Assembly: GCF_000981585.1 (NCBI RefSeq)
Contig: NZ_LN831776.1
Span: 2,681,001-2,745,000, forward strand
DNA length: 64,000 bases
Direction of reading: 5' to 3'
From: Paenibacillus riograndensis SBR5
GTDB lineage: Bacteria > Bacillota > Bacilli > Paenibacillales > Paenibacillaceae
Shown: positions 1-64,000 of the stretch, piece by piece
Layout of the letters: each line of letters begins with the position of its first letter
Position numbering within the stretch: position 1 is the first letter of the stretch
Notes under the pieces: model-generated
Seen by the model: only the letters and a program-made list of their open reading frames with translations
Told to the model about the DNA's origin: nothing
Databases searched by the model: none
Translations under genes and position numbers: made by a program

Positions 1-1
1 T

Positions 2-436
2 ATCGACATTGTGCGCGGGCTGGGTCTTGGAGCGGATGATTATATGACCAAGCCCTTTAAACCCGCTGAACTGGTTGCCAGAGTAAAAGCACATTTGTCC
101 CGGTATGACCGCCTCAAGGGCCGGGGATCATCCACGAGTGAGCTGGAAATTAGGGGGCTCAGGCTGAATCCGGACTCCCGCCGCGCTTTTATCCGGGATG
201 AGGAGGTGTCGCTGACCACAAAGGAATTCGATCTGCTCTACTTTCTGGCGCAGCATCCCAATCATGTATTCAGCAAGGACCAGCTCTTTGAGCGGTTATG
301 GGGTGTTGATTCTCTTGGAGATACCCAGACGGTAACCGTGCATATCCGCAAGCTCCGCGAGAAAATCGAAGAGGATTCTGCCAATCCGCTATACATCGAG
401 ACTCTTTGGGGTGCAGGATATCGGTTCCGCTCCTGA
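2..436 (+). CDS. OmpR/PhoB-family response regulator, C-terminal part
   Basis: The reading frame is already open at base 2, so the gene starts before the window. What remains is the end of the receiver domain (GADDYMTKPF, with the conserved Lys-Pro of the switch region) and a full winged-helix effector domain (LTTKEFDLLYFLAQHPNHVF, then the TVTVHIRKLREKIE recognition helix and the GAGYRF beta-hairpin wing). Proteins of this type are phosphorylated by a membrane histidine kinase and bind direct-repeat DNA sites. No kinase gene follows; a terminator comes right after the stop, so a kinase, if linked, lies upstream. Two promoters close by carry phased hexamers of the kind such regulators bind, but that link is inferred. 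Confidence 0.93.
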   Translation: MDIVRGLGLGADDYMTKPFKPAELVARVKAHLSRYDRLKGRGSSTSELEIRGLRLNPDSRRAFIRDEEVSLTTKEFDLLYFLAQHPNHVFSKDQLFERLWGVDSLGDTQTVTVHIRKLREKIEEDSANPLYIETLWGAGYRFRS

Positions 437-445
437 ATATAAGCA

Positions 446-482
446 AAAAAGCCAAAGCCTTCGGGATGCTTTGGCTTTTTTT
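446..482 (+). terminator. Rho-independent terminator after the response regulator
   Basis: An inverted repeat (AAAGCCAAAGC / GCTTTGGCTTT) with a short CTTCGGGA-type loop is followed by a run of T. It begins about 10 bases after the response-regulator stop codon. Confidence 0.9.
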
Positions 483-495
483 GTGTGCTCCGGAG

Positions 496-534
496 TTAAG
501 AATTATTTAAGGGTCTGTTCACAGGTATTTTAGA
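496..534 (+). promoter_or_regulatory. four hexamers at 11-bp spacing (candidate response-regulator box)
   Basis: TTAAGA (496), TTAAGG (507), TTCACA (518) and TTTAGA (529) start exactly 11 bases apart. The same array, with 33 of 44 bases identical over the core and no gap, sits at 3014-3052. Direct repeats one helical turn apart are what PhoP/OmpR-type dimers bind; the identity of the regulator is inference. Confidence 0.6.
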
Positions 535-607
535 TTTATCCTTTACTCTAAATTTGCGTGAAAGCTTACTGGAAAAGGATAAAAGGTTACGCCAAGGGGG
601 AGAAGGC

Positions 608-1363
608 ATGGAGAGTATAGCCAAGCTGACAGGAGTGAGCAAAGAGTTCCATAACGGCAGAGGCATCAGTGGTGTGAATTTGGAGCTGAACATGGGAGAT
701 ATCTACGGATTGCTCGGACCTAACGGTGCCGGTAAAACTACGCTTCTGAAAATGCTGTCCGGACTGATTGCTCCGAGCTTTGGGAGCATTTCATTGTTTG
801 GACAAGATCTGGAACAATCCTTCGCATCGAGTATGAGGAAGGTGGGCTGCATGATTGAATCGGCCGATTTTTACGATTATGTCACAGCACGCCAATATTT
901 GAAGCTGAATGCAAGCTTCTATCCGGAGCTGCCGCCGCAGCGGATAGATGAAGTGCTGGAGGCCGTGGGTCTTGCAGCTTTTGCCAAAGAAAAGATAAGG
1001 CACTTCTCCACCGGTATGAAGCAAAAGCTTGCCATGGCCTCCTCCATTCTGCACCATCCGGAATTTGTAATCTGGGATGAGCCAACCAATGGGCTGGATA
1101 TCGAAGGAGTGGTTCATTTTCGCGCTCTGGTTAAGCAATTATCGGGTGAACAGGGAATCACCTTCCTGATTTCAAGCCACATGATTCATGAATTGGAACA
1201 GCTCTGCAACAGAGTAGGCATTCTGCAGCAAGGCGTTCTGGTACGGGAAGGCAATGTGCATGAACTGTTAGCTGACAATACTTCCCTTGAGCAATATTAC
1301 ATTGCCGAACTGCAAAAAGGAAAGGAGCTGTTGGACGATGGACGGCTTAACCGCAGCACTTAG
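608..1363 (+). CDS. ABC transporter ATP-binding protein
   Basis: A 251-residue ABC ATPase of the drug/antimicrobial-peptide (ABC-2) type. It has a Walker A motif (GPNGAGKTT), a signature variant FSTGMKQ, Walker B with catalytic Glu (FVIWDEPTNGLD) and the switch histidine (ISSHMIHE). The ATG at 608 was chosen because it follows AGGGGGAGAAGG at normal spacing; an in-frame ATG at 554 has no ribosome site. The stop lies inside the next gene (26-base overlap), so the two are translationally coupled. It should energise the following permease; lantibiotic-type immunity or export is likely but the substrate cannot be read from sequence. The phased box at 496-534 lies in its promoter region. Confidence 0.93.
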   Translation: MESIAKLTGVSKEFHNGRGISGVNLELNMGDIYGLLGPNGAGKTTLLKMLSGLIAPSFGSISLFGQDLEQSFASSMRKVGCMIESADFYDYVTARQYLKLNASFYPELPPQRIDEVLEAVGLAAFAKEKIRHFSTGMKQKLAMASSILHHPEFVIWDEPTNGLDIEGVVHFRALVKQLSGEQGITFLISSHMIHELEQLCNRVGILQQGVLVREGNVHELLADNTSLEQYYIAELQKGKELLDDGRLNRST

Positions 1364-2087
1364 AAATGAACTGATGCTCATGATCTACCACAAAAAAACC
1401 ATCTTCTTTTTCATGGTGTCCATCATTCTTCCAGTACTGCTGATTTTACTTTTCCATTCTCTGAAGCCTGTTCTGGGGATGATTGCGGTCAGTCCTTCCT
1501 ATCCTGTCCAAATGCTGGAGATCTACACCGTCTTCGTGATCCCTCTCTTCATGATCGTGGAGATTGCCGATTTATTTCCACAGGAAATTTCGTCACGTAC
1601 CCTGAAGCTGGCGCTGCTGCGGCCGATTACGAGACTCGGGGCATACACTGCTAAATTCCTTGCCCTCGGTATAGCAATCGGCATGCTGCTGCTGCTTCTG
1701 GGAACGGCAAGCACACTGTGCAACCTGTTGTTCGGGACTCCCGGTACAGGAGGCCTCAATCTCTTCAGTATGCTGAAAGCCTACGCAGCAGCGTTTCTGT
1801 CCATGTGCTCTCTTGCAGCATTATTTGTATTCACCGCTCAATTTTTTCGCAGCGCCGGCGGATTTCTGGTCTTTTCCATTCTGTTATATACCGGGGCAAA
1901 AACAGTTCCTTACTTGATTAACGGCTTTTCTTATTTTTCTATAGCATCCTATACAGACTGGTATTCCTTATGGTTAAGCCATACCGTTTCCACAGGCAGG
2001 CTTGCCACCACTTCATTATTTCTGCTGGCCGGGCTGCTGATGTTTTCCACGCTGGGATATATTCTATTCGAACGCAAGGAGGTATAG
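1338..2087 (+). CDS. ABC-2 type transporter permease
   Basis: A 249-residue integral membrane protein with about six hydrophobic segments (starting with IFFFMVSIILPVLLILLF), the usual size for an ABC-2 permease paired with the ATPase just upstream. The start at 1338 gives a 26-base overlap with the ATPase gene; in-frame codons further upstream lie inside that gene and lack a ribosome site. The stop is two bases before the next ATG and carries that gene's AAGGAGG, so the three genes form one operon. The substrate is unknown; bacitracin/lantibiotic-type export is the common role of such small ABC-2 pairs. Confidence 0.85.
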   Translation: MDGLTAALRNELMLMIYHKKTIFFFMVSIILPVLLILLFHSLKPVLGMIAVSPSYPVQMLEIYTVFVIPLFMIVEIADLFPQEISSRTLKLALLRPITRLGAYTAKFLALGIAIGMLLLLLGTASTLCNLLFGTPGTGGLNLFSMLKAYAAAFLSMCSLAALFVFTAQFFRSAGGFLVFSILLYTGAKTVPYLINGFSYFSIASYTDWYSLWLSHTVSTGRLATTSLFLLAGLLMFSTLGYILFERKEV

Positions 2088-2089
2088 CT

Positions 2090-2845
2090 ATGAACGAACG
2101 CCAACTATGGAACAAGGTACCGCAGGTTACGATTTTTTTCTGGATCATTAAAATCATGGCCACTACGGTGGGGGAAACAGCAGCAGATTTTCTGAATTTC
2201 AATCTCAATTGGGGCTTGACCCTCACAACTCTGGTGATGACCGGTCTGCTGCTAATCTCTCTGTTCTTTCAGATGTCCGCCACTAAATACGTGCCCTCAA
2301 TGTATTGGCTGGCCGTCGTGCTGATCAGTGTGGTAGGAACACTTATTACTGACAACCTTGTAGACAATCTCGGAGTTCCGCTGGAAACGACAACGATATT
2401 CTTTTCACTGGCACTGGCGATGACTTTTGTGGCTTGGTATGCCAGCGAGAAGATGCTGTCGATTCACTCCATTACCACAAAAAAACGGGAAGCCTTTTAC
2501 TGGCTGGCCATTCTCTTTACGTTTGCCCTGGGTACCGCAGCCGGAGATCTTGTCGCTGAAAGTCTGAATCTCGGGTACTGGATATCGGCAGTCATTTTTG
2601 CCGCGCTGATTGGTGCCGTAACGCTGGCGCACTTCCGCCTCAAGCTGAACGCTGTCACAGCCTTCTGGCTGGCTTATATACTGACCCGCCCTTTGGGTGC
2701 ATCGCTGGGTGATTATCTGTCGCAGCCCCGCAGCGAAGGCGGACTCCAACTGGGTACGACCGGTACCAGTATCATCTTTATAGCAATCATCCTTGGACTG
2801 GTCCTTTACTTGACGAAAACCAAGAAAGACCAGGTTGTACTATAG
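2090..2845 (+). CDS. multi-pass membrane protein, COG4705-like
   Basis: A 251-residue protein with about eight hydrophobic segments in four repeated units; TTVGETAADFLNFNL near the N-terminus recurs in weaker form (GDLVAESLNLGYWIS, GASLGDYLS). This pattern matches the uncharacterised 'membrane-anchored protein' family COG4705. The start at 2090 follows AAGGAGGTATAGCT, which overlaps the end of the permease gene. No enzymatic motif is visible. Its place in the operon suggests a role beside the ABC transporter in envelope stress, which is inference. Confidence 0.75.
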   Translation: MNERQLWNKVPQVTIFFWIIKIMATTVGETAADFLNFNLNWGLTLTTLVMTGLLLISLFFQMSATKYVPSMYWLAVVLISVVGTLITDNLVDNLGVPLETTTIFFSLALAMTFVAWYASEKMLSIHSITTKKREAFYWLAILFTFALGTAAGDLVAESLNLGYWISAVIFAALIGAVTLAHFRLKLNAVTAFWLAYILTRPLGASLGDYLSQPRSEGGLQLGTTGTSIIFIAIILGLVLYLTKTKKDQVVL

Positions 2846-3013
2846 ATTCAGTCTCAGAGTTCATATGGAATTAAGAATTCCAATCTGAATCCTGTAGTGC
2901 TTATTTTGACCTCCAACGATGGGCAAATGGTTCGATCATGCATCTGCTGTCGCCCGCATGTATATTTGCCCGCAGAGAGAAGCTGACTGAATTTAATCCG
3001 TATTCCCTATAAT

Positions 3014-3052
3014 TTAAGATTTATTTAATAGTCTCTTCACTGCGAATTTAGG
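3014..3052 (+). promoter_or_regulatory. second copy of the 11-bp phased hexamer box
   Basis: TTAAGA (3014), TTAATA (3025), TTCACT (3036) and TTTAGG (3047) repeat the array found at 496-534 with the same phasing and very similar spacers. It lies about 60 bases before the next gene, so the two transcription units are probably co-regulated. Confidence 0.6.
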
Positions 3053-3109
3053 ATTATCGCTTAGGCTTGGGTTGCAAGATAAATTCAGCAGTGGAAGGAA
3101 GGTAAAAGA

Positions 3110-4048
3110 ATGAAGAAGAAGTGGCTATTGACCGGAAGCGCGGTTGGGATTAGCGGTGCTGTAATGTTAGCTACCGGACTTACGGCGTTTGCAGGGACCT
3201 CGGGCTATGAGGATTACAAGGCTGCGCTCAAGAATACAGCGCAGAATCTGACAAGTGTTACGGTTCAGGCAGATGCTGTTCTTAAGGACAATGGTTCCCT
3301 GCTTAGCCAGGCCCAGAGCAACTTGAAGGCAAGTCGGCAAAATGAAGCCGTGAGCGGAACCGTCAAGATCAGCGGGAAAACAGGTGCTCAGACCATCAGC
3401 CTGTACAGTCAGCCTGACGGGCAAGTCTGGAAGAGCGATGCTTCGGATATTTATTATGTGAAGCAGGACAAGGCAGAGAAGGATGATCGGGAAGCAGGGA
3501 AGGAGACCAAGGACGAGGCTTGGTTCAGCTCTCAAGGAGAGACGGTCATTGATGCATTGATCGGAAATTTGAAGAATGAGATCATATCCACTGCAGGAGA
3601 GGGCGGCTCCAAGGATATTTCACTCCAGCTAGACAACGCACAAATCCCGGCTGTGGTGCAGGCCCTCGCACCGGTTGCTTTCAAGCATCTTTCGGAACAG
3701 TCCAAATGGGAGCATTCCACGGAGAGCGGCAGTGCAGCGAAGCAAAGCGATCCTGAGGAGCTGTTTCGGCAAAGTCTGTTTAGTGCCAAGGATATTGCTC
3801 TGACAGATGGCGTCCAGATTCAAAGCATCAGCTTGCATGCGGTAGTTAGTCCTGCCAATGAAATTCAGCGCCAGCAATTTGACATCACATTTACCGGACA
3901 GGATGCCCAGGGAGCTTCACATACATTAACTGCTAGCCTGGATGTCCAGTTGTCTGCTATTAATGGAACAACTCCTGATTCGGTTGATTTAACAGGTAAG
4001 CAAGTGGTGCAGGTGAAGGATGATCATGAGGGCAGACATCACGAATAA
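3110..4048 (+). CDS. secreted protein of unknown function
   Basis: A 312-residue protein with a typical Gram-positive signal peptide (MKKKWLLTGS, a hydrophobic core and cleavage near TAFAG). The mature part begins with GYEDYKAALKNTA and is rich in Ser, Gln, Lys and Asp; alternating SLYSQPDGQVWKS-like stretches suggest a beta-rich fold like that of lipoprotein carriers, but no family was recognised. AAGGAAGG precedes the ATG. There is no lipobox or cell-wall anchor; the C-terminus ends in a charged, His-rich tail (DDHEGRHHE). It is expressed from its own promoter with the phased box and lies among envelope-defence genes. Confidence 0.7.
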   Translation: MKKKWLLTGSAVGISGAVMLATGLTAFAGTSGYEDYKAALKNTAQNLTSVTVQADAVLKDNGSLLSQAQSNLKASRQNEAVSGTVKISGKTGAQTISLYSQPDGQVWKSDASDIYYVKQDKAEKDDREAGKETKDEAWFSSQGETVIDALIGNLKNEIISTAGEGGSKDISLQLDNAQIPAVVQALAPVAFKHLSEQSKWEHSTESGSAAKQSDPEELFRQSLFSAKDIALTDGVQIQSISLHAVVSPANEIQRQQFDITFTGQDAQGASHTLTASLDVQLSAINGTTPDSVDLTGKQVVQVKDDHEGRHHE

Positions 4049-4136
4049 GCCGGAGCAGCTGACAACTTTTTTTGAAAATATAAGAAAGAATAAGTTTCAC
4101 GCTATACTTTATCCTTATATTTCGCGCTAAACAAAA

Positions 4137-4168
4137 CGCGGATAAGAGCAGTATTGTTCTTATCCGCG
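4137..4168 (+). other. perfect 11-bp hairpin between two genes
   Basis: CGCGGATAAGA is followed 10 bases later by its exact inverse TCTTATCCGCG. No clear T run follows on the + strand (CTTCTATG), so it may be a weak terminator for the secreted-protein gene or a leader structure of uppP. Confidence 0.5.
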
Positions 4169-4219
4169 CTTCTATGAATAGCCCTATCCATAATTACAGC
4201 AGAGAGGAGCCAGTTATAC

Positions 4220-5038
4220 ATGCATGATTACATCATTGCTATCATTCAAGGTATTGTTGAGGGGATCACGGAATTCCTGCCGGTATCCTCCACAGGCCAT
4301 CTCATACTGAGCGGAGAGCTCCTTGGATTCACCGGAGAAAAAGCCGATACCTTCGAAATCATTATTCAGCTTGGAGCCATTCTTGCCGTGGCAGTCATTT
4401 ACTGGCGGCGGATTCTTGGCTTGCTGGGATTAGTAAAAGTCGATTCCGAGAATGGAAATACGAATGCGAAGCAGAAATTGAACCTGATCCATGTCATCCT
4501 GGCCTGCTTGCCTGCTATGGTGCTGGGACTCGTCCTGCATTCCTTCATCAAAACGTATTTGTTCTCTCCCTATACAGTGCTCGCAGGACTTGTTCTGGGA
4601 GGCTTGTTCATGCTGCTTGGTCAATACAAACGCACTGCAATACAGGCAGAGAATATTGATCAGCTATCCTACAAGCAAGCGATCACCATCGGTTTGTTCC
4701 AGTGCCTGTCCTTATGGCCGGGCTTCTCCCGTTCGGGAGCAACGATTGCCGGGGGCCTGCTGGCAGGTGCGGGCTACAAAGCGGCAACCAATTTCTCCTT
4801 CCTCATTGCCATTCCGATGATGGTAGCCGCAAGCGGTTATGAGCTGCTAAAAAGCTACCATACCTTAACGGCTTCCGACGCCGGATTTTTTATCACCGGG
4901 TTTATTGTCGCCTTTGTTGTTGCCCTGCTCGCCGTGATTACCTTCCTGAAACTGCTTGAACGGCTGAAGCTCGCACCGTTTGCTTACTACCGGTTTGTGC
5001 TCGCTGCGGTATTTTTGATCTATCTGATCAGCAAATAA
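4220..5038 (+). CDS. uppP: undecaprenyl-diphosphatase UppP (BacA), copy 1
   Basis: A 272-residue membrane enzyme that removes a phosphate from undecaprenyl pyrophosphate to recycle the lipid carrier for peptidoglycan; overproduction gives bacitracin resistance. The family motifs are present: GIVEGITEFLPVSSTGH near the N-terminus (catalytic Glu and Ser/His) and GFSRSGATIAGG in the middle, with about eight membrane segments. AGAGAGGAG precedes the ATG. A second full-length paralogue lies at 25511. The location beside an ABC-2 transporter and a phosphoesterase suggests this copy belongs to a stress-responsive envelope set. Confidence 0.95.
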   Translation: MHDYIIAIIQGIVEGITEFLPVSSTGHLILSGELLGFTGEKADTFEIIIQLGAILAVAVIYWRRILGLLGLVKVDSENGNTNAKQKLNLIHVILACLPAMVLGLVLHSFIKTYLFSPYTVLAGLVLGGLFMLLGQYKRTAIQAENIDQLSYKQAITIGLFQCLSLWPGFSRSGATIAGGLLAGAGYKAATNFSFLIAIPMMVAASGYELLKSYHTLTASDAGFFITGFIVAFVVALLAVITFLKLLERLKLAPFAYYRFVLAAVFLIYLISK

Positions 5039-5059
5039 TTAAAGGCTTGTTCTGCATTC

Positions 5060-5917
5060 TTACCTTATTTTGATGGGCTGGGCAGCTTTGCTTTTTCCAA
5101 GGGTGTTCAGTCCATACATATCTTCAAGAGTGCGGAGCAATGAGTAATGATTTGTTTTTACAGTATAAGAGCCTTTCTTGACCTTAGCGCCAACTATGAA
5201 GGTTGGTATTTTGTTATGCTCACTCATATCATCTTCATCCCAGGTAACGATAAGAAGGCTATTGTGGTTAGCGGCCCAGACAGCATAGGCGGACAGATGA
5301 CTCTTGAGCCACTGGTCTGCAGTCTTAATGCTGCCGTCATGCATGTCATTATTTAGATTCGGTATGACAAAAGAAACGGTCGGAAGCTGATTGAAATCCT
5401 TGGGGAAGCTGGTTAACGGCATGTTGATGCTGGACGGCAGATTGGAGAAATTGACCCAAGGGTTATGTTTTCTTGCATATTTTGTGCTCAGGTCATAAGG
5501 ACCGGTATATCCCACCTTGGGCAGACCTTCTGAATAGCCGCCAAAGGAATACCCGTGGCTAATAAGCTCAGAAGCCAAATTGGCGTGGTTCGTCCGGGGA
5601 TGGGACAAGTCGTCTGTTACGCCCTGATTGGAGCCGGAGAACAGCTCAATGTAATTCGGCTGACTTGGATGTGTGATGGCATAGTGATTGGTGAGGCTCA
5701 ATCCTTGTTTAGCCAAGCTGTTCATAAATGGAGCTGAAGAGTTATTCAGAATTTTCCGTGAGGAATGATTTTCTTCAACAACTATGACAATATGATCATA
5801 CGCAGATTTCGATGCCGGGGCTGGCTGGGCAGCAGTTGCTGAGCCGGGATGAACGAGGGAACTCGCTCCCAAAGTACATAAAGCTATTGAAGCTATGATC
5901 CATTTCGATTTAAACAT
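5060..5917 (-). CDS. secreted phosphoesterase (acid phosphatase/phospholipase C superfamily)
   Basis: A 285-residue exported protein with an N-terminal signal peptide (MFKSKWIIASIALCTLGASS). The core matches the PF04185 phosphoesterase fold: IVIVVEENHSSRKIL with the metal-binding Glu-Glu-Asn, then HPSQPNYIELFSGSN, and a C-terminal LLIVTWDEDD followed by HYSLLRTLEDMYGL. These enzymes hydrolyse phosphomonoesters or phospholipid head groups outside the cell. The 285-residue size fits the small acid-phosphatase-like group rather than full phospholipase C. It is transcribed towards uppP. Two hexamers 11 bases apart lie in its promoter region at 5974-5990. Confidence 0.85.
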   Translation of the reverse strand: MFKSKWIIASIALCTLGASSLVHPGSATAAQPAPASKSAYDHIVIVVEENHSSRKILNNSSAPFMNSLAKQGLSLTNHYAITHPSQPNYIELFSGSNQGVTDDLSHPRTNHANLASELISHGYSFGGYSEGLPKVGYTGPYDLSTKYARKHNPWVNFSNLPSSINMPLTSFPKDFNQLPTVSFVIPNLNNDMHDGSIKTADQWLKSHLSAYAVWAANHNSLLIVTWDEDDMSEHNKIPTFIVGAKVKKGSYTVKTNHYSLLRTLEDMYGLNTLGKSKAAQPIKIR

Positions 5918-5973
5918 ATTTTCTCCTCTCTTCTGGGCAGCTTACTGGAATACTCTTCATACTAAACTCAATT

Positions 5974-5990
5974 TATTAAAACTTTCTTAA
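5974..5990 (-). promoter_or_regulatory. half-array of the phased hexamers
   Basis: Read on the minus strand, TTAAGA (5990-5985) and TTAATA (5979-5974) are 11 bases apart, the same first two units as at 3014. The third unit is not conserved (AGTTTA), so this is a weaker candidate for the same regulator. Confidence 0.35.
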
Positions 5991-6076
5991 CTATCCTCAT
6001 GCATGTGATGGGCTGAATGCTTATAATATAGGGTGCTGCTGATTATGGATAGATTTTATGAGAGGGGAGATGCACT

Positions 6077-6796
6077 ATGAGTGCTGTATTTGAAATACAT
6101 AATCTGGCCAAATTCAATTGGGAGGCTGAAGCGAAGGGGGAGAGCAGGTATTTGTTCTCACGTATCTCTGCTGAAATCTCCAAGCCGGAGCGGGTTGCGC
6201 TTATCGGCGCTTCTGGACAGGGGAAAAGCACGCTGCTGCGGATATTGGCCTTGCTGGACATACCGGATCAAGGAGATTTGCTGCTGAACGGCGCTTCATT
6301 TAAAAATTCAAATCCGCGTGAATGGCGAATGGCGGTTGCCTATGTGGCCCAACAAGCGGTAATGCTGCCCGGCAGCATCGAGGATAATTTGCGTACGGTC
6401 AGCAGGCTGCATGGACAGCCCTATGATGCTGCTCTTGGTGCGCAGCTTATGGAGCAGCTTGGGCTTGATCACCTGGACCTTGCCAAAAAAGCGGAGGATT
6501 GCTCCGGCGGAGAGAAACAGCGCATCTCATTGATCCGCACGCTGCTGCTTCGGCCAAGCATTCTTTTGCTGGATGAGGCCACAGCTTCACTGGATATTGA
6601 CAGCACAAGGAAGGTCGAAGCACTGTTGCTGAACCGGCATAAGGAAGAAGGGATAACCTTGATATGGGTTACCCATGATCCGGAGCAGGCCCATAGAATC
6701 AGCAATCGGACATGGGCTATGGACAAAGGTGGGATGCGGGAATACAGCACTGCTTCTTATTTTGAGCAATCCTTGAAAGGAGCCGTGCATCCATGA
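6077..6796 (+). CDS. ABC transporter ATP-binding protein, FetA/YbbL-like
   Basis: A 239-residue ABC ATPase with Walker A (GASGQGKSTLL), Q-loop region (YVAQQAVMLPGS), signature DCSGGEKQRIS, Walker B (ILLLDEATASLD) and switch His (WVTHDPEQ). It ends with an ATGA overlap into a UPF0014-type permease, the pairing seen in E. coli FetAB (YbbLM), reported to export iron and relieve oxidative stress. AGAGGGGAG precedes the ATG; a TATAAT at 6022 is the likely -10. Function as a metal exporter is inferred from the family. Confidence 0.88.
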   Translation: MSAVFEIHNLAKFNWEAEAKGESRYLFSRISAEISKPERVALIGASGQGKSTLLRILALLDIPDQGDLLLNGASFKNSNPREWRMAVAYVAQQAVMLPGSIEDNLRTVSRLHGQPYDAALGAQLMEQLGLDHLDLAKKAEDCSGGEKQRISLIRTLLLRPSILLLDEATASLDIDSTRKVEALLLNRHKEEGITLIWVTHDPEQAHRISNRTWAMDKGGMREYSTASYFEQSLKGAVHP

Positions 6797-7554
6797 CATT
6801 AACCGCATTAAGTTTTACGCTTCTGTTTGTTATGGGGACCATGCTGGTCTCCATCTGGCAAAAGCTCGGCCTGGAAAAAGATATTGCCGTCGGAACCATA
6901 CGGTCAGCGGTTCAGCTCCTGGCGGTTGGTTATGTGCTGCAGTTTATTTTCCAGGCGGAGCATATTATTTTTGTCGTCTTGATTATTGTCTTTATGATCG
7001 GTGTCGCCTCATGGAATGCTGCTAAGCGGGGAAAGGGACTGCCCGGACTGGTCTGGAGAATTGCCGTGGCGATCTCAGCGATGGAGCTTCTGATGATGGG
7101 GATATTGCTCGGGCTGCATATTATCAAAGCCAACCCGCAGTATATCATTCCAATCAGCGGAATGACCATCGGCAGCGCAATGGTCGTCTCCGGGCTGTTC
7201 ATCAACCACCTCAAGCATGAAATGCAGCAGAACAAGGGAGAAATCGAAACGCTGCTGTCGCTTGGAGCCACGGCTCAGCAGGCCATGCAGAAGGTTAGGG
7301 CGAGAGCCGTGAAATTCAGTATGATCCCTACGATTGACGGCATGAAGACGGTGGGCCTTGTGCAGCTCCCCGGCATGATGACCGGGATGATTATTGCCGG
7401 AGCCGATCCGGTAATAGCCGTGCGCTATCAGATTCTGATTGTATTCTCCTTCACCGCCTCCGCCGCAGTTACAAGTATGCTGCTGAGCGTGCTCATCTAC
7501 CGGCTGTTCTTCACCGCCGATCTGCGGCTTAAGCTGCCGGGAGCTATGGATTAA
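6793..7554 (+). CDS. FetB/YbbM-family (UPF0014) ABC permease
   Basis: A 253-residue membrane protein with about seven hydrophobic segments. Family features include SIWQKLGLEKDIAVGTIRS near the N-terminus, ISGMTIGSAMVVSGL in the middle, LSLGATAQQAM (a coupling-helix-like region) and QLPGMMTGMIIAGADP. Its ATG overlaps the stop of the ATPase gene by four bases. Together they form a small two-gene ABC system, probably one transporter of two permeases and two ATPases. Confidence 0.9.
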   Translation: MTLTALSFTLLFVMGTMLVSIWQKLGLEKDIAVGTIRSAVQLLAVGYVLQFIFQAEHIIFVVLIIVFMIGVASWNAAKRGKGLPGLVWRIAVAISAMELLMMGILLGLHIIKANPQYIIPISGMTIGSAMVVSGLFINHLKHEMQQNKGEIETLLSLGATAQQAMQKVRARAVKFSMIPTIDGMKTVGLVQLPGMMTGMIIAGADPVIAVRYQILIVFSFTASAAVTSMLLSVLIYRLFFTADLRLKLPGAMD

Positions 7555-7602
7555 GCACTATTCAAATGGGGAACCATAGGTGAAAGAAAGCGAGGCGCGC
7601 CT

Positions 7603-10251
7603 ATGAAAAGGTTCCGGGAAATTCTTCGACGATTGCAGATTGTAAAGCTATTCTCAGCTCTCTACCGCTATAAGCTGGTTCAGATCATTATTCCTGCAGC
7701 GGTGATTCTGTTCATTTACTGGGAAGGGCAGAAGGAGTTTCGAAGAATTGACTGGGCCGGCACTCTTCACACTCTCCACCATATGAAGCCGGCGACTGTA
7801 CTTCTGTTGTTTGGATTTGCGCTGATCGCGGTTGCAACGGTTAGTCTATACGATTTTGTTCTCCGGCGTCATTTCCAAATTCCACTCAGTTTCTGGGAGA
7901 CCTTTCGATATTCATGGATCGCTAATACCTCCAATAGCGTCATAGGCTTCTCCGGGATTGCCGGAGCTGCTTTGCGGACATTCCTATACCGCAAGCGGAA
8001 AATTCCTGCGCAGACCATTACTGCATCCATCGCTTTCCTCTCCACGATTACAATAACCGGCCTTTCTGTACTCTCATGGGCTGGGATTCTCGGCATACTG
8101 CCTATGCAGCCTGTCCTGCAATCTCATCCCTGGACGATATATGCGGTATGGGCAGCCGCCTTGTATCTACCTGGATACTTGATATTGCAGCGTACGTCCT
8201 TTTACGCAAAGTGGCTGAACCGGAATCTGCCCCGGATGGATGCAGCTACAATCGCAGCCTCTGTCGGCGCTTCCTTATTGGAGTGGGCCTTTGCGGGTAT
8301 CTCCTTCTGGCTCATCGGCTCCTGCTTTCTTCCCGCACTTTCTCTTGCACAGGCACTTGGCATCTATACACTCTCAGCGATCACCGGCCTGCTCAGTATG
8401 GCTCCAGGCGGTATTGGCGGCTTCGATTTAACCGCTCTGCTGGGCCTCCAACAATTGGGTTACCCATCCGGCAAGACGGCAGCCGTCCTTGTTCTATTCC
8501 GTTTGCTGTACTACCTTTTCCCCTGGGGTATCGGTCTTGTTCTAGCTGCATTTGATTTTGCCAGGGGCCGTGAAGGAGAGGACGGGCGGGACAATGCGGG
8601 CTACGAGAGCGTGTTGAACAACTGGCAAAAGATATGGCTATTTCCAACCCGGCTCGGAGTTGTCGGGGAGATCGGGGCCTGGTCGCTGGGCAAACTTGTA
8701 TTCGCAAGCGGCATCGTGCTTTTGCTCTCTGCTGCTACACCAGGCCTGCTCAATCGGCTGCAATTTGCCGAGGAGCTGTTGTCGGCTCCACTGATGAGGT
8801 TGTCCCATCAATTAAGCGTAATCATTGGCCTATTGCTGCTCGTACTTTCCTGGGGAATTTCGCATCGGGTAAAGCGGGCGTACCGGCTGACTCTTTTCTT
8901 TCTTTGTGCCGGTGCTCTGTTCACATTTACCAAGGCGTTTGATTTTGAGGAAGCTATCTTCCTGCTCATTGTGGCATTGCTGCTGTGGATATCACGAAAC
9001 CGATTTTTCAGAGTCGCTACACCTGTTGACCCAGGAAAAGCGGCCCTTTGGGGGCTTGTAACACTTCTGGCTGCCTATGTCTACGATTTGATTGCTACAG
9101 GGATTCCACCTGCGATCCTAAAGCATTGGCCTTCGAATGCGAAGCTAATGTGGCTTATTAATCCGAAACAGCATGCTGCGGCTGCAATTGCAGGTCTGGT
9201 AATGGCTTGGCTGCTGATTACACTTTTTTTTATTCTTAGGCCAAACCGGTTAACCAATAAAGGGGCTTCTGATGCAGAACTGGCCAGATTGCGCAAATTC
9301 CTTGAGCACGAACAAGGCAACTTGCTGACCCACGTATTATTTGCCGGCGATAAAAGCTTTTTTTGGGCATGCAACGATCAGGTGTTGATCCCTTATGCTA
9401 TTGTCCGCAGGGAATTCGTCGTTCTTGGTGATCCCATTGGTAAAGAGAATTTGGTCAGTGAAGCCATTCAGGAAAGTCAGCGTTTTGCAGACCTTTATGA
9501 TTTAACGGTTGTGTTCTATCAGGTTTCTCCGCATTACCTTCCAATTTATCATGAGAATGGATACCGTTTCTTTAAATTGGGTGAGGAGGCTTTGGTTTCT
9601 TTGGAACACTTTACCCTTAGCGGTAAACCAAGCGCAAGTCTGCGCAGTGTTACTAACCGGTTCGAACGTGAAGGCTTCCGCTTTGAGGTGGTACAACCTC
9701 CTCATCCAGAAGATTTAATGAAACAGTTGTATGAAATTTCGCAAAAGTGGCTGGATGGAAAAAAGGAAAAGGGATTTTCGCTCGGCTGGTTCGATGAGGA
9801 CTACTTGCAGCAATCCACACTCAGTTTATTGTCTAGTCCGAATGGTGAGATCATTGCGTTTGCCTCTTTGGCACCCGGCTATGATAATGGCAACACACTG
9901 TCTGTGGATCTCATGCGCAATCTTCCGGTTAAACCTAACGGAACAATGGATCATTTATTTGTCAGCCTATTAAAATGGGCAAAGGAACAGGGTTATGCAT
10001 ACTTTAATTTAGGCATGGCTCCCCTATCAAGCGTAGGACAAACTCAATCCGCCATCCGGGAAGAGAAGCTTGCCCATTTAGTTTTTAAGCATGGAGGTCA
10101 TTGGTATGGATTCCTGGGCCTTAGAAAATACAAAGAAAAGTTCTCTCCGGTCTGGGAGCCCCGCTATCTCGCGTACCCTTCTCAGGTTTCGCTGCCGATC
10201 CTTCTGCTGGAACTGGTAAGGCTCATTGCCCGTCGGCCGAATAAAGAATGA
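7603..10251 (+). CDS. mprF: phosphatidylglycerol lysyltransferase/flippase MprF
   Basis: An 882-residue bifunctional protein. The N-terminal ~330 residues form the flippase (UPF0104-like) with MAPGGIGGFDLTALLGLQ; further membrane segments run to about residue 550. The C-terminal ~320 residues are the cytosolic DUF2156 aminoacyl-transferase, with YAIVRREFVVLGDPIG, YFNLGMAPLS and the terminal FKEKF-like motif (KYKEKFSPVWEPRYL). It adds an amino acid (usually Lys) from tRNA to phosphatidylglycerol and moves the product to the outer leaflet, lowering surface charge and giving resistance to cationic peptides. Length is typical. A short relic of another mprF-like gene lies near 51.9 kb. Confidence 0.95.
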   Translation: MKRFREILRRLQIVKLFSALYRYKLVQIIIPAAVILFIYWEGQKEFRRIDWAGTLHTLHHMKPATVLLLFGFALIAVATVSLYDFVLRRHFQIPLSFWETFRYSWIANTSNSVIGFSGIAGAALRTFLYRKRKIPAQTITASIAFLSTITITGLSVLSWAGILGILPMQPVLQSHPWTIYAVWAAALYLPGYLILQRTSFYAKWLNRNLPRMDAATIAASVGASLLEWAFAGISFWLIGSCFLPALSLAQALGIYTLSAITGLLSMAPGGIGGFDLTALLGLQQLGYPSGKTAAVLVLFRLLYYLFPWGIGLVLAAFDFARGREGEDGRDNAGYESVLNNWQKIWLFPTRLGVVGEIGAWSLGKLVFASGIVLLLSAATPGLLNRLQFAEELLSAPLMRLSHQLSVIIGLLLLVLSWGISHRVKRAYRLTLFFLCAGALFTFTKAFDFEEAIFLLIVALLLWISRNRFFRVATPVDPGKAALWGLVTLLAAYVYDLIATGIPPAILKHWPSNAKLMWLINPKQHAAAAIAGLVMAWLLITLFFILRPNRLTNKGASDAELARLRKFLEHEQGNLLTHVLFAGDKSFFWACNDQVLIPYAIVRREFVVLGDPIGKENLVSEAIQESQRFADLYDLTVVFYQVSPHYLPIYHENGYRFFKLGEEALVSLEHFTLSGKPSASLRSVTNRFEREGFRFEVVQPPHPEDLMKQLYEISQKWLDGKKEKGFSLGWFDEDYLQQSTLSLLSSPNGEIIAFASLAPGYDNGNTLSVDLMRNLPVKPNGTMDHLFVSLLKWAKEQGYAYFNLGMAPLSSVGQTQSAIREEKLAHLVFKHGGHWYGFLGLRKYKEKFSPVWEPRYLAYPSQVSLPILLLELVRLIARRPNKE

Positions 10252-10401
10252 TTGGATTGGCAAAGGGGAAATCCTCCCTGTATACTTGTCCAATTCGTGC
10301 CGATTCTGATTAATAAGCAATGAATTCGTTTGAAACCGATAATTGATTTGGCAAGGGCCACATTTAGATTTGAAACGGTCTGAAATCCCCAATTAATCAA
10401 G

Positions 10402-10854
10402 TTATAAATCTTGGGATAGTCGTATCATATCTATAACTTGCATGCCGTTTTCAAATATTTCTTCATCGTAATGTCTAATAAAAAAGTCCCTGTCTATCCC
10501 AATGATTCTAAATCCGCATTTCTGATAAAGGGCAAGTTGTCCTATGCTAGAATTTCCGGTGCCCACTTCAATGGTTTTGAACCCCAATTCAGCGGCTATT
10601 TGTACAGCATGCTCTACAAGCCGTTTTCCGATTCCCTTGCCCTGATGCTTTTCATCGACTGCTACATTTACTAATTCAACTGTATCGGGTCTTGTGGACA
10701 GTAGAACATAGACTCCAATAATTTGGCCATTCAGAGAGCCGGTAAAACACTGTCCCCTTTGAAGATATTCTTCAACAAGCTTTCGGGATGGGTCGGCTAG
10801 CAGTAGCAGTTCAAATGGCGGTACCTCATTGGCATTTAACTTTCGGATGTGCAT
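10402..10854 (-). CDS. GNAT acetyltransferase, YvbK-like
   Basis: A 150-residue GNAT protein. ELVNVAVDEKHQGKGIGKRL is beta-4 and the acetyl-CoA pyrophosphate loop (Q-x-x-G-x-G/A); EVGTGNSSIGQLALYQKCGF and DFFIRHYDE match the YvbK group of B. subtilis, which has about 155 residues. The start at 10854 follows GGGGGAAAAGAAA. The frame stays open 53 codons further upstream with a plausible coding look (YVKIGNIKLPEEFLSQV), but that would exceed the family length. Substrate unknown. Confidence 0.85.
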   Translation of the reverse strand: MHIRKLNANEVPPFELLLLADPSRKLVEEYLQRGQCFTGSLNGQIIGVYVLLSTRPDTVELVNVAVDEKHQGKGIGKRLVEHAVQIAAELGFKTIEVGTGNSSIGQLALYQKCGFRIIGIDRDFFIRHYDEEIFENGMQVIDMIRLSQDL

Positions 10855-11035
10855 TTTCTTTTCCCCCGTTCCAGACTCACTGTTTACCTGTGACAAAAAT
10901 TCTTCCGGCAGTTTGATATTTCCAATCTTAACATATGGATTATGTCTGAAGAAACGGCTTGAAATCAGCTGGTTTTTTATTGTAATGTATAGTATGGATT
11001 TACTGGATAACAAAGTAAGTAAGGAGAGTATCTAA

Positions 11036-11557
11036 ATGAGCGGGAATAACATGATTGTCATTGAGACCGCACGGCTGAACATCAGGAAATACACAGACGA
11101 GGATACCGCTGCTTTATCCGCCATTTTGTCAGATCCCTTAACGATGGCTTTCTGGCCGGCCCCTTTCACATCCAGGCAAACTGAGGAGTGGATTGAACGG
11201 AATATCCAATCTTATCTCACACAAGGTTTTGGAAGATGGGCAGTTGAATTAAAAGAGACGGGCCGGCTTATCGGGGATGCCGGAATCATTAAGTTGGAAT
11301 TGAACGGCAGAGTGGAAAACGATTTGGGGTATATTATTCATTCGGATTACTGGAGACAGGGATACGCCTATGAAGCAGCCAAAAGCATCTTAAACTATGC
11401 CATTCAGGAACTTGGATTGGATCGGATCTGTATCAATATGCCGGCAGATCATGTTGCCTCTGAAGGGGTGGCCATCAAACTAGGCTTGAAGAAGGAAACA
11501 GAATATAGAAACAGGCGCAACCGGGACAAACTGACTTGCTTGTACAGCTCATTTTAA
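11036..11557 (+). CDS. GNAT acetyltransferase, RimJ/RimL-like
   Basis: A 173-residue acetyltransferase of the RimJ/RimL type: ETARLNIRKYTDEDTAAL at the N-terminus, LIGDAGI, then LGYIIHSDYWRQGYAYEAA, which carries the acetyl-CoA loop, and a C-terminal GVAIKLGLKKE. It is read divergently from the preceding YvbK-like gene, with about 180 bases between the start codons. Natural substrate unknown; such proteins modify ribosomal proteins or small amines. Confidence 0.85.
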   Translation: MSGNNMIVIETARLNIRKYTDEDTAALSAILSDPLTMAFWPAPFTSRQTEEWIERNIQSYLTQGFGRWAVELKETGRLIGDAGIIKLELNGRVENDLGYIIHSDYWRQGYAYEAAKSILNYAIQELGLDRICINMPADHVASEGVAIKLGLKKETEYRNRRNRDKLTCLYSSF

Positions 11558-11575
11558 AGTGAATAAAATGTCCAT

Positions 11576-11622
11576 AAAAGCTGTTCCTTAACAGAATCAT
11601 CTGTTGGAGGGGCAGCTTTTTG
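11576..11622 (+). terminator. terminator after the RimJ/RimL-like gene
   Basis: AAAAGCTG and CAGCTTTT arms, with inner pairing around AACAG/CTGTT, are followed by a T-rich stretch. The remaining ~290 bases to the next gene show no convincing coding; short open frames there lack ribosome sites. Confidence 0.75.
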
Positions 11623-11917
11623 CTGCTTCACGCTATTCGAAAAAGGATAACTATGCAGAATATACAAAAAAAGGCTGGCCGTTGGCGGCGCGAAAAAAGA
11701 CTGAATCTTGGATAATCTTAATCCAATAGTATTTAAGAGGAAATGGAAGCATTTAAAGCTGAAGCCATCCTTTTCCTGCGGAAGAAGCCTGCTTTTATCG
11801 GGAATACCCGTAAAAACGGTGATTTCTCCACTTTGCTGCATTAAAACAGGGGTGATAAACTGCATAAAGTCTCTAAAATGGAAGCGCTAAAAATTAAACG
11901 CTTTAAGGAGGAGAGAT

Positions 11918-13687
11918 ATGGATGTTCTCAGGCAACTGCGGGGCTTTTATCGGGAGAAGCTGCATTATCTGATTCTGTCGATTTTTTGTTTGGCTGCCGC
12001 AACTGCAGTGGGGCTTATTACCCCCAATTTGTTAAGACGTTTGATTGATGAGGTTATTGTTCCCCTGAAGTTTACTGAGGTCCCCGTCCTTGCGCTCAGT
12101 GTATTGGCGGTAGTATTCGTCAAAGCCTGTCTGCAGTTCGCCCATGGATTTTTTGGTGGACGGCTGGGCAACTTTCTGGCTTACCGGCTGCGCAATGCCT
12201 GCTATGAGAAGCTGCAATTCCTGTCTTTCCGCTATTATGATACCGCGAAGACAGGTGACCTGATGTCCCGGCTGACCGGGGACCTTGAGGCGATCCGGCT
12301 GTTCATCGGTTTCGGATTTGCCCAACTGCTGAATGTGTTTTTTATGGTGTTGTTCGGCTCCATTATGATGTTCGCGATCAATTGGCAGCTTACACTGATT
12401 ACGCTGATCACCATGCCGTTTCTGGCTGCGGTCGCCTTCCGGTTCGAATCCAAGATTCATCCGGCCTTTCAGGAGATGCGGCTTGCGCTGAGCTCTCTTA
12501 CAACGGCTGTCCAGGAGAATGTCACCGGTGTGCGGACCGTCAAATCGTTTGCCAGGGAGGCTTACGAGGTAGAGAAGTTCTCGCACCGTAATGAACGCTA
12601 TAAGGATAATCAGATTTTTGCCGCAGAGCTGTGGAGCAAGTTTTTCCCGGTGATGGAGCTTCTGGCTTCGGTCAGTGTGGCGATCTTGCTCGGGGTTGGC
12701 GGAACGCTGGTAATCAAGGGGCATATGTCGCTTGGTGAGCTTGTAGCCTTTTTCAGCTTAATCTGGTATATAATCGGCCCTGTATGGGGTCTTGGTTTCC
12801 ATATCAACAACTATACGCAATCCAAAGCTTCCGGAGAACGCGTGCTTGAAGTGCTTAACCAGCACATCGATGTGAAGGATAAAGAGAATGCCCGTGAGCT
12901 TGTGGCTGCTGAAGTGAAGGGTGAGGTTGTTTTTGATCATGTGACGTTTGCCTACGGCAACAAAATGCCTGCGGTCAAGGATATTCATTTCAGCGCCCCA
13001 CCGGGTGCAGTCATTGGGTTCCTCGGCGGGACCGGCTCCGGGAAGTCAACAATTATTCAGTTGATGATGCGGGCTTATGATGTGAATAAAGGCAGTATCC
13101 GGCTGGATGGCGTGGATATCCGTGAATATAATGTACGCAGCCTGCGGTCGCAGATTGCCACGGTGTTCCAGGAAACGTTCCTGTTCTCCTCTTCCATCCG
13201 CAATAATATTTCGTACGGCCTGAAAAATGTGGGCATGGAGGAGATTATCCGCGCCGCCAAGCTCGCCAAAGCCCATGATTTCATTATGGAAATGCCCGAA
13301 GGGTATGACACGGTGGTGGGCGAGCGGGGGATGGGGCTATCGGGCGGCCAGAAGCAGCGCATAGCTATTGCCAGGGCGCTCCTGAAGAATCCGCGGATTC
13401 TTATTCTCGATGATGCAACCAGTGCCGTCGATATGGAGACAGAGCATGAGATCCAGGCCGGGTTCCAGGAGGTTATGCGCGGGCGGACTACCCTGATTAT
13501 TGCCCACCGGATTTCCTCGCTGCGGCATGCCGATCAGATTATTGTTATGAACGAGGGGAATATGGTTCAGCAGGGCACCCACCAGGAGCTGATTGAGGTT
13601 CCGGGCCCTTATCAGGATGTCTACCGGATTCAGTACGCCGATTATCTCGCCAGGGGCAATGGAAGAGGGGCAGGTGATCCGGCATGA
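11918..13687 (+). CDS. ABC exporter half-transporter, first subunit
   Basis: A 589-residue membrane-domain/ATPase fusion of the BmrCD/YknUV/YfiBC type. Six membrane helices precede an ATPase with Walker A GGTGSGKST, a canonical signature (MGLSGGQKQR) and Walker B LILDDATSAVD, where Asp replaces the catalytic Glu. GGAGGAGAG precedes the ATG. It overlaps the next gene by ATGA, and the two carry complementary defects (see the partner), as expected for a heterodimeric exporter with one degenerate ATP site. Such pumps export drugs, peptides or lipids; the substrate cannot be read. Confidence 0.9.
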   Translation: MDVLRQLRGFYREKLHYLILSIFCLAAATAVGLITPNLLRRLIDEVIVPLKFTEVPVLALSVLAVVFVKACLQFAHGFFGGRLGNFLAYRLRNACYEKLQFLSFRYYDTAKTGDLMSRLTGDLEAIRLFIGFGFAQLLNVFFMVLFGSIMMFAINWQLTLITLITMPFLAAVAFRFESKIHPAFQEMRLALSSLTTAVQENVTGVRTVKSFAREAYEVEKFSHRNERYKDNQIFAAELWSKFFPVMELLASVSVAILLGVGGTLVIKGHMSLGELVAFFSLIWYIIGPVWGLGFHINNYTQSKASGERVLEVLNQHIDVKDKENARELVAAEVKGEVVFDHVTFAYGNKMPAVKDIHFSAPPGAVIGFLGGTGSGKSTIIQLMMRAYDVNKGSIRLDGVDIREYNVRSLRSQIATVFQETFLFSSSIRNNISYGLKNVGMEEIIRAAKLAKAHDFIMEMPEGYDTVVGERGMGLSGGQKQRIAIARALLKNPRILILDDATSAVDMETEHEIQAGFQEVMRGRTTLIIAHRISSLRHADQIIVMNEGNMVQQGTHQELIEVPGPYQDVYRIQYADYLARGNGRGAGDPA

Positions 13688-15543
13688 AGCTGGAAGCGAA
13701 CCAAGGGAATACCGCAAAAATAAAGCAAAGTACGGCCCAGGAGCAGAGCCTGGAGGAACGGTTCGTATACAAGGACGATGATGTCATCGACAAGGCGTTT
13801 GACTGGAAACAGTTCACCCGGCTGTTCAGTTATATGAAGCCTTATGCACGGCAGATGCTGCCGCTGGTGCTGGTCATGATGATCCTCGGCACCGTTACGA
13901 AGCTGACCGTCCCTTACCTGACGAGTATGGCCATTGACAAGGCGATTGCCCCCAAGTCGGGGAATCCCAGCCTCACACTGCTGTATACACTGACTGCTAT
14001 TGTGATTGTGCTTTATCTGATCCAATGGATTGCCGGGGTCTACCGGATCAAATATACAAATGTCATTGGACAGCGGGTGATCTATGATCTGCGCTCAGAC
14101 CTGTTCCGGCATATTCAAAAGCTTTCTTTCAACTTTTTTGATAAACGTCCGGCGGGCTCAGTGCTGGTGCGGGTTACCAATGATATCAACTCCCTGCAGG
14201 ACCTGTTCACGAACGGCGTCGTCAACTTGATGATCGACTGTGTGCAGCTGCTCGGAATCATGGTGATTCTGCTGCTGATCAACTGGAAGCTGGGGCTTGC
14301 AGTTATGATTACTGTACCCATTATGTTTTTTGTCTCCACGAAGCTGCGCCAGAAGATCCGGATAGCCTGGCAGGATGTGCGGATGAAGAACTCACGGATC
14401 AACTCCCATCTGAATGAGTCGATTCAAGGGATCCGGGTCACTCAGGCGTATACCCAGGAGAAGGAAAATATGAACTATTTCGACGCCATGAACATGGATA
14501 GCCGGAAATCCTGGAACAAGGCTTCGGCGATGAACCAGGCGTTTGGCCCGATTATCGAAATTACAGGCGGCTTCGGCACGATGATTCTGTTCTGGTTCGG
14601 GGCTTATCTGATCCAGACCGGTGAACTTACGGTAGGGTTCCTGGTGGCGTTCAGCTCTTATGTCAGCAATTTCTGGGACCCGATCAACCGGCTCGGGCAG
14701 ATGTATAACCAGCTGCTGGTGGCGATGGCTTCCTCGGAACGGATCTTTGAATATCTGGATGAGCAGCCTTCTGTACAAGATAATCCTGGGGCAACACCGC
14801 TGCCGAAGATTAAGGGCGACATTAAATTTAATAAGGTCGTCTTTGAATATGAAAAAGGGCGGGCCGCGCTGAAGGGTATCGACCTTGACGTTAAGGCCGG
14901 CCAGTCGATTGCACTTGTCGGGCATACCGGCTCGGGCAAAAGCACAATCATTAACCTGATCGGCCGGTTCTATGATATCAAGAGCGGCAGCATCACCATC
15001 GACGGCCAAGACACACGCGAGGTTACGCTGCAGAGCCTGCGCGAGCAGATCGGGATTGTGCTGCAGGATACCTTTATTTTCTCGGGGACGATCCGGGACA
15101 ACATCCGCTTCGGGCGGTTGGATGCTACCGATCAGGAGGTCGAGGAGGCAGCCAAAGCCGTGGATGCGCATGAATTCATCAGCAAGCTGCCCGGAGGCTA
15201 CGATACCGAGGTCGAGGAACGCGGCAGTGCGCTCTCTATGGGGCAGCGCCAATTGCTGTCCTTTGCCCGGGCGCTGCTGGCCAATCCGCGGATTCTGATC
15301 CTGGATGAGGCGACTGCAAGCATTGACACCGAGACGGAGATCAAGATTCAGGAGGCGCTGAAGATTCTGCTCCAGGGCCGGACCTCCTTTATTGTCGCGC
15401 ACCGGCTGTCAACCATCCGCCATGCGGATAAGATTGTCGTTCTTGATCACGGAGAGATCAAGGAAGAAGGAACCCATGCCGAGCTTACGGCGCATGACGG
15501 CATCTATAACGGCTTGATCGAAGCACAATTCCGCTTCCTGTAG
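13684..15543 (+). CDS. ABC exporter half-transporter, second subunit
   Basis: A 619-residue partner of the preceding gene. A cytosolic N-terminal extension of about 50 residues precedes six membrane helices; the ATPase has Walker A GHTGSGKST, an altered signature (ALSMGQRQLL, Met for Gly) and a canonical Walker B LILDEATASID. Walker B is intact here and degenerate in the partner, while the signature is degenerate here and intact in the partner; together they give one consensus and one degenerate site. A clear terminator follows the stop. Confidence 0.92.
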   Translation: MKLEANQGNTAKIKQSTAQEQSLEERFVYKDDDVIDKAFDWKQFTRLFSYMKPYARQMLPLVLVMMILGTVTKLTVPYLTSMAIDKAIAPKSGNPSLTLLYTLTAIVIVLYLIQWIAGVYRIKYTNVIGQRVIYDLRSDLFRHIQKLSFNFFDKRPAGSVLVRVTNDINSLQDLFTNGVVNLMIDCVQLLGIMVILLLINWKLGLAVMITVPIMFFVSTKLRQKIRIAWQDVRMKNSRINSHLNESIQGIRVTQAYTQEKENMNYFDAMNMDSRKSWNKASAMNQAFGPIIEITGGFGTMILFWFGAYLIQTGELTVGFLVAFSSYVSNFWDPINRLGQMYNQLLVAMASSERIFEYLDEQPSVQDNPGATPLPKIKGDIKFNKVVFEYEKGRAALKGIDLDVKAGQSIALVGHTGSGKSTIINLIGRFYDIKSGSITIDGQDTREVTLQSLREQIGIVLQDTFIFSGTIRDNIRFGRLDATDQEVEEAAKAVDAHEFISKLPGGYDTEVEERGSALSMGQRQLLSFARALLANPRILILDEATASIDTETEIKIQEALKILLQGRTSFIVAHRLSTIRHADKIVVLDHGEIKEEGTHAELTAHDGIYNGLIEAQFRFL

Positions 15544-15550
15544 CCTATAA

Positions 15551-15604
15551 CAGCAGCAGCCCTTTCCGGCACGTTCAAGTGTGGAAGGGGCTGCTTTATT
15601 TTTG
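15551..15604 (+). terminator. terminator of the ABC exporter operon
   Basis: GCAGCAGCCC...GGGGCTGCT arms, with an inner TTCC/GGAA pair and a 15-base loop, are followed by TTTATTTTTG just after the stop codon. Confidence 0.9.
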
Positions 15605-15639
15605 AATGAGTACATTGAATTAAGAAATATCAGTCCTTG

Positions 15640-15850
15640 ACCTCTAATGGGCAGATAACTGTATTTACTGCAATTACAATGGCGCAAGATTACATAATTG
15701 TGGAGACAACTGTATTTCGTACAATTAAAAATGGCGAATTGCTCTCATTTTCTAAGATGACAGGTTTTTAAGTGTACGAAGTGCAACTAAAGCTGAGACA
15801 GCGGCGGGAATCTGCTTTTTAGTGGTATGAAATGCAGTTAGCGCCGGTTA
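15640..15850. repeat. short dispersed repeat units (CTGTATTT-type)
   Basis: AACTGTATTTACTGCAATTA, then ATGGCG, recurs about 57 bases later as AACTGTATTTCGTACAATTA, then AAAATGGCG; the partly inverted GTGTACGAAGTGCAACTAAA follows. No open frame spans them. They resemble the short dispersed repeats common between Paenibacillus genes. Confidence 0.5.
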
Positions 15851-15859
15851 ATCCGAATC

Positions 15860-16154
15860 AGCAGTATTCAGCGGATGTTTCCGCCATGCAGCAGCTCCCA
15901 ATCCTGCCAGAGCATAAGTTCAAGCTCCGCATGTGATCTAATCTAAACGCAAAATGCTGCCGCTGCACGAGCGGGGTTGGATAATTCTCCCGGATACCCA
16001 GCAAGGATTCACCGGGCTTGTCCACCCATAGAATTTTGATTTCCGCGCAGTGTCTTCATGTAAAGGCAGAACGCCGGGCAATTTTTTCGTAAAATTGGGC
16101 GGACTTGGCGTAGTCGCTGACATTGATATGGGTTTCAAATATTCCTTTAATCAT
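15860..16154 (-). pseudogene. decayed VOC (glyoxalase-like) gene
   Basis: From the ATG at 16154 (after AAGGAAGCAGC) the frame reads MIKGIFETHINVSDYAKSAQ then FYEKIARRSAFT before a TGA. The same frame continues after the stop with IKILWVDKPGESLLGIRENY then PTPLVQRQHFAF. This is the N-terminal half of a vicinal-oxygen-chelate protein (metal His in the first strand and QRQHFAF in the third). About 13 residues are missing around the stop, and the C-terminal half is lost beyond RLDHMRS. It is therefore broken both inside and at the end. Confidence 0.75.
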
Positions 16155-16233
16155 GCTGCTTCCTTCTTAGGAGCTGACTGACTTTAAGATTAACTCATTG
16201 TAATTGCAGTACAGCCGCTGCTTTAGTCTGCGG

Positions 16234-16482
16234 TCATTTGCGCCGTTTGCCCGCTCTGCCGGTCACGCGGACTTCGTACATCTGTGCACTGATCTCCTGC
16301 TGCCACTGGGCATCATCCGTATCTGCGGCCAGCCTTGCCTCGTTGTTCAGCCGTGCCATTTCCCAGCAGTACATGGCGTTCGCCTGCAGACAATGCCGCT
16401 GCTCGGTTTCTTCTTCGCTTGTCAGCGCCCGCTGACAGCTTAACATGTACAGCTCCGCAAGCCGCTGATGGATGCCTAGCAT
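16234..16482 (-). CDS. small conserved protein, DUF7667-like
   Basis: An 82-residue protein: MLGIHQRLAELYMLSCQRAL, then TSEEETEQRHCLQANAMYCW and a basic tail (TGRAGKRRK). The pattern (HQRLAEL, EEETEQRHCLQANA.YCW) fits a small soluble helical family frequent in Paenibacillus, which I associate with DUF7667. The start at 16482 is the family start; an ATG 14 codons upstream adds unrelated residues. No function is known. Confidence 0.65.
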   Translation of the reverse strand: MLGIHQRLAELYMLSCQRALTSEEETEQRHCLQANAMYCWEMARLNNEARLAADTDDAQWQQEISAQMYEVRVTGRAGKRRK

Positions 16483-16604
16483 GTTTTCCCCCTGAACGTT
16501 TTGTAATGTTATCAGCCTGGCCATTGAAAATGGCTTCCAAACCCGGACGCAAATACCTGGAAAAATTATCGTGAAACAAATCCTTATATTTTAGAACAAA
16601 AACC

Positions 16605-16632
16605 TTGTAATCGCTTTTTTTTGTGTTACAAT
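16605..16632 (+). promoter_or_regulatory. promoter of licT
   Basis: TTGTAA (16605-16610) and TACAAT (16627-16632) are 16 bases apart, directly before the antiterminator leader. Confidence 0.6.
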
Positions 16633-16644
16633 AACAGTAATACA

Positions 16645-16673
16645 GGATTGTGACCGGTAATGCGGGCAATGCC
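16645..16673 (+). promoter_or_regulatory. RAT antiterminator site before licT
   Basis: GGATTGTGACCGGTAATGCG followed by GGCAATGCC matches the ribonucleic antiterminator consensus of the BglG/SacY family. Its 3' end overlaps the first arm of the terminator at 16671, so binding of phosphorylated or activated LicT would prevent termination. Confidence 0.85.
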
Positions 16674-16733
16674 TAAGCTGATTCGAGTATCATTTTGTTA
16701 ATGATATTGGGATCAACTTAGGCTTTTTTTGTG
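16671..16733 (+). terminator. conditional terminator in the licT leader
   Basis: GCCTAAG-CTGAT and ATCAA-CTTAGGC pair and are followed by seven T. The first arm shares bases with the RAT element. Confidence 0.85.
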
Positions 16734-16761
16734 CAAACTATGTGATGGGGGGTGACAACAG

Positions 16762-17607
16762 ATGATTATAGAGAAGGTGCTTAACAACAACGTGCTGCTG
16801 ACGAAGAACCAGAAGGGCAAGGAAGTTATCGTGATGGGCCGGGGCATTTCCTTCAATAAAGTGGCAGGTGATTACGTGGACCCGGACAAAATTGATAAAG
16901 TCTTTTTGCTCAACGAAAACGAATTCACAGCACGGCTGACTGAACTGCTGAATGATATTCCTGTGGCCCACCTGGAACTCGCCAATGAAATCGTAACCTA
17001 TGCCAACGGAATTCTGGGCACCGAGCTCAGCGACAATTTATATCTGACGCTGACGGATCATATCCATTTTGCCGTTCAGCGTTTTGAAAAGGGAATTACG
17101 CTGAAGAATGCGATGCTGTTCGAAATCAAGCGCTTTTATAAGAAGGAATTTTCCATCGGGATGGACGCGCTGCAATTTATCGAGAAGGCCACCGGCTTTG
17201 CGCTTGGGGAGGATGAAGCGGGCTTCATCGCCCTGCATTTGGTGAACGCGAGGATGGACGGAAATGAAATGAAGTCCACAATCAAGATGACGGAGATTGT
17301 CCAGAATATTCTCAATATCATTACCTATCATTACAAGGTGGTGCTGGATGAAAGCTCGCTGAACTATTCACGGTTCCTGACCCATCTGCAGTATTTCTCC
17401 ATGCGGGTGCTGAAGAAGGAAACCAGCAACAGCGGCGAGGACTTCTTATACAACCAGGTTAAGCAGACTTATGTCAAAGCTTTTGAGTGCGCCAGTAAAA
17501 TTAATGATTATCTGGAGAAAGCATATGCCCAGAGTCTCGGCAAGGACGAATACGTCTACCTGACGATTCATATCCAGCGGGTCACGGAGCGACACAGCCT
17601 GGAGTAG
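16762..17607 (+). CDS. licT: transcription antiterminator LicT (BglG family)
   Basis: A 281-residue protein with an N-terminal RNA-binding CAT domain (residues 1-55; IIEKVLNNNVLLTKNQKGKE, VVMGRG-like) and two PTS regulation domains. PRD1 contains LTDHIHFAVQR and FIALHLVNA; PRD2 contains FLTHLQYFSMR and LTIHIQRV, supplying the conserved phosphorylation histidines. It closely follows the B. subtilis LicT pattern (277 residues). When sugar is present it binds the RAT sites at 16645 and 17678, allowing readthrough into its own gene and the bgl operon; the PTS controls it through histidine phosphorylation. Confidence 0.93.
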   Translation: MIIEKVLNNNVLLTKNQKGKEVIVMGRGISFNKVAGDYVDPDKIDKVFLLNENEFTARLTELLNDIPVAHLELANEIVTYANGILGTELSDNLYLTLTDHIHFAVQRFEKGITLKNAMLFEIKRFYKKEFSIGMDALQFIEKATGFALGEDEAGFIALHLVNARMDGNEMKSTIKMTEIVQNILNIITYHYKVVLDESSLNYSRFLTHLQYFSMRVLKKETSNSGEDFLYNQVKQTYVKAFECASKINDYLEKAYAQSLGKDEYVYLTIHIQRVTERHSLE

Positions 17608-17677
17608 CAGCTTGAGCAGCTTGAAACGGCCAACTGGCACATGGAGCCACCGGCAACTAAATAATGATCATCTATCA

Positions 17678-17700
17678 GGGTGTTACTGGTTAGGCAGGCA

Positions 17701-17706
<6 letters not shown>
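17678..17706 (+). promoter_or_regulatory. RAT antiterminator site before bglP
   Basis: GGGTGTTACTGGTTAGGCAG followed by GCAAAACCT is a second RAT element. It overlaps the terminator beginning at 17701, so the transporter and hydrolase genes have their own LicT switch. Confidence 0.85.
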
Positions 17707-19724
<2,018 letters not shown>

Positions 19725-19742
19725 AGCTTTAAGGCACAATAA

Positions 19743-21227
<1,485 letters not shown>

Positions 21228-21349
21228 AAGGGGGCTGCATGACGGTACCCTGCATTATAAGGACGGTGGGCCGCTTTTACTTGAATGGCCCGCCGCTGGA
21301 AGCAGCGCTCAATAGCTGAACTGGAGGAAGGAGTGCTGATGGCAGATTT

Positions 21350-21570
21350 GCTGTGAGCGTTTTGCCCGTGTGATTGCACTTTCTGCAACAGAATGCGCGT
21401 CATTTTGCGAAGAATCACATTCTGCTGTAATTCGTGCAATAGATTTCAACATTTCCTGTTGAAAACCTCATTTGCACAGAATTCTGCTGTATAGAATGCA
21501 ATAGATCCAGTTTTCCGGCAAATTTTGGGGCTATCTGTTGTACAAAGTACAATTGCTGCGTCCGGGCCGG
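21350..21570. repeat. dispersed repeat units (ATTCTGCTGTA / AATGCAATAGAT type)
   Basis: In the ~800-base gap after bglH, the phrases ACATTCTGCTGTAATTCGTG-CAATAGAT and GAATTCTGCTGTATAGAATG-CAATAGAT are near-copies about 70 bases apart; TTCTGCAACAGAATG and TTGTACAAAGTACAATTG are related palindromic pieces. No gene is visible here. Confidence 0.5.
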
Positions 21571-21641
21571 AACTTGCAGGGGCCTAAATTAGGAATGATC
21601 TTTTGCGGATCACTTCGCTTCAATATGATGTCTTGATGTTC

Positions 21642-21686
21642 AGGAGCCTCCCAAGCCGTAACCGGCGAGGGAGGCTCCTGTTTTTC
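21642..21686 (+). terminator. strong terminator in the bglH-HD-GYP gap
   Basis: AGGAGCCTCCC and GGGAGGCTCCT form a perfect 11-bp stem followed by GTTTTTCTTG. It lies about 410 bases after bglH. Confidence 0.85.
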
Positions 21687-21739
21687 TTGTTGTGTAGGAA
21701 ATCCTAATTGAAGCGAAACACATACTGGGAAATCCAGCA

Positions 21740-22023
21740 CATTACTGGATTAGCTGCCGCGCGCATGCGTAAAACCAGCCCCCCGTGGAGGAACTCCCGG
21801 GGGGCCAGCTGCCACAGTAAAGCTTTGAAGCTCCCGCCCTTTGCGCAGCAAAGCAGGGAGCTTCAAGGCGGGCTTAACGCGCCGGAGATGCCTTCCGTCC
21901 GCCTTAGCCGCAGTATTCCGCCAAGCTTCCGGGTGTCCAGAGGGTGGAACCCTTGGGGCCCTCCCTTGGCTAAGGGAGGGTTTGGGAGGGATCGAAATTT
22001 TGGGGGAGAGATCGAAACTCCCC
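21740..22023. repeat. G/C-rich structured block with nested inverted repeats
   Basis: Contains AGCTCCCTGC-type inverted repeats (GAAGCTCCCGCCCTTTGCGC ... GCAGGGAGCTTC), GGCCCTCCCTTGGCTAAGGG-AGGG, and GGGAGGGATCGAAATTTTGG followed by a partial echo GGGAGAGATCGAAACT. It runs up to the stop of the HD-GYP gene on the other strand. No convincing coding; it looks like a repeat element or structured 3' region. Confidence 0.4.
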
Positions 22024-23064
22024 TTACTCCATATAAATTTCGGCCACCGCAATCGTGCGTTCACGGGCCAGATCCAGAAATTTGCCTTCTATCTGTACGA
22101 GCGGCCGGAAGACGTCCAGCGGATTGTTCATGATAATTACGCCCATGTCACCAGTACTGAGCAGCACCCGTTTTCCAATAAAATTGGGCATCAGATGCTG
22201 GATGAAGGCCTGTACCGGCTTGCCGTTCAGCTTGCCGAAGCTGAGTGTGTTAATCTCACGCAGTACGGAGATCAGCTCCTGCTTGGATTGATAGATCCGC
22301 TCTGAGGTCATGGCGCTGTATATGTCGGCCACGGCAGCAATCTGGGAATAGGGGTGTATATCATCTTTGGTCAGGTTATGCGGGTACCCGGAACCGTCTT
22401 CACGTTCATGATGCTGAAGGGCGACCAGGGCGGTATAGGGGTCATCCATGGAGTTGCGGATAATTTCATAGCCATAAATCGTATGTAGTTTCACTTCGTC
22501 ATATTCGGCGGCAGTGAGTTTGCCCGGCTTGTTCAGAAGCTCCGGGGAAATCCGGCATTTGCCGATATCAATCAAATAGCCGGCCCGGCCGATTTCGTAA
22601 CACTCCTTCTTGGAATATCCAAGCCAGGTTGCTATATAATAAGAAAGCATGCCCACTTGCAGGGAATGGTTGTATGTATAATTATCCTCCCGGTCAAGCA
22701 GAAGCAGTAATGAAACCACATCCTTGTGTTTGTCCAGGGACTCCAGCGAGGGCTGAAGAATGTCATCCACAACGGACTGGTTGAAGCTGCCCTTCGTCAA
22801 CGCTTCCATATATACCGATTCAAACCCGTCAATCATGGTATCGAAATTTCTGGAAGCGGACTGAATGACGGAAGATCTGCTGGAAGGCGCAGGTTCCTCC
22901 TGAATGGCTTCGATATCAACATAATCTACTCCGTGCTGCACCAGCTTAGCGATCTCTTCGATTCGAAGCTGTGATCCTTTGGGTAATACATGCAGCCCTT
23001 TTGAGCTAAAGGTATCCACCTTCAGGTAATCACCCGGTTTCAGATCCGTTACGTGTACTCTCAA
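22024..23064 (-). CDS. HD-GYP domain protein with altered HD motif
   Basis: A 346-residue protein with an N-terminal ~60-residue regulatory segment (MRVHVTDLKPGDYLKVDTFS) and an HD-GYP domain from about residue 115. HD-GYP proteins hydrolyse cyclic di-GMP using H, HD, H, HH metal ligands. Here H133, H194 and HH218-219 and the loop DGSGYP are present, but the central HD-x-GK motif reads LIDIGK (Ile165-Asp166), so the metal-binding His is lost. The paralogue at 26448 has the canonical LLHDIGK. Activity may be lost or changed, perhaps leaving a c-di-GMP sensor. Confidence 0.85.
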   Translation of the reverse strand: MRVHVTDLKPGDYLKVDTFSSKGLHVLPKGSQLRIEEIAKLVQHGVDYVDIEAIQEEPAPSSRSSVIQSASRNFDTMIDGFESVYMEALTKGSFNQSVVDDILQPSLESLDKHKDVVSLLLLLDREDNYTYNHSLQVGMLSYYIATWLGYSKKECYEIGRAGYLIDIGKCRISPELLNKPGKLTAAEYDEVKLHTIYGYEIIRNSMDDPYTALVALQHHEREDGSGYPHNLTKDDIHPYSQIAAVADIYSAMTSERIYQSKQELISVLREINTLSFGKLNGKPVQAFIQHLMPNFIGKRVLLSTGDMGVIIMNNPLDVFRPLVQIEGKFLDLARERTIAVAEIYME

Positions 23065-23152
23065 TGACTATGCCACCTTACATTAGCGATTTTTTCCAGC
23101 ATAGCAACAAAGCAGGAATTATTCAATGGTTTGTAATGTGAACGGGCAAAGC

Positions 23153-23866
23153 TCACAGGCTGGGGTAATCCTTAGCCTGGGGATCAGCTCCCAGCCACTG
23201 TTCTCCGGAGTCGTTAATGTCTTTTTTCCATACAGGTACGGAGGCCTTCAATTTCTCGATAGCATACCGGCTGGCTTCATAACACATGTCACGGTGGGCC
23301 GCAGACACTGCGATCATTACACTTGCTTCCTTGAGGGCTACGAGTCCGGTACGGTGGGCAATGGCGCAGCGGGCATTCCACCGTTCCCCGACCTCCCTGC
23401 CGATTTCCTCCAGCTTGGCGAGGGCCATAGGGACATAGGCTTCATAATGCAGTGCGGTTGTGCGCTGGGTGCCGGTCATTTCCCGGGTTGTGCCAACGAA
23501 CAGCAGGGAAGCGCCATGATTTACATCCAGCACTTTATCCAGCAGGGCCTCCCCGTTCAAGGGCTGATCCGTGATGCTGAACCTTCCGTCCGGTGTTTCC
23601 TGCTCCTCTGCATCCGGCTCTCCTCCGGAGACGGGAGGAATCAGCGCAACCTCGGAAGCTTCGGATATGACGGAGTCGTCCGGTGCATACTCATGATCAA
23701 TGGCAACTAAGGATACCTTAATCTGCGGAGCAGCTTCCGGGTAGGACGCAGAGAGCAGCTCCTTCAATCTTCCCGCAGTAAGCGGAGACTCATGGGAGTG
23801 AAAGGCCAGTGAGGCGGAGCCGATCACCTCTGCCAGGCCGGCGAACAGACGAATGGTCACGTGCAT
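23153..23866 (-). CDS. moaDE: MoaD-MoaE fusion, molybdopterin synthase
   Basis: A 237-residue fusion. Residues 1-82 are a MoaD-like ubiquitin-fold protein (MHVTIRLFAGLAEVIGSASL) ending in ALIPPVSGG; after an acidic linker, residues ~95-237 are MoaE, with HYEAYVPMALAKLEEIG, IAHRTGLVALKEASVMIAVS and VPVWKKD. The MoaD Gly-Gly terminus normally carries the thiocarboxylate, so here it is internal (G81-G82). The start at 23866 gives the MoaD N-terminus; the open frame extends 50 codons upstream without homology. It converts cPMP to molybdopterin. No other cofactor genes are nearby. Confidence 0.92.
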   Translation of the reverse strand: MHVTIRLFAGLAEVIGSASLAFHSHESPLTAGRLKELLSASYPEAAPQIKVSLVAIDHEYAPDDSVISEASEVALIPPVSGGEPDAEEQETPDGRFSITDQPLNGEALLDKVLDVNHGASLLFVGTTREMTGTQRTTALHYEAYVPMALAKLEEIGREVGERWNARCAIAHRTGLVALKEASVMIAVSAAHRDMCYEASRYAIEKLKASVPVWKKDINDSGEQWLGADPQAKDYPSL

Positions 23867-24020
23867 GCTTGATTCACCTCGGAATGTATAGGATATGTAA
23901 CTTTCAATAATGATTCCAATATACCATATTGAGCTTGAAAATGTTATGCTAGGCACTGTAAGATTACATGCCTGCCGCTTAAAATAAAACGGCTTTACAG
24001 GTGGGAGGGAAGACAAGCAT

Positions 24021-25466
24021 ATGGAGCGAGCATTGCAAAGATTGACCCTAATTCATACGAATGATATACATAGCCACTTTGAAATGATGAGCCCCATTGC
24101 TGCAGAAATCGCCAACCTGAAGGCAGCGGCCGGCGAAGAGCCTGTGCTGCTGCTGGATATTGGCGACCATATGGACCGGGCGGCAGTAGAGACTGAAGGC
24201 ACTATGGGACAGGCCAACATCGATATGATCAACCTGACCGGCTATGATGCAATTACGATTGGCAATAATGAAGGGCTGACCTTCACCCGGGAGATTCTTT
24301 CTGCCTTGTATGCAGGGCTTCAATGTCCGGTGGTATGCTGCAACATCCTGGAGAGTGCAACCGGAGAGGCGCCCGGCTGGATGAAGCGCCATATTATTCT
24401 GGAGAAGGATGGCATCAAGATAGGCATTACCGGGGCTACTGCAGCATTCGCCTCGTTCTACGGGCTGCTGGGCTGGGAAGCGCTGGACCCGGAAGAAGCG
24501 CTGCGTGAACAATGTGAGCTGCTGGCTCCGCAAGTAGATCTCCTGATTATCCTTTCCCACCTGGGGCTTCCGGCGGATCAGCGGCTGGCAGAGCAGCTTC
24601 AGGGGGTTCATGCCATTCTGGGCGGCCACACACACCATATGCTGGAGACCCCGCAGATGATCAACGGAACGGCTGTCTGCGGGGCCGGTAAATTCGGCCG
24701 TTATATCGGACGGCTTATTTTTGAGCGGGCTCACGCCGGGGCAGCCTTCGAGCTGGTGAGCGGCCGCTGCTTCACGGTTGATCCTTCGCTAACCGAGGAT
24801 GTGCTCGCGCCTGCGGCGGCGCTGCATTTACAGCATGGGCGCGAGGTTCTTAACGAAACTGTAGCCATCACAGACCGGGAGCTTACCCTGGATACAGAAG
24901 GGGAGTCTCCTTTTGGCAACCTTCTGGCGCAGGCTGTCCGCCGCTTCACAGGAGCTCCAATATCCCTGGTCAACAGCGGACAACTGCTTGGACCTCTGCC
25001 CCAAGGCACCATTACGGCCGGGATGCTGCATGCGCTGTGCCCTTCTCCGGTTAATGCCTGCATTATCCGGCTTAAAGGGGAGGACATCCGCAAGGCGCTT
25101 GAGCAGAGCAGGATGGAAGCTTTCTACAATAAGGCGATTTTTGGCTACGGCTTCCGGGGAAAGGTGCTGGGCAGCCTGGCCGTCGATGGATTAAAAATCC
25201 TGTACGATCCAGGGGTCTTGCCTTATGATAACGGTAACGGTATCGCCGTTTTTGTCGGCGGGGAGCCGCTGGATGACAAGGCTGTCTATTCTGTCGGAAC
25301 ACTGGATATGTTCACTTTCCGCATAGGGTATGAGAGTCTTGCGGATGGAACCGAGCCGCTGTATCTCCTGCCTCATTTTCTGCGGGATCTGCTGCGGATG
25401 GAGCTGCAAAGGCCGGGAAGCCTGGATGAATGTGCAGGTCTCCGCTGGAAGAACGGGTCTGACTAA
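24021..25466 (+). CDS. 5'-nucleotidase/2',3'-cyclic phosphodiesterase-like metallophosphatase
   Basis: A 481-residue two-domain protein: metallophosphatase domain with LIHTNDIHSH, LLLDIGDHMDR, TIGNNEG and ILGGHTHH (metal ligands), then a 5'-nucleotidase C-terminal domain (ISLVNSGQLLGPLPQG). There is no signal peptide, so it acts in the cytoplasm like B. subtilis YunD. In most relatives the ligand motif reads GNHE; here it is GNNEG, with Asn replacing the His. Read divergently from moaDE; GGTGGGAGGG precedes the ATG. Confidence 0.85.
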   Translation: MERALQRLTLIHTNDIHSHFEMMSPIAAEIANLKAAAGEEPVLLLDIGDHMDRAAVETEGTMGQANIDMINLTGYDAITIGNNEGLTFTREILSALYAGLQCPVVCCNILESATGEAPGWMKRHIILEKDGIKIGITGATAAFASFYGLLGWEALDPEEALREQCELLAPQVDLLIILSHLGLPADQRLAEQLQGVHAILGGHTHHMLETPQMINGTAVCGAGKFGRYIGRLIFERAHAGAAFELVSGRCFTVDPSLTEDVLAPAAALHLQHGREVLNETVAITDRELTLDTEGESPFGNLLAQAVRRFTGAPISLVNSGQLLGPLPQGTITAGMLHALCPSPVNACIIRLKGEDIRKALEQSRMEAFYNKAIFGYGFRGKVLGSLAVDGLKILYDPGVLPYDNGNGIAVFVGGEPLDDKAVYSVGTLDMFTFRIGYESLADGTEPLYLLPHFLRDLLRMELQRPGSLDECAGLRWKNGSD

Positions 25467-25510
25467 CTGCGATAATTTCATTTTCATTTTTTCAATATCA
25501 GGAGGATTAT

Positions 25511-26338
25511 ATGGACACGATTACAGCAATAATTCTGGCAATTGTAGAAGGAATAACTGAATTTATCCCGGTATCATCCACGGGGCACATGATTCTAACC
25601 ACTAAGCTGCTGGGCTTTGACGAGCAGTCGCCGATTATGAAGACCTATGAGATTGTCATCCAGCTTGGGGCCATTCTGGCCATTGCCCTGGTGTACCGCC
25701 AGCGGATTCTGAACTTGCTGGGGATCGGACGCAGCCGCACAGGCAGAGGCGGAGTGGTGCCGGCCTCCAGACTGAATCTGATTCATGTCATTCTCGGGAT
25801 AGTACCGGCGCTGGCAGTGGCTTTTTTCGCCCGTGATTTCATTAAAGGACTTTTTGGAGCTTCCACCGTGCTCTGGGCGCTTGTCGCCGGCGGGGTGCTG
25901 ATGATCGTGGCAGAATGGGTGAACAGACGGAAGATCCGGATTACCGCGCATGAGCTGGATGACTTATCGTACGGACAGGCGCTGGCTATCGGCCTCTACC
26001 AGATTATTTCCGTGCTGTGGCCGGGATTCTCCCGGTCCGGCTCGACCATCTCCGGCGGTATGCTGAGCGGGGTCAGCTACAAGGCTTCGGCGGACTTCTC
26101 GTTCCTGATTGCCATTCCGATTATGTGTGCGGCATCCGGTTATGAGCTGCTTGATTCCTATCAGTATTTTACCAAAGATACGATTATGGATTTCGCGATC
26201 GGATTTGTGATTTCATTTATTGTCGCTTATCTGGTGGTGGTTGCGTTCATGAAGCTGATCCAGAAGATCCGGCCGACTCATTTCGCAATTTACCGCTTTA
26301 TTCTGGCTGCGGTGTTCTGGTTGTTTATTATGCGTTAA
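25511..26338 (+). CDS. uppP: undecaprenyl-diphosphatase UppP (BacA), copy 2
   Basis: A 275-residue membrane phosphatase with GITEFIPVSSTGHMIL near the N-terminus and GFSRSGSTISGGMLSG in the middle, both family active-site motifs. AGGAGG sits 7 bases before the ATG. Copy 1 at 4220 has the same motifs but differs along the whole length (for example FLPVSS versus FIPVSS), so these are old paralogues rather than a recent duplication. Either could be the housekeeping enzyme. Confidence 0.95.
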   Translation: MDTITAIILAIVEGITEFIPVSSTGHMILTTKLLGFDEQSPIMKTYEIVIQLGAILAIALVYRQRILNLLGIGRSRTGRGGVVPASRLNLIHVILGIVPALAVAFFARDFIKGLFGASTVLWALVAGGVLMIVAEWVNRRKIRITAHELDDLSYGQALAIGLYQIISVLWPGFSRSGSTISGGMLSGVSYKASADFSFLIAIPIMCAASGYELLDSYQYFTKDTIMDFAIGFVISFIVAYLVVVAFMKLIQKIRPTHFAIYRFILAAVFWLFIMR

Positions 26339-26447
26339 TCTATAGGCTCTTGACTAATCGCTCAAGGTAACGGTATATACAGAGAGTGTCAACTGGGGAT
26401 TTTGGAACTATATAGCAATTTACCGTTAAAGGCAGGAGTGAACCAAG

Positions 26448-27551
26448 GTGCGTCTAGTATCCGTGAATCGGCTTCAGGCGGGAATGAAGCTGGGGAAAAA
26501 AATATATAATGATGAAGGACTGGTTCTGCTCGCGGATGGAGTAGAGCTAACGGATGCGCTGATCAAGCGGCTGGCCAAGATCGACATCGGCTATATCTAC
26601 ATAGAAGATTCCGTCACGGAGGATGTTGAGATTACGGGCATGCTGCAGGACGAGACGCGCAATCAGGCGCTCAAGGTGGTCCGGAGCCAGTTTCAGCAGA
26701 TGTCAGGCGCTTCCGGCATTACCAAGGGCTTTTATCATCTGGACAAAAAATTCTCCAAGGTGATGGATTCCATTCTGGATGATCTGGCCACACAGGAAGA
26801 TCCTATGATTATGCTGCTTGATATGCACACGGCCGACAACTACCTGTATGTTCACTCCTTGAATGTCTGTCTGTATACGCTGGTCCTCGGAATTGCCCAT
26901 GGTTATAGCAGGGAAGAGCTGCGGGTCATCGGCATGGGCGCACTCCTGCATGATATAGGCAAAACGCAGATTCCTGTCAAAATCATTCAGAAGCCCGGTA
27001 TGCTCAGCGAAGAGGAGTTCCGTCATATGCAGGCCCATACCGAGATCGGCTACCGGATTCTCAAGGATGAGCCGAATATCCCGCTGCTCGCGGCACACTG
27101 TGCGCTGCAGCATCATGAGCGCATCGATGGTTCTGGTTATCCGCGCGGGCTGAAAGGGCCCCAGATTCATGAATATGCCAAATGGCTGGGGGTTGCGGAT
27201 TCCTATGATGCCATGACCTCGAACCGGATCTATAAGAAGGCCATGCTGCCGCATCAGGCAGTAGAAGCGCTCTATGTAGGTTCAGGAACGCTGTATGAAC
27301 AGAAGCATTTGGAGCTGTTCCGGGACCGTGTGGCGATCTATCCGCTGGGTCTGACCGTCAAGCTTAGCACCGGAGAGAGCGGAGTAGTGGTCAAAATTGA
27401 CCCGACCATCCCGCACAGGCCGGTTGTGCGTGTGCTGCACGACCCTGACGGTGAGCCCGTGGTTCCCTTTGAGCTTGATCTGGGCAGCAAGCTCTCTGTA
27501 GTGATTGTGGATGTGACCGATGAAGACGGAGCTGTGGTAAAAACGATGTGA
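26448..27551 (+). CDS. HD-GYP domain phosphodiesterase
   Basis: A 367-residue protein starting at GTG after GGCAGGAG. The N-terminal ~70 residues (RLVSVNRLQAGMKLGKKIYN) match the regulatory segment common before Gram-positive HD-GYP domains. The catalytic core has YVHSLNVC, GALLHDIGKTQIP, QAHTEIGYRIL, LQHHER and DGSGYPRGL, all metal ligands intact, so it is probably an active cyclic-di-GMP phosphodiesterase. A C-terminal ~70-residue beta-rich extension (VKLSTGESGVVVKIDP) follows. The paralogue at 22024 shares the layout but lacks the HD histidine. Confidence 0.92.
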   Translation: MRLVSVNRLQAGMKLGKKIYNDEGLVLLADGVELTDALIKRLAKIDIGYIYIEDSVTEDVEITGMLQDETRNQALKVVRSQFQQMSGASGITKGFYHLDKKFSKVMDSILDDLATQEDPMIMLLDMHTADNYLYVHSLNVCLYTLVLGIAHGYSREELRVIGMGALLHDIGKTQIPVKIIQKPGMLSEEEFRHMQAHTEIGYRILKDEPNIPLLAAHCALQHHERIDGSGYPRGLKGPQIHEYAKWLGVADSYDAMTSNRIYKKAMLPHQAVEALYVGSGTLYEQKHLELFRDRVAIYPLGLTVKLSTGESGVVVKIDPTIPHRPVVRVLHDPDGEPVVPFELDLGSKLSVVIVDVTDEDGAVVKTM

Positions 27552-27791
27552 CTTCCGGTTCGAAGCGAGGCTGGGCAACGGGCAAACGCATTACTGCGCA
27601 GCTCCGTTGCTCCCCCCGCTTTTTTTTGATTTTTCTTCTCCATTGGGGCTATTTTCCACAAAAAAGAGGGACAGAGGGCTGCCAAAGTGCAGTTTTTTGC
27701 CCAGTCGTGGTATGATATAGGTTAAGTCACCGTTCTTTTTCATTTATTTTGGGTTAATAATAGGAATACGTATCGAAGGAGCACCACGAAA

Positions 27792-28928
27792 ATGAGTATA
27801 TTAGAGCCATCCTCAACACCAATAAGAGAGCTGTCGCCCAGCTATGATCCTTGGGACCCGATCACTTCATTGCGTAAGCACGGGCGTCATGTGCTGACCA
27901 GCGTCGAGATGACGGTTACCAATCTGTGCAACATGCGCTGTGAGCATTGTGCGGTTGGCGACAGCCTGACCACTAAAGAAGGAGACATGCTGCCGCTTAA
28001 AAACATGCTGGACCGCCTGGAAGAGGTTGAACATTTGCAGACCATCAGCATTACGGGCGGCGAGCCGATGTTCCGGGCCGGTACGGTCGAAAAAACAATT
28101 GTGCCGCTGCTCAAATATGCCCGTGAGCGGGGCATCCGGTCGCAGATTAATTCCAACCTGACCATGCCTTATTCCCGGTATGAGCAGCTGCTGCCCTATT
28201 TGGATGTCATGCATATCTCCTTCAACTACGTAAATGGAGACGACTTTCATGAGGTCGGCTTTGCGAACAGCGGCCACCCGGTCTCAAAGGAAGCGGCTTA
28301 CCGGCTGTATGACACGATGCTGGAAAATTCCCGCCGTTTAAGCAGTGACGGGATGCTGATATCTGCGGAATCGATGATCAATTACCGGACGCATAAAAAG
28401 CTGCCGGCAATCCATAAGCTAATCGGGGACATGGGGGCCCGGCGGCATGAGGTGCATCCGATGTATGCCTCCAGCTTTGCTTCCAAGCTCCCTGTACTGT
28501 CCCTGAAGGAAATGGGAGCAGCGATCCATGACCTGCTGGACCACCGTGATCCAGACATGTGGATGCTGTTCGGTACGCTTCCTTTCTTTGCCTGCAGCTT
28601 TCTGGAAGAAGACCAGAAGCTTCTCCGCAGATTGCGGGAGGAAACAAATGTAACCCTGCGCAATGATCCGGACGGCAGAAACCGTGTGAATGTCAATATG
28701 TTCACAGGAGACGTGTTTGTGACGGATTTTGCCGATATCTCCGCCTTTGGCAACATCGGCAGCGGCAAGCTGGATGATATTTTTACCGAGTGGCAGCTGA
28801 AGCATCCGCTCAATCAGAAGGTAAATTGCCACTGTGATGAAGCCGGCTGCTGTGGTCCCAATCTTCTCGTAGCCGATATGTATTATCCGAAGGTTGATTT
28901 CAAAACAAGAAAAGCGATCACTCTGTAG
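27792..28928 (+). CDS. yfkAB: radical SAM protein YfkAB
   Basis: A 378-residue radical SAM protein. The cluster motif is C46-NMR-C50-EH-C53, followed by SITGGEPMF. The C-terminus has CHCDEAGC, the CxCxxxxC motif that defines the YfkAB group and probably binds a second Fe-S cluster. GAAGGAG precedes the ATG at 10 bases. The reaction is not known. It stands alone between the HD-GYP gene and the CNNM transporter. Confidence 0.9.
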   Translation: MSILEPSSTPIRELSPSYDPWDPITSLRKHGRHVLTSVEMTVTNLCNMRCEHCAVGDSLTTKEGDMLPLKNMLDRLEEVEHLQTISITGGEPMFRAGTVEKTIVPLLKYARERGIRSQINSNLTMPYSRYEQLLPYLDVMHISFNYVNGDDFHEVGFANSGHPVSKEAAYRLYDTMLENSRRLSSDGMLISAESMINYRTHKKLPAIHKLIGDMGARRHEVHPMYASSFASKLPVLSLKEMGAAIHDLLDHRDPDMWMLFGTLPFFACSFLEEDQKLLRRLREETNVTLRNDPDGRNRVNVNMFTGDVFVTDFADISAFGNIGSGKLDDIFTEWQLKHPLNQKVNCHCDEAGCCGPNLLVADMYYPKVDFKTRKAITL

Positions 28929-28946
28929 AAATGGGGCGTTGTTATA

Positions 28947-30308
28947 GTGCATACGGAATTTGAAGTGGGGAGATTGCTGCTCAATCTTTTACTGGTTCTG
29001 GTGCTCGTATTGTTGAACGGCATCTTTGTGGCAGCGGAGTTCTCGCTCGTAAAGGTGAGGCAGTCGCGTCTGACGCAGCTCGTCAGCGAAGGGAACAAGA
29101 TGGCCGGATATGCGCTGAAGGTCAACAAGAAGCTGGATGCCTATCTGTCGGCGACCCAGTTCGGGATTACGCTCGCCTCGCTGGGGTTGGGCTGGGTCGG
29201 GGAACCGGCCATCTCCGAACTGCTGGTGGAGCCGCTGATGGTGCAGATTGGGGTTACCGATCATACGCTGATCTCCACGGTATCCGTAGTTGTAGGTTTT
29301 TCGATCATTACCTTTTTACATATTGTGCTGGGTGAGCTTGCGCCGAAATCCCTGGCCATCCAAAAAACGGAAGGCTCCGCGCTGCTGCTGTCGGCGCCGC
29401 TGATGTTCTTTTATAATGTGTTTCTGCCGTTCATCTGGGTGCTGAATGCATCGGCCAATGCACTTCTGAGGCTGGTGGGAGTAGAGCCGGCCAGTGAAGC
29501 CGAAGCCGCCCACTCGGAAGAAGAAATCCGCATTCTTATGAACCAAAGTGCCAAGAGCGGTGTGATTGACAAGGATGAGATGAAGCTGATGGACAACATC
29601 TTTGAATTCTCTGATCTGCTGGCCCGCGAGGTCATGCTTCCGCGTACAGATATGGATGTGTTATACAGCAATCTTTCTCTGGAAGAAAATATGCGGATTA
29701 TTACGGAGACGAAGCATTCCCGTTATCCGGTGGCTTTTGAGGACAAGGACCGGATTATCGGCTTCATTCATATCACCGATCTGCTGTTTGCGCCGCTGGA
29801 GCAGCAGAACGATCTGGCATCGCTGGTCCGGCCTATCCTCAATGTGCCGGAATCCATAGAGATCAGCCATGCGCTGCGGCTGATGCAGAAGAACAAGGCC
29901 CAGCTTACACTCGTTGTAGATGAATATGGCGGGACCGCAGGGCTGCTCACTGCCGAGGAGATCCTTGAGGAAATCGTAGGGGACCTGCATGACGAATTCG
30001 AGGATGAACGTCCAAGCGTGGAACACAACGGCGATTATATCTCCGTCGAGGGCCGCATGCTGATTGAAGATGTGAACGACCTTACCGGCGTAGTGATTGA
30101 GGACGACGAGGTCGACTCTATCGGAGGCTGGCTCTTCAAGGAGCTGGAGGGCAATCCGTCCAAAGGCAAGCGGGTAGTCGTCGGTGATGTTACCTTCGAG
30201 GTGGAGGAAGCCACGCGTCTGCGGATCACCCGAATCAACATCCACCGTGAAACGCCTCTGGTATCCGAAGAGGATGAAGCCGGTGAAGATGGGGACGGCG
30301 TGAAGTAG
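28947..30308 (+). CDS. CNNM/CorC-family (hemolysin C-like) membrane protein
   Basis: A 453-residue protein starting at GTG. Domains: DUF21/CNNM membrane region (about 1-190; SATQFGITLASLGLGWVGEP), two CBS domains (about 215-340; DVLYSNLSLEENM, VDEYGGTAGLLTAEEI) and a CorC_HlyC domain (about 350-430; VEGRMLIEDVNDL, DSIGGWLF). Family members are implicated in Mg2+ export or homeostasis. It begins 18 bases after the yfkAB stop and may be co-transcribed. Confidence 0.92.
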   Translation: MHTEFEVGRLLLNLLLVLVLVLLNGIFVAAEFSLVKVRQSRLTQLVSEGNKMAGYALKVNKKLDAYLSATQFGITLASLGLGWVGEPAISELLVEPLMVQIGVTDHTLISTVSVVVGFSIITFLHIVLGELAPKSLAIQKTEGSALLLSAPLMFFYNVFLPFIWVLNASANALLRLVGVEPASEAEAAHSEEEIRILMNQSAKSGVIDKDEMKLMDNIFEFSDLLAREVMLPRTDMDVLYSNLSLEENMRIITETKHSRYPVAFEDKDRIIGFIHITDLLFAPLEQQNDLASLVRPILNVPESIEISHALRLMQKNKAQLTLVVDEYGGTAGLLTAEEILEEIVGDLHDEFEDERPSVEHNGDYISVEGRMLIEDVNDLTGVVIEDDEVDSIGGWLFKELEGNPSKGKRVVVGDVTFEVEEATRLRITRINIHRETPLVSEEDEAGEDGDGVK

Positions 30309-30403
30309 GCGGACGTCCCGGCCGCTTTAATTTACCTGTGAGCATAAGCGTGCGTTCTGATTGTACGCGTTCTGCATTTGATTTTGTTTTGATATGGTAT
30401 GCC

Positions 30404-30446
30404 AAAGGCTGTCCAAGTCACACGATGATTTGGACAGCCTTTTTTG
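30404..30446 (+). terminator. terminator after the CNNM gene
   Basis: AAAGGCTGTCCAA and TTGGACAGCCTTT form a long stem with a 13-base loop and are followed by six T. Confidence 0.9.
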
Positions 30447-30584
30447 TTGTGCTGGGAATAAGTCACAACAGCCGCAGATACACCGTGAAGGGAGTACGGT
30501 TTGTCCGCAGAAGCCTACAATGCGTGCAGCCAAGTTCCAGAAATGCTTATTCCAACGAGCGACTGCTCACCGGCTTCTTCGCAA

Positions 30585-30780
30585 GTATTAGTTGGAAAAA
30601 GGGAACTTATTTTACCGAAAATTCAAAAATAATCAGATTTAAGTGGAAAAAGGAAACTTAATTGGACTCAATTACCTCGCTAGAGGCAAAACGAGCTGAA
30701 TTAGTGTACCTTTTTCCACTTAACCTGCGGAGAAAAGGGGGCACGAGCAAATTAGTTTCCCTTTTTCCACTTTGAACTGC
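30585..30780. repeat. dispersed repeat units (GTGGAAAAAGGAAACT type)
   Basis: AGTTGGAAAAAGGGAACTTA and AAGTGGAAAAAGGAAACTTA lie about 50 bases apart on the + strand; their inverse appears as TACCTTTTTCCACTTAA and AGTTTCCCTTTTTCCACTTT some 60-100 bases further on. The ~760 bases between the CNNM gene and the first permease relic hold no gene besides these units. Confidence 0.55.
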
Positions 30781-31070
30781 CGCAGGGTTCATGGGGACTC
30801 GTTCTGCTGGAAACGCTGGAATGAAATCCAAACCCGCTGCACCGTCCTTTACTGGACAGAGCGCACCCGGTTCGTTCTTATGCTGACAGACTTCAAAAAG
30901 GATTTCACGTTATGTTTCGTGACGTCAGATTCATGAGAAAAGAAATGTATCCCTTTTCATTTAGGAATCAAAGTAATATTACCGTACATAATAAAGTTGA
31001 TACGCCTATCTCACCGGAGTTCTTCCCTCTTATATACTTTTCTCAAGGAATAAAGAGGGGGATTGCAAGA

Positions 31071-31640
31071 TGAGCAAAAGGACAGCGCATCGGTGATGTC
31101 CATCGTGTTCTTCATTATTTTTAATTCCTATAACGGGGTGCTGAACCAGTTCCTGCTGAAATATCATCTGGTGGGTGAGCCGGTAAGCTGGCTGGGACCT
31201 AAATATGCAATGCTGACGACTATAATGATTGATCTGGGGAGCTGTCGGCAACTACATACTGCTCTTCCTGGCTGGACTGCAGGGCATACCGGAGGATCTG
31301 TACGAAGCTGCGTCCATAGACGGAGCAAGTGAAGCCCGTAAGCTGTGGAGCATTACCATTCCGCTGCTGGGTCCGGTTATGCAGATGATCATCATGCTGG
31401 CAATTACGATTTCACTCAAGGGCTACGAGAGCATTATGGTATTGACCCAGGGCGGACCCTACAGCAAGACGGAGGTTATGTATCTGTATCTGTTCAAGCT
31501 GCTGTTCCCGATTTCGCCGGAAGTGCAGACCCAGCAGCAGCTCGGCTACGGAAGTGCGGTCGGTTTTGCGACGGGCGGTTATTGTGGGTGTGGTCACGAT
31601 GATTTATTTCTACTTTTCTATATTAAGCCGGGGAGGATTA
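31071..31640 (+). pseudogene. broken sugar ABC transporter permease (MalF-like)
   Basis: The start survives: GAGGGGG then ATG at 31071, followed by MSKRTAHR, and then the frame breaks into VMSIVFFIIFNSYNGVLNQF, the middle of a binding-protein-dependent permease, so roughly 130 or more residues are missing. A shift near 31230 continues the protein in another frame (GAVGNYILLFLAGLQGIPED, LYEAASIDGA, the EAA loop), and another near 31570 leads to AVIVGVVTMIYFYFS. Deletion plus two frameshifts rule out a working protein. Confidence 0.85.
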
Positions 31641-31644
31641 TTCT

Positions 31645-31940
31645 ATGGTACAGAAATTGCTGGGGAAAACCATTCTGTGGATCTTCCTGCTGGTCAGTGC
31701 TGCAATCACCTTGTTTCCCATTGCTGTCGTCATTTTCGGTTCGCTGAAAACGAATCTGGAACTGACCACAGGTGCGACGATTCTGCCGGCCGCTTGGGAG
31801 TTCGGCAACTATGCGACGGCGTGGAAGACGGCAAACTTCTCGCGTTTTACCTGGAACAGCATATTTGTCAGCACGATGACGACGGCAGGCTCGCTGCTAG
31901 TGTCCGCGATGGCGGCGTATGCGGTTGACCGTGTATCCAA
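31645..31940 (+). pseudogene. truncated sugar ABC transporter permease (MalG-like)
   Basis: An ATG at 31645 after GGGGAGG opens VQKLLGKTILWIFLLVSAAI and runs through ITLFPIAVVIFGSLKT, SRFTWNSIFVST and LLVSAMAAYAVDRV, the first ~95 residues of a MalG/AraQ-type permease. After DRV the homology stops and unrelated sequence follows to a stop at 32016. The junction near 31935 marks the edge of the A/T-rich island. Confidence 0.8.
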
Positions 31941-32211
31941 ATCGACTAAACCTCCGGAAGACACCAAAATTCGTACGGTTATCGAAGCCGCAGTCAGGCA
32001 TTTTGATCTGCCGTGATGCGAATGCTTGAATGGCGAAATAATGATTTATGAAGGTGGAATTCTTAATATCATCGAATATGATAACAATCTTTTACACATA
32101 CTTATTTTGGAGGGGAGCATGGAACGATGCACAAAATTTTTAGAACGATTGGTGAGTGTAAATGAATCTTATAAAAAATGAAATCTTCTATCATATTGAT
32201 AGTTATGGAAT

Positions 32212-32781
32212 ATGGAAAAAAATACAATATATCAAATAAATAAAAATGAACAACAAGCTTATTCAAGTGTGTCAAGAGCTTTTATAACTGAAGACAGTAA
32301 AAAAAACATACCTTATATACCATTAATCAAACTTAGGACAATGAATGATTTAAAAACTGCTTTAAATTATGCTTTAAACTCAATCCAACATCTTAATTTT
32401 GTACTAAGAGAAATGGTCTTTGAAGAAGTAAGAATGAAACATTTTCCTGATCATCCTTCCAGGCAAACATGTCTTTACGTTACCAACAAAGAAGAACTTG
32501 CTTATTGGTATAGAAGACTTGTAAGAAAAGAAAAACGAATTATTGTATTTGAGTTGACAGGGAGAATTCATCAAGCTTCTGAGTGGCACACATTTGTAGG
32601 TGACTTGAAAAGCGTAGAACAATATAGGCAACTGGCTAACTGGTATTGGAATGGAACCCCGGCAAAAACAGTTTGGGGTGAATATTGGAGCAATAAAGGG
32701 CAACTCGATCGACAAGAATGGATTTTTGAAGGAACGGCTTATGTGGTTGATTTCAAAAATAACTTGGATGAAATCGATTAA
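32212..32781 (+). CDS. DUF2441-like protein, possibly 5'-frameshifted
   Basis: A 189-residue open frame. The core LREMVFEEVRMKHFPDHPSR followed by QTCLYVTNKEELAYWY, then YWNGTPAKTVWGEYW and a final VVDF, resembles DUF2441 proteins. Those begin with FYHIDxxG; exactly this (NEIFYHIDSYGIWKK) is encoded just upstream from ATG 32162 but in another frame, and joins the downstream frame at the seven-A tract 32216-32222. Either the gene is frameshifted or the tract allows slippage. It is A/T-rich like its neighbours and convergent with the kinase gene. Function unknown. Confidence 0.6.
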   Translation: MEKNTIYQINKNEQQAYSSVSRAFITEDSKKNIPYIPLIKLRTMNDLKTALNYALNSIQHLNFVLREMVFEEVRMKHFPDHPSRQTCLYVTNKEELAYWYRRLVRKEKRIIVFELTGRIHQASEWHTFVGDLKSVEQYRQLANWYWNGTPAKTVWGEYWSNKGQLDRQEWIFEGTAYVVDFKNNLDEID

Positions 32782-32838
32782 CAGGGGAACCGATTGTGTC
32801 TTATTGCGTTATCGTATCCGAAAATTCTGTCCAGCTTT

Positions 32839-34188
32839 CTAGAGTTTTGTACTTTCTATTTCTAAATATTCCTTTATAGTTTGAATAGAGGGTGTTTTTT
32901 TAGACTGGATTGAAAGGATATTATTTAATACATCTATTTCATCTGATTGATCGATATTGCCGTAATTCATAACATAATTTATTAAATTAACAATAGAAAA
33001 AATATCATCTTCGAATTTTGGTAATCCATGTTCTTTTTGATTAGGGGATATAAAACCCGGTGTTCCAAAACCATATGCAGGAATCTGACTATCCACCTTG
33101 TAGGCAAATTCAAAATCAATAAAATATACTTCGCCATGCTGATTTATTAAAATATTTGAGGGACTTAGATCTCGGTGTATGTATTTCTGATTATGAAGTC
33201 GCATAAGATTCTCGCAAATCTTAATTAGATAGTTAAGTAATTCCTTTTTTTTATCTTTATTAACATGAAACCAAAGTTGTTTACATGTTAGTTCTTCAGT
33301 TTTTTCTTGTAATGTCTTCCCTTCAATAAATTCCATTGGAAGATAACCACAATTATTATCATCAAAATAAGAATCAGTCTTTGGTATAGATAACTTAGAT
33401 TCTAATTCTTTGTGTATCAATTCTTGATTCTTAAGTTGATAACGACCATCTCTTCCATACCAATCAGATGTACAATGTGCTCTAGCTTGTTTCAAAACTT
33501 TAAGTTCAACGTGTTCGTGTGACCTAACATCCAAAGTTAATAATATACCACCTTTAGGAGAAGATTTAATTACTTCTAATAATAAATATCCAGGACCAAT
33601 AATATTATGTGAATAAGTTGCTGGATAAGGAAATGTGAACTTTGTAAAAGGGATAGTCACACCTTTTTCCAGTCGGTATGGGATATGGTATTCATCTTTT
33701 ACTAATCTATCATTAATATATATATATTTTGTTCTTTCACCAGTGGACTTGGTGACAATAATTGGATTGAAACTACCGTATCTGGCGTATACAACATCTC
33801 CTAGACGTAAATCAGTAATAATTTCTGGTCCTTTTTGACCCTTGGTAATCTTTGCTAAGTCTTCTGATATCATTTTGGCTTCGTTATCATCTTTTGGGTA
33901 AATTGTAATGCATTTTCCTATTTGTGTATATCCAAAAAAACCTTCGTTTAATTTAAATAGATTTTCAGAACTATTAATTATTTTAAAACACAATTTTGAT
34001 TTTTGGAAAAAGGGAAGTATTAACTCGAAAAGTTGTAATGCGTTTGTAGGTATAGTTGATAAATGTATTTTCCAACCCTGTATTCTTGAAGAAGTTCCAA
34101 CTTGTAACCAAAGACCTTCAGAAATATACTCGAATTTGTGTTTTGTCAATATTAATTCATAATTCATAGATAAATTATTTCTTAACAT
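32839..34188 (-). CDS. lanthipeptide synthetase-like lyase-kinase without cyclase domain
   Basis: A 449-residue protein in A/T-rich sequence. Residues ~35-195 match the N-terminal lyase region of class III (LanKC/RamC-type) synthetases: GYTQIGKCITIYP (87-98), KGPEIITDLRLGDVVYARYG. Residues ~200-430 are a protein kinase: ELKVLK (Lys230), IHRDLSPSNILI (HRD 338-340), FIDFEF (Asp358), GTPGF. Full LanKC enzymes have about 850 residues with a C-terminal LanC cyclase, absent here. CGGAGG before the ATG fixes the start. It should phosphorylate and eliminate Ser/Thr of a precursor, most likely the peptide encoded upstream. No separate cyclase is in the window. Confidence 0.8.
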   Translation of the reverse strand: MLRNNLSMNYELILTKHKFEYISEGLWLQVGTSSRIQGWKIHLSTIPTNALQLFELILPFFQKSKLCFKIINSSENLFKLNEGFFGYTQIGKCITIYPKDDNEAKMISEDLAKITKGQKGPEIITDLRLGDVVYARYGSFNPIIVTKSTGERTKYIYINDRLVKDEYHIPYRLEKGVTIPFTKFTFPYPATYSHNIIGPGYLLLEVIKSSPKGGILLTLDVRSHEHVELKVLKQARAHCTSDWYGRDGRYQLKNQELIHKELESKLSIPKTDSYFDDNNCGYLPMEFIEGKTLQEKTEELTCKQLWFHVNKDKKKELLNYLIKICENLMRLHNQKYIHRDLSPSNILINQHGEVYFIDFEFAYKVDSQIPAYGFGTPGFISPNQKEHGLPKFEDDIFSIVNLINYVMNYGNIDQSDEIDVLNNILSIQSKKTPSIQTIKEYLEIESTKL

Positions 34189-34269
34189 CTGAGCCTCCGT
34201 ATGTAGCTAATTGGCTTAGCTGAAGATACTTTGTATAAGGAATATAGTTTGACTTGGCATGGAGTCTCT

Positions 34270-34340
34270 GCGGGCAACAGTTCTAGCTAATGTCGCAAAA
34301 CATTAAGATTTTACGATGTTAACTAGCATATAGTGCCCGC
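34270..34340 (-). other. long imperfect hairpin between precursor and synthetase genes
   Basis: Two ~27-base arms (GCGGGCAACAGTTCTAGCTA... and the inverse ...TAACTAGCATATAGTGCCCGC) enclose a ~20-base loop in the 214-base gap. In RiPP operons such structures often lower read-through from a highly expressed precursor to its enzyme; that role is inferred. Confidence 0.5.
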
Positions 34341-34402
34341 GACTTCATAGGGGATATGCTAAAAAGGGTTTTTCAAACTAATAGATCCCACTAAGTTTTT
34401 TT

Positions 34403-34642
34403 CTAAATATCATATTGCTCATGGCAACAGTGAGAAACAACCTCTGAATTACCTAAAGCAAATACTCCATAAAATGCTTTTTCTGGCGTCATAGATAGAA
34501 TTTGTTCTCTAATTGCAGCATCTGTTATGTTAATCTCAGAAAGAATTTGGTGTGGTTCATTAATCAACTTGTTAAAGAACTCTTGATCTGATTTCGCTTT
34601 TTCCATTAATTCTTTATAAATTGTGGTTTTAATATTATCCAT
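34403..34642 (-). CDS. RiPP precursor candidate, NHLP/Nif11-like leader
   Basis: A 79-residue peptide with an excellent AGGAGG six bases before the ATG. Residues 10-40 (ELMEKAKSDQEFFNKLINEP) have the pattern of nitrile-hydratase-like/Nif11-type leaders (acidic, amphipathic, S/D-x-E-F-x-x-x-L-x-x-x-P). The tail (residues 57-79) contains S66, S70, C72 and C73 in GNSEVVSHCCHEQYDI, the right residues for lanthionine-type rings. It lies upstream of the lyase-kinase gene on the same strand. Calling it the substrate of that enzyme is inference, but the combination is hard to explain otherwise. Confidence 0.7.
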   Translation of the reverse strand: MDNIKTTIYKELMEKAKSDQEFFNKLINEPHQILSEINITDAAIREQILSMTPEKAFYGVFALGNSEVVSHCCHEQYDI

Positions 34643-34748
34643 ATAGATCCTCCTATTTTTATATTCATCAAAATCATTTCCTGTTTTAGAGGGATTTATA
34701 CAAAATCAGTTCTGAAATGTAAGCTCACGTCGAGGAACTAGTGCCCCT

Positions 34749-35470
34749 TCAGACAACCTTGATCTTGTTTTGTTCTCTTAAAATAATGGCCTTACGTTTG
34801 TTCTTATTACGCCAGCGGAGGTATGCCTGAATGGCTAAAGCCAAGTCTTGATGTTTGGCAAAATCACTGCCCTCCAAAACAAACTTTCGAAGCGGTCCGA
34901 AGTGGCATTCAATTCGGTTGAGCCAAGAAGCATATGTTGGCGTGAAGGTGAGTTCCACATTATTTTTCGATGCCCAAGCCTTCACTTTATGGTGAGGATG
35001 CGGCGAGAAGTTATCGAGCGGCGAGCAGATGCTTAACCCCATGAGGACGGATATAGGTTGCACGTAAACGAGACGGTTTGCGCTGTTGGAACCAGCCTTT
35101 TCCTATTCCGGATCATTTGAAGTTTTCCAGGTTTTCGTATTTTGGTAGGTGATTTTGGCCTCGTTCAAGATGACCTGAAGGATTTCAATGGAAATAGAAG
35201 CTACAATTTCTCGTTCTTCTGCCGCGTGTTTGAGCTTCGAAGGTGAGCAGTTTGTAAACGGGGAACCTGCAACTTTTGGCGGGATTTGGGCAAGTTCAAT
35301 AGGCGGCCGTCCTCCCCCATATTTCGGTTGGAGTGAAGTCATTCCTTCCTGATTAAACCGATGAAGTGTATGCCGAATATGTTCACCTGAAATGTGATAC
35401 AACCGGCTGATCTCGGGTACTTTCATTTTTTGGGCGGAGGCTAAAATGAGCAAGGATCGACGAACTTGCA
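34749..35470 (-). pseudogene. broken IS630-family transposase
   Basis: Two out-of-frame pieces of one transposase. The N-terminal part (35470 to 35103) has VRRSLLILASAQKMKVPEIS and an HTH (HIRHTLHRFNQEGMTSLQPK, then YGGGRPP). The C-terminal part (to 34749) has HHKVKAWASKNNVELTFTPT, YASWLNRIE and QAYLRWRNKNKR, the DDE end of IS630. Between them TYIRPHGVKHLLA joins directly to LDNFSPHPHH, so most of the catalytic domain is deleted, and the frame is shifted. Its 5' side abuts the cotJ relic at 35483. Confidence 0.85.
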
Positions 35471-35482
35471 CAGGGTCATTAA

Positions 35483-35645
35483 GGAGGAGTTGTATGATGG
35501 AATCACAAGAGAGGGTATATTTCTCTTTTCGGGGCCCGTTCGATCCATGCCCGCCGGTGCCGTTCAAGACGTATGTGGTCCCGCCGAACCAGTTTATTAA
35601 TTTTCATAGGCGTGCTGACGGATATTTCAACCGAAGAATTCGCCC
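35483..35645 (+). pseudogene. deleted cotJ operon copy (cotJA 5' end joined to cotJC interior)
   Basis: Bases 35483-35606 match the intact cotJA start (44855-44975) with only about four differences, including AGGAGGAG and ATG at 35494. The sequence then jumps to ATAGGCGTGCTGACGGATAT, then TTCAACCGAAGAATTCGCCC, encoding GVLTDISTEEFA, an internal piece of cotJC (45595-45634), with several synonymous differences. All of cotJB is missing. It reads through as a 74-residue open frame but cannot be a working coat protein gene. Confidence 0.85.
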
Positions 35646-35666
35646 GTTAAGGTTATCTGTTATGAG

Positions 35667-35855
35667 TTAACCTCGGGATTCTGGTAATTTCGGGTACAGT
35701 TTAAGAACATCTAGTACATGCTCTACTTGTGGTATTATCCCCGCCTTAGCCTCTTTACGTTGTTCCTCTATGTTCAATTCATCTTGTGCGAAAGGTAGTC
35801 CTCGTTTCAGCATCAGCAATTCGTTCAGATAGGTTCTGAGATCGTTCTAAAAACA
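35667..35855 (-). pseudogene. orphan C-terminal gene fragment
   Basis: A frame ending at 35667 reads NDLRTYLNELLMLKRGLPFA, then QDELNIEEQRKEAKAGIIPQ, then VEHVLDVLKLYPKLPESRG. It looks like genuine coding (helical, charged) and fits the C-terminus of a larger protein, but it has no start codon with a ribosome site, and the frame breaks upstream near 35855. The family was not recognised. Confidence 0.35.
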
Positions 35856-36119
35856 CTTCTATAGACACCACGTTCCTCACACGCAGACCGTCTGAAATTC
35901 GTTCTTCTACTATATATAGACAAAAAAAGGGAGCGTCCATAAGCCATGAAATGGCTGCTAGGGCCCCTCATTTTTTTGAGCAAGATCGACGTCAGCACTT
36001 GGTGTGGACGCTCCGTGAACGAACCGTTGCTCCAACCGCTGCAGCTTTTTTCCACAATCAGTCCGTTCTCTCAGCAGTTTAAGCTGGAATTGTTTCTACA
36101 ATTTCTTAAGAACAACAAA

Positions 36120-36296
36120 GAAATCGCCCTTTTGGTAAAATGGAAGTACCACCATCCATCCCGAAAGGAGCGATTTCTTTGTACATTCAATATACTATGG
36201 ACCAACTTTGCTTGCCCATGGATTTAGAAGAAGACATCCCACAAAATCATCTTGTTCGTGTCGTCAACGCCGCCGTCCTTCAATTTCTCGTTTTTT
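36120..36296 (+). mobile_element. IS1182-family remnant (left end and transposase start)
   Basis: The inverse pair CAAAGAAATCGC / GCGATTTCTTTG brackets 36115-36182, and then LYIQYTMDQLCLPMDLEEDI then PQNHLVRVVNAAV is the start of an IS1182-type transposase, which ends abruptly at FLVF and a stop. Only the first ~40 residues survive. The 35.7-36.1 kb stretch before it holds no other recognisable gene. Confidence 0.65.
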
Positions 36297-36318
36297 AAAA
36301 CCATCCACGGCTTTGTCT

Positions 36319-37245
36319 TTAGCGGATAATCGACTTGGCGCGCATACGAAGCTGGTGCCGTTCACCGCGGATAGCATTGCCAAGCGCATCAATATTCTGG
36401 TACAAGGCGAGGCCGGAGAAACCGGCATCACCGATATGCTGAATATCAACCCCGCATGCTTTGCAGGCAAGGGCGATTTTCTGTACAACTTCCTTGCTGG
36501 AGCTTTCTTGGCTTGTGCCGATGGCTGACAGAGTCAGCACTTTTTTGGACGGATCTGTCACAGAACGATTATGTGTATGGACAATCTCCACCATCCTCGT
36601 CAGGTCTTCTTCCCTAAACTTGGGCACGGTATAGACAGCTGGGAACAAAATAATATCGGCGCCAGCGTCAATGAAGGCCTGCACGGTTTCCGCATCAATA
36701 ATAGGCTCATCGATGCCAGAACTGTGCATTTTGCCTGCAATAATCAGCCCATGGAAATGCTGGCGCGCCTGGCTTATTGAGTGGCAAATGGCTGAATTCG
36801 TAACACCGGTACCTGGATTTCCAGTGAGGCAAATGAAATCCAGACCAAGCTCATTTGCTTGAAGAAAAGTAGATACAGTTGCTCTGCGGCCCGGGCCGAG
36901 GTGCTCTTTTTCGTCCATGGTTTCTCGCGAATCGTCAACGGGTTCCAAGTTGGCGCCTACCGGCCGGCCAATCAGATTCCTCAATGTCCGTACAGGCTGC
37001 GGATCGGCAGGATCAATACCTGATATTTGTGGTTGCTCTAGATCGAATGCGTTTAGCAGCAGTAGATCCGCTCCCGCGAACCGGGCAATTTCACCATTCG
37101 TGATTCCGTCAATAATGGGTTCCTTTACTACCGCCGTCTCAGCCAATATTGTTCTTCCTTCACTGGCATATATGGAGAGCTTTAACTCATCCCGATTCAT
37201 GGCAAGCAGGTCGCTGGCGTTGCAGTTCAGTAATCGTTTCGTCAT
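36319..37245 (-). CDS. DUF7916-type TIM-barrel protein of a PTS operon
   Basis: A protein of about 308 residues: TKRLLNCNASDLLAMNRDEL, GRPVGANLEPVD, FICLTGNPGTGVTNSAI, GLIIAGKMHSSGIDEPI, LSAIGTSQES and DIQHIGDAGFSG. These glycine-rich strand ends suggest a TIM barrel, and the family (which I associate with DUF7916) is common in PTS operons; the reaction is unknown. An upstream ATG at 37254 is too close to AAAGGAG, so 37245 is preferred. The gene overlaps or abuts the EIIC stop, so it is co-transcribed. The C-terminus appears complete despite the IS remnant just beyond. Confidence 0.75.
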   Translation of the reverse strand: MTKRLLNCNASDLLAMNRDELKLSIYASEGRTILAETAVVKEPIIDGITNGEIARFAGADLLLLNAFDLEQPQISGIDPADPQPVRTLRNLIGRPVGANLEPVDDSRETMDEKEHLGPGRRATVSTFLQANELGLDFICLTGNPGTGVTNSAICHSISQARQHFHGLIIAGKMHSSGIDEPIIDAETVQAFIDAGADIILFPAVYTVPKFREEDLTRMVEIVHTHNRSVTDPSKKVLTLSAIGTSQESSSKEVVQKIALACKACGVDIQHIGDAGFSGLALYQNIDALGNAIRGERHQLRMRAKSIIR

Positions 37246-37250
37246 GGTTT

Positions 37251-38531
37251 TCATTCTCCTTTGCTTTCTTCACGAACAAATTGCTTGTCCATTGTTCTGA
37301 AGAAAGGATAATAAATAAGAACGGATACGGCCAGGTTGAAAATTTGCAGAATAGAGCCGCGGATGCTGCTTGTAGCCAGATAACCGCTAATCAACGGCGG
37401 CATGGTCCATGGAACCGACACACCGTTCGTTTTTGGTACCAGACCTGTCACCATAGCGAAGTAGGTCGTGATTACCATTGCAATCGGAGCCAGGATAAAC
37501 GGGATGAACATGATCGGGTTCAGTACGACCGGGACACCGAACATGATCGGTTCGCCAATATTAAAGGCCGAGGGCATAATGCTTAGGCGTCCCATCGATT
37601 TGTTTTGATTGCTCTTGCTAAACAGGAACAGACAGACCGCAAGGGCGAATATTGTGCCGGCACCGCCCATATGGACGAATATATCAAAGAACGGCTGTGT
37701 GAAGATGTTGGGCAATTCTTTGCCGGCTTGGAGTGCCAGACGGTTCTCGTCCATTTTTTGCATCCAGATTGGATTCATAATGCCGCCCATAATGTTACCG
37801 CCATGAATTCCCGTCAGCCAGAAGAGGCTGATTAGCAGATCATAGATGATTGCACCAAATATGGTGCCGCCCAGCAGTCCAAGCGGTTTTCCAAGAACAG
37901 TCTGAATCAGATCATGCAGGCTTCCGATTCCAGTGGCATCCAGAATCCAGCTAACAGCAGCGAAGAAGACGATAATGAAAAAGCCCGGAATGAGAGCGGT
38001 AAAGGATCTGCCGACCGCCGGAGGTACGCCGTCAGGGAGCTTAATGACCAGATTCTTACTGATGACGAAGCGGAAAATCTCGGTGCTGATTATTCCGATG
38101 ATGATCGCAACAAAGAGTCCTTTGCTGCCCATAAGACTAAGCGGAATGCCTGCAGCATTATCTGCGGACAGAATGTTGGGAGTGCTCAGTAAATAGGAAG
38201 ACAGGGACAGGATTCCGACCGACATCCCGTCTAGTGAATATTGATTCGCCAAGGAATAGGCAATGGTGAATGCAGCTAAAATCCCAATGAGCCCGAAGGT
38301 GCCGTCGACGATCATCCCTAGGCGGGCTCCCCAGCCGCTTTCGTTCATAAGATTCAAATACCAGTTTGCCTCAATAGGGAGGCTGTTAAGAATCAGAGCA
38401 ATCGACCCGATAATAATCAACGGCATGATGTAGGAAATTCCGTCGCGGATGGCCACTAATTGTTTGACTTGACCGATCCTCCCCGCAAATGGAGCGACCT
38501 TTTCTTCCATGAATGTTTGAATTTTGCTCAT
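37251..38531 (-). CDS. PTS transporter EIIC, lactose/cellobiose family
   Basis: A 426-residue polytopic EIIC: MEEKVAPFAGRIGQVKQLVA then IRDGISYIMPLIIIGS at the N-terminus, GGNIMGGIMNPIW and GEPIMFGVPVVLNPIMF later, all typical of CelB/LacE-type permeases. AAGGGGG precedes the ATG. Its EIIA and EIIB partners are encoded on the other strand at 43233 and 43565. With the GH125 gene next to it the likely substrate is a mannose-containing oligosaccharide; this is inference. Confidence 0.92.
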   Translation of the reverse strand: MSKIQTFMEEKVAPFAGRIGQVKQLVAIRDGISYIMPLIIIGSIALILNSLPIEANWYLNLMNESGWGARLGMIVDGTFGLIGILAAFTIAYSLANQYSLDGMSVGILSLSSYLLSTPNILSADNAAGIPLSLMGSKGLFVAIIIGIISTEIFRFVISKNLVIKLPDGVPPAVGRSFTALIPGFFIIVFFAAVSWILDATGIGSLHDLIQTVLGKPLGLLGGTIFGAIIYDLLISLFWLTGIHGGNIMGGIMNPIWMQKMDENRLALQAGKELPNIFTQPFFDIFVHMGGAGTIFALAVCLFLFSKSNQNKSMGRLSIMPSAFNIGEPIMFGVPVVLNPIMFIPFILAPIAMVITTYFAMVTGLVPKTNGVSVPWTMPPLISGYLATSSIRGSILQIFNLAVSVLIYYPFFRTMDKQFVREESKGE

Positions 38532-38552
38532 TGTATATTCCCCCTTTAGTAT

Positions 38553-39848
38553 TTACCTGTCCAGTTCCAGGTAATTCAGCAGCAACCGGCAGTACATCAT
38601 ATTCGACCATGAGAACCATTCCCGGGTATACTGGCTTTCATTGTTTACATCAAAGCTTTCATGGCATTGCATCGTACCTGCCGTGGTTCCAACCAATAAA
38701 TCGAGCAGGCGCTCTTTCTCATTTCTGCTGTTTGTGGTCAGACCTTGCATGGCCAGAGCTATTGGCCAGATATATTGATCCGGTGTATGTGAGCTTCCAA
38801 TCCCTGATGCTACGGAGCCGGAATAATAATAAGGATTGCGGTCACTAAGCAGGAGCTCACGTGTGTTTAAGTACACCTCGTCTTCAGCATCGCAGTAGCC
38901 AAGGTAAGGAGCCGATAACAAGCTGGGTACATTTGCATCATCCATCAAAGTGTAATTGCCTAGCCCGTCCACCTCATAGGCAAAGACCTTTTTCCCTGTC
39001 AGTGCATCTTCAACAATGCCATACTTGTCGATTCCTTTTTGAATCTCATCCCGCAGGCGGCCGATCTCCTCAGTGAGAGCACTCTCGTCATAGAATTTTC
39101 CAATAATTTCAGTCAGGTAAGTAAGGATCACTACAGCGAACATATTTGCCGGAATCAGGTATCCGTACCGGCAGGCATCATCACTTGGCCGGAAACCGGA
39201 CCAGGTCATACCAGTATAACCAACTTGTGCTCCCTTTCCGTCATTGACGAGTGTATCTTCCGGGCGTTCATCGAAGCGTTCAAATGAATAGGTTGAGCTC
39301 TCGTGGCGTTGCTCTGTTCTAAACAAGGTTACAATTTCTTTGACCGCTTGAAGGAAGGTTTCATTGAAATGCCAGGTATATCCTGTTTGCTTATATAACA
39401 GATACGCAAGTCTTACTGGATAGCACAACGAGTCAATCTCATACTTCCGCTCCCACACCCAAGGCGACATGGACGTTTGGTCTGTCTGATGCCCGTGACT
39501 GTTTGGCTGTTGGTTAAAAGCATTGGCATAGGGATCAATGATAATGTACTCGCATTGTTTTTGGACGAGCTTTGCAATAAGGTGCCGGAATACTTCATTT
39601 GACTTAGCCAGGATCAAATACGGCTCAATTTGTGCTGTAGAATCCCGGAGCCACATGGCGGGAATATCCCCGGTTACCAAATATACCGAGCCGTCATCTT
39701 GAATGTGAAGCGTTCTCAATAATGTATCCGAAAAACAATTACGGAACTGATCTCCCCACAAATTCTTGTTCATTTGACGGGTCATGGCATCTACTTGTTC
39801 CAACATTCCAGTAATTCCGAGCATGGCTTGTTCTTTAATAATTTCCAA
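38553..39848 (-). CDS. GH125 exo-alpha-1,6-mannosidase-like glycosidase
   Basis: A 431-residue protein of the metal-independent alpha-mannosidase family GH125: TLHIQDDGSVYLVTGDIPAM, WLRDSTAQIEPYL, GMTWSGFRPSDDA, MDDANVPSLLSAPYLG and SSHTPDQYIWPIAL. There is no signal peptide, so it acts on imported (perhaps phosphorylated) mannosides. The first codon of the frame is TTG, with AAGGAG directly against it; initiation may actually use ATT at 39842 or ATG at 39827. Divergent from the GntR-type regulator gene. Confidence 0.9.
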   Translation of the reverse strand: MEIIKEQAMLGITGMLEQVDAMTRQMNKNLWGDQFRNCFSDTLLRTLHIQDDGSVYLVTGDIPAMWLRDSTAQIEPYLILAKSNEVFRHLIAKLVQKQCEYIIIDPYANAFNQQPNSHGHQTDQTSMSPWVWERKYEIDSLCYPVRLAYLLYKQTGYTWHFNETFLQAVKEIVTLFRTEQRHESSTYSFERFDERPEDTLVNDGKGAQVGYTGMTWSGFRPSDDACRYGYLIPANMFAVVILTYLTEIIGKFYDESALTEEIGRLRDEIQKGIDKYGIVEDALTGKKVFAYEVDGLGNYTLMDDANVPSLLSAPYLGYCDAEDEVYLNTRELLLSDRNPYYYSGSVASGIGSSHTPDQYIWPIALAMQGLTTNSRNEKERLLDLLVGTTAGTMQCHESFDVNNESQYTREWFSWSNMMYCRLLLNYLELDR

Positions 39849-39916
39849 CTCCTTCTATCATTTATATCATTTTATAATACATTTAGCTCTTTTATAATAT
39901 GTTTTGTTATTTACCT

Positions 39917-39945
39917 TTGTCAATCAAATTATTAAATGATATAAT
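39917..39945 (+). promoter_or_regulatory. promoter of the GntR-type regulator
   Basis: TTGTCA (39917-39922) and TATAAT (39940-39945) with a 17-base spacer. Upstream, TTTATAATA occurs twice exactly 20 bases apart (39871 and 39891), a possible operator or the -10 region of the divergent GH125 gene. Confidence 0.65.
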
Positions 39946-39977
39946 ATATATATCTTTTGGTAAAGGATAAGCAAACT

Positions 39978-41132
39978 ATGAAAAAGAAACCTTTGTATCA
40001 AACGATCTACCAGAGTATTAAAGAAGGGATACAGAGCGGCAAGTATGCCCCGGGCGATCAGGTGCCCACCGAAAAAGAATTAACGGATATGTACGATGTC
40101 AGCCGGTTGACCGCTAAAAATGCAATGAATCTATTGGCGGAGGAAGGGTGGATTCATCGTGTTTCAGGTAAAGGGAGCTTTGTCAGTGAACTGGCAGTTG
40201 AACAGGCGAACCGAAGTGAACAGAGACAGGCGAGGCTAATCGGTCTGATTCTCGCCGGGTTCTCGGACAGCTACGGAACAGAGCTGCTCCGCACCATGAT
40301 TCACGAGTTGACCCGAAGGGGATATCACGCGATCCTCAAGATTTCCAATGAATCGCAAGAAATGGAGACCCAGTATTTAAACGAACTGATAGCTTTAGGA
40401 GTTCAGGGTATTCTCATTTTGCCTGTTCAAGCGGAGTTTCATAATGTAGCCCTACTGAAGGTGACTCTCAGCAATTTCCCGATTGTGCTTGTAGATCGAA
40501 GGCTGTCTGGCGTATCTGTTCCTTATGTGGGCAGCAATAACAAGGAAATTGCGCATCAGCTGACGATGAAACTTCTAAATTCCGGGCATAACAAAATCAG
40601 TGTTATTTCTCATGAAAACTTGAATAATTCTTCGCTTAACGATCGGATGGACGGAATCAGGGATGCTTATATGGAAAAACAGGTGCTCCTTGATAACAAT
40701 CTGTGGTTGCTTGATCTAGAGACGTCCTATTGGAACTTATCGGATACACAACTGCTGGAAAGGGATTTTCAAAAAATCTACCAAAAGCTTCAGGAAAAGC
40801 CGGAGATCACTTGTTTCTTCGCGTTGGATTATCTTAGTGGACAAATATTGTGGTATGCGCTGCACCAGATCGGTAAGAGCATTCCTGAGGACTATAGCTT
40901 ACTCAGCTTTGATGGTCCGCTGCAAAACTTTTTATCCCCTTCATTCACCAGGATTATTCAAAATCAGCCCGAGATCGGCCTGCACGCTGTAGGCCTGCTG
41001 CTTCAGATGATTGAATCAGGACAGCCGGATTACAAGGAAGTCATCGTCAAGACAAGATTTCTGGATAATGACTCGATACGTATCAACAAAAAGCAGACAG
41101 GAGAAGCGCCCGTATGGGATGCTGAGGAATAG
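39978..41132 (+). CDS. GntR-family regulator with LacI-type sensor domain (AraR-like)
   Basis: A 384-residue regulator: N-terminal GntR winged helix (YQTIYQSIKEGIQSGKYAPG, VPTEKELTDMYDVSRLTAKN) and a C-terminal periplasmic-binding-protein-like sensor (GLILAGFSDSYGTELLRTMI, VLVDRRLSGVSVPYVGSNNK, LSFDGPLQNFLSPSFTRI). This layout is that of AraR. The ATG at 39978 was chosen; the frame opens seven codons earlier at TTG. It probably senses the mannoside or a breakdown product and controls the divergent EIIC/GH125 operon. Confidence 0.9.
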   Translation: MKKKPLYQTIYQSIKEGIQSGKYAPGDQVPTEKELTDMYDVSRLTAKNAMNLLAEEGWIHRVSGKGSFVSELAVEQANRSEQRQARLIGLILAGFSDSYGTELLRTMIHELTRRGYHAILKISNESQEMETQYLNELIALGVQGILILPVQAEFHNVALLKVTLSNFPIVLVDRRLSGVSVPYVGSNNKEIAHQLTMKLLNSGHNKISVISHENLNNSSLNDRMDGIRDAYMEKQVLLDNNLWLLDLETSYWNLSDTQLLERDFQKIYQKLQEKPEITCFFALDYLSGQILWYALHQIGKSIPEDYSLLSFDGPLQNFLSPSFTRIIQNQPEIGLHAVGLLLQMIESGQPDYKEVIVKTRFLDNDSIRINKKQTGEAPVWDAEE

Positions 41133-41165
41133 GGAAGCTCAATGATAGTAGAGGAGGAGAGCCGT

Positions 41166-43091
41166 ATGTATCCCCGGATTGTACTCATCCTGCAGTATTT
41201 GCTCCATACGGACTCTTCAGTGACCGGAGAGCAACTCGCTATTGAGATTGGAGTGACCTCAAGAACGATACGAAGCGATATCAAGGTATTGCACGACCTG
41301 ATATCCAGTCACGGAGCCGAGGTTCAGTCTTTGCGGGGAATAGGCTATGAACTGAAGATTAGTGATCGGTCGGCTTTTGATGCCTGGCTCAAAAAGCATA
41401 TGTCCAGCGCAGCTGTTGCAACAGGAACTTTTATGGACCGGGTCGGTTTCGTTATGAGAACATTGTTGTTGGCGGAAGGCTATGTGAAATTAGAGAAATT
41501 AGCAGATCAAATGTATGTTAGTAAATCAACAGTCCAAAACGTGTTGAAGTCCGTGAGGCAGAGACTGAATGTCTACGGACTTCAAATCACAACCAAGCCA
41601 GGCTATGGCTTGAAGATTAGCGGAGAAGAATACCAGCTTCGATTGTGCATCGCGGATTCTTTTCGGGAAGATGTTAACCAGACAGGCGTGGATGATGCGG
41701 AGGATAACGGATATCCCCTTTTTTTCAGCAGGGATGAATTTATAGAGGTCCGTGACATCATCATTGGAAATATGAGGAGACATGGCTTGTTTTTTTCAGA
41801 TCGCGGCCTTCACAATCTCGCCATTCATATTATGATTGCTGTACGACGGATCCGGGAAGGATATCTAATATTATCCTTGCCGCGGGAGTACATGTGGTCC
41901 GCCAACAGCAAAGAAGCGACAGCCGCCCAGGACATTGCAGCCGCCCTGGTGTCCCGGTCTGCCCTTATGTTTTATCCTGAATATGAGGTGGAGTACCTGA
42001 CTATGCACTTAATGGGTACAGAGTTGTCTATAGAACTGGGAGATACCCAGCGAATGGCATTGACAGAGTCGGACCAAGAATACCGGATGTATGTCAAATC
42101 CATGATTGAAGAGATGGAAGCGCTCCTAGAACTCGGGATCATGCATGATTCAGAGCTGGAATGGGGGCTTACCTTGCATCTCAAGCACGCTCTCAGCCGC
42201 ATTCGCTTTGGGATGGGCTTCAACAACCCGATGCTGGACTCTATCAAGATGGAATATCCGCTTGCTTTCCAAGCAGCCATTGTTGGAGCCGCCAAGCTGC
42301 AAAAGCTATCAGGCCTGCACATCTCTGAGCAAGAAATTGGCTATATTGCGCTCCATATCGGAGCTGCACTGGAACGGCTGGAAGAGCGTTATGCCGTCAA
42401 AAAGTGCATTATCGTGTGCAGCACAGGACTTGGCAGTGCCCGCCTGTTATATCATAAGATCAATAGGCATTTCGGTTCTAAACTGGAGGTCGTCGGCACT
42501 TATGGATATTATAATTTGGACCAGGCTCCGCTGGAGATCATCGATTTTATTGTGAGTACCGTTCCTCTCCCGGCTGAATTGCCACTTCCGGTCGTACAAG
42601 TACAAACCCTGCTTCAGAACTCGGACCTTCAGCAAATTCAGAGGATGGTCTTACATCTTGGGCAGGAACTTATTGGCTTTATCCGTGAAGAGCTGACATT
42701 TTTGCAGTTGGATCTGGAGAACAGGGATGAAGTTATAAGTTATCTATGTAACGAGTTGGAGTCCAGGCATCTGGTGACACCTGCATTTCTGGAATCCGTT
42801 AAACAGAGGGAACAGCTCTCATCTACCGCTTTTGGCAATCGGACAGCCCTGCCGCATCCGCTTGTTCCACAAACGAAAGAAACCTTTGGTGTCATCTGCA
42901 CTTTGAAAAAACCTGTGATGTGGGGAGACAAGCCTGTTCAGTTCGTTTGCCTTTTATGTGTGGGGAAGAAGAATCAACAGGAGCTGACAATCCTTTACGA
43001 TACCCTGATCCAAATCACGGAAAGCCCTGAGCTGGTTGAGCAGCTGATTAAAGCAGAGACATTCCGGGAGTTAAGCTGCTTTTTTTCCTAA
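41166..43091 (+). CDS. PTS-regulated activator (HTH-PRD-PRD-EIIB-EIIA)
   Basis: A 641-residue multidomain regulator of the LicR/MtlR type. Order: two helix-turn-helix regions (SVTGEQLAIEIGVTSRTIRS; KLEKLADQMYVSKSTVQNVL), PRD1 (FSDRGLHNLAIHIMIA), PRD2 (LTLHLKHALSRIRFGMGF, IGYIALHIGAALERLE), an EIIB-like domain (CIIVCSTGLGSARLLYHKIN, with a Cys) and an EIIA-like domain (FGNRTALPHPLVPQ, with a His). The start at 41166 follows AGAGGAGGAG; ATG 41142 has no ribosome site. It would activate the locus when PTS flux signals substrate. Confidence 0.92.
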   Translation: MYPRIVLILQYLLHTDSSVTGEQLAIEIGVTSRTIRSDIKVLHDLISSHGAEVQSLRGIGYELKISDRSAFDAWLKKHMSSAAVATGTFMDRVGFVMRTLLLAEGYVKLEKLADQMYVSKSTVQNVLKSVRQRLNVYGLQITTKPGYGLKISGEEYQLRLCIADSFREDVNQTGVDDAEDNGYPLFFSRDEFIEVRDIIIGNMRRHGLFFSDRGLHNLAIHIMIAVRRIREGYLILSLPREYMWSANSKEATAAQDIAAALVSRSALMFYPEYEVEYLTMHLMGTELSIELGDTQRMALTESDQEYRMYVKSMIEEMEALLELGIMHDSELEWGLTLHLKHALSRIRFGMGFNNPMLDSIKMEYPLAFQAAIVGAAKLQKLSGLHISEQEIGYIALHIGAALERLEERYAVKKCIIVCSTGLGSARLLYHKINRHFGSKLEVVGTYGYYNLDQAPLEIIDFIVSTVPLPAELPLPVVQVQTLLQNSDLQQIQRMVLHLGQELIGFIREELTFLQLDLENRDEVISYLCNELESRHLVTPAFLESVKQREQLSSTAFGNRTALPHPLVPQTKETFGVICTLKKPVMWGDKPVQFVCLLCVGKKNQQELTILYDTLIQITESPELVEQLIKAETFRELSCFFS

Positions 43092-43232
43092 GGTAAGCGG
43101 AAAAACATTCGCTGTAGGTTGAAAAAGGTATGGCTTATACTTGTGTAAACACTGTTTCTCTTGGTTGGGAGCTTTGTATAGTACTTCGCCAAGTTGATCT
43201 GGTGCACAATAATGCAATCGGAGGGGAAGTTA

Positions 43233-43550
43233 ATGGAGTATATAGAGAAGGTTATGTCGATGATCGCGAAGTCTGGTGCGGCTAGAAGCCAAGCGATGGA
43301 AGCCATTATGGTTGCGAAGCAAAAGAATTACGCTGGTGCGGCTGAGCTTTTGGATAATGCCTCCCAGGATTTGAAGGATGCGCACAAGGTACAGACTCAA
43401 TTGATACAAGAGGAAGCTGGCGGTACCAAACACGAAATTTCACTGCTGATGATTCACGCCCAGGATCATTTAATGAATGCAATGACCGTCAAAGATTTAG
43501 CCAAAGAAATTATCGAGCTGCATGAATATACTCATCAGCTTCAAATTTGA
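43233..43550 (+). CDS. PTS EIIA, lactose/cellobiose family
   Basis: A 105-residue helical EIIA: MEYIEKVMSMIAKSGAARSQ, AMEAIMVAKQKNYAGAAELL and LLMIHAQDHLMNAMTVKDLA, with the phospho-His in MIHAQDHL. GGAGGGG precedes the ATG at 43233. It passes phosphate from HPr to EIIB for the EIIC at 37251. Confidence 0.93.
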   Translation: MEYIEKVMSMIAKSGAARSQAMEAIMVAKQKNYAGAAELLDNASQDLKDAHKVQTQLIQEEAGGTKHEISLLMIHAQDHLMNAMTVKDLAKEIIELHEYTHQLQI

Positions 43551-43564
43551 AAGGGGACGACATT

Positions 43565-43873
43565 ATGATTAAGATTGTACTTGTATGCTCTGCTGGTATG
43601 TCTACCAGCTTGATGGTTAAAAAAATGCAGGAAGCAGCTCAGACAGGTGGCCAGGAGGTAAGCATTCAAGCGACTGCCGGAGAGAATCTGTCCAACTTTG
43701 GTAATGACATTGATGTATTAATGCTTGGCCCGCAGGTTGCATATATGCGGAAGGATTATGAGAAGAAATTTGTGCCTAAGGGTGTCAAAGTAGATGTGAT
43801 CAATACAGTTGATTATGGACGGATGAACGGAGAAAAAGTCCTGGCCAGAGCCTTGGAACTGGCAGCAGAGTAG
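43565..43873 (+). CDS. PTS EIIB, lactose/cellobiose family
   Basis: A 102-residue EIIB: MIKIVLVCSAGMSTSLMVKK with the phospho-cysteine Cys8, then VLMLGPQVAYMRKDYEKKF and VDVINTVDYGRMNGEKV. It follows the EIIA stop by 14 bases after AAAGGGGACG. Standard partner of the separate EIIC. Confidence 0.93.
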   Translation: MIKIVLVCSAGMSTSLMVKKMQEAAQTGGQEVSIQATAGENLSNFGNDIDVLMLGPQVAYMRKDYEKKFVPKGVKVDVINTVDYGRMNGEKVLARALELAAE

Positions 43874-43945
43874 TGTTCAATCTCACGCTGCGTAAAGAAG
43901 GAAAAGTATGGATTAAGTAAAGATAATACAAGGTGGAGAAATATT

Positions 43946-44221
43946 ATGCAAAAAACATTCAGAATTACCGATGAAGACGGAATTCATGCACGTCCGGCGA
44001 CTACGCTAGTCAATACAGCTACTAAATATAAGAATACCGAAGCTTTTGCGGAAGCCAGAGGCAAGAAGGTTACATTGAAATCCATTCTGGGTGTGCTGTC
44101 CCTGGGCCTTGAAACCGGCGACACGCTAACTCTGATTACGGAAGGAGGAGAGGAGGCAGAAGCACTGGGCGCACTCCAGGAAGTGATGGTTAAAGAAGGG
44201 CTGGGCGAGGTTCATGAATAG
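43946..44221 (+). CDS. HPr-like phosphocarrier protein
   Basis: A 91-residue HPr: DGIHARPATTLVNTATKY with the active His and KSILGVLSLGLETGD with the regulatory Ser. It retains both sites, so it can take part in the phosphorelay and be a target of HPr kinase. A dedicated HPr inside a sugar operon is uncommon in Bacilli, where the general ptsH serves all systems. ptsI is not present in the window. Confidence 0.92.
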   Translation: MQKTFRITDEDGIHARPATTLVNTATKYKNTEAFAEARGKKVTLKSILGVLSLGLETGDTLTLITEGGEEAEALGALQEVMVKEGLGEVHE

Positions 44222-44464
44222 ACTCACATCGAAAACTGGACGTACAACACGGAAGAGTTATTTTCGGAATCGGAGCCAAAGTTGCAAGGAATATCTGTTG
44301 AAAAAGTTAGTGGAGGATCGCTGCTTTCTACCTTTTATGGTTTTACAATGATGCACGGCTACCCCTGTTGCAGAATTATCGACTTATTAAGTAATTTAAA
44401 CAGCTCAAACCATTCTTGTCTATAGAGATCAACAAGGGGACGCAACCCATCCGCTTGTTGGAAT

Positions 44465-44500
44465 GAAAGAGGGCGGATCATTTCACCCTCTTTCTTTTCT
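44465..44500 (+). terminator. terminator of the PTS operon
   Basis: GAAAGAGGG and CCCTCTTTC with a 12-base loop, followed by TTTTCT. The 240 bases between the HPr stop and this hairpin show no recognisable gene. Confidence 0.75.
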
Positions 44501-44579
44501 AAACATGAGAAAATGGGCAGCAGCATTTTTTGTGACAAGAAAAACCACAGGTTAGCTTACACTGTCATGTCAGCAAAGG

Positions 44580-44760
44580 TTTTTACCCCGGCAGAAGTGC
44601 CGGTGGAACGGATATTCGGTGAGACGGATGAATATCTGAATCGAAGTGGGATACTCCCATGTGAGCATTAAGATCACTGGTAGCTGATTCGTCCGTGAAC
44701 AATTTGAATTTTAGAGCATAGTCCCAAGGTCGTATAGGCACTTGGGACTCTTTTTATTTT
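44580..44760 (+). ncRNA. candidate structured RNA with terminator
   Basis: CCGGCA-GAAG-TGCCGG (44588-44603) forms a tetraloop hairpin; GACGGATGAAT (44623-44633) can pair with ATTCGTCCGT (44687-44696) around an inner TGGGA-TAC-TCCCA hairpin; a strong terminator (AGTCCCAAG/CTTGGGACT then T-rich) closes it at 44720-44760. The arrangement suggests a small RNA or leader ending about 100 bases before cotJA. It matches no riboswitch class that I could recognise. Confidence 0.4.
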
Positions 44761-44862
44761 TTTTTTAATTAACGTTTTATAACTCGTGTGGTTGTCATAA
44801 GTTTGTTAAGAAGGCAATTTCCAGCGTTGTAACACAGAAAAACAGGAAAAAGGAGGAGCTGT

Positions 44863-45081
44863 ATGATGGAATCACAAGAGAGGGTATATTTCCCTTTTCG
44901 GGGCCCGTTCGATCCATGCCCGCCGGTGCCGTTCAAGACGTATGTTGTCCCGCCGAACCAGTTTATCAATTTTCAGCCGCCGAATTGGCCGCAGTTTTCG
45001 CTGCCCGAGGCTTTGAGGGCAGGTACGCTGTGGCCTGCGCTGTTCAGCCCTTATGAATCCAAGAGCAAAGGAGGCAAGTAG
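44863..45081 (+). CDS. cotJA: spore coat protein CotJA
   Basis: A 72-residue Pro-rich protein: FPFRGPFDPCPPVPFKTYVV then PPNQFINFQPPNWPQF. AAGGAGGAG sits before the ATG. It is the first gene of the cotJABC coat operon made in the mother cell; CotJA and CotJC interact and are packaged together in the coat. A deleted copy of its first 40 codons lies at 35494. Confidence 0.93.
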   Translation: MMESQERVYFPFRGPFDPCPPVPFKTYVVPPNQFINFQPPNWPQFSLPEALRAGTLWPALFSPYESKSKGGK

Positions 45082-45084
45082 TCT

Positions 45085-45351
45085 ATGGAAGCAAATGCTT
45101 GCGAGCCGCGTTATTATGAAATGCTGGAGCAGCTGCAAACTCTCGATTTTGCTCTGGTGGAGCTGAATTTGTATTTGAATACCCACCCTGAGGATCTAAG
45201 GGCCATCGAGCAGTTCAATCAGCTTACACAAGAGCGCACCCGGCTGGCAAATCAGTTCCAGGAGTTGTACGGTCCGCTGCAGAGCTTCGGCCGCGCCTAT
45301 TCGAAATGTCCATGGGAATGGAACCAGACTCCTTGGCCTTGGCAGGTCTAG
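45085..45351 (+). CDS. cotJB: spore coat protein CotJB
   Basis: An 88-residue helical protein: YYEMLEQLQTLDFALVELNL then YLNTHPEDLRAIEQFNQL and PWEWNQTPWPWQV at the end. It starts three bases after the cotJA stop, with GGAGG inside the end of cotJA. It has the family size and the Trp/Pro-rich C-terminus. Confidence 0.93.
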   Translation: MEANACEPRYYEMLEQLQTLDFALVELNLYLNTHPEDLRAIEQFNQLTQERTRLANQFQELYGPLQSFGRAYSKCPWEWNQTPWPWQV

Positions 45352-45436
45352 CGGGCATGTATGCAAATGAAGTTTTGGATGAAGCTGATTCACGGATGCT
45401 TACATTTACAAAACCTTAAGGAGGGATCATTCCCGA

Positions 45437-46006
45437 ATGTGGATATATGAGAAAAAACTGCAGTATCCGGTGCGTGTCAGCAAATGCGATGTGCGGATGG
45501 CGCGTTATCTAACGGAGCAGTACGGAGGAGCGGACGGGGAGCTGGCAGCCGCGTTGCGGTATATGAATCAGCGGTATGCTATTCCAGACAAAGTAATAGG
45601 GGTGTTAACGGACATTTCGACTGAGGAATTTGCCCATTTGGAAATGATTGCTACAATGATATATAAATTAACAAAAGATGCATCAATTAGTGAACTTGAA
45701 GCTGCCGGACTCGGGCCGAACTATGCACAGCGCGACCATGCGCTATTCTACCAGAATTCGGCAGGTGTGCCCTGGACGGCAACGTATATCCAGGCCAAGG
45801 GTGATCCGCTGGCTGACCTTTACGAGGACATTGCGGCCGAAGAAAAGGCCCGGGCTACATACCAGTGGCTGATCGACATGACGGATGACGTAGACCTGCA
45901 GGACAGCCTGAAGTTCCTGCGGGAGCGGGAGATTGTGCATGCGTTAAGATTTAAGGAGTCGGTGCAGATTATTATTGATGAGCGGGAGCAGAAGCGGGTG
46001 TTCTGA
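45437..46006 (+). CDS. cotJC: spore coat protein CotJC (manganese catalase family)
   Basis: A 189-residue ferritin-like protein: MWIYEKKLQYPVRVSKCDVR, DISTEEFAHLEMIATMIYKL (metal-binding E-x-x-H) and EEKARATYQWLIDMTDDVDL, REREIVHALRFKESVQII (second metal set). AAGGAGGGAT precedes the ATG. Residues around 55-90 use A/T-rich codons while the rest is G/C-rich, and relics elsewhere in the window carry the G/C-rich version; the gene may be a mosaic. Confidence 0.94.
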   Translation: MWIYEKKLQYPVRVSKCDVRMARYLTEQYGGADGELAAALRYMNQRYAIPDKVIGVLTDISTEEFAHLEMIATMIYKLTKDASISELEAAGLGPNYAQRDHALFYQNSAGVPWTATYIQAKGDPLADLYEDIAAEEKARATYQWLIDMTDDVDLQDSLKFLREREIVHALRFKESVQIIIDEREQKRVF

Positions 46007-46107
46007 CAATGAGGTATACACAAATTTCGTTATGAATATCTTGATCGCTAAGGTTCCCCCTTTTGTTATTGCCGATTTTGCCAGGGATAAGTTTATGAAT
46101 ACAACAG

Positions 46108-46160
46108 CAGACCTTCGGAATGGCGATTCCCTTATCGCTGGCTTCTGAAGGTCTGTTTTT
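46108..46160 (+). terminator. terminator between cotJC and the tetR gene
   Basis: CAGACCTTCGGAA and TTCTGAAGGTCTG pair and are followed by five T on the + strand. It lies between two convergent genes and could also stop the TetR transcript. Confidence 0.8.
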
Positions 46161-46168
46161 ATCTAGGT

Positions 46169-46759
46169 TCATGAACGCTTCATGACATTTGGATATATCT
46201 GATTTTTTTTAAATAATTTTCTGACCTGATCGGCCATAAAATCCGTGGAATGCGGCATTTGATGACGTATCCACCACTCCACAATGCCAATAAAAGCAGA
46301 GGCCAAGAATTGTGCATTTAACTCATTGTCGATAACGTGCCCATTGTCCGGCCCTTCCATTTTATCCATTAGACTGGCTGAGATAAAATGCAGCAACCGG
46401 TCCCGGAATAGAGAGGCTCTTTGATTGGAAAACATGGCAGAGAAAAACGGGAAATGGTCACGAATATAATCAAAAACCGGTTTAGAATTATATACCATTC
46501 CCTGGCTAACCGGATTAGCCTCCTGTTTCTTGCACAACGAGATCAATTCGTTGATGTGATCTTCAATGCATTTGTCCAAAAGGTCGTATTTGTCACTGTA
46601 GTGCAGATAAACGGTTCCGCGGTTAACATTGGCACGCTCCGCTATCTCGTTAATGGTGATTTGTTCAAGATCTTTTTCTGAAAAAAGCTCCAGAAACGAC
46701 TTCGTTATAGATTGTTTAGTTCGAATAATGCGGCGGTCAGTTTTTGTAATATTTTCCAT
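46169..46759 (-). CDS. TetR-family transcriptional regulator
   Basis: A 196-residue regulator: N-terminal HTH (IRTKQSITKSFLELFSEKDL, EQITINEIAERANVNRGTVY then LHYSDKYDLLDKC) and a ligand domain with a C-terminal TetR_C-like FIGIVEWWIRH motif. GGAGGTAAC precedes the ATG. Divergent from an SDR gene; the operator-like AACGGCCGTT lies at that gene's start site. It is probably a local repressor of the SDR. Confidence 0.92.
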   Translation of the reverse strand: MENITKTDRRIIRTKQSITKSFLELFSEKDLEQITINEIAERANVNRGTVYLHYSDKYDLLDKCIEDHINELISLCKKQEANPVSQGMVYNSKPVFDYIRDHFPFFSAMFSNQRASLFRDRLLHFISASLMDKMEGPDNGHVIDNELNAQFLASAFIGIVEWWIRHQMPHSTDFMADQVRKLFKKNQIYPNVMKRS

Positions 46760-46838
46760 TTCTTTTGTTACCTCCTTCAGGTGATCAACAATTCTGAGGG
46801 TGTTGTTGAATATAAAACAAATGCGAATCGATTAACCA

Positions 46839-46866
46839 TTGAGTAATCGAGGCGTCTGTCTATAAT
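46839..46866 (+). promoter_or_regulatory. promoter of the SDR gene
   Basis: TTGAGT (46839-46844) and TATAAT (46861-46866), 16-base spacer. Confidence 0.65.
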
Positions 46867-46871
46867 ATTAA

Positions 46872-46885
46872 TCAACGGCCGTTAA
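46872..46885. promoter_or_regulatory. candidate TetR operator
   Basis: A perfect palindrome AACGGCCGTT (46874-46883) lies 8 bases after the -10, at the expected transcription start, where a bound repressor would block the SDR promoter. Confidence 0.5.
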
Positions 46886-46930
46886 ATATTCAACGCATGT
46901 TTTATATCGAGTATAAAGGAGCATTTATCA

Positions 46931-47671
46931 ATGGAAAATATACAAAATAAAGTGGTCATTATAACGGGAGCCTCCAGCGGAATAGGAGAAGCTACAGCGA
47001 AGTTGTTGGCCCAAAACGGCGCAAAGGTGGTATTGGCTGCAAGGAGAGAGGAACGTCTAAATGCGATTGTAAATGAAATTAAACAGGGTGGCGGCGAGGC
47101 CGTTTCTGTAAAAGCAGACGTCATTTCTGCCGAAGATATGCAGAAATTGGCCAAGTTTGCCTTAAATACGTATGGCCGAATTGATGTATGGGTGAACAAT
47201 GCAGGGGTCATGCCGAGTTCCAGGCTGCATGAATTAAGAGTAGGCGAGTGGGATCAAATGATCGATGTGAACATCAAAGGCGTTTTGTACGGCATCGCAG
47301 CGGTATTGCCAGCCATGCGGGAGCAGCAGTCCGGTCATATCATCAACCTATCCTCTACCGCTGGTTATCAGGTCTCCCCTACAAATGCTGTATACGCGGC
47401 CACCAAGTTTGCAGTTAGAGCCATCTCGGAAGGACTGCGCCTGGAAGAGTCTTCGGCTTCGCGTATTCGATCTACCTTGATTGCTCCTGGTCTGACGAAG
47501 ACTGAACTTTTTGACAGTATTACCAGTCCGGAAGTGCAGACGATCGCCAATCAACTAAGCGGTGTAGGGATTTCTCCTTACAGCATTGCTAGAGCCATCG
47601 CTTTTGCCATTAATGAACCTGATGACACCCTAATCAGTGAAATTATGGTTAGGCCGACTGCATTACCTTGA
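46931..47671 (+). CDS. short-chain dehydrogenase/reductase
   Basis: A 246-residue classical SDR: cofactor loop VIITGASSGIGEATAKLLAQ, NNAGVMP, catalytic Ser in NLSSTAGY and YAATKFA (Tyr-x-x-x-Lys), followed by PGLTKTE. AARRE after beta-2 suggests NADP preference. AAAGGAG precedes the ATG. Substrate unknown; in B. subtilis and Paenibacillus such TetR/SDR pairs commonly respond to electrophiles. Confidence 0.93.
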   Translation: MENIQNKVVIITGASSGIGEATAKLLAQNGAKVVLAARREERLNAIVNEIKQGGGEAVSVKADVISAEDMQKLAKFALNTYGRIDVWVNNAGVMPSSRLHELRVGEWDQMIDVNIKGVLYGIAAVLPAMREQQSGHIINLSSTAGYQVSPTNAVYAATKFAVRAISEGLRLEESSASRIRSTLIAPGLTKTELFDSITSPEVQTIANQLSGVGISPYSIARAIAFAINEPDDTLISEIMVRPTALP

Positions 47672-47675
47672 ATAA

Positions 47676-47702
47676 TGTCACGGATTAATAGGTAACATCG
47701 TT
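47676..47702 (+). promoter_or_regulatory. ECF41-type promoter before the AhpD-like gene
   Basis: TGTCACG (47676-47682), 16 bases, CGTT (47699-47702). This is the ECF41 consensus TGTCACA-N16-CGTC with one change in each box, and an ECF41 sigma factor is encoded 600 bases further on. Confidence 0.75.
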
Positions 47703-47762
47703 ATATGTATGAAAGGCGAAGTTGATAGAAATTACAAATTGAAAAAGAGAGGTAGTGTAGTT

Positions 47763-48242
47763 ATGGCACAACGTATAAATTACATGCAACAATCACCGGA
47801 ATTTTCCAAAAAAATGATGGAGCTCAGCAATGCCGAGAAGGAAAGTTCAATTGAAGAGAAAATTCGTCATCTCGTTCATATCAGAGCCTCGCAAATGAAT
47901 GGGTGTGGATTTTGTCTGGATATGCATGTGAAGGAGGCTAAGATCCATGGCGAGAGCGAGCTGCGCCTCTATCACATCTCGATTTGGCGTGAATCCACGC
48001 TATTTAGCCCACGCGAACGGGCTGCGCTGGCATGGACCGAGGTTCTGACCAAGCTGCCGGAGCATGGCGTATCTGATGACATCTATGACCGCGTTCGCGG
48101 ACAATTGTCTGAAAAAGAAATTTCAGATCTCACCTTCTCGATCATGGCGATCAATGCCTGGAACCGTGTTAACGTCGCCTTTAAGAACGTACCGGGTTCA
48201 GCTGACGCAGCATTTGGATTGACTAAAGCCGGCCTGAGCTAA
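47763..48242 (+). CDS. carboxymuconolactone decarboxylase-family (AhpD-like) protein
   Basis: A 159-residue protein: HIRASQMNGCGFCLDMHVKE carries the CxxCxxxH redox motif of AhpD-like proteins; INAWNRVNVAF near the end is typical. GAGAGG precedes the ATG at 47763; ATG 47709 is not preceded by a site. Carboxymuconolactone decarboxylase-like genes are the standard neighbours and targets of ECF41 sigma factors, and such a promoter sits just upstream. Confidence 0.92.
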   Translation: MAQRINYMQQSPEFSKKMMELSNAEKESSIEEKIRHLVHIRASQMNGCGFCLDMHVKEAKIHGESELRLYHISIWRESTLFSPRERAALAWTEVLTKLPEHGVSDDIYDRVRGQLSEKEISDLTFSIMAINAWNRVNVAFKNVPGSADAAFGLTKAGLS

Positions 48243-48318
48243 GCTGTCTAACGAGCTAGCCAAACCAGGAGGTTAGCCAGTCGCAAGGTTGATTTCTGGC
48301 AGCATCGATGTCAAAACA

Positions 48319-48358
48319 GAAGCACAAAGAACCTTCGCAGGGTTCTTTGTGCTTCGTT
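48319..48358. terminator. bidirectional terminator
   Basis: GAAGCACAAAGAACC and GGTTCTTTGTGCTTC form a 15-bp stem with a 7-base loop between convergent genes. Confidence 0.85.
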
Positions 48359-48361
48359 TCA

Positions 48362-49219
48362 TTATTGGGCGTGCTTCAGCTTGTCCGGGTTTCGGACAAT
48401 ATAAATGTTACGAATCCGATTTTTCTCCACATGAAATATCCCGACGGTATGAATCCCTTCGCTAGATCGAAGAATAAATGCAGGCTGTCTGTTCATCTGA
48501 ACGACCTCGATATGAACTCCATCGATCGTTGATGCCCGGTGCAGTGGACCAACCAGGAACTGTGCAACAAGTTCTCTTGTAGAGAGGGGTTCTACAACGG
48601 CCGAGACTTTGCCTCCTCCATCGGAGACAAGGACAACTTCTTGATCCAGGATGGATAAGATTTGATTGAGGTTGCCCTGTTTCAGAGCGCTCAGGAAGCC
48701 ATGGACGAGCTCGGGGGTAGCTCCCTCAGAATGAACAAGTTGTTCAGATGTAATCCCCATTTTCGCGTTAGCCCGGCTGAACAGTTTACGACAGTTCACC
48801 TCACTCTTCTCCACCAGTTCGGCAATTTCATGATAGTCAAAGCCAAGCGCCTCTCGAAGCACAAATACGACACGTTCCGTTGGTGATAGCCTTTCAAGCA
48901 GAACAAGCATCGCATATGATAGCAGATCGTCGCGGACGACCGCATCTATCGCATCATCATTCATGCTATGCAGGGGCTCCGGGAGCCATTCCCCATAATA
49001 TTGCTCCCGTTTCCTGCGAGCCGATTTTTGTAAATCCCGACAGCGATTCGTTACCATCTTACAAAGATAGGCTTTAGGTTCTGCTAGCTTCTCCGGCGGT
49101 ACATCGACTATTTTCAGAAAAACATCGTGTACAACATCCTCGGCGTCTGTAACAGATCCTGTTAATTGGTAGGCGAGCTTAAAGAGCAGCCCTTTATACT
49201 TCTGATACAGTTCCTCCAT
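48362..49219 (-). CDS. ECF41-family sigma factor with SnoaL-like C-terminal domain
   Basis: A 285-residue sigma factor. Region 2 (LAYQLTGSVTDAEDVVHDVF) and region 4 (RLSPTERVVFVLREALGFDY, YHEIAELVEKSEVNCRKLFS) are followed by a ~110-residue SnoaL-like extension containing VLVSDGGGK and ending NPDKLKHAQ; both DGGGK and NPDKL are hallmarks of ECF41, in which the extension controls activity in place of an anti-sigma factor. The start at 49219 follows GGAAGTGAAG. A TGTCACA-N16-CGTT promoter lies upstream, so it is probably autoregulated. Confidence 0.95.
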   Translation of the reverse strand: MEELYQKYKGLLFKLAYQLTGSVTDAEDVVHDVFLKIVDVPPEKLAEPKAYLCKMVTNRCRDLQKSARRKREQYYGEWLPEPLHSMNDDAIDAVVRDDLLSYAMLVLLERLSPTERVVFVLREALGFDYHEIAELVEKSEVNCRKLFSRANAKMGITSEQLVHSEGATPELVHGFLSALKQGNLNQILSILDQEVVLVSDGGGKVSAVVEPLSTRELVAQFLVGPLHRASTIDGVHIEVVQMNRQPAFILRSSEGIHTVGIFHVEKNRIRNIYIVRNPDKLKHAQ

Positions 49220-49281
49220 GTCTTCACTTCCGATCGGTTCCCCATATATTAAACCTATTGCAAAATAGGCCTTAGAAATAA

Positions 49282-49308
49282 AACGAGTTACGGGGTGATT
49301 TTGTGACA
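49282..49308 (-). promoter_or_regulatory. ECF41-type promoter before the sigma factor gene
   Basis: On the minus strand TGTCACA (49308-49302), 16 bases, CGTT (49285-49282). It matches the site at 47676 in spacing and boxes. The ~330 bases beyond it up to 49642 hold nothing recognisable. Confidence 0.75.
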
Positions 49309-49642
49309 TCCCCATTTATATAGACGGAATGATTCGAATAATATATCAACACAACCAAAGCGGCAACAATTCAACCCCACTCTGCATAACAATATCCCCG
49401 ATCAATTCTAAAGAATTCCCGTTAGCTTAATCCTGGATTTCAATAGCATGATCATTACACCATTCAATTAACCGCAAAACCCGGCTTTGCCGACACCAGA
49501 ATCGATTCGTAAGAGGCGACCTTTTTTCAAATCGTATTTACCGTATTGTGGTTAATGAACAGGCGTGGGTGAGAAAAAATTCCGAAAATGCCTTGCTGGA
49601 TTGACGAAGCACGATTGTCCCATCCATATCGATCTAAGTCCT

Positions 49643-50149
49643 TTATACTATCCCCTTCAAACGTAATAAATGCTGATCCTTTAAAATTATAATATCATAT
49701 AGTCGACACCTAACATGTGTATCATTCGAGAGTGATGAAATTTGTCTATCCCAGCTGTGTATTGAATACATATCCATTGCGACTCTGCTTAAATCACTGA
49801 TATTCGCCATCTTTACACCAAGTCGCCAACCCTGAAAATATGCATCCTTATAAAAATAGGTTATATATGAATATGTTATAGGATTCATATGAAGTCCAAA
49901 AGGAGGTAATGGTGCCAAATCTTCACCAACTCCTGGTGAAGGAACTTCAGGTTGTCTTATTGTGCGATATCCTAACAGTTCGTGGTTTGCTATAATTTCC
50001 CAAATATTTAACAATTCAATATTATCACCCACCAGCATATGATCACCGGATGGTGCTAAAACAAAATGCAGCTCATGCCCGTTGAAACGTAAGATGTCTT
50101 TCGGATCGTACAGTGTACCATTTCCATAAATAACTATGTCATTTCGCAT
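49643..50149 (-). CDS. hypothetical protein, family not recognised
   Basis: A 168-residue open frame in A/T-rich sequence: IVIYGNGTLYDPKDILRFNG, HELHFVLAPSGDHMLVGDNI and YFYKDAYFQGWRLGVKMANI. It is Tyr- and Asp-rich without signal peptide or membrane segment. No clear ribosome site precedes the ATG, so the start or even the expression is doubtful. Composition differs from the G/C-rich gene next to it, suggesting acquired DNA. Confidence 0.5.
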   Translation of the reverse strand: MRNDIVIYGNGTLYDPKDILRFNGHELHFVLAPSGDHMLVGDNIELLNIWEIIANHELLGYRTIRQPEVPSPGVGEDLAPLPPFGLHMNPITYSYITYFYKDAYFQGWRLGVKMANISDLSRVAMDMYSIHSWDRQISSLSNDTHVRCRLYDIIILKDQHLLRLKGIV

Positions 50150-50255
50150 AACTGTACAAATTTTTTAAGAATAAGGGATCCTCTGACTGCCGCTACAGCC
50201 GGAGAATCCCTATTAAAAGTAACGTGTCCTTTAGGCCGCTGGGTCAACCGCACAA

Positions 50256-50792
50256 CTAAGCTGGAACGTAGGTCAACCTGATTACCTTCTCGCCAATTCG
50301 ATCGCTTGCCACGAGGCGCAGCGGCGGCCGAGGACCGGCGAAGAAAGGCTTGCCGTGACCCAGCACGACTGGATGGAGATAGAGTCGATACTCATCAACG
50401 AGACCGAGCTCCGTTAGACTGTGGGCCAACTCCGGCCCGGCAACTTCAATCTCCCCTTCATGCTGAGCCTTCAGCCCACGTATGGCCGCTGCGAGGTCGC
50501 CCTCGATCAGAGAAGCGTTCGGACCGACGGACTTTAACGTCCTCGACACCACCCACTTCGGTTTGCTTTGCCACGCCGCTGCGTATTCCCGTTCCGGCGC
50601 ATCCCATTCCATATGGTCTCCGTCCCAATACCGCATGATCTCGTACATGCGGCGCCCGTACAGGCTGCCCGCTAGGCCGCGCACGTCGTCGATGAAATGA
50701 CGGAATAGCACGGGGTCGGGCTGAAATGCCGGGTGGTCGTGGTCGACGAATCCGTCCAGAGACTGGTTCAATGCGAAAACGATCTTTGCCAT
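50256..50792 (-). CDS. dihydrofolate reductase-like (RibD C-terminal domain) protein
   Basis: A 178-residue protein of the DHFR/RibD_C fold: IVFALNQSLDGFVDHDHP, SLYGRRMYEIMRYW, EIEVAGPELAHSLTELGLVD and YLHPVVLGHGKPFF. These stand-alone proteins are putative NADPH-dependent reductases of unknown substrate. Its codon use is clearly more G/C-rich than the flanking genes, which suggests horizontal origin. A gap of ~220 bases with no visible gene follows upstream. Confidence 0.88.
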   Translation of the reverse strand: MAKIVFALNQSLDGFVDHDHPAFQPDPVLFRHFIDDVRGLAGSLYGRRMYEIMRYWDGDHMEWDAPEREYAAAWQSKPKWVVSRTLKSVGPNASLIEGDLAAAIRGLKAQHEGEIEVAGPELAHSLTELGLVDEYRLYLHPVVLGHGKPFFAGPRPPLRLVASDRIGEKVIRLTYVPA

Positions 50793-51013
50793 GCGACTGA
50801 TTCTCCTCCCTGGTTTTCTCGCACATTCATCATCAAGATCACACGTTCCATATGCAGCCTCCTTTATGCCTACATTTTATCATCCAACAGCATGTCCGGT
50901 TTCTCAAGGATTGCTAATGTGCACAGTTCTGGCCTGACCGAATACAAATTTAATTTAACGAAGGATGGTAAGTTAAACAATTCTGCCCGTTAACTTAATG
51001 ACAGTGGGAGCAG

Positions 51014-51275
51014 CTACCTCGCAAACTGCTCCCTGTCAGATCTTTTGATAGACCTCTGCATACGAAGCTTAAGCTGTTCTAGCAACTTTTTATTTACTTC
51101 CTCGAGCTTCTCATTTTACGTTGTAGTGAAGCATCACCAGCATCAACTGATGTGCTATTAAAATAGATGCTCTCCTTAGCCTTTACAAGGCGTCTTATCG
51201 ACTCGTTCACTCTTTGTATGATTTTGCTTTGGGAGCTTTATGAGCCTGTTTTAAATGTGCTCTGCGATCGGTGCC
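51014..51275 (-). pseudogene. relic of a Tn554-type TnpC (DUF6262) gene
   Basis: Translation on the minus strand gives KIIQRVNESIRRLVKAKESI then YFNSTSVDAG, and after a frameshift LEEVNKKLLEQLKLRMQRSI with a stop at 51014. This is the pattern of the accessory protein TnpC of Tn554-like site-specific transposons (RVNxAIRxLxKxKExIxFNSVAxxAGVSK). Start and middle are damaged. A GGGAGCAG/CTGCTCCC hairpin lies at its 3' end. Confidence 0.6.
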
Positions 51276-51367
51276 ACTGTTACAAGTTAAACAGGACTAC
51301 AATTTATCCGGTCTAATAGGTTTAGTTCCTCGTGCATCTAATCTGTAAAACATAACTGATAACCTCA

Positions 51368-51712
51368 AAAAGATGCCTCGATCAGCGAGCTTGAAGCCGC
51401 CGGACTCGGGCCGAATTATGCACAGCGCGACCATGCGCTGTTCTACCAGAATTCGGCAGGTGTGCCCTGGACGGCAACGTATATCCAGGCCAAGGGTGAT
51501 CCGCTGGCTGACCTTTACGAGGACATTGCAGCCGAAGAAAAGGCCCGGGCTACATACCAGTGGCTGATCGACATGACCGATGACGTAGACCTGCAGGACA
51601 GCCTGAAGTTCCTGCGGGAGCGGGAGATTGTGCATGCGCTAAGATTTAAGGAGTCGGTGCAGATTATTATTGATGAGCGGGAGCAGAAGCGGGTGTTCTG
51701 ACAATGAGGTAT
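51368..51712 (+). pseudogene. cotJC 3' fragment (copy 2)
   Basis: Corresponds to cotJC from KDASISELEAAG to the stop (45678-46006) plus 16 bases beyond. Most of the ~340 bases match with only a few changes, though the first ~35 bases carry several synonymous ones (GCCTCGATCAGCGAGCTTGA versus the A/T-rich intact version). No cotJ start or upstream part is here, so it is not a working gene. Confidence 0.88.
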
Positions 51713-51740
51713 ACACAAGTTAAATAGATAGTTTGATAAG

Positions 51741-51774
51741 AAGAGCCACAGGAGCAGCATCTGTGGGTCTTCTT
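51741..51774 (+). terminator. terminator after cotJC copy 2
   Basis: AAGAGCCACAG and CTGTGGGTCTT arms with a short loop and T-rich end. The same downstream segment, including this hairpin, follows copy 3 at 59127, but not the intact operon. Confidence 0.65.
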
Positions 51775-51834
51775 ACATTTCCCGTTACATACTTGTGCCA
51801 AGCAGTAGCAAGAGTCGCATCTTTCTCCGGGTGG

Positions 51835-52004
51835 TTGCTGTTAATTTGTACCGATTTTTCAGGAGGATAGCCAAGCGCCTGAAGGCCCAACAGGGCAATG
51901 AGATCAAAACCGCCAATGCCGCCGGGTGCTAAACTGACAAGACCAGCCACTGCAGCGACGGTGTAAATGCCTAATGCCGATTGAAAAGGAACATCAACGT
52001 GCAA
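51835..52004 (-). pseudogene. relic of a second mprF-like flippase gene
   Basis: SALGIYTVAAVAGLVSLAPG then GIGGFDLIALLGLQALGYPP corresponds to the flippase core of MprF (7603-10251, about residues 245-290) but is diverged enough not to be a recent copy. Both ends are lost: no start, and the frame runs into unrelated sequence after PPEKS. Confidence 0.75.
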
Positions 52005-52195
52005 ACCGTTTTTTCGCCTTCACCATTTCCATTCATCCCCTTACGTTTGTGTAGCCAGTATGCCCTTATGGGCTTACATTTAAAGAAAATGTTCAGGTCA
52101 TTTATAAAAAATTAAAAAATATTTATTACAGGATGAACAATCGCCTGCATTCCGGAGTCTTTTTCTTTATACCAAGAAAAGAGGGGATGTTAGGG

Positions 52196-55100
52196 ATGAA
52201 AAAATGGGTTGAAGCCGTGATGCAACGTGCGGCTATCCTGACTATAGTAGTGGTGCTGCTTATGGCTTGGGGAGCAGTTTCTGCGTTTCAGATGCAGCGC
52301 GATTATTTGCCGGGCATCAATAACACGACATTGATGGTTTCGCTTCGCGCATCTGCTTACCAGGCGGATCAGGTGAAACGTGATATTACAACACCAATTG
52401 AACAGGCAATCCGAAAAACCAACGGGATTCTCAATGTCGAAACAACATCCTATGATGGCGGATTGTTGATGAATCTGTATTACCCTATGAATTACAACAT
52501 GGACAAGGCGGAACAGGATATCCGGATGGCGCTGGGTGACGCTGATTTGCCGGCCAATGTTAATGCACCAACCGTGACGAGGCTCACGACCAGCACATTC
52601 CCGGTTCTTAGCTACAGCCTGACTGCCAATAATGAGAAGGTGGATGACGATACTTTGCGTTCGACGGTTCAGGCTGGAATTGTTAACCAACTGAAATCTG
52701 TACCCGGTGTTTCAGATGTTCAGGCCGTCGGGGGTGCAAAGAACGGATACGTGGTCCTGATCCATACTAAGGATCTATCTGCAGCCGGATTAACGCTCGA
52801 CGATTTCAACAAGTCAGTATCGGCGGCCGTGCCGAACCTTCAAGGCTATATACAGAATGTGAAATCGCCATTCCCTGTACGCGTGGAAGGCTGGGATATG
52901 ACTGAACAAGATGTTAACAATATCGTTATCAAGAACAGTGATGGCGTCAGCGTACCGTTATCGGCCATAGCTTCCGTTTCACGCTCTCTTAATGACGTAC
53001 AAACGATGTCACGTACGGACGGTAAGGCCAGCGTTCTAATCAATGTAATTAAAACTTCAGGGGCCAACATTACGGACGTTGCCAAACAGGTCAAAACTCG
53101 TGTAGCTGCCTTGCCTGCCGTTGAGGGCGGCAATGTCACCATGACGCTTACCGGAGACCGCGCCCATGACTTGAATGCTTCCCTGTTGGGACTTGTTCGA
53201 GAAGGACTTCTAGGCTGTGTGTTCTCGATGTTGTGCGTGCTGTTCTTCTTCCGAAACGTTCGTTCGACCCTGCTTATCGCGGTATCACTGCCGATCTCGT
53301 TGCTTGCGACGACGGCAATCCTAAAGGCAATGGGTGTCACACTCAATATCTTGACCGTCTCTGGTCTTATTGTGGCCATGGGCCGGATTGTCGATGATGC
53401 AATCGTTATCCTCGACAATATGCACCGGAAGATGCAGGAAAAGAAAGATCAAGGCGCGCTGCATGTACTGGCTGAATCCGTGGTGGAAATGCTTCCAGCC
53501 ATCTTCGGCTCCACGGCGACAACGGTGGCTGTATACGCACCTATCGCATTAGTAGGCGGCATTATTGGCGCATCGTATTCCGGCTTTGCCTGGTCTGTCG
53601 TCATCGCGCTCGCCGTTTCGTTCCTGGTTGCTATGCTCGTAATCCCGGCGTTCGCCTATATGGGCTGGCATAAGCCGGGCGGAAAAGCGGTGACGCTGGA
53701 ACCGGCCATGAAACCATTCCTAACAACGGCGCTCAAACACAAAAAAACCGTACTGGGCGTATCGCTAGTGATCTTTATCGCCGCGGCATTTTTTGCTTCG
53801 CAGCTGCCGTTTAGCCTGCTGCCCAGCACAGCCAGTGGTCAGGTAGCTGTTCAGCTTGAGCTTCCAAAAGGGACAGCGTTATCCGAAGTTGATAAGGCGG
53901 TACAAAATGTGGAAACGGTGCTGAAGCAGGATTCGCAGGTTGCTTCATTCTCGTCAACGTTTGGCTCCTCGTTCACACCGCAGGCGGACGACGTATTTGA
54001 CCAAGGGGGCGGCTACATCCAGCAGCCGAATATTGCCAATTTGTCAGTAGCGCTCAAGGATCAGAAACAAGTGAATAGTTATATTAATTCCCTTCAGGAA
54101 AGATTGGGTAACCAGCAAGGCGTGGCAGCGGTGACGATCACTAACCAGAACATCGCGGGCGATGATTCCACAATCAATATTATGCTCAGCGGATCAGATG
54201 CAGGAACTTTGGATAAAGCGGCATCTACGGTGCGTTCGGGCCTTGCAGGGATTGAGGGTCTGAGCGTTGTTGGCAAAACGGATTTGACTAACGGAATTCC
54301 TAAGTTTTCAATTGCGCTTGATCGTGGAAAAGTATTAAAAGCCGGTGTTAGCAGGAATGATATTAACAAGGTGCTGTCCCGTTACATGACTAAAGGAAAA
54401 GACTTCGATATCTCGGTCTCCAGCGGAACGGGTATCATTCCTGTCGATGTCTATCTCGACCCCGTGAAGATGGGACAAGCGCAGGCTGGCGGTCCGCTTC
54501 CCGTCTATACACCGGATCAGGTGCTGGCTTCACTCGCAGCCGAGACGGTTAAGGGGAAGGATGGGACGGTTTATCGGCTCGATCAGCTCGGAACGCTCCA
54601 AAGAAGTGATGCCGGTTCCTCCATTCAAGAGAGAGATGGCCAGCCTTATACGGTAGTCCAGGCTAGAATTGTTTCCAGCGATACCAGTGGGGTGTCGAAA
54701 GCGGTGAATAAGGTGCTCCGGACCACGAATCTTCCGGAAGGCGTCACCTATTCGCTCGGCGGCATCACGCAGCAGGTGACGCAAATGATCTTTGAGATGA
54801 TCATTGCCGTTGTCCTATCCATTTTTCTTGTATTGCTCATTACCAGCTTCGTCTTCCGGAGCTGGCGGGCTCCAATTGCTGTCCTGATCAGCATTCCGCT
54901 CGCGCTCTCCGGTGTTGTTCTTGCACTCTACACGGTGCACGGACAATGGAATCTTGCAGCGCTGATCGGCGTGCTGATGCTAACAGGTATCGTAGTTACG
55001 AACGGAATCGTGCTAATTGATAAAATCGAGCGTAACCGCCGCGAAGGCCTGGGCTTGCGGGACGCCGTTATGCAAGGCAGTCTTTCCCGGGTACGCCCAA

Positions 55101-55318
55101 TCTTCATGACCGCTGCAACAACCATTTTGACTTTGGTTCCGCTGACGCTTTCGGGGGATGACGGAACAGTGATCTCCAAGGTGCTGGGTGTCGTTGTCAT
55201 CGGCGGTATGATCACGTCCACGCTAAACAGTTTTGTAGTCATACCCATTTTGTATGAAGCCATGAATCGTAAAAAGTTCCGGGAAGCCAGCCTCACTGGT
55301 ACAAGTACCCCGGTATGA
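52196..55318 (+). CDS. swrC: RND efflux pump, SwrC-like
   Basis: A 1040-residue RND permease with two halves, each one helix, a large extracytoplasmic loop and six helices. Visible features: RAAILTIVVVLLMAWGAVSA (TM1), GRIVDDAIVILDNM with the proton-relay Asp-Asp in TM4, and LIGVLMLTGIVVTNGIVLID in TM10. B. subtilis SwrC of the same size gives resistance to surfactin and other hydrophobic compounds and has no outer-membrane partner. The start at 52196 follows AGAGGGG. No adaptor protein gene is adjacent. A terminator-like GCGGATTG/CAATCCGC hairpin follows the stop. Confidence 0.92.
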   Translation: MKKWVEAVMQRAAILTIVVVLLMAWGAVSAFQMQRDYLPGINNTTLMVSLRASAYQADQVKRDITTPIEQAIRKTNGILNVETTSYDGGLLMNLYYPMNYNMDKAEQDIRMALGDADLPANVNAPTVTRLTTSTFPVLSYSLTANNEKVDDDTLRSTVQAGIVNQLKSVPGVSDVQAVGGAKNGYVVLIHTKDLSAAGLTLDDFNKSVSAAVPNLQGYIQNVKSPFPVRVEGWDMTEQDVNNIVIKNSDGVSVPLSAIASVSRSLNDVQTMSRTDGKASVLINVIKTSGANITDVAKQVKTRVAALPAVEGGNVTMTLTGDRAHDLNASLLGLVREGLLGCVFSMLCVLFFFRNVRSTLLIAVSLPISLLATTAILKAMGVTLNILTVSGLIVAMGRIVDDAIVILDNMHRKMQEKKDQGALHVLAESVVEMLPAIFGSTATTVAVYAPIALVGGIIGASYSGFAWSVVIALAVSFLVAMLVIPAFAYMGWHKPGGKAVTLEPAMKPFLTTALKHKKTVLGVSLVIFIAAAFFASQLPFSLLPSTASGQVAVQLELPKGTALSEVDKAVQNVETVLKQDSQVASFSSTFGSSFTPQADDVFDQGGGYIQQPNIANLSVALKDQKQVNSYINSLQERLGNQQGVAAVTITNQNIAGDDSTINIMLSGSDAGTLDKAASTVRSGLAGIEGLSVVGKTDLTNGIPKFSIALDRGKVLKAGVSRNDINKVLSRYMTKGKDFDISVSSGTGIIPVDVYLDPVKMGQAQAGGPLPVYTPDQVLASLAAETVKGKDGTVYRLDQLGTLQRSDAGSSIQERDGQPYTVVQARIVSSDTSGVSKAVNKVLRTTNLPEGVTYSLGGITQQVTQMIFEMIIAVVLSIFLVLLITSFVFRSWRAPIAVLISIPLALSGVVLALYTVHGQWNLAALIGVLMLTGIVVTNGIVLIDKIERNRREGLGLRDAVMQGSLSRVRPIFMTAATTILTLVPLTLSGDDGTVISKVLGVVVIGGMITSTLNSFVVIPILYEAMNRKKFREASLTGTSTPV

Positions 55319-55380
55319 TTGTATAGAACAGGGCGGATTGTTTAGTAAACAATCCGCCTGTATCCGGGAGGCGATTAACC

Positions 55381-56667
55381 TTGGACATATTGACCCATTT
55401 GCTGGAGCATTACGGGTATGGTCTTATCTTTCTGTTCCTTTGCCTTGAAATGCTGGCACTGCCGCTTCCCGGTGAGATGTTGATGAGCTACATCGGTCTC
55501 TCTGTATATGAGCAAAAGCTGAGCTGGATGCTCTGTATTGTTTCTGCGGGTACAGGTGTCCTGCTTGGAGTAACGCTATCTTATTGGGTCGGTTACCGTT
55601 TGGGAAGACCGTTTATCGCACGATATGGGGCACGCATCCATCTTACAGAGGAACGCATAGTGAAAATGAACCGTTGGTTTGAGAAGTATGGGGACAAACT
55701 TCTTTTCGTAGCCTATTTCATCCCAGGCGTCCGGCATATTACCGGATATTTTTGCGGTGTTACCCGTATGCCGTTCCGGCGCTATGCACTCTTTGCGTAT
55801 AGCGGCGCAATCTTCTGGGTGAGCTTATTTATCTCCTTGGGCAAAGTACTCGGTCCCAAATGGGAACAGTATCACTCAACGGTCAACCGCTATCTGATCA
55901 TTTTCACTGTTGTGTCGATCCTTTTGACCGCCGTAATTTATTTATACCGCCGGTACAAACATCAGGTGATCGAAACGCTCATGCAATTACTTATACAGGG
56001 CGGGCGCCGCTTTAACTCGTTCGGCAAGGTCCGGTTTCTGCTGCTTGCTTCGTTTGCCTTTTTCGTATTGTTTTTTTCGCTGATGCTTGGTTTGATCCAG
56101 GACTTTCTGGCCCAGGAATTCGGATTGTTCGATGAGATTGTAAACTATCTGGTTGCAGCCACCTTTGGAACCGAATGGAGCGGATGGATGGAAGCCTTTG
56201 CGAAATTCGGCACCCTTTATTTCTATGGTCCTGTACTTGGGCTGACCGCACTATGGATCGTACTGCACAGTAAAGAACGCAGGTTGGACCTGACCTTTTT
56301 AGTATGGGTAGTTGCCGGAGGGGAGCTTCTTGACGATATGCTGCGCATGGTGTTCCATCGTCCAGGGCCTGTTACGGCTGGTGTTCAGCTTTTCAATACC
56401 TTTCCAAGTGAGGAAACGTTAATTTCACTGACAGTATGCGGTTTTACTGCTTTCCTGCTACTGCGATATTATAGCTTTCGTCATATCCATACGCCCATTA
56501 TTTTAGGTGTCATTCTGATTTGCTTCGCTGTAGGGATCAGCCGGATTTACTTTATGGTGCAGTATCCAAGTGATGTCTTTGCGGGGTATGTGTTTGGCGG
56601 AGTATGGGTAAGTCTCAATGTAATGCTGCTGGAGATTCTCCGGAAGTTGCAAACCGTTAAGGCATGA
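55381..56667 (+). CDS. DedA-PAP2 fusion with altered phosphatase residues
   Basis: A 428-residue membrane protein starting at TTG after CGGGAGG. Residues 1-200 are a DedA/VTT domain ([39 protein letters not shown]), a lipid-carrier or phospholipid translocase family. Residues ~215-425 are PAP2-like. The PAP2 motifs are degenerate: HRPGP keeps RP, but PSGH reads PSEE (342-345) and SRxxxxxH reads SRIYFMVQ (Q394) before SD. Both catalytic histidines are gone, so the phosphatase half is probably inactive and structural or lipid-binding. Confidence 0.88.
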
Positions 56668-56693
56668 TTATATAACGAAGGGAGAAAGTAAAT

Positions 56694-56876
56694 ATGGCTA
56701 TCCTTCATAACTTTCCGCTTATTTCTGCTCTTTGCGCGATAGTAGCGGCCCAGTTTATCAAGGTACCTATATACCTTATCACGCTCCTTGGTCACAGGCC
56801 GAGTGAGGTTTTTGTAGGCGCTTTGTTTGGTATCTTCGTCAGCTTTGTGCTTCATTACACCGCTATACTTTCATAA
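56694..56876 (+). CDS. internally deleted DUF212 (YuiD-like) protein
   Basis: A 60-residue membrane peptide. MAILHNFPLISALCAIVAAQ then FIKVPIYLIT matches the N-terminus of YuiD/DUF212 (~158 residues), and LLGHRPSEVFVGALFGIFVS matches its C-terminus; the ~95 residues between, holding the GGMPSSHSA phosphatase-like motif and FDAxGVRRxAGxQA, are missing in frame. GAAGGGAG precedes the ATG, so it may be translated. Either a decayed gene or a minimal two-helix derivative. Confidence 0.75.
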   Translation: MAILHNFPLISALCAIVAAQFIKVPIYLITLLGHRPSEVFVGALFGIFVSFVLHYTAILS

Positions 56877-56962
56877 TGCCATAGCTTTAGTCTGATCTTT
56901 ATAGATGGCATTAGAGTATGGCATCATGGAAAAGCTTCTTTATCGGCAGGAGTTGAAAAAAC

Positions 56963-57496
56963 GTGGTGGATGAGAAGCTAAGCCTGACCATTGACCGGGC
57001 TAGACGAGGCGACCAGGAAGCTTTTGCAGAACTCGTTAGCCGTTATAAAGGCATTATATTTCGTCATGCCTTTGGTATGCTGGGAGACCGCCAAGAGGCA
57101 GAGGATGCGTCCCAGGAAATTTTTATAAAAGCCTATCTTGCCCTAAGCAAACTGAGCGATGTTCATGCGTTCTCCAGTTGGCTTATGCGTATTGCCACAA
57201 ATTTATGCAAGGATAAACTGAAACAAAGAACCAAGGCCATAGGGACCCAAGATATGCTGGAAGAGACGATCCCGGTTGATTCTGCCGCAGACTCTGATTT
57301 GAAGATCTCGATGCAAGATGCACTGGCCCGACTCTCGGTTGATCAGAGGGAAATCCTTCTTCTGCACGACGTTCAGGGGTATCGCTATGAAGAGATTGCT
57401 GAGCTGACAGATATTCCGATTGGAACCGTCAAATCCCGGTTGTTTTCGGCTAGGATGTCGCTTCGAAAGATATGGAATAGAGGGGAGGGGGAATAA
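56963..57496 (+). CDS. ECF sigma factor, SigW-like
   Basis: A 177-residue sigma factor starting at GTG. Region 2: FRHAFGMLGDRQEAEDASQE then IFIKAYLAL; region 4: LSVDQREILLLHDVQGYRYE then EIAELTDIPIGTVKSRLFSA. The next gene, two bases after the stop, encodes its zinc-finger anti-sigma factor. This sigW-rsiW-type pair probably responds to envelope stress, which fits the following membrane protein. The stop overlaps the anti-sigma ribosome site (GGGGAGGGGG). Confidence 0.93.
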   Translation: MVDEKLSLTIDRARRGDQEAFAELVSRYKGIIFRHAFGMLGDRQEAEDASQEIFIKAYLALSKLSDVHAFSSWLMRIATNLCKDKLKQRTKAIGTQDMLEETIPVDSAADSDLKISMQDALARLSVDQREILLLHDVQGYRYEEIAELTDIPIGTVKSRLFSARMSLRKIWNRGEGE

Positions 57497-57497
57497 C

Positions 57498-57977
57498 ATG
57501 CACCCCGATGAACAATTGTCAGCCTACCTAGATGGGGAGCTGGCACAAGAGGAGCAACTCCAAATCGAATCGCATCTGGATAACTGTCCTTCCTGCCAAT
57601 CCTTGCTGCTTGAATTGATGGAGCTCAAACAAATGTTCACTGCAGCTATGAATGAGCTGGCCGAGCCGGCTGAGCTGGAAACCCGGATCATGCAAGCAGT
57701 GGCAAAAGAAAGTGCAAAACAGAGTCTTGGTAAGCTTTGGCTTTGGGTACTTTTATTTTCTGCTCTGGTTTTTGTCCTGATAATCCTTAAAGCCAGTTCT
57801 ATAATCATTCCTCTTATCAAGAGCCTATGGGTAGTCGGTAGAGCACTGCTTTATGCAGCGTCTCATGCAGTAGCGGATATCCCAGTGTTTTCAGGTATTG
57901 TGGTCATTTTATCGCTAATCGTGCTCCTTGTTTCTGTTCTGTTCATTCGTAAAGTGCTGCGGTCGGCCGCTATATGA
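57498..57977 (+). CDS. anti-sigma factor with zinc-finger (ZAS) domain
   Basis: A 159-residue protein: HPDEQLSAYLDGELAQEEQL then QIESHLDNCPSCQSLL, the H-x3-C-x2-C zinc motif of RsiW-type anti-sigma factors, and two hydrophobic segments (WLWVLLFSALVFVLIILKAS; IVVILSLIVLLVSVLFI). Most RsiW-like proteins have one membrane helix. The start at 57498 follows AGGGGAGGGG. It should hold the upstream sigma factor at the membrane. Confidence 0.88.
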   Translation: MHPDEQLSAYLDGELAQEEQLQIESHLDNCPSCQSLLLELMELKQMFTAAMNELAEPAELETRIMQAVAKESAKQSLGKLWLWVLLFSALVFVLIILKASSIIIPLIKSLWVVGRALLYAASHAVADIPVFSGIVVILSLIVLLVSVLFIRKVLRSAAI

Positions 57978-57987
57978 GGAGGATAAA

Positions 57988-58818
57988 ATGATGAAAACCA
58001 AAATACTTTCTTTGATTGTACTCCTTACTATGGCAATCCTGTTGTGTTATCCTCAACAAGTGTCTGCCCTCAGCTTGTTTAAACATTCAGAGACAACCGT
58101 CCCTGTAGGACAAACCGTTGACGATCTGTATGTTGTTGGTGGGGATGCAGAGATTTTCGGTCACGCAACGGGGATTGTCATTGTTATCAACGGAAGCTTA
58201 CACTTAGCTCCAACTGCGCATGTCGACGGAGCTATCGTGGTAATCGGAGGCCGGATTACACAGGATGATGGTGCTGCCATCGGTGATGATATCTATAATA
58301 TTACACCGGATACCGGTACTCAGAACAGTCTTCTCATTGGTGGAGGAATGGTCGCAGGATTATGGTTTGTACAACTTGCAAGCAGTCTTTTGCTGATCTT
58401 TATACCGTTGCTTTTCTACTTAATCGGAGGGCAAAAAGGCAAAGCGTGGGTGAAGCGGCACCCGATCACGTATTGGAGGAAACCATTGTACCTAGGCACG
58501 CTAGGCAGTGCAATCCTCGTCTCGTTCAGTATACTGTGCATTATGACAATTGTGGGTATTCCTTTGTTGCTTATTTTCTTTCTGATCTTCTTGGCAGCCT
58601 TCATCATGGGGATGACTTCCTTGAGCTATACGATTGGTGGCTTTTTTCAGGAGAAATGGATCCCCAATGAATGGGTTAGGCTCATTACCGGAGCAACACT
58701 AATTGTGGCATTTATGAATATCCCTTTTGTTGGAGGGGTTCTTTGGCTGATTATGATGGTATTATCGCTTGGAATGTTCATACAGTGGTTGTACTCGTTT
58801 CGAAAGAAAACTAAGTAG
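57988..58818 (+). CDS. membrane protein with polymer-forming (bactofilin-like) domain
   Basis: A 276-residue protein: signal peptide or first helix (KILSLIVLLTMAILLCYPQQ), then a beta-helical stretch (TVDDLYVVGGDAEIFGHATG, IVIVINGSLHLAPTAHVDGA, IVVIGGRITQDDGAAIGDD) with repeated hydrophobic-Gly turns like bactofilin/polymer-forming domains, then four membrane helices. GAGGAGG precedes the ATG. Third gene of the sigma/anti-sigma operon; such proteins are common ECF-operon cargo. Confidence 0.82.
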   Translation: MMKTKILSLIVLLTMAILLCYPQQVSALSLFKHSETTVPVGQTVDDLYVVGGDAEIFGHATGIVIVINGSLHLAPTAHVDGAIVVIGGRITQDDGAAIGDDIYNITPDTGTQNSLLIGGGMVAGLWFVQLASSLLLIFIPLLFYLIGGQKGKAWVKRHPITYWRKPLYLGTLGSAILVSFSILCIMTIVGIPLLLIFFLIFLAAFIMGMTSLSYTIGGFFQEKWIPNEWVRLITGATLIVAFMNIPFVGGVLWLIMMVLSLGMFIQWLYSFRKKTK

Positions 58819-58954
58819 GAAGTTCGTATTTATCAAGAAAAATAATAACAATACGGATTGACATGTAATTGACTGGTGGTAGAAGGAGAGGCCGGCAAAC
58901 CATACCTCGGACATGATTAGGGAAGCCTTGCCATCATATTACCAATCAGGGTAT

Positions 58955-59089
58955 AAATGATGCATCAATTAGTGAACTCGAAGCCGCCGGACTCGGGCCG
59001 AATTATGCACAGCGCGACCATACGCTAAGATTTAAGGAGTCGGTGCAGATTATTATTGATGAGCGGGAGCAGAAGCGGGTGTTCTGACA
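58955..59089 (+). pseudogene. cotJC fragment with internal deletion (copy 3)
   Basis: Starts at GATGCATCAATTAGTGAACT (DASISEL), runs through GLGPNYAQRDH, then jumps to LRFKESVQIIIDEREQKRVF and the stop at 59087. About 200 bases of cotJC interior are deleted. It is followed by the same ~70-base downstream segment and terminator (59127-59160) as copy 2. In the 58.8-59.4 kb gap nothing else is coding. Confidence 0.88.
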
Positions 59090-59293
59090 ATGAGGTATAC
59101 ACAAGTTAAATAGATAGTTTGATAAGAAGAGCCACAGGGGCAGCATCTGCGGCTCTTTTTACATTCCCCGCGAGTTACAGTTGTATGCCTCAATAGAATT
59201 AAATGCAAACATTATTTCTGCTTCACAAACCATTAGTAACCTTATCAAGTCGACCCGCGACTGACCCTTGGTATACGGTTTTAATAAAATAAT

Positions 59294-59362
59294 TGTTGCA
59301 TAAAGCAACATTATTTTATTTTGCATTAACAAAAATCAATTAACTGTTGTAATAAAGCAACA
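59294..59362 (+). promoter_or_regulatory. two TGTTGC/GCAACA palindromes and promoter of the sugar-acid operon
   Basis: TGTTGC-ATAAA-GCAACA (59294-59310) and TGTTGT-AATAAA-GCAACA (59345-59362) lie 51 bases apart. A promoter TTGTAA (59347) with TATACT (59369), spacer 16, overlaps the second one. They are the natural operator candidates for the PrpR-type regulator encoded downstream. Confidence 0.6.
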
Positions 59363-59419
59363 CTATGCTATACTGAAGACGATAATTGATGTATCAAGAC
59401 GTTCAGAGGAGAAGATAAG

Positions 59420-60577
59420 ATGGAACAGTATTTTTTTCAAACGGCTCGCAGCATTATCGCGGGCTGCGGTTCCTTAGAGCGGATTGTGGAGCATTTGCAA
59501 AAGCTAGGGTCTTTCGAATCGGTGCTGCTTGTATCCCAGCCCTTTCTTCAAAGCAGCGGCACGCTGGACGAAGTTACAAATCTCTTGAAGAGCGGCGGTA
59601 TCGCCGTGCACTGGAATACCGATGTTCAGCCTGAACCGACCATCGCCCAACTGGAAGAGCTCTACAGCGCAATAGCCGAAATTCCTTGCGATGCGATTAT
59701 CGGTATCGGCGGAGGCAGTGTGCTGGATGTTGTAAAGCTGCTGTCTGTCATGAAAACCAATAGCCTCTCTGTCCGGGAAATGCTGGGGACTGATCTGATT
59801 CCGAATCCGGGCATTCCGACGGTACTGATCCCCACCACCTCGGGCACAGGCTCGGAAGTGACACCGAACGCCATTGTGACTTTGCCGGAGGAAGAGCTGA
59901 AGATAGGCGTTGTCAGCCGCTACTTGCTCCCTGCGCTTGTTATTTTGGACCCGCTGTTGACGCTTGGTTTGCCGCGTGATATTACGGCTTCGACGGGAAT
60001 GGATGCCTATACCCACGCGCTGGAATCGTTTATTTCCAACAAGGCCAACCGGTTCAGCGACATGTTCGCGCTTGAATCCATCCGCAACATTTCTGCAAGC
60101 ATGCTGCAGGCCTATCACCACGGAAACGACAGAAAAGCGCGGGAGGATATGCTGATTGGTTCCATGTACGGCGGAATGGCACTGACCTGCGCCGGAACGG
60201 CGGCTGTGCATGCCTTGGCTTATCCGATCGGCGGGAAATTTCATGTACCGCACGGAGTTGCCAATTCCATGCTTTTACCGCATGTGATGGAATTTAATTT
60301 TGATGTTATTGTGGAACGGCTGGCTCTTGTTGCCGGAGCGATGGGACTTCAGACGGGAGCGGGAAGACAGCGCGATGCCGAGCATGTGATTGAGCAGATC
60401 CGGCTGTGGACGCGGGAGATGAGCATTCCTCAGGATTTGACGCTCTTCGGAGCTGCGCGCGAGGATATTCCCGAACTTTCGCTCGCGGCTTCACAGGTTA
60501 CCCGGCTGATGGGCAACAATCCGAAGGCAATGACGCTGGATGATATCGGGGCGGTATACGGCAAGCTGTTTCATTAA
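59420..60577 (+). CDS. iron-containing alcohol dehydrogenase
   Basis: A 385-residue group III dehydrogenase: cofactor motif AIIGIGGGSVLDVVKLLSVM, IPTVLIPTTSGTGSEVTPNA, and metal ligands in GMDAYTHALESF, AVHALAYPIGG and FHVPHGVANSMLLP. It oxidises or reduces a small alcohol/aldehyde with NAD(P). AGAGGAG precedes the ATG. As the first gene of an operon with a DUF1537 kinase and PdxA-like dehydrogenase it probably feeds a sugar-acid pathway. Confidence 0.92.
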   Translation: MEQYFFQTARSIIAGCGSLERIVEHLQKLGSFESVLLVSQPFLQSSGTLDEVTNLLKSGGIAVHWNTDVQPEPTIAQLEELYSAIAEIPCDAIIGIGGGSVLDVVKLLSVMKTNSLSVREMLGTDLIPNPGIPTVLIPTTSGTGSEVTPNAIVTLPEEELKIGVVSRYLLPALVILDPLLTLGLPRDITASTGMDAYTHALESFISNKANRFSDMFALESIRNISASMLQAYHHGNDRKAREDMLIGSMYGGMALTCAGTAAVHALAYPIGGKFHVPHGVANSMLLPHVMEFNFDVIVERLALVAGAMGLQTGAGRQRDAEHVIEQIRLWTREMSIPQDLTLFGAAREDIPELSLAASQVTRLMGNNPKAMTLDDIGAVYGKLFH

Positions 60578-60657
60578 GAACCGCGGGAACTGTTTAATAC
60601 TGCCTAAAGAGCAACGGCTGGGTTATAATGGCATTAAAAACAAGGATGAATAGTTAC

Positions 60658-62409
60658 ATGAAAATTAAAACAATCGTCATTGCTCCTTACCCGGGGTTAT
60701 CCGAATTAACGCTAAGTCTGCAGAATGAGCTGCTGGAGTTTGAAATTGTAGTGGAGCATGGAGATCTGTCGAGGGTGCTGCCGCTGATCGGCCGCATTCA
60801 CACGGAGGGTTACGATGTCATTATCAGCAGAGGCGGGACGGCAAAGCTGCTGCAAAAACATTCCTACCTGCCGGTTGTGGAAATTCCCATTTCCGGATTC
60901 GACATATTGCGGATCCTGACGCTGGTAAAAGGATATAGCGCCAAATGTGAAATGATCGGATTTCCCAATATCATCGAAGGCTTTATGTCCGTGTCCAGCT
61001 TGATGGAGGTCGATATTTCATACACGGTTATCCATCAGGAGAAGGAAGTCGGCGCTGCCCTGGCAGACGCCAAGGCGAGGGGCATCCAGGTTGTCATTGG
61101 CGACAGCATTACGGTCAAAATGGCGGCAGAGAACGGTCTGCAGGGCGTGTTAATCACCTCCGGCAAAGAGTCTTTAATGGAAGCGTTCTCGCGGGCAGGA
61201 CAGCTCTATAAATCGGCCGAGAAGCTGAAGATAAAAAATGAAATGTACGAGGCAATGCTGGGCAAGCTGCAGGGCGGATATGCGGTAGCGGACCAAGGCG
61301 GCAAGCTGGAGTTCGCCAACCCTTTGTTCAAGCAACTGCTGAGGCTTCCTGAAACGGCAGATACGCTGTATACCATGTACCCGGGTCTGCGCGAAATGCT
61401 CAGGGATGCCGGCCGGGGGGCAGACTTTGACCGGGCGACATCCGTTTATGAGCCTGAGCAGGGTTTGTATTTGCGGGCGCAATTGCTTCCTGCCGCGGAT
61501 GAACGCCGGCTGTATATGCTGACCGCATCGGAGGAAGAGCCGGAACACAGCGGTCTTGCGGCCAGTTACCTTCTGGCGGAAGCCCCCTTTTTCTCCCATC
61601 AGGAAGAAGACGGGCAGAAGACGGACTTTCAGGCTTATCCCATAGCCGTATACGGGGAAAAAGGCAGCGGGCGCAAGCGTTACGTCATCAACGCTGCCCT
61701 CTCCGAATCAAGGGACGGCATCCTGTACCTCAATATCCGCAGGTCGTCGGAAGAGGTGCTGAAGGCCATGATGGAGCTGATGCTGTACGGCGGCGGGCGC
61801 GTCACCGCCATAGAAGGTGCGGAGATGCTGTCTGCCAAGCAACAGCGGGAGCTGGCTGAGTTCATTATCAAGCGCAAGATGAAGACGGTGTTTCTGTTTG
61901 ACAGGGACCCGGGGGTGCTCGCTGAGGAGGAACGGCTGGCCGGTAAGCTGCTGCGCAGCTTTCAGAACCGGAGAATCTCGCTTCCGGCCCTGCGGGATAC
62001 GCCATGGCTGGAACGCAGCATCCGCGCCTGCCTGATCTGGACGAACGAACGCCAGGGCAAGCAGATTGCCGGTATCCGGGGGGAAGTGATGGATGCGCTT
62101 CTCGCGCATCCGTGGCAAGGTAATTTTACCGAACTGAGCACGGTAATGGAGCTCTTTGTATCCGCGGCGGAGGGGCCGTTCATTGAACGGGAAGCGCTGG
62201 CGATGCTGGAGGAAGGAAGCCGGAAAGCCCGCAGCGGCTTGGCCCCGGCGCCCGGCAGAGAAGGACTGAACCTGCGTCAGCCGCTGGTAGACATTGAGCG
62301 GGACATCATCCGGACCGTGCTGGAGCAGGAGGGCATGAACCAGTCGCTGGCTGCCAAGCGGCTTGGCATCAACCGCTCGACCCTGTGGCGCAAATTAAAA
62401 GAAGACTGA
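60658..62409 (+). CDS. PrpR-N-domain transcriptional regulator without GAFTGA
   Basis: About 583 residues. N-terminal PrpR_N domain (IKTIVIAPYPGLSELTLSLQ, DVIISRGGTAKLLQKH, VIGDSITVKMAAENGLQGVL), a PAS-like region (~residue 205), a reduced AAA+ region with Walker-A-like YGEKGSGRKR (Arg for Lys), and a C-terminal Fis-type HTH (NQSLAAKRLGINRSTLWRKL). The GAFTGA loop that contacts sigma-54 is missing, so it should act with sigma-A. ATG 60649 is an alternative start. It lies inside the operon it probably controls. Confidence 0.88.
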   Translation: MKIKTIVIAPYPGLSELTLSLQNELLEFEIVVEHGDLSRVLPLIGRIHTEGYDVIISRGGTAKLLQKHSYLPVVEIPISGFDILRILTLVKGYSAKCEMIGFPNIIEGFMSVSSLMEVDISYTVIHQEKEVGAALADAKARGIQVVIGDSITVKMAAENGLQGVLITSGKESLMEAFSRAGQLYKSAEKLKIKNEMYEAMLGKLQGGYAVADQGGKLEFANPLFKQLLRLPETADTLYTMYPGLREMLRDAGRGADFDRATSVYEPEQGLYLRAQLLPAADERRLYMLTASEEEPEHSGLAASYLLAEAPFFSHQEEDGQKTDFQAYPIAVYGEKGSGRKRYVINAALSESRDGILYLNIRRSSEEVLKAMMELMLYGGGRVTAIEGAEMLSAKQQRELAEFIIKRKMKTVFLFDRDPGVLAEEERLAGKLLRSFQNRRISLPALRDTPWLERSIRACLIWTNERQGKQIAGIRGEVMDALLAHPWQGNFTELSTVMELFVSAAEGPFIEREALAMLEEGSRKARSGLAPAPGREGLNLRQPLVDIERDIIRTVLEQEGMNQSLAAKRLGINRSTLWRKLKED

Positions 62410-62473
62410 CAGGGCGGCTGAGCAGCGTTCTGCCGTACTTGTATGATTGCTGTTGTATGGAGGGGGTTAGAAA

Positions 62474-63835
62474 ATGAACTTCGCCGTCATCGCGGATGAC
62501 TTGACTGGGGCGAATGATACAGGGGTGCAAATGGCCCGTCAGGGCTTGGCCACTTCTGTACTGCTTGAGCTGAAGACGGGCGGGGGGAAACAGGAGGCTG
62601 TTGTGTTTGATACCGACAGCCGCTCTCTTCCTCCCCTGGAGGCTTATCAGAAAGTCAAGGATGTATGCCTGTTTCTGGGGCGCCGCGGAGAAGCTTCCTC
62701 TCCTGTCATCTACAAAAAGTTTGATTCCACGCTGCGCGGAAATATCGGCAGTGAGCTGGACGCCGTCTATGAGACGCTGCAGCCTGATTTTGTTGTCATC
62801 GCCCCTTCTTTTCCAAGGGTCGGGCGCACGCTGGCGGACGGAATTGTGTATGTGAACGGGATGCCGTTGCACGAGACAGAGATGGCTTGTGATCCCAAGC
62901 ATCCGGCAACGGAATCGGCTTTCTCTGCCATTCTTGAGCGGCAAAGCCGTTATCCGGCAGCCCTTATTTCGCTGGAACAGCTGAGAGGAGAGCGTGCTGC
63001 GCTTGATGAACTGATTGCCGGGTATCGCCAGTCAGGCATTCCCTATCTGGTGTTCGACGCGGAGCGTGAAGAGGATCTGGCCTTGATCGCTTCTTTGTTT
63101 CCCGAAGGACCGGGACGTCCGAAAGTTGTTTGGGCCGGGTCAGCGGGTTTGGCAGGCGCCCTGACGGGGCAAATTCTCCGCAGCTTGAGAGAAGCCCCGG
63201 AGCAAGCGGGTGTTGTATTAAATAAGTCAGGCAATAAACAGGCAGCATCCTGCGATAATGTCGTGTATTACGATACGAATTGTGTACTTATTGTCGTCGG
63301 CAGCGTCAACCCGTGGTCCCGCCGCCAGCTAACCGAACTGGTGAAGGAGGACAGTGTTTCTGCTATCGTCGTTGAGTCGGATAAGCTGCTCTTCCCAAGC
63401 TCATGCGAGATGGAATTGAACCGGGTCCGCGAGCTTGTAACCGGCATCATCTCCCGGGAGGGGAAGCATGTGGCGCTCTATACGTCGGGCGATCCGGACG
63501 AGGTCGACCGGGTCCGCAAGCTTGGGCGCGCCAGCGGCCTGAGCGCTACGGAAGTGGGCAAGCGCATCAGCGCCGCGCTTGGCCGGGTGGCTGCTGATAT
63601 TATCGCCGAATGCGGAATCCGCCATATGGTGCTGACCGGAGGCGATACCGCGAAGCAGGTCTGCCGCCATTTAAGCGATGTGGAGATCAAGCTCATTGAT
63701 GAGGTGGAGAACGGAGTCCCGCTCGGGCGGACGCCGGGCGAATCCGGCAGATATATTATTACGAAAGCGGGGGCTTTCGGAAGCGATCAGGTACTGGTCC
63801 GCTCCGTGAAGGCTCTGCAGAAAGGCGTGACATGA
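62474..63835 (+). CDS. four-carbon acid sugar kinase (DUF1537 family)
   Basis: A 453-residue kinase: NFAVIADDLTGANDTGVQMA (substrate domain) and GRVAADIIAECGIRHMVLTG then GDTAKQV (nucleotide domain). The family phosphorylates D-threonate, D-erythronate or L-threonate (DtnK/DenK/LtnK/OtnK). GGAGGGGG precedes the ATG. Its stop overlaps the pdxA2-like start as ATGA, the standard pairing for D-threonate/erythronate catabolism. Confidence 0.93.
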   Translation: MNFAVIADDLTGANDTGVQMARQGLATSVLLELKTGGGKQEAVVFDTDSRSLPPLEAYQKVKDVCLFLGRRGEASSPVIYKKFDSTLRGNIGSELDAVYETLQPDFVVIAPSFPRVGRTLADGIVYVNGMPLHETEMACDPKHPATESAFSAILERQSRYPAALISLEQLRGERAALDELIAGYRQSGIPYLVFDAEREEDLALIASLFPEGPGRPKVVWAGSAGLAGALTGQILRSLREAPEQAGVVLNKSGNKQAASCDNVVYYDTNCVLIVVGSVNPWSRRQLTELVKEDSVSAIVVESDKLLFPSSCEMELNRVRELVTGIISREGKHVALYTSGDPDEVDRVRKLGRASGLSATEVGKRISAALGRVAADIIAECGIRHMVLTGGDTAKQVCRHLSDVEIKLIDEVENGVPLGRTPGESGRYIITKAGAFGSDQVLVRSVKALQKGVT

Positions 63836-64000
63836 TGAAGCCGATTATTGCCATTACTATGGGGGATGCGGCCGGTATTGGGCCTGAGGTTATTGTGAAA
63901 GCGTTATCGCACCCTGATGTTTACGAGATGTGCCGGCCGGTTGTCATCGGCGATGCCGGAACACTGAAGCGGGCAGCCGCCGTCACCGGCCGGAGTGATA
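63832..64000 (+). CDS. PdxA-family dehydrogenase, N-terminal part
   Basis: The first 56 residues are present: MKPIIAITMGDAAGIGPEVI then VKALSHPDVYEMC and VVIGDAGTLKRAA, the family N-terminus. The window ends before the metal-binding histidines. Next to a DUF1537 kinase this is most likely PdxA2, which oxidises and decarboxylates a 4-phospho-threonate or erythronate, rather than the vitamin B6 enzyme. The start overlaps the kinase stop. Confidence 0.9.
   Translation, partial: MMKPIIAITMGDAAGIGPEVIVKALSHPDVYEMCRPVVIGDAGTLKRAAAVTGRSD

Follow-up and report, generated by a model that had tools for sequence, protein, structure and literature searches.

What would a lanthipeptide-type synthetase make if it had no cyclase? 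The question is raised by two neighbouring genes in the genome of Paenibacillus riograndensis SBR5 (a single contig of 7.92 Mb), within the window of 64,000 nucleotides analysed here. One encodes a 449-aa enzyme that has two features of class III/IV synthetases, a lyase and a central kinase (the latter with a short C-lobe), and lacks the third, a C-terminal LanC cyclase; the other encodes a 79-aa peptide. A sequence-only reading of the window had proposed a LanC-less lyase-kinase working with a leader-core peptide, in an unusual pairing and with a DUF2441 gene as a possible further component. The enzyme and its peptide withstood the analysis, but the unusual pairing and the DUF2441 component did not. 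On balance we lean slightly toward the view that the two genes form a RiPP cassette whose synthetase, minus LanC, would act as a dehydratase only and yield a peptide carrying dehydroalanine (Dha) and free thiols.

The locus and its precursor gene

The features of the locus are listed in Table 1. The pair and the DUF2441 gene lie in an island of ∼31% GC, with surroundings of 45-53% GC, and a GGAGG-type site precedes the ATG of each of its two ORFs. To the left is a truncated permease frame; when this flank (31260-31960) was searched, the matches of relatives ended at 666-675 of its 701 bases, near 31931. To the right is an IS630-type transposase, broken and in two frames. No exporter or protease was noticed among the ORF frames beside the pair, promoters and terminators were found no more often than expected (12 against 14.0, and 0 against 2.1, respectively), and a search of Rfam gave no match.

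Table 1. Features of the peptide-enzyme locus, with positions in the window
Feature	Position	Strand	Basis
Precursor peptide gene, 79 aa	34403..34642	-	blastp and leader profile
Lyase-kinase gene, 449 aa, no LanC, proposed dehydratase	32839..34188	-	Pfam, NCBIfam, PDB match, residue alignment
Imperfect hairpin, 71 nt, single copy	34270..34340	-	fold of the 214-nt intergenic region between peptide and enzyme genes
DUF2441 gene, convergent neighbour, judged probably outside the system	32212..32781	+	PF10386, E 1e-12

The DUF2441 label of the convergent gene held, but the gene is probably not part of the system. In 82 related loci no hit to DUF2441 fell below E 1.3, and in seven further loci (L162-L168) none fell below 0.10. 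Of 15 other genomes of the family that have it, G095 and G111 are the only two with a RamC_N gene, which is on a different contig in each. Not found in related loci and scattered in the family, it was dropped as a third component.

The small ORF is present as first described, with a leader-like N-terminus and with S66, S70, C72 and C73 near its end, in a short core that has no Thr. The leader probably covers about residues 1-56 and is NHLP-like, a label that found a weak match to TIGR03793 (E 7e-4) but at 19.5 bits stays under the curated cut-off of 50.9; the score for NF038399, 13.4 bits, is likewise below its cut-off of 40. By blastp the peptide matched all 13 precursors tried, from 11 related loci, ranging from the precursor of locus L162 (40% over 60 aa, E 2e-16) to the second one of L050 (L050b, 1.5e-5), these E-values being for that small set. 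A search of 5.8 billion proteins returned the peptide itself alone, which says little because the L162 homologue exists, and among 100 genomes of the genus seven others gave best E-values of 0.006-0.06 in frames of 211-803 aa, which we took as chance.

The intergenic region between the two genes folds better than expected (z -4.27; none of 200 shuffles equalled it). The hairpin within it has no T-tract, and its single copy in the genome rules out a mobile repeat. The corresponding region of L162 also folds (z -2.76; 2 of 200 shuffles as good), and that of L038 shows no comparable fold (z +0.76). The hairpin may be an RNA attenuator or processing element.

The lyase-kinase and its missing cyclase

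Pfam placed RamC_N (PF25816, 113 bits) at residues 25-182 of the enzyme, followed by Pkinase (PF00069, 57 bits) up to the C-terminus, and neither Pfam nor NCBIfam found a LanC domain after the kinase. In NCBIfam, LanL scored best (221 bits, the match ending at model position 389 of 851) and LanKC reached 218 bits (ending at 422 of 833), below the curated full-length scores of 650 and 575 bits. The best PDB matches were 8car, an 865-aa protein named as a Ser/Thr kinase, and LanKC structures, 8sao among them. After manual placement of ThurKC residues on the enzyme's alignment with its PDB match, lyase residues K40, H42, K69, K92, D126 and R136 fell on six positions at which PMC10604976 describes mutants as dead or impaired. 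Six of the eight tested ThurKC lyase residues are kept in this way; the equivalents of K108 and R191 are G83 and Y167, and in the aligned clade members (described below) the first column is G throughout and the second Y in all but L048 (Q).

The earlier account of a lyase and kinase of 449 residues was borne out for the domains, HRD 338-340 and D358, but the beta-3 lysine is K233 (in the column of ThurKC K257) rather than K230. The kinase also keeps N345, the DFE motif, and E256, the last saying little because its column is Ala in many relatives. The kinase had been called complete, but its C-lobe is about 20 residues short: D395 to P433 spans 39 residues, against 58-60 in seven relatives (19-21 shorter). 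The missing residues probably lie around helix G, and an Arg that is invariant in the clade is Thr432 here. Invariant columns of the clade are broken at 18 of 96 positions; seven members have 0-8 broken out of about 100, and L051 has 19 of 115. On a second alignment the enzyme has 25 of 116 broken, compared with 19 in L162, 21 in L166 and 19 in L051, while seven others have 2-13 of 118-129. Its share is the worst on either alignment.

This share and the short C-lobe favour the main rival explanation, in which LanC was deleted during rearrangement of the AT-rich island, leaving both genes functionless and in decay. The flanks, with a permease match that stops near 31931 and an IS630 element in two frames, point the same way. 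The long branch of the enzyme (1.43) and the failure to notice an exporter or protease gene next to the pair also count against an active cassette. However, both frames are open, with good ribosome-binding sites, in DNA of 31% GC, and all mapped catalytic residues are kept, whereas P0004, a 453-aa stand-alone relative, keeps its kinase motifs and has lost six lyase residues. P0004 thereby shows a path to a protein that is now a Ser/Thr kinase only, acting on the peptide or elsewhere with a vestigial lyase; since none of the six lyase residues conserved in the clade has been lost from the SBR5 enzyme, we regard such a fate as very improbable for it. Viral contigs gave three weak kinase matches only.

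A remnant of the cyclase was searched for in the genome and downstream of the enzyme. PF05147 (LanC) had no match in the 7.92-Mb genome, and the LanC profile scored -4.2 bits on the region downstream; elsewhere in the window, 31 of 63 tiles scored at least that high. Of seven LanC queries, three weakly hit a stretch of 43 aa (26% identity) at one place, 32667-32539 on the minus strand, with E-values of 0.005, 0.016 and 3.1 for that region alone and 0.33 in a wider set. Its score was reached by 4 of 400 dinucleotide shuffles and by none of 400 synonymous shuffles of DUF2441, which by these tests is beyond plain chance and counts toward decay, but raw scores of 47-50 occur also at other DUF2441 loci. 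We rejected the stretch as a LanC remnant because the profile gives nothing there and because most of it is antisense to the segment of DUF2441 that matches PF10386, DUF2441 being a real gene on the opposite strand. With no downstream remnant by profile, and with a 79-residue frame that is conserved elsewhere (see below), decay of both genes is weakened as an explanation, and we consider it unlikely.

A clade of leader and synthetase genes

Relatives were collected by a scan with one pattern over genomes of 84,980 species, and the best 80 of 87 were kept; because one pattern was used, clade members without it are missed. In the tree, the 449-aa enzyme falls among LanC-carrying enzymes, in a clade that spans Neobacillus, a cyanobacterium, Legionella, Chloroflexi and others. 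Of 18 clade loci, 17 have a similar leader ORF directly upstream of the enzyme gene; the one without is L052, which sits at the clade's margin. A profile built from two leaders (that of the 79-aa peptide and that of L040, which is thus a training locus) was run on every ORF of L036-L117 that encodes 30-400 aa and, by best ORF, found the leader in each of the 15 loci examined (L038-L051 and L065), with E 0.012 in L049 and 2e-4 or better in the others; L162 and L166 gave 2e-11 and 3e-8. At the level of sequence, the pairing of enzyme and leader is beyond chance. If membership is defined as an enzyme inside the clade with a homologous leader upstream, the SBR5 pair belongs, and an NHLP-like leader beside such an enzyme, earlier thought unusual, is the rule. 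The frame of 79 residues, whose conservation had been in question, is conserved beside related enzymes.

The lack of a cyclase, in contrast, is as unusual as had been claimed: the pair recurs in the clade, but always with LanC, which is present in all 17 other leader-bearing loci. It is in the same frame as the synthetase in 13 loci (L038-L048, L050 and L065, by length and zinc motif, with Pfam run on L038 and L040 only), as well as in L162 (Pfam) and L166 (annotation and motif). L049 and L051, which had looked LanC-less, carry it in another frame downstream (tblastn), as does L088. That close homologues all have LanC speaks for truncation in SBR5, although the LanC profile found no remnant there.

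RamC_N occurs in 42 of 394 genomes of the family. When 392 genomes of the order were scored with the 449-aa protein, only G124 (locus L162) was clade-like, at 297 bits, and the next score was 107. In G278 and G129, LanC is the next gene after the lyase-kinase; in G133 the frame has 306 aa, and in G271 it contains stops. Two family members likewise have lyase-kinase and LanC as separate neighbouring frames (L036:6639-9353 and L037:4508-7121). Elsewhere, a luciferase-like monooxygenase (PF00296), possibly a tailoring enzyme, directly follows the LanC-fused synthetase in L039 (10705-11616) and L047 (6377-7402), and Legionella species (L041-L046, L065) have, beside the same synthetase, a long precursor or two in which CGxTC-type motifs recur.

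A careful tree made L162 the sister of the 449-aa enzyme (support 99/97), followed by L038 (89/83). This join could be helped by long branches, since both enzymes are long-branched (1.43 for SBR5, 1.21 for L162) and odd in composition, and since L038 is nearer by identity (42% vs 37%), but it has independent support in that the L162 precursor is the best match of the 79-aa peptide. The zinc site is C,C,H in 14 of 16 LanC rows, including L038, and A,S,H in L162. The whole precursor has 9-17 cysteines in most clade members, 4 in L040, 3 in L038, and 2 in both L162 and SBR5 (the 79-aa peptide), a trend that is a correlation over few lineages. Because the LanC of L162 has already lost its zinc cysteines, the cyclase-less enzyme seems, as judged from these comparisons, to mark the last stage of a stepwise loss, and L038 (zinc LanC), L162 (zinc-less LanC) and, if active, the SBR5 pair (no LanC) make up a ready-made series.

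Predicted product and comparison with known systems

If the pair is expressed and active as a dehydratase-only cassette, the leader of the 79-aa peptide would dock on the lyase-kinase, the kinase would phosphorylate Ser66 and/or Ser70, and the lyase would eliminate the phosphate to leave Dha. The most likely product would be a dehydrated peptide in which Cys72 and Cys73 are still free, because no LanC was found in the genome. An enzyme of such build can dehydrate without rings having to form: PMC2843593 reports that a cyclase-less VenL (residues 1-513) brought about four dehydrations in its substrate, after which all four thiols could still be alkylated, and PMC10676384 states, citing earlier work, that the excised CurKC and SgbL dehydratases suffice. 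An active SBR5 pair would thus be a natural test of whether ring closure is dispensable.

Rings might also form after dehydration, on their own or with the help of an unrelated protein acting in trans. The core has Ser only, so that only Dha, the more reactive dehydro residue, could form, and C72 and C73 sit 2-7 residues from S66 and S70. According to PMC10206099, even a strong thiol failed to react with Dhb placed in a linear peptide. However, no cyclisation was detectable in dehydrated VenA without cyclase (PMC2843593), and with no LanC found in the genome we judge rings in the SBR5 product to be quite improbable.

Lyase-kinases that end before a LanC domain occur also outside this clade. 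Of 39 short rows in the tree, 34 fall in two clades (i and ii, with 9 and 25 rows) away from the 449-aa enzyme; the other five are that enzyme, L049, L051 and L088, discussed above, and L058, which is cut by a contig end. LanC queries on the loci of 11 of the 34 gave nothing better than E 0.11. In the genomes of those 11 loci, PF05147 was absent from nine, L063 having one fused copy elsewhere and L075 two stand-alone copies; five are MAGs of uncertain completeness, and five of the six isolates are without PF05147. Precursor-like ORFs with LSGAHSxxC were found in 5 of 9 clade-i loci and in L164 and L165; in clade ii, a family with one to three Cys, sometimes rich in Thr, occurs in 12 of 25 loci and another family in 7 of 25. 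We infer that these ORFs are precursors because a conserved N-terminus is joined to a variable C-terminus. They have 1-6 Cys beside LanC-less enzymes (median 1, n=24) and 2-17 beside LanC-bearing ones (median 9, n=13), a difference that fits the dehydratase-only reading, with p 3.5e-6, uncorrected for kinship, in a set that took one Legionella locus of seven and omitted the second copies of L076 and L100 and the peptides of L164 and L165.

Seven LanC-less clusters (L068, L074, L108, L115, L116, L164 and L165) share a ∼80-aa precursor-like ORF ending in LSGAHSxxC and a ∼100-aa protein, together with ABC transporter genes in those whose gene content was listed completely and, in some, an S9 peptidase. 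Four of the ∼100-aa proteins were run against Pfam and one against NCBIfam, none scoring over a cut-off, and on an Enterococcus faecium plasmid (NZ_CP064407.1) the enzyme of such a cluster is annotated merely as 'protein kinase'. Precursor-like ORFs also lie upstream of LanC-less enzymes in L060, L066, L067, L069, L081, L085, L098, L099, L101, L104, L105 and L114; ten of these 12 have one Cys, and those of L060, L104 and L114 (the last from Fictibacillus gelatini, a host without LanC) have 24-25 Thr in their last 60 residues.

Tentatively, and as something we hold possible rather than probable, LanC-less lyase-kinases may be a widespread, unrecognised dehydratase-only branch of classes III/IV, reached more than once and making unringed peptides from Cys-poor cores, some nearly all Thr, with the SBR5 enzyme a separate late arrival whose sister's cyclase lost its zinc site first. 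In the literature searched, with subscription journals mostly outside it, neither natural LanC-less LanKC or LanL enzymes nor NHLP leaders with such enzymes were described. A large mining study (PMC7268733) required LanC together with a kinase for a class III/IV cluster, so LanC-less systems would go uncounted there.

Among known systems, class IV LanL (VenL) shares its lyase-kinase order and catalytic residues with the 449-aa enzyme and gives the best NCBIfam score, a further likeness being the C,C,H zinc site of 14 of 16 LanC rows, but the SBR5 pair has no LanC and an NHLP-like leader. From class III, the enzyme matches 8sao, named LanKC in the PDB, and shares the DFE motif with ThurKC, but it lacks LanC and has G83 and Y167 in place of K108 and R191, and its peptide lacks the LxLQ motif described in PMC7268733. 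Class V systems, with Aph-like LanK and HopA1-like LanY (PMC10604976), have kinase and lyase as separate proteins, whereas here they are fused, and dehydrazoles, which PMC10676384 defines by a DUF4135 dehydratase with YcaO, differ in that the 449-aa enzyme has no DUF4135 match. NHLP-clan precursors (TIGR03793, NF038399) share, in our own reading, the leader pattern A(K/R)xDxxFxxxL...P with the 79-aa peptide, which nevertheless scores under both curated cut-offs. The LanC-less RamC_N-kinases of Lactobacillus, Enterococcus plasmids, Verrucomicrobia and Acidobacteria likewise lack LanC and have a small precursor-like ORF upstream, but they form separate clades with other precursor families, and clade i adds the ∼100-aa protein, an ABC transporter and sometimes an S9 peptidase. 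The pair of G124, in the same family, has the sister enzyme, a 40%-identical precursor and the same gene order, and differs from the SBR5 pair in that its enzyme keeps a LanC domain from which both zinc cysteines have been lost.
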